Of a stretch of DNA of 29,431 bases, positions 1-29,431 are shown in pieces (positions within the stretch are counted from its first letter, which is position 1; every line of letters begins with the position of its first letter). The position numbers and the translations under genes were made by a program. The notes beneath the pieces are model-generated. The model ran no database searches. It was given only the letters and a program-made list of their open reading frames with translations, and was not told the origin of the DNA. Source of the DNA: a virus; IMG/VR virus record IMGVR_UViG_3300010354_000414, positions 1 through 29,431 of that record. One strand, 5' to 3'.

Positions 1-1
1 G

Positions 2-3000
2 TTAGACAACAGAGGAAATTCACCAACAAGACCATTTGTAAGCATCCAGAGAGCTTTCCTTGAGGTAGCAAGATTCTCGTATTCCCCAGGCATTGATAAT
101 GATCGTTTTGATCAATTCACAATTATGTTGTCTCCTGGTGTACACCACATTGACAACCGCCCAGGCATAGAAGATGTAGAAAATCTTCCTATTTTTCAGT
201 ATAATCAAGCATTAGGCGAGTGGGAAACTAATTCTAATGTAAGTTTTGATTTAAGCGATCCAAATAACATTCTTTATAAGTTTAATGGACGTGATGGTGG
301 ATGTACTATTCCTAGAGGCACATCTCTCGTAGGTATGGATCTGCGTAGAACTCAACTACGTCCTTTGTATGTTCCTGATCCTGCTGACAAAGATGTTCCT
401 CGTTGTGCGCTATTCAATGTAACTGGTGGATGCTATTTCTGGCAATTTACTATTCAAGATGGTGATCTTTCTTCCAATTCACCACTATATGATTCTGCTG
501 CTGGTATCGGTAAGGTTTACACACAACCAAATGATACTGTTACTAAGGTAGTACCAGAATTCTCTCACCACAAGATTACAAACTTTGTTTTTGCTGATAG
601 ACAAGATTTAGGATTACTTTATAGAAAAATCGCTCATGTCTTCAGTGACTTTCAACCACCTATTGATGATGTTTATGTAGAAGGTCAAACTCTTCCTGTA
701 ACCGAGTATTGGTCTTCAACCACCACCTATACTGCTGGTGATAAAGTTCTTTATAATGGTCAAGCATATCAGGCTACATCATCATCAACAAATTCAAGAC
801 CAACAACAAACCCAAATAAGTGGGCATTGATGGTCATTCGCAATAGAGAATTTGATTTTAGAGTACAAGAAAATAGAATCGTTGGTCCTCTACAGGATGC
901 TGTTCGTATTGATGAAGCAAGAATTGATGATTCTTCGCCTGCTGGTATTGCCACTTTAACTGTACGTACCAAAATTAATCATGGGTTCTTCCCTGGTCAG
1001 TATGTTGCTATTACCAATAATGGTTTGAATGATACTCTAAATGGAGTATTCCAAGTTGCTAGTATCAGTCCAACAGACCCTAAGGTATTCACATACAGAG
1101 TTGCGGCAACCGCTACTGGTCTTGGACTTGTAAGCGGCACAACTTACACTTCTGCTTCATCCCCTGCTCTCGATACTAATGCCACCGTACAGGCGGAAGT
1201 AGATAGCGTAGAATCGGCATCACCATACGTCTTCAACGTTTCGATTCGTTCGACTTGGGGTATTTGTGGTATCTGGGCAGATGGTAAGAAAGCCACTGGA
1301 TTCAAATCCATGGTTATTGCTCAGTACACTGGTGTTTCGCTACAGAAAGACGACCGTGCGTTCATTCGCTACGATGAGTTTAGCAACACTTGGAACCAGG
1401 CACCACTAACTGACGCATTTGCTACCACTCCTTATCACATTAAGGGTGACGCATATTGGAAAGATGACTGGAGAAACTTCCACGTTAAGGCATCTGATGA
1501 CTCCTTCATTCAGTGCGTTTCGATCTTCGCTGTGGGTTTTGCTGATCACTTCCTGATGGAGTCTGGTGGTGATATGTCTATCACCAACTCGAACTCAAAC
1601 TTCGGTAACACCTCCCTACATGCTATTGGATATAAAGGTTTTGCTTTCAACCAAGATAAGGGTGGATATGTTACAGATATTATTCCACCAAAATCACTGT
1701 CTACATTAAAAACAATTAGGAAGCAATATTATACATTTGATGTACCTCTAGTAAGAGGCACTTCACTGAATCCAAACTCAACAAGATTGTATCTTGGTTC
1801 TGAAGATGCTCGCAATCCTGAGGATCGCCCAGCAGCATCTATTGATGGTTATCGTTTGGGTGCCAAGAGAAATGAGAAAATCTATGTCAAATTAGATGCT
1901 TCTGGTGCTAAATCAGCTGATTTAATTCACTCTGGTTTTAAAAAGTGGACAGCATCACTCTCGACTTTAAATCCAACTGGCGTTGGTTTTACAACTGAGT
2001 ATAATTTAAGACAGGATGCTGCTAATTTAATTGACGCAAACAAGACATTCATTCAAGCAGAAGCTTTTGGGTATATTTTGGAAAAATATCCAAATCTTCA
2101 GAATATTTCCTACGTTAATCCAAATATTACAGCAGAAACTGGTCGTTACAGAGACGCAAGTAATCTAATCAAAGCAAACCGTCAAGAAATCATTGACTAT
2201 GCTTTCACGCAAATGCAGACAGCATATCCAGCATTTACTGTTCCTGGTGGAGTAAATGCCAATGAAAAGTGTAAGCGTGATATTGGATACATTGTAGATG
2301 CTATCGCCAATGACTTATATACTGGTGGCAACTCAAATATGATTGATGCCACAAAGGCATACTTTACATCTACTGGCACTCCACTTAGCAACGGTCTTGC
2401 TGGAGAGGAAACTCAGTCAGTTTTTGCTTTTAATAGAGCAAAAGATTGGTGTAAGAAGGCAATCTCGAACCTATTAACCAATACATCACTACTCAATTCT
2501 CCATCTCTTGCTGCTTCTGGCACTACAATTACTGTAACTACTCTTTCTCCTCATAATTTACAACCAAATCAATTTGTGACGATTGGTGGTGCTACACAAA
2601 CAGCATTTAATGGAAAGTATCAAGTTCTTTCTGCTGGATTAACCAGTACTCAGTTTAGATATGTTGTTCCAACAGCTCCTGGAGTAAATAACGCTACTGG
2701 CGCTGTATATGTTTCTACTATCACAATTGATCCAATCAACGATGATGTAACCGTTGGTAGATTTAAAGACGGCAGCAAATTAATTACCTCAAACCGCCAA
2801 GAAATTATTGATAGAGCATCAGCAGAGATTGCTGTTCAGTTCCCCGATTTCTATTATCCTGGAGATCCTCAAACAACATCAATCTCTCGTTACAAAGACG
2901 CTTATCGCCTAATTCAGCAAAATAAGCAAGAGATTGTTGACGGAGCATACGCAGAAATCGCCATTCAGTATCCTACTTTCACCAATCCAGACCCTGTTAA

Positions 3001-6000
3001 GTGTAAGCGTGATATTGAGTTCTTTATTGATGCTGTTTCGCTTGATATTTCACTTGGTAGTGGTAACGTATATACACGCAAATTTGTTCAACAATATTTT
3101 ACTAATGCTACTACACTGCTTCCAAATGGATTAGCAGGCGAAATTGATCAGTCAAATGCTGCTTTTGTTGCGGCTCGTAATTTGATGAAGTCCGCGTTGA
3201 CTAATCAACTAACAATCAAAGATACTACTGTTACTTCTGGACCAGCAAACTACAGTGGAACTGGCGGAAATATTCCAAATACAAGTCCCAATTCATGTGC
3301 TGATGTAAGATTAGCAATCGATAGTCTTACCTTTATTGTTACTTCTAATTTAAGCGCAGGAAATATCACAAATCTTGTTGCTGAAGAGCGTTCAACAGTT
3401 GTTCCAGCGGGAGAACTCAAGTGTAAGCGTGACATCGGTTACATTGTTGATTCTATCGCACAAGACCTCTTCTGGGGTGGTAACGAGTTCACTGTTGGTG
3501 CTGTAAGAGAGTATTTCACACAAGCAGGCGCTCCAATTTCTAATGGATTAGTTGGCGAATCAGCAGAATCTGTTGTTGCTTTTAACAAAGCAAGAGATTG
3601 GTGTAAGAGAGCTCTTACTAATCAACTATACACAAAGAATCTTGCTCTATCAATTGGTCCCGCAACCGTTGGTGGTTCTGGTGGTAATGTTTCTTACAAT
3701 GCCTCTGGAAACGGTGCTACCTGTACAGATGTACAATCAGCAGTAGATTCTCTATTCTCAATTGTCACCAGCGTTGTCAATGCTGGCAGTATTTCTGGTC
3801 TCCCAGCGGTAGACAATGGTGATTCTGATTGTGCTAATGTAAGACAGACTATTGATACTCTCACAAATATCATTACAACCACTCTTCTTGCTGGCAATAC
3901 AAATAATTTACCAGTTAGAAATCCAGGTCCATGGTCTCAAGTTAGTGAAGCAAGCAAGTGTAAGCGAGACATTGGATATATTGTAGAAGCAATTACTTCC
4001 GACCTAAGATTGGGTGGTAATGTCAATACAATTAATGCTGCTGAAGCATATTACACTGGCAACAATCTAGATTATATTGAAAACGAAAAACTAGAAACTC
4101 TTGATGCTTATCGTTATGTAAGAGATTTGGCGATTTCTTCGATGAGAAATCACAATACTTATCTACCTAACGCAAGTACAACTTCTGGATCGCCTATTGT
4201 TACGGTAGGCAGCACAGTTGGATTGGCGGTTGGCATGAGAGTTCGTAGTGTCAATACCATTCCTACATCATCATCAAGCACTATAGCTTATACTACAACA
4301 ATTCCATCAACAGCATACATTAAAAAAATTGGTGATGGAACAAATGGACTATCATCTAATCAAATTCAACTTGGAACTCAAGGAAGTAAATTAGACTTTG
4401 GATCTACAGTTAACGCAACAGCAACTTCAACTGGTGTTAATTTGTATGTTGAATTCACTCAAGGAGTTTGGGCTAATACTTTAAGTCCAAGCACTGATTC
4501 TAGTGTCATTCAAGATTACAATTATCTAGCTGCTGGTGATCCTGCTACTGGTGCTCCAGGCGGCGAATGTGCTTCAACTGCTAGCACAATTGTAAACTTC
4601 TATCAAATTCTATCTACTATTATTAATAGTGGTATTGGAACAGTTCCAAGAGTAGCTTCTTCTATCAATACTGGTGCTTTGGCACAAAGAGCTACACTCT
4701 TTAGTTTGACAGAATATGATAGCAATGGATTGCCAACTTCAAACCCACACCAGTTAGAAACTGGAACTCCTATTAGACTTGTTCCAAGAGCAAAATCTGG
4801 TGTTAATGTAGACAAACGCTTGATTCGTCTTCCTAAAGGATTTGACACAAATACTGTATACTATGTTATTTCTCCAGGAAGAATTACCGATCCATTTAAT
4901 TACTCTACAATTGGTTCATTTAATGGTTCGAATCAACAAAATCTATTATTAGCAACTAGTGAAGAAAACGCTGCTGCTGGCATCTACATTTATTCATCTG
5001 AAACTGATGGAATTGACGCAAATGTAGAAATCGATATTTATCAGTATGTTCTTGATGTTAACTATGATCTACATCAGTATCAAACAAAAGTTGCTGCTGG
5101 ATCTAGTACAATTCTAGAAACTGATAGACCACATGCTTTCGATAGACCATCAACAAACGTAGAACCACAATTAGTATTCTTCCGTGTTGGTTCTGACATT
5201 ACTGGTTCATCACTTCCAACTCTTTCTCAGCAATTTGGTGGAACCACTATTTCTGGTAAAAATCTTTATTTTGTTCGTTATGTTAACAGCACTAGATTTA
5301 CAATTCACGAAACATTAGCAAATGCTCGTGATAACATTGCGCCTGTTTCATTCCAACCAGGAAGTACATCAGTATTCTATACATTCTGCAACAAGCGTAG
5401 ATCACCACTTAGATATGATCCTAAGATTGGTACTGCTGCTTCAGATGGTTGCTGGTATCTAGAAACTTTATCTGCTGGAAATACAATTATTCCCAGAATT
5501 AAATTATCTGATTATGCTGGTAGACTAAGAACAACAGATTCATATTTTGAAAGAATTGAAGATAGCAGAACTAAAGAAGATAGAATCTATCGTTTGCGTT
5601 ATGTAATTCCTAAAAATCTTAAAACAGTCCGCGATCCAATTAGAGGATTTGTACTCAAGATTCGTACAGACGAAAAGAGAAGACTTTTACCACAAAAAAT
5701 TCTTCTTAAGCCAACTTCAACTGGCGCAGATACTGCGACATTCCTTGCTCCTGTAACTGGAGAAAGACTCGGATTAACCAGAGCAGAACAACTAGTATTG
5801 AATCCAAACTTTACTTCTACTTATGATCCTTCTGCTTTCGGCAATCCAAAGAGACTTGAAACTAACTCAAAAGTATCTTTCACGATTCAATCGGCAAGAA
5901 AAGTTTTAGTAAATAACAAAAATTATTTACAGGTAACTGCTTTTGATGTTGGAATTGATGCTGAAGCATATAAGACAAAACTATTTACTACCGTAAGAAT

Positions 6001-9000
6001 CACTTCTCCAGAAGGTGGTAATGGTGTATTTGTTTCCAGCGTTCCTAATTCAAACAGCACAAACTTAATTTCTTGGACTGGTAATTGTTCAGGAAGTGGT
6101 TATGTACATGGATATTTTGCTTATGAGAATAATTACTACATGATCTTGAAGGATCTTGCTGGTAATTCTAATATTGATTATAGCAATACAACTCCAACAG
6201 TCTTTACTCAAGGATCTGTAACTGCTACTCTAATCAGTGAACCAAATGATGGAAGATCGGATATTAATAATAATCCATATGTTGTTGAGGGAGCAAACGT
6301 CTATACATTAACTCCTGGTGATAGAGTAAATGATGATAACGGTGTATCTTACACGATCGCTAGTGTAGAAGATGTTTCTGATATGGAAAGCACTTTCTAT
6401 ATCTTTGATGTCAACACAATTCGTAGAAGAATCGCTGGGCAACAAGATGGAGTTTATTACCTAACTTGTGTAAGAGGTAATATTTCTCCATATCCAACTG
6501 GATCTGGAGTTGGCGAAAACTTTAGAAACTTTAAGTTCTCTCAACCAATTTCTAAGTTGTATCCAGAGTTCTATAAGAACGATCCAGAATGGTATAAGGG
6601 TGTAGATTTGACAACTACAACTCTTTCAGACCCACCTCCAACAGTTTCTACAGCAGATAACTATGTTCACGGTCTAGTTACAGTTAACGATGCCAAGAAC
6701 AGCTTGACTAAGGAAATGGTTCTTGACTTTGTTCAAGATCCTGGAACTGGTGGATATACTTTCACTGGTACTGCTGCGATTCAAGCTCAATCAGGTTCTG
6801 CTTCTGCTGGTTCTGAATCAAGGAGAATTCCTATCAACGGAACTTCTCAGTATCCCACTGAAGGAAAACTCTATGTAGAACTTCGTCGCCCATCTATTGC
6901 TCGTTCTGGCAACCATACATTTGAATATCTAGGTTTCGGTCCTGGTAACTACTCCACTGGTTTCCCCGCAAGACAGGAAATTATTCTTACGGATGTTCAA
7001 GACTTCTACGCACAAGCTAAGCGTCAAGATGCTGGTATTGTATTCTACACTGGTTTAAACTCTAATGGTAACCTTTATATTGGTAATCGCAAGATCAATG
7101 CTATCACAGGCGAAGAAACGTTCCTAGAGTCTGCTAAACTTGTAGAGTCTTCGGATGAGGCGGATGTAATCGGTGGATTGGTAACGACATTTGATACCGC
7201 TGTAACGTTCAACGAAATTATTACAGTTAATGGATCTGAAGGCAAGGGAGAAAGTTTCTTCAATGCTCCGATCGTAATTAATAACACTACTGCGTTTGGT
7301 TCCGTTGAAAACTTCCCATCACTGAAGATTGTAACTGGCGAAGGAACAGTTGTTGGTTATGATCCTTATCTCGAAATTAATATTTCCCAGCAAAAGACTG
7401 GCGATATTATTCTCCACCAGGGAAGAATCCAGACAACTGTGGTTGATTTCAATCCACGAGGATTGCAAGATTATCAAATTATGACAGCGTTATCTAACGT
7501 AACGCCAGATCTTTCTAGCACATTTGGATCAGGACAATTACAGAATACTAACTTTGGAACTAAGTTCCCTCTAGTGTCTGGATTGATGCAGTTAAAGGGA
7601 AATCAAACACTGTTTACTGGTTCTCTAGGTTGGATTTATGCGAATGATTATATTCGTATTGAAAATCGTTCTGGTGGTGGATTTAACGCACAAGTAATTG
7701 GCATTCAAGGTGCTTCTTCTGGTACTATTGTTAGACTAACATGGAATGTTGGTATTACTAATACAGCATTACAAATTTCTTCCTCATCTCAAATTCGTAT
7801 CACTGGCGCCACAGGTGCCCTTGCTCCTTTGAATGGAGTGTGGCCTGTTTATAGTGCTGTTGGAACTCCATTTGTTCCTACTGCTAATTTTGTTAATATT
7901 ATTGTCAATGCTAATCTTCCACTATATACTGCTATTCCTCTTCCAAATAATGGATATCCAGTTGATGCCACTGCTCAACCAAATATTGTAATCGAAAGAT
8001 CAAAAGCAGCATTTAAAGAATTTGGTGTTCTTGGTTCTGAAGCAATCAGAACGGAAACAGAAGCGATTGGAGATTACAAGTTAGGTATTAACACAGTTGC
8101 TCGTTCTGCTCATTCAGCACATCAAACTGCTTTTGTTTCTGCTGAAACAACACCAAGAGCAAACCTTGATGTTGTTGGTACAGCCTTCATTAGTGGCAAG
8201 AAGATTCTTTCTTACCTCACAGAAACAGGAACGACCAAGACACAAACCAATAGAGATGACGCATTCATTGTAGGTGGCGATAGTGCTAATCCGCTCACCA
8301 CTGCTGCTACTCTAAGAATTTCTACTAATAATAATGGTAGGGTTGGTATTAATGTAAACAACGCAGATCTTGATAGAACTTTAGTTGTTTCTGGAAATGG
8401 TAGAGTTACTGGAGATTTTAGATTCCAATCAGATATTGAAGTTAATGGTGGTGACATCACAACAACAAACGCTGTATTTAATATCGCAAATGAAGCAAAC
8501 GCCTTAACGTTCTCTGCTGGTGCTAATGCTACTACAGCAAATCTGTTTAATACTGCTACTAATTCACAAGTAGTAAATATTGGATCTTCGGTTGCGAATG
8601 CTGCGACGTTAAACGTTCATAACAATTCATATAATTCCATTGTAAATATTGGTACTGTTCCTCAAGTAACCAATCCAGCTACACCTACATCTCCTCCTTC
8701 TTCTATCATCACAATCGGTGGTGGTATAAACAATCCTGCCCAAAGCATTTTCAGAGTTAAAAATTATCAAACGGTATTAGAAGGTACTCTTGAAATACAA
8801 GGCAACCAACTTTTAGCTACAACTCCCACGCAAGAGTTTACATTATTCCCAACCAATTTAACATCGATTAAGATTGCTCCTACCGCTGGAAATGTCGAAA
8901 TTGGTGGAACTGCTGGAACAACTGTACTTAAAAATGGGTTGAGGGTAAATAATAAAGCAACATTTGAAAGTGATATTGAACAAAACGGAGGATTCAGAAA

Positions 9001-11161
9001 CTCTAGTGTTGGTGTAACTAGAAATATATTTGGTACTATTAAAATTAATACAGTTTCTAGAACTGGAAATACGGCAACTATAACTACTATAGCAGCACAT
9101 GGATTAACAACAGGTCAACCAGTAACTGTATACTCTAGTAACTCTGTTTTTAATACTATTGGCACGGTGAATGTTGTTGTTGTGGATCCTACAACATTTA
9201 GTTACACTACTGTATCTAGTGGCTCTATCGCATCTACACCTGCTACTGGTACTGTAATTAGATCTGGAGTTGGTAAGTTTCATAATCCTGGTTCTTTATC
9301 TGGAATTGGTGGTGCCATAACAACTAATTTAAATGTTGATTACTATGAATATGTTGAAGATATTTCTGATGCCCAACCAGTTGCTGGATTGTTATCACTC
9401 ACTAGTCCTGTAACATCAACTAAGTTAGTTATTAATAATAATACTCTACTTCCTGGTAATGCGTTTGTATTTTCGAACATTGGCAATCTTTCTGGAGTTA
9501 ACACAACTACAACTTATTTTGTTATTGCTTCTGATGCTAATGGAATAACACTTTCCAATACTGCTGGCGGTAATCCTATTGTTGTTGGATACACTGGTGG
9601 ATCTACTTCTCCAGGATCTGCGGTAGTTCGTCTTAAAAATACTTTAGTTGATACGTTAGGTGTATCTGAACTTAGCTCTACGGCAACAACAATACCACTT
9701 AATAATCCAAATGGATTGAATCAAATTGGAACTTATTTATTGATTGATGCTGAAATAGTTAAAACTACTAATCTTCCTACGATTACTTTCCCATATACTG
9801 TAGAAGTTTTAAGGGGGCAAGATGGAACAGCTGCTACAGTTCATTCTGATGGCGCAAAAATTGTAAAATTAAATAAATCGGAAAATGCAACTTATGTATT
9901 CCCATCGAGCGTAACAGATGTTCAAACTACTGTAAATCTTGCTGAATTTAGTGGAACTTTTAAACAAAATGATATTTTAAGAATTGATAAAAATTCTTCA
10001 GCAGAAGAATTTGTAACTATTACAGTAGTTAATACTAATGATGCCCAAACATTCTCTATTAATAATGGCGGATTAAACTCTGCTAAATTAACTACTTTCA
10101 ATGTAGTAACTACTACAGGCGATACCACAATTTTAGGCGACGTTACCATTGGTTTTGATAACGGTGCTACATCAAGTACATCTAGTCTATCTGGTGTTGA
10201 TATTATATCTGGCGGTGGAAATTTAAAAGTACACAATTCTATTGAATTAAGTGGAAATACTTCTACGTCTTTACCACAAAAACAATATTTTGTTATTACT
10301 AATGGATCATCTCCAAGACTATACGTGGAATCTGGTACTGGTAACACTAGGTTATACGCTGGTGCTAATCTACAGATTTTTAAAGATTCTTTCTTCTCTT
10401 CAGGAACTTTTGATAAAAATAGAATTGATATTGCGAGTGATATTTCGTTTGAAGTATTAGGCGCTTCTGGAAATACTAGAATTGCTGGTTCTCTAACAAC
10501 GGGTGATGATGTTACTATTAAGAGTGGTCTTAGTGGAACCAACACTATAACCATGGATGCTCAGTTGGGCACAACTGTTATTGGAAGACCTTTGACTACA
10601 GCAGCAACTGGTGCTACCTTAACTCTTAATGCTACATATAGCACCTCTGCTCCAGGAATTACTCCTGTATTTGCGCTTGAAAATCTTGGAGTTAACAATG
10701 ATAAGCCATTTAGAATTAGATTGGATGGTTCTATTCAGGCATTTGGTAAGGAAAACTTCTATACCAAGAATGGCGGCAGAAGAACTATTGCTATTGATTC
10801 TCAAAGCGGTAATTTGAATAATACTAATCAAAGGTTACAAACAAATACACAATATTTGGTAAGACCTACTGCTGAATTGATTCTATATCTGCCATTGCCT
10901 TCCGATTGTGTAACTGGAGATGTTGTTAGATTCATTGATATTCAAGGAAACTTAAATTACAATGTGTCTTTAAAAATTAGATCTGAAGTTGGTGTAAATA
11001 TCCAAAAAACTCAGGGTGGAACTGGTGGATGGGCAGGTGGAGAATTAATTATCAATACTCCAAATGCAGCATTTGGATTAATGTATGTCGGTGATGTAGA
11101 TTCCTCTGGTGTCACGACAATTCCAAGTGACAATAGAGGCTGGTGGTTGGTGGAGGTATAA
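2..11161 (+). CDS. Giant virion structural / tail-fibre-like protein, 5' end outside window
   Basis: The reading frame is open from base 2 with no stop, so the ATG at 125 is internal and the true start lies upstream; 3,719 residues are visible. In order it shows a CBM5/12-like carbohydrate-binding motif (nt 704-832), the first of three 'HGL' beta modules (nt 950-1140), and a helical repeat block with four KCKRDIG motifs (nt 1998-4640) that contains the second HGL module. Next comes a DRIYRLRYVIPKN motif (near nt 5578), which I recall from cyanophage structural proteins. The rest is long Gly/Thr/Asn-rich beta fibre sequence with NIG-type repeats (nt 8500-8750), the third HGL module (nt 9056-9262), a RGQDGTAATVHSDGA module (near 9810) and a C-terminal NTPNAAFGLMYVGD motif (near 11060). 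It is followed after 3 bases by a tail-collar gene. I infer a baseplate-attached fibre or tail appendage. Its exact role and full length are unknown. Confidence 0.9.
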   Translation, partial: LDNRGNSPTRPFVSIQRAFLEVARFSYSPGIDNDRFDQFTIMLSPGVHHIDNRPGIEDVENLPIFQYNQALGEWETNSNVSFDLSDPNNILYKFNGRDGGCTIPRGTSLVGMDLRRTQLRPLYVPDPADKDVPRCALFNVTGGCYFWQFTIQDGDLSSNSPLYDSAAGIGKVYTQPNDTVTKVVPEFSHHKITNFVFADRQDLGLLYRKIAHVFSDFQPPIDDVYVEGQTLPVTEYWSSTTTYTAGDKVLYNGQAYQATSSSTNSRPTTNPNKWALMVIRNREFDFRVQENRIVGPLQDAVRIDEARIDDSSPAGIATLTVRTKINHGFFPGQYVAITNNGLNDTLNGVFQVASISPTDPKVFTYRVAATATGLGLVSGTTYTSASSPALDTNATVQAEVDSVESASPYVFNVSIRSTWGICGIWADGKKATGFKSMVIAQYTGVSLQKDDRAFIRYDEFSNTWNQAPLTDAFATTPYHIKGDAYWKDDWRNFHVKASDDSFIQCVSIFAVGFADHFLMESGGDMSITNSNSNFGNTSLHAIGYKGFAFNQDKGGYVTDIIPPKSLSTLKTIRKQYYTFDVPLVRGTSLNPNSTRLYLGSEDARNPEDRPAASIDGYRLGAKRNEKIYVKLDASGAKSADLIHSGFKKWTASLSTLNPTGVGFTTEYNLRQDAANLIDANKTFIQAEAFGYILEKYPNLQNISYVNPNITAETGRYRDASNLIKANRQEIIDYAFTQMQTAYPAFTVPGGVNANEKCKRDIGYIVDAIANDLYTGGNSNMIDATKAYFTSTGTPLSNGLAGEETQSVFAFNRAKDWCKKAISNLLTNTSLLNSPSLAASGTTITVTTLSPHNLQPNQFVTIGGATQTAFNGKYQVLSAGLTSTQFRYVVPTAPGVNNATGAVYVSTITIDPINDDVTVGRFKDGSKLITSNRQEIIDRASAEIAVQFPDFYYPGDPQTTSISRYKDAYRLIQQNKQEIVDGAYAEIAIQYPTFTNPDPVKCKRDIEFFIDAVSLDISLGSGNVYTRKFVQQYFTNATTLLPNGLAGEIDQSNAAFVAARNLMKSALTNQLTIKDTTVTSGPANYSGTGGNIPNTSPNSCADVRLAIDSLTFIVTSNLSAGNITNLVAEERSTVVPAGELKCKRDIGYIVDSIAQDLFWGGNEFTVGAVREYFTQAGAPISNGLVGESAESVVAFNKARDWCKRALTNQLYTKNLALSIGPATVGGSGGNVSYNASGNGATCTDVQSAVDSLFSIVTSVVNAGSISGLPAVDNGDSDCANVRQTIDTLTNIITTTLLAGNTNNLPVRNPGPWSQVSEASKCKRDIGYIVEAITSDLRLGGNVNTINAAEAYYTGNNLDYIENEKLETLDAYRYVRDLAISSMRNHNTYLPNASTTSGSPIVTVGSTVGLAVGMRVRSVNTIPTSSSSTIAYTTTIPSTAYIKKIGDGTNGLSSNQIQLGTQGSKLDFGSTVNATATSTGVNLYVEFTQGVWANTLSPSTDSSVIQDYNYLAAGDPATGAPGGECASTASTIVNFYQILSTIINSGIGTVPRVASSINTGALAQRATLFSLTEYDSNGLPTSNPHQLETGTPIRLVPRAKSGVNVDKRLIRLPKGFDTNTVYYVISPGRITDPFNYSTIGSFNGSNQQNLLLATSEENAAAGIYIYSSETDGIDANVEIDIYQYVLDVNYDLHQYQTKVAAGSSTILETDRPHAFDRPSTNVEPQLVFFRVGSDITGSSLPTLSQQFGGTTISGKNLYFVRYVNSTRFTIHETLANARDNIAPVSFQPGSTSVFYTFCNKRRSPLRYDPKIGTAASDGCWYLETLSAGNTIIPRIKLSDYAGRLRTTDSYFERIEDSRTKEDRIYRLRYVIPKNLKTVRDPIRGFVLKIRTDEKRRLLPQKILLKPTSTGADTATFLAPVTGERLGLTRAEQLVLNPNFTSTYDPSAFGNPKRLETNSKVSFTIQSARKVLVNNKNYLQVTAFDVGIDAEAYKTKLFTTVRITSPEGGNGVFVSSVPNSNSTNLISWTGNCSGSGYVHGYFAYENNYYMILKDLAGNSNIDYSNTTPTVFTQGSVTATLISEPNDGRSDINNNPYVVEGANVYTLTPGDRVNDDNGVSYTIASVEDVSDMESTFYIFDVNTIRRRIAGQQDGVYYLTCVRGNISPYPTGSGVGENFRNFKFSQPISKLYPEFYKNDPEWYKGVDLTTTTLSDPPPTVSTADNYVHGLVTVNDAKNSLTKEMVLDFVQDPGTGGYTFTGTAAIQAQSGSASAGSESRRIPINGTSQYPTEGKLYVELRRPSIARSGNHTFEYLGFGPGNYSTGFPARQEIILTDVQDFYAQAKRQDAGIVFYTGLNSNGNLYIGNRKINAITGEETFLESAKLVESSDEADVIGGLVTTFDTAVTFNEIITVNGSEGKGESFFNAPIVINNTTAFGSVENFPSLKIVTGEGTVVGYDPYLEINISQQKTGDIILHQGRIQTTVVDFNPRGLQDYQIMTALSNVTPDLSSTFGSGQLQNTNFGTKFPLVSGLMQLKGNQTLFTGSLGWIYANDYIRIENRSGGGFNAQVIGIQGASSGTIVRLTWNVGITNTALQISSSSQIRITGATGALAPLNGVWPVYSAVGTPFVPTANFVNIIVNANLPLYTAIPLPNNGYPVDATAQPNIVIERSKAAFKEFGVLGSEAIRTETEAIGDYKLGINTVARSAHSAHQTAFVSAETTPRANLDVVGTAFISGKKILSYLTETGTTKTQTNRDDAFIVGGDSANPLTTAATLRISTNNNGRVGINVNNADLDRTLVVSGNGRVTGDFRFQSDIEVNGGDITTTNAVFNIANEANALTFSAGANATTANLFNTATNSQVVNIGSSVANAATLNVHNNSYNSIVNIGTVPQVTNPATPTSPPSSIITIGGGINNPAQSIFRVKNYQTVLEGTLEIQGNQLLATTPTQEFTLFPTNLTSIKIAPTAGNVEIGGTAGTTVLKNGLRVNNKATFESDIEQNGGFRNSSVGVTRNIFGTIKINTVSRTGNTATITTIAAHGLTTGQPVTVYSSNSVFNTIGTVNVVVVDPTTFSYTTVSSGSIASTPATGTVIRSGVGKFHNPGSLSGIGGAITTNLNVDYYEYVEDISDAQPVAGLLSLTSPVTSTKLVINNNTLLPGNAFVFSNIGNLSGVNTTTTYFVIASDANGITLSNTAGGNPIVVGYTGGSTSPGSAVVRLKNTLVDTLGVSELSSTATTIPLNNPNGLNQIGTYLLIDAEIVKTTNLPTITFPYTVEVLRGQDGTAATVHSDGAKIVKLNKSENATYVFPSSVTDVQTTVNLAEFSGTFKQNDILRIDKNSSAEEFVTITVVNTNDAQTFSINNGGLNSAKLTTFNVVTTTGDTTILGDVTIGFDNGATSSTSSLSGVDIISGGGNLKVHNSIELSGNTSTSLPQKQYFVITNGSSPRLYVESGTGNTRLYAGANLQIFKDSFFSSGTFDKNRIDIASDISFEVLGASGNTRIAGSLTTGDDVTIKSGLSGTNTITMDAQLGTTVIGRPLTTAATGATLTLNATYSTSAPGITPVFALENLGVNNDKPFRIRLDGSIQAFGKENFYTKNGGRRTIAIDSQSGNLNNTNQRLQTNTQYLVRPTAELILYLPLPSDCVTGDVVRFIDIQGNLNYNVSLKIRSEVGVNIQKTQGGTGGWAGGELIINTPNAAFGLMYVGDVDSSGVTTIPSDNRGWWLVEV
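704..832 (+). other. CBM5/12-like carbohydrate-binding module in the giant protein
   Basis: The translated stretch has a Trp at nt 710, then TYTAGDKVLYNGQAYQA and a closing Trp at nt 821. This matches the W..tYtaGd.V.yng..Y.a...P....W pattern of chitin-binding CBM family 5/12 modules. It sits near the N-terminal side of the visible protein. Binding to a glycan is inferred from the pattern only. Confidence 0.55.
950..1140 (+). repeat. HGL-type beta module, copy 1
   Basis: Module with HGFFPGQYVAITNNG, then LNGVFQV and FTYRV. It shares the plan H-G-x(3)-G-x-x-V-x-I...NG-x-x-x-V...F-x-Y with copies near 2510, 9056 and 15226. It is divergent from copies 2 and 4. Confidence 0.6.
1998..4640 (+). 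repeat. Helical repeat block with CKRDIG motifs
   Basis: Several short helical units alternate. Four copies of K-C-K-R-D-I start near nt 2268, 3000, 3420 and 3957, three of them as CKRDIGYIV and the 3000 copy as CKRDIEFFI; at DNA level all begin aagtgtaagcg. Four copies of the R-x-D-A-x-x-LI-x-x-N-(R/K)-x-x-I type lie near 2008, 2143, 2758 and 2889. Three copies of an F-x-x-A-(K/R)-x-(W/L) unit follow the second, third and fourth elements. Four copies of a C-A/T-x-V-x-x-x-I-D-S/T-L type unit lie near 3290, 3720, 3827 and 4570, the last one divergent. Conserved Cys residues recur. Such units are known from large cyanophage structural proteins; their function is not known to me. Confidence 0.8.
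2510..2715 (+). repeat. HGL-type beta module, copy 2
   Basis: Sequence runs HNLQPNQFVTIGGAT, FNGKYQVLSAGLTSTQFRY. It lies inside the helical repeat block and is the closest relative of the copy in the 1,854-aa protein (near 15226): both contain GAT...NG...VLS-x-GLT-x-TQF-x-Y. Confidence 0.7.
9056..9262 (+). repeat. HGL-type beta module, copy 3
   Basis: Sequence runs TATITTIAAHGLTTGQPVTVY, then VNVVVVDPTTFSYTTV. It has the same HGL-x-x-G-x-x-V and F-x-Y landmarks as the other copies but is more divergent after the first half. Confidence 0.6.
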
Positions 11162-11164
11162 TAC

Positions 11165-12256
11165 ATGGCATATGTAGACGCAGTAAAATATAATAAAGTA
11201 AAATCTACCTTCGGATATCCTGTAGGAACAATTATTAATTGGTCTGGGACGGAAGATACTATTCCAACTGGGTGGAGGATATGTAATGGATCATTTTTAA
11301 ACATTACTGCTTATCCTAAATTGTATAATTGTATTGGAATTACTTATGGTGGAACGTTGGGTTCTACTTTTAGATTGCCAGATATTAGTGGCAAAGGAAT
11401 AATTGATATTTTTAAAGGTCACTATTCTTATTTAAAATCATCTAGTTCTACATATCCAGCAACTAGTGTAATGGGTGGATTAAGTACTAGTGCGTGGACT
11501 CCAATCGCATCCAGATCAATTTCTCAAGATCCATATTGGAGTCAAATTGGAGAAGCTAATAATGGTGATTCTGGATCTGGTTTTGGTAATCCAACTCCTT
11601 CTACTATTGATTTAGTTGGCGTAATAGATCGAAGTATGCCAGGATTAACAGCAACCGTGAGTGGTCTTGCTTTGACAGAAGGACTTCTTCAACGTGGATA
11701 TGTTATTATGCCAAGAAAATTGGGTGACGGTCATATTCCAGTCCACCAGCACACTTTTCAAGTTGCGTCAGGACAAGAAATCTCCCATACTCAAGGAGAC
11801 AGAGCAGCTCCTAGTGGATTTCGAAATATTTGGAGATTTCCTTGTTCTCAACAAGATCAATCAAGTACTGGCGAGTTTACTAGAGGTTTTAGAAATGTGA
11901 CTGGAGGAGCAGTTAATCACTTTGTTCCTGGGGGTGGAAGCACAACCGCTACAACCGAAAACGGAGGTAATGGTTTTTCTGGGGGAGATCAATTAGCACA
12001 TGTTGGTGGAACTAAATTTTGGCACACGAGCATAAATGCTGAATTTAGAACTTGGGATTCGATTGGTGGTCATACTCACGGATCAAATACAATTACTTTT
12101 ACGAGTGGATTGAGTGTTAGGTCTTCAACTACTTATACTGATATTGTTTCTAGTAATGTGTCAATAGATAATTCAGCAGGACTTGATGCTGGAATCATAA
12201 ATATGACTAGCACCTGTCCATCTCTTACTATGTTGTTCATAATTAAAGCTTTTTAA
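11165..12256 (+). CDS. Tail-collar fibre protein, gp12-like receptor-binding candidate
   Basis: 363 aa. Residues about 17-78 form a phage tail-collar domain: GYPVGTIINWSG, then PTGWRICNG, AYPKLYNCIG, YGGT and FRLPDISGKG. The second half has two HxH motifs, H194-Q-H196 and H303-T-H305. In the T4 short tail fibre gp12, and in the gp37 tip, HxH motifs bind a metal along the trimer axis, so a metal-bound trimer is likely here too. The protein ends in LTMLFIIKAF, close to the ends of the next two genes. The start follows a GGAGG at about 11152 and lies 3 bases after the giant gene. It probably binds a cell-surface receptor at the tail tip; the receptor cannot be read from the sequence. Confidence 0.88.
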   Translation: MAYVDAVKYNKVKSTFGYPVGTIINWSGTEDTIPTGWRICNGSFLNITAYPKLYNCIGITYGGTLGSTFRLPDISGKGIIDIFKGHYSYLKSSSSTYPATSVMGGLSTSAWTPIASRSISQDPYWSQIGEANNGDSGSGFGNPTPSTIDLVGVIDRSMPGLTATVSGLALTEGLLQRGYVIMPRKLGDGHIPVHQHTFQVASGQEISHTQGDRAAPSGFRNIWRFPCSQQDQSSTGEFTRGFRNVTGGAVNHFVPGGGSTTATTENGGNGFSGGDQLAHVGGTKFWHTSINAEFRTWDSIGGHTHGSNTITFTSGLSVRSSTTYTDIVSSNVSIDNSAGLDAGIINMTSTCPSLTMLFIIKAF

Positions 12257-12257
12257 A

Positions 12258-13172
12258 ATGGCAACTACTTATTCTTTTCAGAAAGGAAAATATGGAGGAC
12301 CATGTGGTTCTATTTTTCCATATTTTAAACCCATGCAGAATTTAATTCCAACGGAGCAAGAATATGTGGACAATATTCCAGCAGGATATTTGCGTTGTAG
12401 GGGACAAATATTAAATGCTGATCAATATCCAAATTTAGCTTTAGTAATTGGCATAGGAGATTCCTGTATTTACAGAAAGACAGGAACTACTTTACAAAAT
12501 CAAGTAAATGGTGTTGGTGGGCAAATACAGTTGCCAGATTTGGGGTCAAAATATATTACGGCTTCTACTACGCCAGGTAATTATTTAAATACAACTGCCA
12601 CAAATACTCTCACGAATAGCGAGATTGAGAGAGCTGGAGTGGCAGTGGAAATAGTATCTAATGCTAATACTAGTAATCAAATTTCTTTTAGCTACACTGG
12701 AAATTTTGTTTTGTCTCAAAAAGATATTCCCGTCAACGGACAAGTTAGAATTACTGCTCCTTCCAGTACCACACGAAATTCTGTGGGGGAATCTGAAATT
12801 ATGGGTCATGGACATGGAAGCACTTTATCTACAGGAAGAGAAATTCAATCTTTTTCATGTTGGAATGGCGCAAACGCACAACGAAATATTATCTGTAATA
12901 ATCCATCTCTTCAAGGTAACGATCAAGTAATCACAGGAAGAGATTGGTCAACATTTCAATTAGATACTTATGGTAGTGAAACGGGAACTAATCATAGTCA
13001 TGCTGGATTATTCCCAGCAATTACTAATAGTAGTTCTACCGCTACTATTAGAAGAACAGAAATACCTTCTGATGGTCTAACTACTAATGTTACATTGAAT
13101 AAATTCAATAGATTTGCGATAGATAGGATTTCTGGAAAATTTATTTTATGCGAATTTTTAATTAAATTTTAA
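12258..13172 (+). CDS. Second tail-collar fibre protein
   Basis: 304 aa. The N-terminal 100 residues are a divergent tail-collar domain: GSIFPYF, IPAGYLRCRGQILNADQYPNL, then LPDLGSKYI. It lacks the YGG-type turn of the first collar protein and has an insert around GIGDSCIYRKTG. Two HxH motifs are present, H184-G-H186 and H246-S-H248, in the same relative places as in the neighbouring gene. The C-terminus is FILCEFLIKF, a variant of the IIKAF/LIKAF ends next door. The ATG lies one base after the upstream stop, so the genes are probably co-translated. It is likely a paralogue of the 11165-12256 product and may form a separate or mixed fibre. Confidence 0.85.
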   Translation: MATTYSFQKGKYGGPCGSIFPYFKPMQNLIPTEQEYVDNIPAGYLRCRGQILNADQYPNLALVIGIGDSCIYRKTGTTLQNQVNGVGGQIQLPDLGSKYITASTTPGNYLNTTATNTLTNSEIERAGVAVEIVSNANTSNQISFSYTGNFVLSQKDIPVNGQVRITAPSSTTRNSVGESEIMGHGHGSTLSTGREIQSFSCWNGANAQRNIICNNPSLQGNDQVITGRDWSTFQLDTYGSETGTNHSHAGLFPAITNSSSTATIRRTEIPSDGLTTNVTLNKFNRFAIDRISGKFILCEFLIKF

Positions 13173-13178
13173 AGAAAT

Positions 13179-16100
13179 ATGGCTATTACAATTACGTCGT
13201 TAACTCCAACCAATCCGTCAGTATTTGCTGGACAGTCAATAACATTTGCTATTACTGCTTCCACTAACATATCTGGTGGTACTTTGACATATGATTGGCA
13301 AGTAAGTAGTAATGGCATATCGTGGTCTTCTTTGCCAAGTAATGGTTTTTCTAGCATAACAATCACAAATGTACCAATCACTGCTGATCAGCAACAGGTT
13401 AGGTGTGTTTTAACAGAGTTTTCTCCATATACACCAGTAACAACTACTTATAATGTGGTTGCTACTGGATCAACAGCTTGGTCTTTCACTGGTCTTGGCA
13501 ACAATCCACCTCTTTCTGCAACTACTAGTGATACTGTACGATTTGATGTAAGTTCTACAAATAATAACACTTTTTATCTCAAAACTATTAATTCTGCTGG
13601 AGCAGCAAATGCTTTAACCACTGGTGTTACAAATAACGGTACGTTAAATAACAGTTCTACGCCAGTTAGAGTTACTTGGAATACTTCTGGTTATGCTGCT
13701 GGTACTTATTACTATGTTGCTGGAGAAAGACCATCAGATATGTTTGGTCCTATTACTTTATCTCCAGCAACTTCTAGTATAATTTCTCAAGTTAATAGCA
13801 ACGAATTTAATCCACCCGCATTTCAAAGAACTCTAACAGTCTTATCTGCACCAACATTAGTTGTTACCGAAAATTACTTACCTTCTTATACTGTTGCTAC
13901 TGGTTCCACACAAACATTTACTGTAATAGCAACTACAAGTAGCAATAATAGTAGTTTTATTAATACCATACAAGCAAATGTTAGTCCAATAGCTTTTCAG
14001 TGGCAACAAAGCACCGATGGTGGTTCCACTTGGTCTAATGTTACTTTAAGTGGAACTATAACACAAACAGACACTCTTTTGTCATTTGCGACTACCCCAG
14101 TAACATACTTTAAGCAATCTGTTCTTACTTTAAGTAGTATTCCTTTTTCTTTAAATGCGAGAAGATTTAGGTGTCAAGTCACTTATACAAAAGATACTGT
14201 CACCGCTTCAAATAGTCCAGTAACCACAGATACAGTATCTTTGTTTGTAAATCCGCAAATAATTATAACAAAACAACCAGGAACAGGAACTGATACTACA
14301 AGTACAATATCATATAATACAAATATTACTGGTAGTGGTGATGCTACATTTAGTATAACTGCCTTTACTACTTCTAGTGGAACAATATCTTATTCTTGGG
14401 AATATGCGTGGAGTGATTCTACAGATTTTTTGCCTATACTAACATCTAATCCACAGAATACTGGTACTCCATTTCAATTAGTTTCTGGAACTACAGCAAA
14501 CGGTCCAATTCTACAGTTATCAAGAACTAAATTAAGAGCTGCTGACAGTAGCACACAATTATACATAAGATGTAGAATAAGTGGGTTATCTGGAGAAACA
14601 ACAGTAACTTCTTCTATAGCATCTTTGTATTTAACTCAAACTCCTATATTTTTTCCTCCAGGAGATCAAAGTGCCATTGAAGACAAATATGGTCCTATTC
14701 CAAATAGGGATGCATTTCCAGAGTTACAGAATACTATAACTGTAAATGCTGGAGTTGATGTTTCGATTGATACTGGAATTAGAGGTCCAATAACATTAGG
14801 TTGGCAACGAAAATATGTTGGTGAGAGTACGTGGACGGATGTGGGAACTATAAAAAATGATAATGGTACTGATTCACCTCCAGCAACAAGCACCAGCACA
14901 AGTTCTGCGGGATTACATACATTTACTACACCTCCATTAAGAAGAAATACTGATCATTTGTCTCAATATAGATTGTACTGCATTTATTTAAGTGGACCAG
15001 ATACAATTACTGCTTACTCAAATCCATGTACTTTTAATATCTTTAGAACTGTATATATTGATAATAATCCAGGAAATGCGGAAGTATTTGAAAATTCTAT
15101 AGCTAGTTTTTCTATAACAGCTTCTCCATCTAGTGGAACAGTAATATCTTATTCTTGGGAATATAGTATAGATGGAACAACGTGGTCTCCTATTGTAGAC
15201 AATGCTCCATTATTAAATGTTAATTCTATAACTTTTGTTAATTACACCGCAACTGTTACGTGCTCTTCTGCTCATGGATTAGTTGCTGGTGATAGAGTGT
15301 ATATCAGTGGAGCAACACCATTGACATATAATGGAGTATTTACAGTTTTATCTACGGGACTCACAGCAACTCAGTTTAGTTATACCATGCTTTCTATACC
15401 AACTGGAAATGCTGTTGGACCTTTTAATGTACATAAAAATCCCAAATTTATAGGAATTAATACTAGTGCTTTATTAATTGAAGCTGCTGCGAATAGCATT
15501 CTACAGAGATTTTATAGATGTGTGATGAATGTTCCTGATTCTTTAGCTTCTGTACAAAGTTCTTTTGGAGTTTTAACACTTAGAACAGATAGATTTGTTG
15601 GAATTACATCCATCAATGATAAACAAGTACAAGAATTTAATAGCGTATCATGGACGATCACTGCTACATCCACTAGTTTATCAACCCCAGCATATCAATG
15701 GCAAAAAAGCACAAATTATAATCCTTCTTCTCCAGGCACTGCTACATGGAATAATATTACAGGAGCAAATTCTTCCACGTTTTTAATTTCGTCAGTAGCA
15801 ACTTCTGATGCCGCATATTATAGATGTCAGGTAACTAGTGCTGGTTCTGTAGTGTCGTTTAGTAATGTTGCTAGATTAGAAGTTTTTCCAGTTAGAATAA
15901 ACATAACAACAAATACTCCTACATCTGTTTCTATTGATGAAGATTTCGTTGGAACTACACTTTCGGTGGTTGCTTCTAGCACTACTCCAGGAACAATACA
16001 ATATCAATGGCAACTAAAGGCTAGTGGTACTTCTACTTGGACTAATGCTCCAGTGGGATTTAATCAAACTAATGCGAATGGATTTACCTACAGAATTTTA

Positions 16101-16550
16101 GCTCCCTCTAGAACAATTAACAATGGAGATGCTTATCGTTGTGCCTTAACAATAGTGGGCAACCCGAATACTTATTATACAAATGAAACTGTAGTTACTG
16201 TTAATAGAATATTTAATTACTATTCAGATGCGGCGATAAAAGTTGTAACATCTGGGTCAACACTAGTTTTAGATTTAGCACCTATTTATACAGGAGTAGA
16301 TATTCCAACCTATCAGTGGCAAGCTAGTACTAATGGTGGATCTTCTTGGTTTAATTTATCTGACGGTGTGAATGGACCCTTATATAATATTAATATAGAT
16401 GGTGCTTTATCGTCTTCTATGTCTCTTTTTAATGTTCCATCTACTTTATCAACTGCTAGATTTAGGTGTGCTGTTTCTTTTAATCAGGTTACAGTTGTGA
16501 AGTATTACAGAAGTATTCCCATAACTTTACCTATTTCTCCAGCAGGATCT
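13179..16550 (+). repeat. Array of eight Ig-like domains plus one cupredoxin-like domain
   Basis: Approximate units are 13179-13475 (Ig), 13479-13850 (cupredoxin-like), 13860-14255, 14255-14640, 14640-15040, 15045-15580, 15580-15895, 15895-16210 and 16215-16550 (all Ig). Landmarks are Y-x-W-Q/E near the middle and Y/F-R-C near the end of each Ig unit. The usual first Cys of a disulfide is absent in each. The best Ig copy is 15580-15895, with AYQWQKS and DAAYYRCQVTSAG. Boundaries are read by eye. Confidence 0.75.
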
Positions 16551-18743
16551 TTATTTTATACCGCGACAATACAAATAACAGTGACAACTGGCGTTATACC
16601 AGTTCAATATTATGGAGATCAAAGACAAAAAGTTGGTGCTGCGATTGGCACAGTTGTGTGTGTTCCTAAACCAGCAAATTATCTCGAAGATCCATCTGCT
16701 ACAACGGATGATGCTGATAGGTGGAAAATTGCTTTGACGGGGCAACTATCTACTGGTAGTCCTGCTCCAGGAGTAAACGCAAACACTGCTCCATATGGAC
16801 CAAATGATAGATTTCCAGGATTTATTGAAATGCGTGGGCAATTATTAAAAGCACAAGATTTCCCAGAGTTAGCAAGAATACTGGGAAATACTTATGGTGG
16901 AAATATCCCATCTTCGAGACAATATCCAAATTATCAAAGTACTGATGTCTTTAGATTACCATGTCCATATGGTAAATATCTACTGGGCACAGGTAATGTA
17001 AATAATAATAGATCTTCACCTTCTGTTGTACCTTTATATGCCCCAGATGGATCTTCTGGTGGTCAAATAGGAACTGCTGGGTCTATGGGTGGAGAATATA
17101 ATTTTGAAAAATATGATCAGTTGCCTCCAGGTAGTCCTAATATAAGTGGAGAACCAGATGGTACGGCCCCCACAGTGTCTCCTTATTTGTTTACAGTTGG
17201 AACATTTAAAACTGATGGTTGGGAAAGATGTACTATTGAAGCGGAAACACAATTCGTTGGAAATACTAGTTATGTAATATCTGATACCAGTGGAATGGGA
17301 AGAATTTCATTAAGTACTCCTCCAGGTCATACACATAGAATTAATGCGATTGTATATAGCCCATCTAACAGAACTGGCAATTTTGGTGGAGAAGGAGATT
17401 GTGGTGCTAGACAATCATTCTCTGCATTTGGTCAAATAACTGAAGGTCCAGATGGTATCATAAGTAATACAAGAAATCCTAGCAGAGTACATAGTCATGC
17501 AATTTCTTTTGACCCAAATGATTCTACTTTGGGACAAGGATCTGGAGCAATTATTTCACCACCATCTGGCGGTGGTGGTAGTACTTTTTCTTTTACTAGT
17601 CCAGGAATTTATTCATTTGTAACACCAGCGGGTTCAACTGGATTTACTTTTGTATTAACTGCTGGATCTGGCGGTGGTGGTGGAAATGATGCTGGCAATC
17701 CTGGATCTGCGGGTGGAGCAAGTGCTAAAGCATTTGGATCTTGTACAAATATTCCTGGTGGATCTAGTATAAGAGTTGTAGTTGGTAGAGCTGGAGGTGG
17801 TGGTACTGGTTGTGTGGCAGGAACTGGTGCTGGAACTGGCGGAAACTCATCTGGAACTGGTTTTGGTGGAGGTAGAGGTGGTAACGCTGGTGGAAGTGGA
17901 TGTTCTGGCGGTGGCGGTGGCGGTGGTGGCACCACTTTTATGTTCTGTGAATCAGTTGGTTCTGGACCCAATCCAGCAGGATTACAAGTAGGAACACTAT
18001 TAGCAATCGTTGGTGGTGGCGGCGGCGGTGGTGGTAGTGGATTCCATAGAGGAGTTACGAATCCACGATTTGATGGTGGAGCTGCTTCGACTTCATGGGC
18101 TTCTTCTAGTATAACTTCTAGCAATTTTTACTCAAATCAAGCAGCATTACAATTTATACCATATGGACAATCAGTTACACAATCTGGTAAGCAAGGTGGC
18201 GATAGATCAGGCGACGGTGGCGGCGGTGGCGGCGGCGGTGGCGGTTTTCAGGGTGGTGCTGGCGGAGCACAAGCATCAGGAGACGTAAACGCTCCAGCTG
18301 GAAGTGGAGGCACTAGCGCATATAATGGAAGTTTCTTCTCTACAGCTCCCACATTAACTACAGGAAATAGTGGAGGAGCTGCTGGAGGTTCCAATAATGG
18401 TGGAGTAGATGGGTCGGCATCTATTACTATAGATGCTGTAGTTAGCGTTCCAGGAACTCCCGCAACTGGAGGTGGTGTGGGCAGTGCTGATCATGGGGAT
18501 AGTTGGGGGGTTTTGAGAGGATCTGCGAACCAATTTTTATCAGAAACAATAATTCATCAGCCAGATACTACAGGTGGTTCTACGGAAAGTTTGAACATTA
18601 GTTTTCCTTCGGGAACTGCTACTATGAGTGTTAGGTCTAGATCTAATTTTGATAATTATCTTTCATTTTACTTAAGAAATAATGAATCTATTGCATTACA
18701 ACAACCTTATTTTAGATTGAAATATCTAATAAAAGCTTTCTAA
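13179..18743 (+). CDS. Multidomain Ig-like / collar / glycine-rich adhesin
   Basis: 1,854 aa. Residues 1-100 are an Ig-like domain and about 100-225 a cupredoxin-like domain. About 226-1125 hold seven more Ig-like domains with the core W(Q/E) and a single late Cys (YRC or FRC). The sixth Ig-like domain is interrupted by an HGL module (nt 15226-15435). A tail-collar domain follows at about 1147-1275 (PGFIEMRGQLL, DFPELARILGNTYGG, FRLPCPYGKYL), with HxH pairs at H1384/H1386 and H1438/H1440. A Gly-rich domain spans about 1461-1768, with runs of 8, 8 and 10 glycines. The end is PYFRLKYLIKAF. Ig-like domains in phage proteins commonly mediate weak surface or glycan contacts, and Gly-rich domains of this type occur at fibre tips. 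I infer a long adhesin with a receptor-binding tip. It lies 6 bases after the previous gene. Confidence 0.88.
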   Translation: MAITITSLTPTNPSVFAGQSITFAITASTNISGGTLTYDWQVSSNGISWSSLPSNGFSSITITNVPITADQQQVRCVLTEFSPYTPVTTTYNVVATGSTAWSFTGLGNNPPLSATTSDTVRFDVSSTNNNTFYLKTINSAGAANALTTGVTNNGTLNNSSTPVRVTWNTSGYAAGTYYYVAGERPSDMFGPITLSPATSSIISQVNSNEFNPPAFQRTLTVLSAPTLVVTENYLPSYTVATGSTQTFTVIATTSSNNSSFINTIQANVSPIAFQWQQSTDGGSTWSNVTLSGTITQTDTLLSFATTPVTYFKQSVLTLSSIPFSLNARRFRCQVTYTKDTVTASNSPVTTDTVSLFVNPQIIITKQPGTGTDTTSTISYNTNITGSGDATFSITAFTTSSGTISYSWEYAWSDSTDFLPILTSNPQNTGTPFQLVSGTTANGPILQLSRTKLRAADSSTQLYIRCRISGLSGETTVTSSIASLYLTQTPIFFPPGDQSAIEDKYGPIPNRDAFPELQNTITVNAGVDVSIDTGIRGPITLGWQRKYVGESTWTDVGTIKNDNGTDSPPATSTSTSSAGLHTFTTPPLRRNTDHLSQYRLYCIYLSGPDTITAYSNPCTFNIFRTVYIDNNPGNAEVFENSIASFSITASPSSGTVISYSWEYSIDGTTWSPIVDNAPLLNVNSITFVNYTATVTCSSAHGLVAGDRVYISGATPLTYNGVFTVLSTGLTATQFSYTMLSIPTGNAVGPFNVHKNPKFIGINTSALLIEAAANSILQRFYRCVMNVPDSLASVQSSFGVLTLRTDRFVGITSINDKQVQEFNSVSWTITATSTSLSTPAYQWQKSTNYNPSSPGTATWNNITGANSSTFLISSVATSDAAYYRCQVTSAGSVVSFSNVARLEVFPVRINITTNTPTSVSIDEDFVGTTLSVVASSTTPGTIQYQWQLKASGTSTWTNAPVGFNQTNANGFTYRILAPSRTINNGDAYRCALTIVGNPNTYYTNETVVTVNRIFNYYSDAAIKVVTSGSTLVLDLAPIYTGVDIPTYQWQASTNGGSSWFNLSDGVNGPLYNINIDGALSSSMSLFNVPSTLSTARFRCAVSFNQVTVVKYYRSIPITLPISPAGSLFYTATIQITVTTGVIPVQYYGDQRQKVGAAIGTVVCVPKPANYLEDPSATTDDADRWKIALTGQLSTGSPAPGVNANTAPYGPNDRFPGFIEMRGQLLKAQDFPELARILGNTYGGNIPSSRQYPNYQSTDVFRLPCPYGKYLLGTGNVNNNRSSPSVVPLYAPDGSSGGQIGTAGSMGGEYNFEKYDQLPPGSPNISGEPDGTAPTVSPYLFTVGTFKTDGWERCTIEAETQFVGNTSYVISDTSGMGRISLSTPPGHTHRINAIVYSPSNRTGNFGGEGDCGARQSFSAFGQITEGPDGIISNTRNPSRVHSHAISFDPNDSTLGQGSGAIISPPSGGGGSTFSFTSPGIYSFVTPAGSTGFTFVLTAGSGGGGGNDAGNPGSAGGASAKAFGSCTNIPGGSSIRVVVGRAGGGGTGCVAGTGAGTGGNSSGTGFGGGRGGNAGGSGCSGGGGGGGGTTFMFCESVGSGPNPAGLQVGTLLAIVGGGGGGGGSGFHRGVTNPRFDGGAASTSWASSSITSSNFYSNQAALQFIPYGQSVTQSGKQGGDRSGDGGGGGGGGGGFQGGAGGAQASGDVNAPAGSGGTSAYNGSFFSTAPTLTTGNSGGAAGGSNNGGVDGSASITIDAVVSVPGTPATGGGVGSADHGDSWGVLRGSANQFLSETIIHQPDTTGGSTESLNISFPSGTATMSVRSRSNFDNYLSFYLRNNESIALQQPYFRLKYLIKAF
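15226..15435 (+). repeat. HGL-type beta module inserted in the sixth Ig-like domain
   Basis: Sequence runs TATVTCSSAHGLVAGDRVYIS, YNGVFTVLSTGLTATQFSY. It separates the first half of an Ig-like domain (YSWEYSIDGTTWSPIVD) from its second half (LLIEAAANSILQRFYRCVM). It is homologous to copy 2 in the giant protein, nt 2510-2715. Confidence 0.75.
17560..18480 (+). repeat. Glycine-rich domain with poly-Gly tracts
   Basis: It begins FTSPGIYSFVTPAGSTGFTF, which matches the opening strand of Gly-rich phage fibre domains, then runs into Gly-rich sequence. Uninterrupted Gly codon runs lie at 17907-17930 (8 codons), 18012-18035 (8) and 18216-18245 (10), built only from GGT and GGC. The domain sits between the HxH region and the conserved C-terminal tail. 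Confidence 0.8.
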
Positions 18744-18746
18744 ATA
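18740..18746 (+). promoter_or_regulatory. Possible late-promoter-like motif CTAAATA
   Basis: CTAAATA overlaps the stop of the 1,854-aa gene and lies 17 bases before the ATG at 18764. It resembles the T4-type late motif TATAAATA as adapted in cyanophages. The leader would be very short and the region is AT-rich, so this could be chance. Confidence 0.25.
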
Positions 18747-18763
18747 AAAAAAAGAACAAACTC

Positions 18764-19786
18764 ATGGATAAAATTTTAACGTTATACATTGATCCTAATC
18801 GAAATCATCCAGATGTGATGAATCCGATTATTTTTGTTTATAAAGGATTTCAACTTTTATTAGATAAAAGTGACGAGGAAAAAATGATTACTTCGTTGCC
18901 AGAATTTTGGAATACTGAGCAAGATCAGTTACATTTATTCACCGCATTTTCTGATGGTAATTATTATTGTGAAAGACAAAAAACGGTGTATAATTATTCA
19001 ACTAAATTATTTGAGAAAGTTCCTTATGTTTTTGATGCGGCTGATAAGGAAAAATCTGATGAATTTATTGCTTTGTTGTCTGGATTTTTTCAAGACATTA
19101 GGATACAAAAACAGGATGATCTACAGCAAAGTATTTTGCGTTCATTGAGTAATACTTCTTTAACTCAAACATTTATTTTAAATACTAGAAAAAATATTTT
19201 AAGTAAAACTGATTATTTGTTTATTGGCGATTATCCCATTTCAGAAGATGCCAAAACCAAATGGGCCGAATATCGTCAAGGATGGAGAGACATAACAAAA
19301 CAAGAAGCATGGAAAACTGATGAAATTCATAAATTAAATTTTCCAATTTCTCCATCAGAAAAAGATGATTTTACTCTTGAAATTATACAAGAGATGGGTC
19401 AAGGAGATCCTTTAATCAGTAAATATGTTGAATCTATTAAGAAAGATCCTGATTATGAACAGAAATCAGCAGATTTAATTAATAGGTATTGTGAGTATAT
19501 GTTTAAGAGTAACATTATTAGTAGTCTTTCTAGATTTAAATTGCCAATGTTTGATCTAAAATTTAATAATTCATTTGATTTAGAAGAACCACCAATCAAT
19601 TTCATGGAAGAATTTTCAGAATTTGCTGAACGTGTGGATGAACAATTGAAAACAATTAGTGAAGAATTATCCATATCTTCAATTATTGCTTATTATCGCA
19701 ATATAAATGGCAATACAAACTTAACTCAAGAAGTTATTGATATTCTTGAAGAATTACAGAGTACTTCGGAAGGTGATAAAGAATGA
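18764..19786 (+). CDS. Tail-assembly-chaperone-motif protein
   Basis: 340 aa. Residues about 142-178 read R-K-N-I-L-S-K-T-D-Y, then a loop, then KTKWAEYRQGWRDIT. This matches the R..lL..tDw...W..YRq.lRDi core of the phage tail assembly chaperone family (Pfam Phage_tail_APC type), a motif I also recall in cyanophage fibre-region proteins. The flanks (1-140 and 180-340) are unrecognised; the C-terminal third is acidic and predicted helical, with many Glu/Asp residues. It lies directly after the adhesin gene and overlaps the next gene by ATGA, so I infer that it helps fold or attach the fibres upstream. The core motif is clear; the role of the rest is unknown. Confidence 0.8.
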   Translation: MDKILTLYIDPNRNHPDVMNPIIFVYKGFQLLLDKSDEEKMITSLPEFWNTEQDQLHLFTAFSDGNYYCERQKTVYNYSTKLFEKVPYVFDAADKEKSDEFIALLSGFFQDIRIQKQDDLQQSILRSLSNTSLTQTFILNTRKNILSKTDYLFIGDYPISEDAKTKWAEYRQGWRDITKQEAWKTDEIHKLNFPISPSEKDDFTLEIIQEMGQGDPLISKYVESIKKDPDYEQKSADLINRYCEYMFKSNIISSLSRFKLPMFDLKFNNSFDLEEPPINFMEEFSEFAERVDEQLKTISEELSISSIIAYYRNINGNTNLTQEVIDILEELQSTSEGDKE

Positions 19787-20136
19787 AAAATATCAAACCA
19801 GTTATAGAATTTATTAAAGACCTGGCAATTTGTTCTGGGGAAGTAGTCATGAGAATACGTGCGGTGGGTCCACTAAATTGTAAAGATCCAGAAAAAGTTA
19901 AAAAAATATGGGAATACTATGAAGATAAAGTTCCCTACGAAATTCTTGATGAATTGAAAAGTTATGGTGATATATACTGTTATTTTGCTACAGCAAATGA
20001 AGCTTCATCAAATGCGGCATATTGGTTCCCCCCACCGCAATTAATAAATGATTCTGAATATGATGATATTGATCAAGATTATTATGTTTCAGTTGATTGT
20101 GTAGACCAACGAGGATTGCCAGTTATAGGATATTAA
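19783..20136 (+). CDS. Unrecognised 117-aa acidic protein
   Basis: It starts in an ATGA overlap with the chaperone-motif gene and ends 2 bases before the next ATG, so the three genes form one transcript unit. The product begins MKNIKPVIEFIKDLAICSGE, has four Cys residues in all, and ends with an acidic segment (NDSEYDDIDQDYYV) and a short tail, VDQRGLPVIGY. No signal peptide or membrane segment is visible. I do not recognise a family. Its place between a chaperone-like gene and another AT-rich gene suggests a tail or fibre accessory job, but only by position. Confidence 0.75.
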   Translation: MKNIKPVIEFIKDLAICSGEVVMRIRAVGPLNCKDPEKVKKIWEYYEDKVPYEILDELKSYGDIYCYFATANEASSNAAYWFPPPQLINDSEYDDIDQDYYVSVDCVDQRGLPVIGY

Positions 20137-20138
20137 AT

Positions 20139-21020
20139 ATGACATCTAATTATTCGGCATTTGACGTTAGTAAAATTATATCCATATTGCGAAGAAGAAA
20201 TATCTCAGTATCTTTTGAAGAAGTCGAACAATTGTATCGTGCGTTTGATGATATTTTTCCAATATTGCTAGAATCTAAAGCAGAATCTAAAAAATTTTTT
20301 GAACCTAGAGCACAAGTAACATATTATAATTGTGATAATTCCGAGATTGTGAAATTAGCGAATTATAATCCTTATTATGATGCTGGTATGTTATTTGAAG
20401 AAAGAGATAAAGTTAACATGCAACACATTATAAATTTTTTAAATTATTTTGATAGTTTACAAAATTTGTATTTTATTGATGCTCCTAATGTGTTCGGTAC
20501 ACATTTTACTGCTGATATGGAGCATATTTTACATACGGAATATAATTTAAATTATGTCAATATGAATATTTTTACCGAAAGTGATTTGAAACAATTTGTT
20601 GCGTATATGCCAAAATTTTTAGAATTTTGTCAAGATGATGGGATGAATATTAAATCATCTAATGTTGGAATAATTTCAGTTGTGGTAACTCCAGATCACA
20701 AACCTAAAAAATTTAATTTTTCTATTCCAGCACAGAATGTATCTAGACTAATTGGAAATAAGGAAAAAGAAATAGAGTCAATTATTAAAACTTTAAACAT
20801 AGACTCTATGGTAAAAATTGGATTTTATTTTATAGGATTGGATCAAAATAAGTGGTCTATACAATTTAATGATGTTGAAAAAATTATTGAAGATTTAAAT
20901 ATTACTGAAGAATTGAAAGAAACAATAAAATATAAAAAAGATTGTGGTATTGCTTATGAATTAATTTGGAATGGGGATTCAATAGAAGAACGCAACTTAC
21001 TTTTGTACGAAGAAAATTAA
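20139..21020 (+). CDS. Unrecognised 293-aa protein
   Basis: The frame is open back to an ATG at 20097, but that would overlap the previous gene by 40 bases. The ATG at 20139 (MTSNYSAFDVSKII) lies two bases after the upstream stop and gives a normal junction, so I chose it. The protein is rich in Asn, Ile, Lys, Phe and Tyr, as expected from the very AT-rich DNA here (about 18% G+C over 20401-20460, counted by eye). It has no clear motif, signal or membrane helix. It is the last gene before the composition change and promoter at about 21035. Function unknown. Confidence 0.8.
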   Translation: MTSNYSAFDVSKIISILRRRNISVSFEEVEQLYRAFDDIFPILLESKAESKKFFEPRAQVTYYNCDNSEIVKLANYNPYYDAGMLFEERDKVNMQHIINFLNYFDSLQNLYFIDAPNVFGTHFTADMEHILHTEYNLNYVNMNIFTESDLKQFVAYMPKFLEFCQDDGMNIKSSNVGIISVVVTPDHKPKKFNFSIPAQNVSRLIGNKEKEIESIIKTLNIDSMVKIGFYFIGLDQNKWSIQFNDVEKIIEDLNITEELKETIKYKKDCGIAYELIWNGDSIEERNLLLYEEN

Positions 21021-21034
21021 TTTTTGTGTTGGGC

Positions 21035-21064
21035 TTGACAGGGGGTTGACGCCTGTGCTACAGT
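21035..21064 (+). promoter_or_regulatory. Sigma70-like promoter for the small-gene array
   Basis: TTGACA at 21035-21040 is followed after 18 bases by TACAGT at 21059-21064, with an upstream TG (21056-21057) making an extended -10. A second TTGACG lies at 21046-21051, but no -10 box stands at a proper distance from it. Arms ACAGG (21038-21042) and CCTGT (21052-21056) form a short inverted repeat inside the spacer. The predicted start is near 21071, just before the ATG at 21089. Strong host-type promoters are typical of phage early genes. Confidence 0.6.
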
Positions 21065-21088
21065 AGCGGAGCACTGAACAGGACACCC

Positions 21089-21322
21089 ATGAAAGGCATC
21101 ATCGATTACGGCGACGACGGCGTGGTTCCGATGATTAATTCGGATGACGTTGAAAATGTCGTCGAAAACATCCTTGAGTATGTAGAAGCACGTTTTGACA
21201 TCCTTGACAAGCAAGGTGGTCGTGATGGTGACATCATGGCACTTTGTCAAGAGTTTTATGAGTGGGGTTCCGCAGAACAAGGCGACGAACTTTCTTATTT
21301 TGTCTGTCCGTCTTTTGAATAA
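21089..21322 (+). CDS. Unrecognised 77-aa acidic protein, first gene of the array
   Basis: MKGIIDYGDDGVVPMINSDD begins an acidic protein with a predicted helix (ENVVENILEYVEARFDIL) and an aromatic C-terminus. The gene follows the promoter with a leader of under 20 bases and an AGGA at about 21080. Its DNA is markedly less AT-rich than the genes upstream. As promoter-proximal gene it is probably expressed early and strongly. Small acidic phage proteins at this position often bind host proteins, but nothing in the sequence names a target. Confidence 0.8.
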   Translation: MKGIIDYGDDGVVPMINSDDVENVVENILEYVEARFDILDKQGGRDGDIMALCQEFYEWGSAEQGDELSYFVCPSFE

Positions 21323-21351
21323 ACCTACATAATACTAAACACATTAGGACA

Positions 21352-21477
21352 ATGACTACGCCCAACTGGCAACACCATTCTAAGAAAGATGCCAAACGCA
21401 CTCTGAAACCTCAGATGTTGCGTCAGGCAAAAGCTCGCAAACAAGCACTTAAGCGTCAACTGGAGGTAATCAAATGA
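21352..21477 (+). CDS. Small basic protein, 41 aa
   Basis: The ATG at 21352 follows AGGA at about 21346 and gives MTTPNWQHHSKKDAKRTLKP and then a Lys/Arg-rich helix (QAKARKQALKRQLEVIK). The stop overlaps the next ATG as ATGA. It is strongly basic and between acidic neighbours. It could bind nucleic acid, but that is only a charge-based guess. The overlap and RBS spacing support a real gene despite its length. Confidence 0.7.
   Translation: MTTPNWQHHSKKDAKRTLKPQMLRQAKARKQALKRQLEVIK
21462..21466 (+). promoter_or_regulatory. Strong ribosome binding site GGAGG
   Basis: GGAGG lies inside the end of the 41-aa gene, 7 bases before the ATG at 21474, and supports that start. Confidence 0.75.
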
Positions 21478-21659
21478 CTCATTACGATAAACTGATTGAT
21501 TCCATCGTTGATGAAATCTACTACGTTTGGACTGAATGTTCCAGTTGGAATGAAGATGACCAAGAAACTGCAAAAGAAGCAGCACATCGTATTCTTCAAC
21601 ACGTAGAAGAGTTTCAAACTGTTCGCACTAAACTTACACAATGGAGGGCATCTGACTGA
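21474..21659 (+). CDS. Unrecognised 61-aa helical protein
   Basis: MTHYDKLIDSIVDEIYYVWT is followed by a long predicted helix (ETAKEAAHRILQHVEEFQTV). Acidic and soluble. It starts 7 bases after GGAGG and in an ATGA overlap; its TGA overlaps the next ATG by one base (TGATG), so translation is probably coupled. I do not recognise the family. Confidence 0.8.
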   Translation: MTHYDKLIDSIVDEIYYVWTECSSWNEDDQETAKEAAHRILQHVEEFQTVRTKLTQWRASD

Positions 21660-21859
21660 TGGCATTATCACAATCCGTAGAAGAATCACTGAACGAAGCA
21701 TCTGCCGCACTTCGCAATGCTTTAGCATATGCTGCTCGCCAAGAGCGTCCAGTGGTCTGTAATAGTATTTCAGAGATTCTGTGTCGTATCGACCAAATGA
21801 AGTCTTTTGATGGTATCTTAGATAAACTTGATGAAATGACTAAAGATGTCCCTTTTTAA
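21659..21859 (+). CDS. Unrecognised 66-aa helical protein
   Basis: MALSQSVEESLNEASAALRN starts an Ala-rich helical protein with two Cys residues (VVCNSISEILC) and a C-terminal acidic helix (FDGILDKLDEMTKDVPF). It is coupled to the gene upstream by TGATG and overlaps the next gene by 14 bases. No domain recognised. Confidence 0.8.
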   Translation: MALSQSVEESLNEASAALRNALAYAARQERPVVCNSISEILCRIDQMKSFDGILDKLDEMTKDVPF

Positions 21860-22073
21860 GATTGATCGAGCAGCACTATACGAAGTGCCAGTTAAAACAA
21901 CCCCAGTGAATGTTAAAGAAGCAAACGAAGGGTTGTTTTACTCTAAAATGACTCTACCTGCTGCTGCTAAACACTGCGGTATGACACAAAAAGAAATGAA
22001 ACTTACATTCTTTGAGTATCTTAAATATCACCAATGCACATATGTAAGCGAATCCCAACACAATAGTGATTGA
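21846..22073 (+). CDS. Unrecognised 75-aa protein, possible helix-turn-helix
   Basis: The product begins MSLFKIDRAALYEVPVKTTP. Residues about 36-60 (TLPAAAKHCGMTQKEMKLTF) read like the A..A...G.t...l helix pattern of a helix-turn-helix, which would suit a small DNA-binding regulator. The match is weak, with no partner domain. It overlaps the gene before by 14 bases and the one after by 8. Confidence 0.75.
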   Translation: MSLFKIDRAALYEVPVKTTPVNVKEANEGLFYSKMTLPAAAKHCGMTQKEMKLTFFEYLKYHQCTYVSESQHNSD

Positions 22074-22347
22074 TTACGGTAATGAGCGTCTCAACCAAAT
22101 ATATAGAGACACATGGCCTAATTTGGGGTGGGCAAAACGCATGGATATTAAAGCAGGAAATCTTGTAAAGTATATTGGATGCTCTATTGAGCAAGTAAGA
22201 TGGGGGTCCAACGATGATCCAAACGGTATTTTAATAGTGGGCGACAAATATTATGTTGAGCATGTGTATGTACATTCTCAACATACTAAAATAGAACTTA
22301 GGGGAGTAAAAGGTAAATTTAATTCTGTATGTTTTGAGAAAGTATGA
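22066..22347 (+). CDS. Unrecognised 93-aa protein, GTG start or shorter
   Basis: The GTG at 22066 gives MIDYGNERLNQIYRDTWPNL and a natural 8-base overlap with the gene upstream. An alternative ATG at 22141 gives MDIKAGNLVKYIG, 68 aa. The part after 22141 looks like a small beta-barrel (GNLVKYIG, ILIVGDKYYVEHVYV, IELRGVKGKFNSVCF), reminiscent of small SH3-like folds. The upstream part also reads as plausible protein, so I keep the long form; a clear RBS is missing for both. Confidence 0.7.
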   Translation: MIDYGNERLNQIYRDTWPNLGWAKRMDIKAGNLVKYIGCSIEQVRWGSNDDPNGILIVGDKYYVEHVYVHSQHTKIELRGVKGKFNSVCFEKV

Positions 22348-22613
22348 AGACATTATCTGAAAGTGATTGGGACAATATTCATAAAATACTCCCATATAAT
22401 TTGCCATCAATTAATCCAAAGTATACTACGTTAGTAGGTATTCAAGAGCAAATTGAAGAAAAAGAAGTAGGCGATTATATCTACTATTTGGAGCAAAATG
22501 CTCCTTTTGAATTGGGTGAAGATGGTAAACCTTTGCCTCAATATGACGAGAATGGAAATGCTATTCCTATTTTTACTATTGTACAATGTTGGGTAATTGA
22601 AGATGACGCATGA
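22344..22613 (+). CDS. Unrecognised 89-aa acidic protein
   Basis: MKTLSESDWDNIHKILPYNL begins a strongly acidic product with a segment EIEEKEVGDYIYYLEQN-like in composition and a Gly/Asp turn region (GEDGKPLPQYDENGNAIPIF). It starts in an ATGA overlap and ends within the next gene. The DNA is more AT-rich than the genes at 21089-22073. No family recognised. Confidence 0.78.
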   Translation: MKTLSESDWDNIHKILPYNLPSINPKYTTLVGIQEQIEEKEVGDYIYYLEQNAPFELGEDGKPLPQYDENGNAIPIFTIVQCWVIEDDA

Positions 22614-23028
22614 AGAAATGCTTGAAGAAGCAGCGAAACGAGAAGAAGCAAACAAAGTTATCACTGCTAAAGTATCCGAAGAGGATTACCAAAAAGTTTT
22701 AAATGCTGTTGAAGAAAAAGAAAACGAGCGACCATTCTATCGTTTCTTTGCGATTGAATACTTTGCCACTGGAGAGGGTATGTCTTTCTGGTTAAAAGTA
22801 TGTCGTAATTATCAACAGTTTGATGACAGAGACAGAGACCTTGAAAGGTTTGTTAAGTTTATTGGTGAAGGTGCCGACCATTACATTTATGGTCTAACAC
22901 AGCCTACACAAGAAGAGTTTATGACTCAGTATGCTAATCTGATTCCACCATATATTGTGAAGATGATTGAGCGTAGAGATCAACCAGGATTTGATTGGGA
23001 AACACATTTCTACTTTAATTATTCATAA
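22603..23028 (+). CDS. Unrecognised conserved-looking 141-aa protein
   Basis: A TTG at 22597 is possible, but the ATG at 22603 (MTHEEMLEEAAKREEANKVI) is the better start and overlaps the previous gene by 11 bases. The N-terminal 45 residues are a charged helix. The middle has FFAIEYFATGEGMSFWLKV and the C-terminus FDWETHFYFNYS. I recall proteins with a similar FATGEGMSFWLKVC segment in cyanophages but know no function. The stop TAA overlaps the next ATG by one base. Confidence 0.82.
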   Translation: MTHEEMLEEAAKREEANKVITAKVSEEDYQKVLNAVEEKENERPFYRFFAIEYFATGEGMSFWLKVCRNYQQFDDRDRDLERFVKFIGEGADHYIYGLTQPTQEEFMTQYANLIPPYIVKMIERRDQPGFDWETHFYFNYS

Positions 23029-23222
23029 TGGACGACAAAACACTATTCAACCCAGACGAGTTTCTGCTGGATAATATCAAATCCTACCACTATGAGGTGA
23101 TGGATGAAGGCGAGCATGTGTGGATGGCATTCTACCTTGAGAATGGTAACACAGGGCACTTGAATATCTTCCTCAACAATGGTAAAATCAATACCAGATA
23201 CGAGGAATGGGATGAGGTTTAA
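23028..23222 (+). CDS. Unrecognised 64-aa acidic protein
   Basis: MDDKTLFNPDEFLLDNIKSY is followed by a beta-rich part with many Trp, Tyr and Phe (HVWMAFYLENGNTGHLNIFL). Coupled to the upstream gene by TAATG and overlapped by 11 bases by the next gene. No motif recognised. Confidence 0.78.
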   Translation: MDDKTLFNPDEFLLDNIKSYHYEVMDEGEHVWMAFYLENGNTGHLNIFLNNGKINTRYEEWDEV

Positions 23223-23427
23223 AGAAAGCAAATGGGAATACTTCTTAGAAGGATTCCACTATATTTGCTCTGCCATTGAAGCCTACAATGTAGGGCATGA
23301 ATGGGGTTATGGAGAGTTTTGGGAAACCATTAATGTTGGTTGGTATTATGAATATGTCTATCCATATGACGATCCATTTGTTATTCACATTCCTTCACCC
23401 GAGCGTAAACTGAGATTAGCAGAATGA
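23212..23427 (+). CDS. Unrecognised 71-aa Trp/Tyr-rich protein
   Basis: The frame is open from an ATG at 23179, but the ATG at 23212 follows GAGGA by a normal distance and reduces the overlap, so MRFKESKWEYFLEGFHYICS is preferred. The middle is unusually aromatic (HEWGYGEFWETINVGWYYEY), and the end is basic (PSPERKLRLAE). The stop overlaps the methyltransferase start as ATGA. Function unknown. Confidence 0.75.
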   Translation: MRFKESKWEYFLEGFHYICSAIEAYNVGHEWGYGEFWETINVGWYYEYVYPYDDPFVIHIPSPERKLRLAE

Positions 23428-24179
23428 ATAAAACTGATAGTATATTAAATTTTTTTATTGATAAAATTCGGCAACAAGATAATATACCAACATTTTTTGA
23501 TAACTTTGTTTTTTATCTATTGGAAAATGGATATAATGATAGACAAAATATATTAAATTTTATAATAGAATCAAAAATAATAAGATTTCTTGATTTTGAA
23601 GATAGAATAAAAAAAGTTAAATTTTTATCAACAGAAGATTATCGACAATATACACAAGGAGTTCATTCTGTTACTAAATGGAAAGGAATGAATATGTTTA
23701 AATCTTGTGTTGATTTATCTGTTTATACAATGTTAATTGATGAAATAAAACCAGACATAATTATTGAGTATGGTTCTGGAAATGGATCGAGTGCTATTTG
23801 GTTATCGGATATGTGTGTAGCATTGGGTTTAAAAACTAAAGTTATTAGTTATGATATTAATAGAATTTCATTAGAAAATTTAAATGTTGAATTTATTAAT
23901 ATAGATCTCAAAAATTTAAAATTTGATAAAAACGATTTTGGTGGAAAAAAACTAATAATAGAAGATGCTCATTCTCATGTATATGATACTTTGTTAAAAA
24001 CAGATGAATTACTAGAAATAGGCGATTATTTAGTAATTGAAGATAGTATACCTAAACAAAATATAATCTCAAATTTTTTAATGTCCGCAAAAAACAAATA
24101 TGTTGTTGACAACTATTATGTTGATTTTTTTGGCATAAATTCTGGATCGTTTGAAAATAGTATTTTTAAAGTAATATAA
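23424..24179 (+). CDS. CmcI-like SAM-dependent methyltransferase
   Basis: 251 aa. Residues about 108-130 read IKPDIIIEYGSGNGSSAIWL, the SAM-binding motif I in the form typical of cephalosporin-hydroxylase (CmcI)/rhamnosyl O-methyltransferase-like proteins (E115, G117, G119, G121). D144 in VISYDIN is the likely acid at motif II. D181 in IIEDAHSH and E206-D207 in YLVIEDSI match the usual metal-binding/catalytic positions. The N-terminal 100 residues are helical, including a YTQGVHSVTKWKGM segment. The gene is about 22% G+C in 23461-23520 against 43% in 23281-23340, so it may be a recent arrival. The substrate is unknown; a sugar or a virion/host surface molecule is a reasonable guess. Confidence 0.78.
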   Translation: MNKTDSILNFFIDKIRQQDNIPTFFDNFVFYLLENGYNDRQNILNFIIESKIIRFLDFEDRIKKVKFLSTEDYRQYTQGVHSVTKWKGMNMFKSCVDLSVYTMLIDEIKPDIIIEYGSGNGSSAIWLSDMCVALGLKTKVISYDINRISLENLNVEFINIDLKNLKFDKNDFGGKKLIIEDAHSHVYDTLLKTDELLEIGDYLVIEDSIPKQNIISNFLMSAKNKYVVDNYYVDFFGINSGSFENSIFKVI

Positions 24180-24204
24180 TCTGTAAAGCATGGAGAGCAG
24201 CAGA

Positions 24205-24480
24205 ATGAAACTCTTTGATTATTACCACTACGAAGATTACGGGCACGAATGGTATTTCCAGTTTCTTGGATTGTATCCACATTTCGCATTGATTGATGTT
24301 GTTATTCAGTGGGATGATTACCCTGCCACGGAAATATTCCCTATGCTGCTGATTAGCTTTGGTAGTCGCTCACTCACAGGATTCTCATTCCGCTGGAAGT
24401 GGTTTGAGATTCGCTGTGATTTTCTGACATTCTCACCACGCAACTTTGACAGATACCATCGTGGAGACTCATATCTATGA
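24205..24480 (+). CDS. Unrecognised 91-aa aromatic-rich protein
   Basis: An ATG at 24190 is in frame, but the one at 24205 follows GGAG at 24192 at a normal spacing, so MKLFDYYHYEDYGHEWYFQF is preferred. The product is beta-rich and hydrophobic in the middle (FPMLLISFGSRSLTGFSFRW) without a clean membrane helix. The gene returns to the higher G+C of the array. It ends in an ATGA overlap with the oxygenase gene. I recall similar small phage proteins but no function. Confidence 0.78.
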   Translation: MKLFDYYHYEDYGHEWYFQFLGLYPHFALIDVVIQWDDYPATEIFPMLLISFGSRSLTGFSFRWKWFEIRCDFLTFSPRNFDRYHRGDSYL

Positions 24481-25094
24481 ATGACATGTATATTTGGACT
24501 AAATCGAATGTTTTAAGCAAAGAATTTTGCCAACATGTCATTGATAAATTTGAAATAGATCCGAATAAAACAGAGGGTCGGATGGGTCGAGGGCGAATGG
24601 ATCCATCAATAAAAAAATCTACCGACTTATATTTACATGATAGTTTATCATGGAGTGATAACTGGAAAGAAGAAATAGATACGTTTTATCAGTCTTTAAG
24701 TCAATCGCTCTCGGAGTATGGTGAGTTTGTTATCGAAGAAAATAAAAAAGTTGGCGTTGATTATATTCCTCATTATATGTTTCTAGAAACTCATGATGGT
24801 GGGTATCAAATACAAAGAACTAAAGTAGAAGAATATTATCACTGGCATGGCGATGACTATTGTGATGAACATAGTATGAGAATAATTACTTACATTTGGT
24901 ATCTTAATGATGTTGAAGAAGGAGGGCATACACAATTTCATACTGGGATTAGTATTAAACCAGAACAAGGTAAAATTTTACTGTTCCCATCTACTTGGTG
25001 TTATCCTCATCGTGGATGTCCTCCAGTTAGTAATACCAAATATATTGTAACTGGTTGGTTATATCAAAAACATCCGCATCTTTGTAATTTATGA
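24477..25094 (+). CDS. 2-oxoglutarate/Fe(II)-dependent oxygenase
   Basis: 205 aa. The HxD iron ligands are H124-G-D126 in YHWHGDDYCD, the distal His is H178 in YPHRG, and K188 in SNTKYIVTGW takes the place that binds 2-oxoglutarate. Other landmarks of the prolyl-4-hydroxylase-like fold are TYIWYLND, the GGHTQF turn at 149-154 (usually GGeT.F) and GKILLFPS. Proteins of this class are common in cyanophages. They may hydroxylate a protein residue, or a nucleotide or small molecule; the substrate cannot be deduced. It starts in an ATGA overlap, after GGAG at about 24463, and ends in an ATGA overlap. Length is normal for a phage member. Confidence 0.85.
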   Translation: MNDMYIWTKSNVLSKEFCQHVIDKFEIDPNKTEGRMGRGRMDPSIKKSTDLYLHDSLSWSDNWKEEIDTFYQSLSQSLSEYGEFVIEENKKVGVDYIPHYMFLETHDGGYQIQRTKVEEYYHWHGDDYCDEHSMRIITYIWYLNDVEEGGHTQFHTGISIKPEQGKILLFPSTWCYPHRGCPPVSNTKYIVTGWLYQKHPHLCNL

Positions 25095-25270
25095 CAACAT
25101 TCTCTCAAACATGCTATAAACCATATGACAGGCACAAATATAAACTATTCTATGCCAGTGGTAAAGTAGAAACATATGAATGGTATGATGAAATCATCGC
25201 ACGATGGTTACAAACACCAGCTGGTCACCTAACACATGTTGAAGTTATTGATAGGAAGAAAAAGAAATGA
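25091..25270 (+). CDS. Small conserved-looking protein, 59 aa
   Basis: MTTFSQTCYKPYDRHKYKLF continues with a SGKVETYEWYDEIIARWLQT segment, HVEVID and a Lys-rich end (RKKKK). The pattern (short hydrophobic strand, WYD...W helix, HVEVID strand) recalls a family of very small cyanophage proteins. It starts and stops in ATGA overlaps, which strongly supports it despite the short length. Function unknown. Confidence 0.78.
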   Translation: MTTFSQTCYKPYDRHKYKLFYASGKVETYEWYDEIIARWLQTPAGHLTHVEVIDRKKKK

Positions 25271-25797
25271 GCAATCCATTACTTGACAAATACGAAGAAA
25301 TTTACGGCGAAAAGAAAGAGGAAGTTGTAGAAGAAAAAAAACCACCCATTCATGTGTTTAGAGATAGTTTTTTATCTGGCCTGCGTGGAGGTATGGCAGA
25401 TGATATTATCACTATGGGTGGTGGCGCAGATACTATCAACCTGAATCCATATGATACTAAACAAGGATTAACTATCAATGGTGGGTCAGAAATCATGGAT
25501 AGTGGAGCATTTGTCATTCCTGCCGCTACTATAAACAATGGTGCTATGACTATGGATGGTAGTTATATCAGACCAAACGCACTGATTAGCAACGGCACAA
25601 CTGTATCAGCACATACACCAAACACATTCATGTTGCCACAAAACACACAAATGGATAAGCATTTATGTAAGGTGATGGATGATTTGGCAAAAGGAAAAGC
25701 AGTTTTATCTGCTATCTCAGCAGAAGTTGATCAAGCATTTACTGGATTTGGTGGGCAGATAAAATATACTATTGAGATTGTAGGCAGGTATCCATGA
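25267..25797 (+). CDS. Unrecognised 176-aa protein with Gly/Asn-rich centre
   Basis: It starts in an ATGA overlap after AGGAAG. The first 25 residues are highly charged (YEEIYGEKKEEVVEEKKPP). Residues about 40-110 are rich in Gly, Asn, Thr and Ile with short repeats of the INGG/INNG type. The C-terminal 45 residues (MDKHLCKVMDDLAKGKAVLS) are helical. GGGADTI resembles one unit of an RTX calcium repeat but is not repeated. No signal peptide. It could be a small structural or binding protein; I cannot say which. Confidence 0.78.
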   Translation: MSNPLLDKYEEIYGEKKEEVVEEKKPPIHVFRDSFLSGLRGGMADDIITMGGGADTINLNPYDTKQGLTINGGSEIMDSGAFVIPAATINNGAMTMDGSYIRPNALISNGTTVSAHTPNTFMLPQNTQMDKHLCKVMDDLAKGKAVLSAISAEVDQAFTGFGGQIKYTIEIVGRYP

Positions 25798-25934
25798 ACC
25801 CGTCTGATAAGGATAAGTTATACATCACATTATTTTTACTAATGCTCTTCCTGCTTGACATGTGCGTGGTGGGTGGTGTATTATTACATGGTAAAGCAAA
25901 CTTCCCTGAACTGCTTAAGCATCTACATGGCTAA
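25794..25934 (+). CDS. Small single-pass membrane protein, 46 aa
   Basis: MNPSDKDKLYITLFLLMLFL contains the start of one hydrophobic helix of about 22 residues, followed by a short tail with KHLHG. It starts in an ATGA overlap with the previous gene and overlaps the next by 8 bases. The size fits small phage membrane peptides, including holin-like ones, but there is no specific holin motif. Confidence 0.72.
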   Translation: MNPSDKDKLYITLFLLMLFLLDMCVVGGVLLHGKANFPELLKHLHG

Positions 25935-26112
25935 CAACAACTCTTCTTCTGGTGGTGGTATCGGTTTCACTGGTATGCTCACTATTCTGTTTATTGGTCT
26001 GAAACTTGCTGGGGTCATTTCCTGGCCTTGGGTGTGGGTATTGTCTCCCCTGTGGATTACTCTTATTCTTGCTTTTGTTGTCATTGCTATCCTGCTGCTC
26101 GTTTCAAAATGA
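25927..26112 (+). CDS. Small two-helix membrane protein (Tmemb_185A-like)
   Basis: 61 aa. The frame is open from further upstream, but MANNNSSSGGGIGF is the right start because of its short Gly/Ser tail and overlap with the 46-aa gene. Two membrane helices are clear: FTGMLTILFIGLKLAGVI and, after the short WPWVWVLSPLW turn, ITLILAFVVIAILLLVS. The LTILFIGLKL...I.W.W..VLSP.W pattern is the one often labelled transmembrane Fragile-X-F protein in phage genomes. Role unknown. Confidence 0.82.
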   Translation: MANNNSSSGGGIGFTGMLTILFIGLKLAGVISWPWVWVLSPLWITLILAFVVIAILLLVSK

Positions 26113-26324
26113 GGAAAGTCGTAGTCAAACCTAAATCTAGCAAGGCAAAGAATCGTCTTGCTAACATTATGGAAAACAATCCTGTTTGTATTGTAGAGCA
26201 GGATACTGGTGGTGAGTTGTTTCTTGCCTCCGAGAATCGTAAATACTTTATGTGGGTCAGCACCCGCACTGGCACTAATCGTTTTGGTGACAAATCTGAT
26301 GCTCATTGGGAGGTGATTGAATGA
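26109..26324 (+). CDS. Unrecognised 71-aa basic protein
   Basis: The upstream part of the frame overlaps the membrane gene, so MRKVVVKPKSSKAKNRLANI at 26109 (ATGA overlap) is the start. A basic N-terminal tail is followed by a small beta fold (CIVEQDTGGELFLAS, KYFMWVSTRTGTNRFG, HWEVIE). No domain recognised. The preceding stop and following ATG of the 58-aa gene are both ATGA junctions. Confidence 0.76.
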   Translation: MRKVVVKPKSSKAKNRLANIMENNPVCIVEQDTGGELFLASENRKYFMWVSTRTGTNRFGDKSDAHWEVIE

Positions 26325-26497
26325 AACCTAAAACCCGTGTTATTTTAGAACAAGCAATCGAAGAAGGTGTGCGTCGCGGTTGGCATCTCGCACACAAACA
26401 TGTAGAGAATCCTTTGCCAAGTGCCATTATGGAGCGCATTGACGAAGCTGTAATGTCTGCAATCTACGAATACTTTACCTTTGAGGAGGATGAATGA
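26321..26497 (+). CDS. Small conserved-looking protein, 58 aa
   Basis: MKPKTRVILEQAIEEGVRRG begins a helical protein with RGWHLAHKHVENPLPSAIME and an acidic end (YFTFEEDE). A strong GGGAGG lies just before the start at 26321. I recall cyanophage proteins with a similar GW..AHKH.ENP segment, function unknown. It both starts and ends in ATGA overlaps. Confidence 0.78.
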   Translation: MKPKTRVILEQAIEEGVRRGWHLAHKHVENPLPSAIMERIDEAVMSAIYEYFTFEEDE

Positions 26498-26772
26498 GTT
26501 TTTCTAAAACTGTTTCTGTGTTTGCTGCTCTCGCAAGTATCTTTGCTGCTGGTGCTGCTGGTTGGAAGCTATCACAAGATAGCACACCACAAGACACTTC
26601 AGTATTTGAGAAAAAGATTGTTGAGTTGGAGAATAAACTTGAAGAGGCACAACAACCACAAGTTACTCCAGCACCATTAAAACTTCCAGTGCCAGTGGTT
26701 CAAACAGCACCACAACCTGCTACACTACCACCACCGCCACCACCTGTAACTACCACTGAGACAACACCATGA
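26494..26772 (+). CDS. Membrane-anchored proline-rich protein, 92 aa
   Basis: Residues about 5-24 form a membrane segment or uncleaved signal (VSVFAALASIFAAGAAGWKL). A charged coiled-coil-like helix follows (FEKKIVELENKLEEAQQ), then a Pro-rich tail with a run of seven prolines and a TTTETTP end. This layout (anchor, coiled coil, Pro-rich periplasmic arm) recalls spanins and similar envelope proteins, but no partner spanin gene is visible beside it, so a lysis role is only a possibility. GAGGAGG precedes the start. Confidence 0.78.
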   Translation: MSFSKTVSVFAALASIFAAGAAGWKLSQDSTPQDTSVFEKKIVELENKLEEAQQPQVTPAPLKLPVPVVQTAPQPATLPPPPPPVTTTETTP

Positions 26773-26966
26773 CCTACGACGAACTCTACGAGCACATTGT
26801 CAGCTACATTGCTCAACCACTGGATGACAAGCGTAAAGCATGTCTGATTCTGGGTGCTGTGATGGAGTTTCACCTTGATTGTCTTGATGAAGGTGTAGAT
26901 CCTCGCACACTTGATATGACTGGTTTTGTGAATGAGAAACTTGATGAACTGGAGGCAGTAAAATGA
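26769..26966 (+). CDS. Unrecognised 65-aa acidic helical protein
   Basis: MTYDELYEHIVSYIAQPLDD is followed by KRKACLILGAVMEFHLDCLD and an acidic helix. It lies within an ATGA chain. No motif found. Confidence 0.78.
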   Translation: MTYDELYEHIVSYIAQPLDDKRKACLILGAVMEFHLDCLDEGVDPRTLDMTGFVNEKLDELEAVK

Positions 26967-27262
26967 GCGGCGGTCACTTTGGAGATTGTGGTTACGATTA
27001 CTACAAGGTAGCACAGTTTGCTGATGAGTTGGAAGTAGAGATTGATAATAATGGTAAGGATAAGAATGAAGATCGCACTTATGGTGAGCGATGGTATCCT
27101 AACCATGACCCTGACGTGATTGATGTTTTACAAGAGCAGATACCCAAACTGCGTAAGATGGCAGAGATTATGAAGCACATTGACTATCTCTACAGTGGTG
27201 ACATTGGTGATGATAGTTTCCTGTTGCGTATGAAAGAAACGGAGGCTAAGTATGACTTCTAA
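26963..27262 (+). CDS. Conserved phage protein, MSGGHF family
   Basis: 99 aa. The start MSGGHFGDCGYDYYKVAQFA matches the well-known but uncharacterised phage protein family beginning MSGGHFDY. GGAGG lies upstream at a good distance. The C-terminal half (IPKLRKMAEIMKHIDYLYSG then DIGDDSFLLRM) is helical, ending in the usual acidic SGD.GD.SF region of this family. Cytoplasmic; role unknown. It overlaps the next gene by 11 bases. Confidence 0.85.
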   Translation: MSGGHFGDCGYDYYKVAQFADELEVEIDNNGKDKNEDRTYGERWYPNHDPDVIDVLQEQIPKLRKMAEIMKHIDYLYSGDIGDDSFLLRMKETEAKYDF

Positions 27263-27434
27263 AGTAAAGTTTGTCTATGTAACTCGCACGATTGACCCCA
27301 AGACACGCATTCATTACTTGGATGCGATTGATGAAAACGGGCAGCATTGGATGGCAGAAATGTCACACAAAGAAGAGCCATGGTTGTGCTTCACCGATCA
27401 ATGGAAAAAAGATTTACAGGTGCCCTATGACTGA
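27252..27434 (+). CDS. Unrecognised 60-aa protein
   Basis: MTSKVKFVYVTRTIDPKTRI continues with HYLDAIDENGQHWMAEMSHK, a small beta-sheet pattern. GGAGG at 27241-27245 sits 6 bases before the ATG. It overlaps both neighbours, by 11 bases before and 8 after. Function unknown. Confidence 0.76.
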   Translation: MTSKVKFVYVTRTIDPKTRIHYLDAIDENGQHWMAEMSHKEEPWLCFTDQWKKDLQVPYD

Positions 27435-27654
27435 ACAACGCAAACTATGTAAAGATTGTCTCCACTATAAGAAAAGTTGGTTAGGTCATCTTTTTAGGAA
27501 CAACTCACTTGATAGGTGTTACAACCCAATCATAACTGGTGATTTGGTGACTGGAGACAAAAAAAGTGAAAGTTGTAAAGATGCCAGACATTTTGAGATG
27601 TATTGTGGTAGAGCTGGTAAGTATTTTGAGCAACTATGGAGAGATAGGAAATGA
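27427..27654 (+). CDS. Cysteine-rich possible zinc-binding protein, 75 aa
   Basis: The real start is the ATG at 27427 (MTEQRKLCKDCLHYKKSWLG); the upstream part of the frame is a shadow of the previous gene. Cys8-x-x-Cys11, Cys31, Cys50 and Cys60, with His13, His21 and His55, give enough ligands for one zinc site. The chain also has VTGDKK and a basic end. Such CxxC small proteins may bind zinc and act as regulators or structural proteins; here the function is unknown. Confidence 0.78.
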   Translation: MTEQRKLCKDCLHYKKSWLGHLFRNNSLDRCYNPIITGDLVTGDKKSESCKDARHFEMYCGRAGKYFEQLWRDRK

Positions 27655-27962
27655 CTGAATATCAACCAACACCACAAACACCAGAGCAAGTAGATGAAGG
27701 TCTTCGTAATGCTATGAGACAAGCAAAAGAAGATGGTGTATTTGACCTTGATAAACTACTTGATAAACATTTCAAGCGCCCACCATCGCTGTGGAATATC
27801 ATGCGACATGAGCTAGGATTCTCTATTGATATGTGTGATGAGATTGTAGAGGCAGTGGAGCGATGGTTGCCGAAGGAAGACCCACGACCTTCATATGATA
27901 CGATGCAGTGGGATAAATGTGTTAGAATGATGCGTGAGAAACTTTGGGAGCAAACAGAATGA
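27651..27962 (+). CDS. Unrecognised 103-aa protein
   Basis: MTEYQPTPQTPEQVDEGLRN starts after AGGA and in an ATGA overlap. The N-terminal half has a helix followed by FDLDKLLDKHFKRPPSLWNI and MRHELGF, and the second half holds MCDEIVEAVERWLPKEDPRP. Soluble and mixed charge. I recall no named family. Confidence 0.78.
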   Translation: MTEYQPTPQTPEQVDEGLRNAMRQAKEDGVFDLDKLLDKHFKRPPSLWNIMRHELGFSIDMCDEIVEAVERWLPKEDPRPSYDTMQWDKCVRMMREKLWEQTE

Positions 27963-28126
27963 CTAAAGAGCAAGTAGAAATGTTGCGCGATCTAATCAAA
28001 AGTGAGATTGATTGTGCTCAGATTGATGGCATGGAGCACGGTGCATGGGGATGGGCAGAGAAACGACTAGATGAAGGATGGGAAACCTTTATAGATAGTT
28101 TCAAGTTTAACATGACGGTGACTTAA
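27959..28126 (+). CDS. Small helical protein, 55 aa
   Basis: MTKEQVEMLRDLIKSEIDCA at the ATGA overlap (27959) is the start; a TTG at 27944 would lie inside the previous gene. The protein has GMEHGAWGWAEKRLDEGWET and a short tail. Predicted all-helical. It ends one base before the ATG at 28128. Function unknown. Confidence 0.75.
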   Translation: MTKEQVEMLRDLIKSEIDCAQIDGMEHGAWGWAEKRLDEGWETFIDSFKFNMTVT

Positions 28127-28127
28127 C

Positions 28128-28523
28128 ATGGGAATGTTTGATTATTTCCGCTCATCATATGATTTGGGCGAACAATTCACAAATGTAGTGTGCCAAACTA
28201 AAGATATTGAAGATGGTATTGGTGGCACGATGACAGACTACTGGTTAGATCCAAGTGGTCTTTTGTGGTATCCAAGTTACATTGGATGTAGTGAAATGGA
28301 AATCTATGAAGAGGGACATCCAAAGTATGATCCAGATCGAAAATGGTTAAACTTTGAATGGATTCCTACTGGAGTTCATGGTAGGTATCAACCATGTTAT
28401 ATTACACGATACATTGAAGTATATCCTGCTAACTGGAAAGGAAAGTGGGAAGACTGGCCGCGCTTGCGTATTCACTTCAAGTATGGTAAAATTCAAGATT
28501 ATCAGGATGTGACAGGACGATGA
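28128..28523 (+). CDS. Conserved phage protein, MGMFDY family
   Basis: 131 aa. The N-terminus MGMFDYFRSSYDLGEQFTNV, followed by CQTKDIED and a YWLDPSGLLW strand, matches a widespread phage/prophage family that starts MGMFD and has an FQTK segment with G-x-L-W strands. No function is known to me. The C-terminal half is Trp-rich (PANWKGKWEDWPRLRIHFKY). It begins a single base after the previous stop and ends in an ATGA overlap. Confidence 0.84.
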   Translation: MGMFDYFRSSYDLGEQFTNVVCQTKDIEDGIGGTMTDYWLDPSGLLWYPSYIGCSEMEIYEEGHPKYDPDRKWLNFEWIPTGVHGRYQPCYITRYIEVYPANWKGKWEDWPRLRIHFKYGKIQDYQDVTGR

Positions 28524-28822
28524 GCACAACGACTTTCACTTACAAAAGCGATGAACTGGTCTGTATGGGTGAACGCTACCCAGGCAAGACACTGACAATC
28601 TCAACGAAGTGTGACGACCTCAACGCACACGAGTTGCTTGACATTTTTAAATCTTTCATGTTAGGATGTGGTTATGCCGAAAAAAGTTTCTACGATGCCT
28701 GCTACGAAGCCTACCAAGAGTACCCGCTCTACCGTCAAAGCGGAAACGGATCAAAACTGGGGGAAACTAACAAAACAGAAGAAGGATACAAAGACCCCTA
28801 CTGTTACCCAACAGGAATGTGA
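28520..28822 (+). CDS. Unrecognised 100-aa protein with long 3' overlap
   Basis: MSTTTFTYKSDELVCMGERY continues with NAHELLDIFKSFMLGCGYAE, a small beta sheet then a helix, a pattern I recall from small phage proteins. AGGA precedes the start at 28520. The last 149 bases overlap the next gene in another frame. The segment after about residue 65 (YPLYRQSGNGSKLGETNKTE) looks less ordered, as expected if that part is constrained by the other frame. Confidence 0.75.
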   Translation: MSTTTFTYKSDELVCMGERYPGKTLTISTKCDDLNAHELLDIFKSFMLGCGYAEKSFYDACYEAYQEYPLYRQSGNGSKLGETNKTEEGYKDPYCYPTGM

Positions 28823-29042
28823 TCTTAAACTCAGCAATGACCCTGATAAGTTTCCTCATCCTGGATTCCCTATTCGCCTAGAATACAAAGACGGTAACGA
28901 CAAGAAAACTTGTTGGTTTCAATGCTATGATCACTTTCATAAACATATCACACGATACAAAGTAACACAGTATGAAGCACTTACGAATGATGTGGCGCTG
29001 GTGGGCAAAGTCGCTGGGACAAAAGGCAAGCGAGTGCGATAA
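28674..29042 (+). CDS. Unrecognised 122-aa basic protein
   Basis: The ATG at 28674 follows AGGA at 28663 and is preferred to the GTG at 28668. The first 45 residues are Lys/Thr/Ser-rich and disordered (MPKKVSTMPATKPTKSTRST); the rest is a folded part with FPHPGFPIRLEYKDGN, KTCWFQCYDHFHKHITRYKV and a basic end (VAGTKGKRVR). The C-terminal core resembles cyanophage small proteins with a CWFQ...H..K.I.RY pattern. It overlaps genes at both ends. Confidence 0.75.
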   Translation: MPKKVSTMPATKPTKSTRSTVKAETDQNWGKLTKQKKDTKTPTVTQQECDLKLSNDPDKFPHPGFPIRLEYKDGNDKKTCWFQCYDHFHKHITRYKVTQYEALTNDVALVGKVAGTKGKRVR

Positions 29043-29301
29043 AGAATCAGATAAGGTTGCTATCATTCGCACCTTTATCTTCGCTACATATCTCATCACC
29101 AATGCTTTTATTGTAGCGGGTGTGGTGAGACACTGGAATGATAGAAACATTAACGTTGAGGTAGAAATCTATGAAACTCCAAACAGTTCCGAAATCCTAC
29201 ACACAAAAGGATGGCACAATCTGGGAATGGACAGAGACACCAGAATTGAGGGCGTATATCGCTCAGGCACAATCAAAAACCGCACTGGAGAATTTGAATG
29301 A
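28972..29301 (+). CDS. Small membrane protein, 109 aa
   Basis: A Trp-rich start (MWRWWAKSLGQKASECDKES; alternative ATGs at 28987 and 28990) is followed by a membrane helix at about residues 30-52 (AIIRTFIFATYLITNAFIVA). I recall small cyanophage membrane proteins with WWAK.LG.KAS..DKE and a following helix ending in HW. The tail after HW (from about residue 55) overlaps the next gene by 131 bases and may be a by-product of that gene. The stop makes an ATGA overlap with 29298. Confidence 0.75.
   Translation: MKHLRMMWRWWAKSLGQKASECDKESDKVAIIRTFIFATYLITNAFIVAGVVRHWNDRNINVEVEIYETPNSSEILHTKGWHNLGMDRDTRIEGVYRSGTIKNRTGEFE
29158..29162 (+). promoter_or_regulatory. Ribosome binding site GAGGT for the 53-aa gene
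   Basis: GAGGT lies 8 bases before the ATG at 29171 inside the upstream membrane-protein gene. It is the main reason to accept the 53-aa frame. Confidence 0.65.
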
Positions 29302-29332
29302 ACCCCCAAAACGAGCACCCCGAAATAGCTGA
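29171..29332 (+). CDS. Small protein, 53 aa, embedded in overlapping genes
   Basis: MKLQTVPKSYTQKDGTIWEW continues with TETPELRAYIAQAQSKTALE and a Pro/Arg-rich end. The KSYT..DG..WEW.ETPE pattern recalls a family of very small cyanophage proteins. It is supported by a strong RBS but overlaps the membrane-protein gene by 131 bases and the next by 35. If real, it is one of the clearest overlapping-gene cases in the window. Confidence 0.65.
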   Translation: MKLQTVPKSYTQKDGTIWEWTETPELRAYIAQAQSKTALENLNEPPKRAPRNS

Positions 29333-29431
29333 AGTTGACTGGATTGATGATACATTCCGTGTGGAAGAAACTCGCTGGAAAACTTGGCGTAGTTATACGA
29401 AAGAAGGAAAAGAACTAATTACATCACTGAA
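29298..29431 (+). CDS. Conserved cyanophage-like protein, 3' end outside window
   Basis: MNPQNEHPEIAEVDWIDDTF leads into RVEETRWKTWRSYTKEGKEL and TSL at the window edge. The RVEE.RWKTW.S....GK.L.TSL segment is one I recall from a small cyanophage protein family of unknown function. The start is in an ATGA overlap with the membrane-protein gene. At least 44 residues are visible; the stop lies beyond the right edge. Confidence 0.75.
   Translation, partial: MNPQNEHPEIAEVDWIDDTFRVEETRWKTWRSYTKEGKELITSL

Follow-up and report, generated by a model that had tools for sequence, protein, structure and literature searches.

In a T4-like cyanophage, a gene for a small protein of 53 residues (p53) lies nested out of frame in a membrane-protein gene (mem), and we consider it very probable that the pair represents two pre-existing cyanophage genes that became superimposed with both frames functional. 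Both frames are preserved by natural selection, as read from the distribution of changes among some 40 related viruses. The DNA examined (hereafter the window) is the complete virus record IMGVR_UViG_3300010354_000414 of IMG/VR (29,431 bases). Its right end resembles Synechococcus T4-like phages of the Kyanoviridae (e.g. S-CREM1, DSL-LC02 and S-PM2), and on sequence likeness the window is a T4-like cyanophage fragment.

Features of the mem/p53 region, with coordinates in the window
Feature	Position	Strand	Description
mem	28972-29301	+	109 aa; single-TM protein, PHROG 1679; frame +1
mem conserved domain	28972-29139	+	residues 1-56; followed by a variable, disordered linker and a conserved C-terminus
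GAGGT, Shine-Dalgarno-like motif of p53	29158-29162	+	8 nt 5' of the p53 ATG
p53 (nested gene)	29171-29332	+	53 aa; PHROG 558; predicted beta-hairpin plus helix
Dual-coding overlap of mem and p53	29171-29301	+	131 nt; p53 is +1 relative to mem
mem C-terminal motif N-R-T-G-E-F-E-stop	29278-29301	+	also found, as N[RK]xxEFE*, in p53-free mem proteins (those with no p53 nested inside)
GGAG, SD-like motif of next gene	29287-29290	+	inside both mem and p53
ATGA junction, three frames	29298-29301	+	next-gene start, mem stop and p53 codons 43-44
Next gene	29298-29431	+	PHROG 744 / Pfam DUF7468 (PF24272); cut by the window end

A preliminary description placed the 53-aa gene mostly inside the membrane-protein gene and started the next gene at 29298, and all of its open reading frame coordinates are exact. 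It also had all three forward frames apparently coding at 29298-29301. All three are used there, but one of the readings is a stop, because the mem TGA occupies 29299-29301; the next-gene ATG occupies 29298-29300 and residues N43-E44 of p53 span both. In the window, p53 extends 31 nt beyond the mem stop, and the next-gene frame stays open from its ATG to the window end. The next gene matches PHROG 744 / DUF7468 at 92.4 bits against a cut-off of 27, as determined with the full protein of a relative (L005, 78 aa), the window copy being cut. In the records G001, G002, G006 and G007, the DUF7468 gene (29298-29431 in the window) directly precedes a weak p53-like gene, so the DUF7468 and p53 families tend to be neighbours.

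Both overlapping genes belong to recognizable families, although a Pfam search gave no match for either. The p53 protein matches the PHROG 558 profile (E=1.1e-8, profile positions 4-40 of 51), and outside the overlap group it is a separate gene: it stands alone in S-RSM4, follows mem and the next gene in L195, L200, L201 and L205, and precedes mem in L197, L202, L203 and L206. In all 17 distinct stand-alone homologues examined, several of them closely related, the mem-equivalent frame is stopped within 128 nt, and a W-E-W core is common to them and p53. The AlphaFold2 model of p53 comprises two strands (residues 6-11 and 17-22) and a helix (24-42) with a mean pLDDT of 76, rising to 92 in block 11-20; a Foldseek search with this model returned nothing at E<=0.001, and the best-looking candidates were other unnamed cyanophage small proteins. 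The mem protein matches the PHROG 1679 profile over residues 4-65 (E=1.3e-25). Its AlphaFold2 model has a long helix (23-56) holding the membrane segment and no structure past residue 58, and residues 59-109 are predicted to be disordered (pLDDT ~40). In S-CREM1, a mem gene without p53 runs directly into the DUF7468 gene. Members of the mem family are conserved yet lack annotation in L231 (S-PM2, ~501-713) and L232 (S-RIM32, ~501-728), and likewise in L131 (S-CREM1) and L132 (S-T4).

A transmembrane protein with a gene nested in the +1 frame is the classic Rz/Rz1 layout, and the pair might accordingly be read as nested spanins, in which the gene of a membrane i-spanin would house that of a lipoprotein o-spanin. 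This is extremely improbable given that p53 contains no cysteine, and hence no lipobox, lacks a signal peptide and is predicted to form a hairpin-helix, while mem residues 59-109 are predicted to be disordered rather than a coiled coil.

Relatives were gathered by two separate IMG/VR searches, one with mem and one with p53 as the query, whose contig sets overlap; the counts below are based on 39 distinct loci, the window among them. In every one of these loci mem and p53 co-occur in the same register and p53 starts with ATG, the distance from this ATG to the mem stop being 131 or 134 nt. Loss of the 53-aa frame, looked for in these close relatives, was not seen. Assembly error was considered and is ruled out by the shared register in distinct loci from many metagenomes. 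The mem frame is open across p53 in 39/39 loci, and among the loci from the p53 search, which is independent of mem, only L126, L127 and L128 lie outside an open mem frame. No carrier of the overlap turned up among the cultured phages that were searched. When p53 was resampled synonymously with phage codon usage, the mean probability that mem stayed open was 0.09; the open mem frame over p53 is more than chance. The end of p53 is more variable, falling 31, 22, 13, 7 or 4 nt after the mem stop in all loci but one, where it lies 14 nt ahead of that stop. The spot read in three frames is thus common but not fixed across loci.

Parsimony changes counted on a tree of the 39 loci indicate how the constraint shifts along the sequence. 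At mem codon positions 1/2/3, changes per site amount to (i) 2.7/1.2/6.7 in the mem-only region; (ii) 5.7/1.7/2.1 over p53 codons 1-22; and (iii) 3.2/1.6/3.6 over p53 codons 23-43. Changes therefore concentrate at mem third positions ahead of p53 and at p53 third positions within its codons 1-22; over codons 23-43 the third position is free in neither frame. OLGenie-style ratios (PMC7531306) with a codon bootstrap, approximate because they come from our own implementation on parsimony changes, gave a p53 dNN/dNS of 0.25 (0.14-0.42) for the overlap minus its last 18 nt, while a control with the p53 frame extended upstream into mem-only sequence gave 1.12. Purifying selection, as estimated in this way, acts on p53 across the entire overlap. 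The preliminary description had called the 53-aa frame protein-like, and the stand-alone relatives, the PHROG 558 match and purifying selection all bear this out: on these comparisons p53 is a genuine gene. That mem alone is real and the 53-aa frame a chance open reading frame could draw on the absence of an SD-like motif in 13/39 loci, but it is barely credible against the low p53 ratio, the invariant start codon, the PHROG 558 match and the W-E-W core that stand-alone homologues have in common with p53.

For mem, dNN/dSN is 0.75 (0.51-1.44) over p53 codons 1-22, where amino-acid constraint is not significant, and 0.35 (0.15-0.79) over p53 codons 23-43, which correspond to approximately the last 20 mem residues. 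Without the last 18 nt the second-half ratio is 0.45 (0.14-1.29), so part of the signal lies in the C-terminus. Where AA, AG or GA comes next, a T at the end of a p53 codon would put a stop into the mem frame. Codons ending in T number 0/159 in this context vs 303/693 elsewhere, and inferred changes to T 0/42 vs 38/149 (Fisher p=4e-5). Purifying selection in both frames, the test for a functional same-strand overlap, was thus found for mem in its second half only, the first half showing stop avoidance. These patterns indicate that over the p53 folded core mem is kept stop-free only, and that the last ~20 residues of its tail are themselves under purifying selection. An RNA or regulatory element, instead of two proteins, could also cause conservation, and the SD and start of the next gene do lie within the last 18 nt. 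This is highly improbable, because the three-base periodicity changes from that of mem to that of p53 along the sequence and RNA folding is unremarkable around both starts (z 0.5 and 0.65). Scans for sigma-70 promoters and terminators stayed at chance level.

Overlap-type mem proteins typically end N-x-x-G-E-F-E*, the window protein ends NRTGEFE*, and 24 distinct p53-free mem proteins end N-[RKS]-x-[FL]-E-F-E*; no DUF7468 gene was detected after these 24 genes. The motif of the NRxxEFE type is best read as a protein-level feature rather than a side effect of the signal that starts the next gene, because the EFE end occurs at 0/260 of the other ATGA junctions that the collected loci contain and because GEFE is retained in 10 of the 12 loci (among 39) in which the next-gene GGAG is altered. 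The EFE* end common to both mem types could reflect common ancestry or convergence. Most EFE-type records hold all three families at separate positions, with weak p53 matches (E 1e-3 to 1e-6). Downstream of EFE-type mem genes (e.g. L034, L044 and L042), CTAAATA-like sequence resembling late promoters was seen, or a terminator-like hairpin (L034 and L044).

A more serious alternative, though still an unlikely one, is that selection acts on p53 alone and that mem, its former stop lost, is passively read across p53 as far as the start of the next gene. The near absence of constraint on mem over p53 codons 1-22, except against stops, and the existence of p53 as a stand-alone gene are in line with this. 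Against it stand the selection on the second half of mem, the stable register of the mem stop and the EFE* end, which also occurs in p53-free mem and is retained despite GGAG change. The preliminary description had suggested that the tail of the membrane protein is a secondary product. This holds insofar as p53 dominates much of the overlap, but not for the last ~20 residues, which appear selected and whose NRTGEFE* terminus matches the ends of p53-free mem proteins. Moreover, the tail is the unavoidable C-terminus of mem and not a separate product; it is p53 that needs internal initiation.

We therefore return to two superimposed functional genes. A ribosome on mem would read the entire overlap and terminate at its TGA; since no earlier stop exists, mem ribosomes must traverse all of it. 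A second ribosome would start internally at ATG 29171 to make p53. The GAGGT at 8-nt spacing suits such initiation in the window, as the preliminary description had proposed in calling it a strong RBS, but the signal is not universal: an SD-like motif precedes p53 in 26/39 loci. The ATGA junction suggests that the next gene is coupled to mem, probably by termination-reinitiation. We infer internal p53 initiation, next-gene coupling and the order of events. The p53 folded core (residues ~1-34) would lie mostly opposite the unconstrained mem linker and the loose p53 C-terminus opposite the conserved mem motif, so that in both genes the tolerant part faces the constrained part of its partner. Disorder in one overlap partner is held to relieve overlap constraint (PMC8227390).

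As to origin, a tree of mem N-domains (57 columns) is too short to order overlap and non-overlap types; the scatter of overlap types across this tree means that the overlap may have recombined or arisen more than once. One reading, with somewhat less than even chances, is insertion of p53 by rearrangement into a complete mem, between its membrane domain and the NRxxEFE motif, with both frames staying open. If so, two old genes merged without either losing its ends, and the p53 tail was newly overprinted on the mem C-terminal motif.

Further long same-strand overlaps were observed directly upstream: a 100-aa gene (28520-28822) and a 122-aa gene (28674-29042) share 149 nt, and the 122-aa gene shares 71 nt with mem. 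The 100-aa/122-aa overlap recurs in the same frame in 12 distinct loci (149-197 nt).

The mem/p53 pair appears to be a real and fairly ordinary case of phage gene compaction, and it leaves knowledge of overlapping genes unchanged in principle. As a clean natural example from a large dsDNA phage, with free-standing relatives known for each of two extensively overlapping genes, it allows the cost and benefit of overlap to be measured by comparison with non-overlapped versions. The pair also illustrates that annotation misses such genes, mem being unannotated in several reference cyanophages. No paper describing the pair was found among the open-access papers searched.

Compared with known systems, stand-alone PHROG 558 proteins (e.g. 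SRSM4_218 of S-RSM4, near nrdC and tRNA) share the family, start and W-E-W-x-E-T-P-E-L core of p53; unlike p53, their genes are not nested and the mem-equivalent frame is closed by stops. PHROG 1679 proteins (S-CREM1, DSL-LC03, S-PM2 and EFE-type IMG/VR loci) share the N-terminal and TM domain of mem, and those of EFE type also its N[RK]xxEFE* end, but they measure about 65-90 aa and carry no p53 inside. Long same-strand nesting in a shifted frame is likewise known from phiX174 gene E in D and lambda Rz/Rz1 (PMC8227390, PMC6139136), from which mem/p53 differs in that nothing points to a lysis role and each partner comes from an older, independent family. Most overlapping genes of dsDNA viruses share 1 or 4 nt; across DNA viruses, mean overlap lengths have a median of 15.6 nt (PMC8903798). 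The mem/next-gene junction is exactly the common ATGA stop/start type of dsDNA phages in that survey, while the 131-nt mem/p53 overlap is far above its typical viral length. For a conserved overlap between two independent families, 131 nt is thus an unusual length, but the kind is known.
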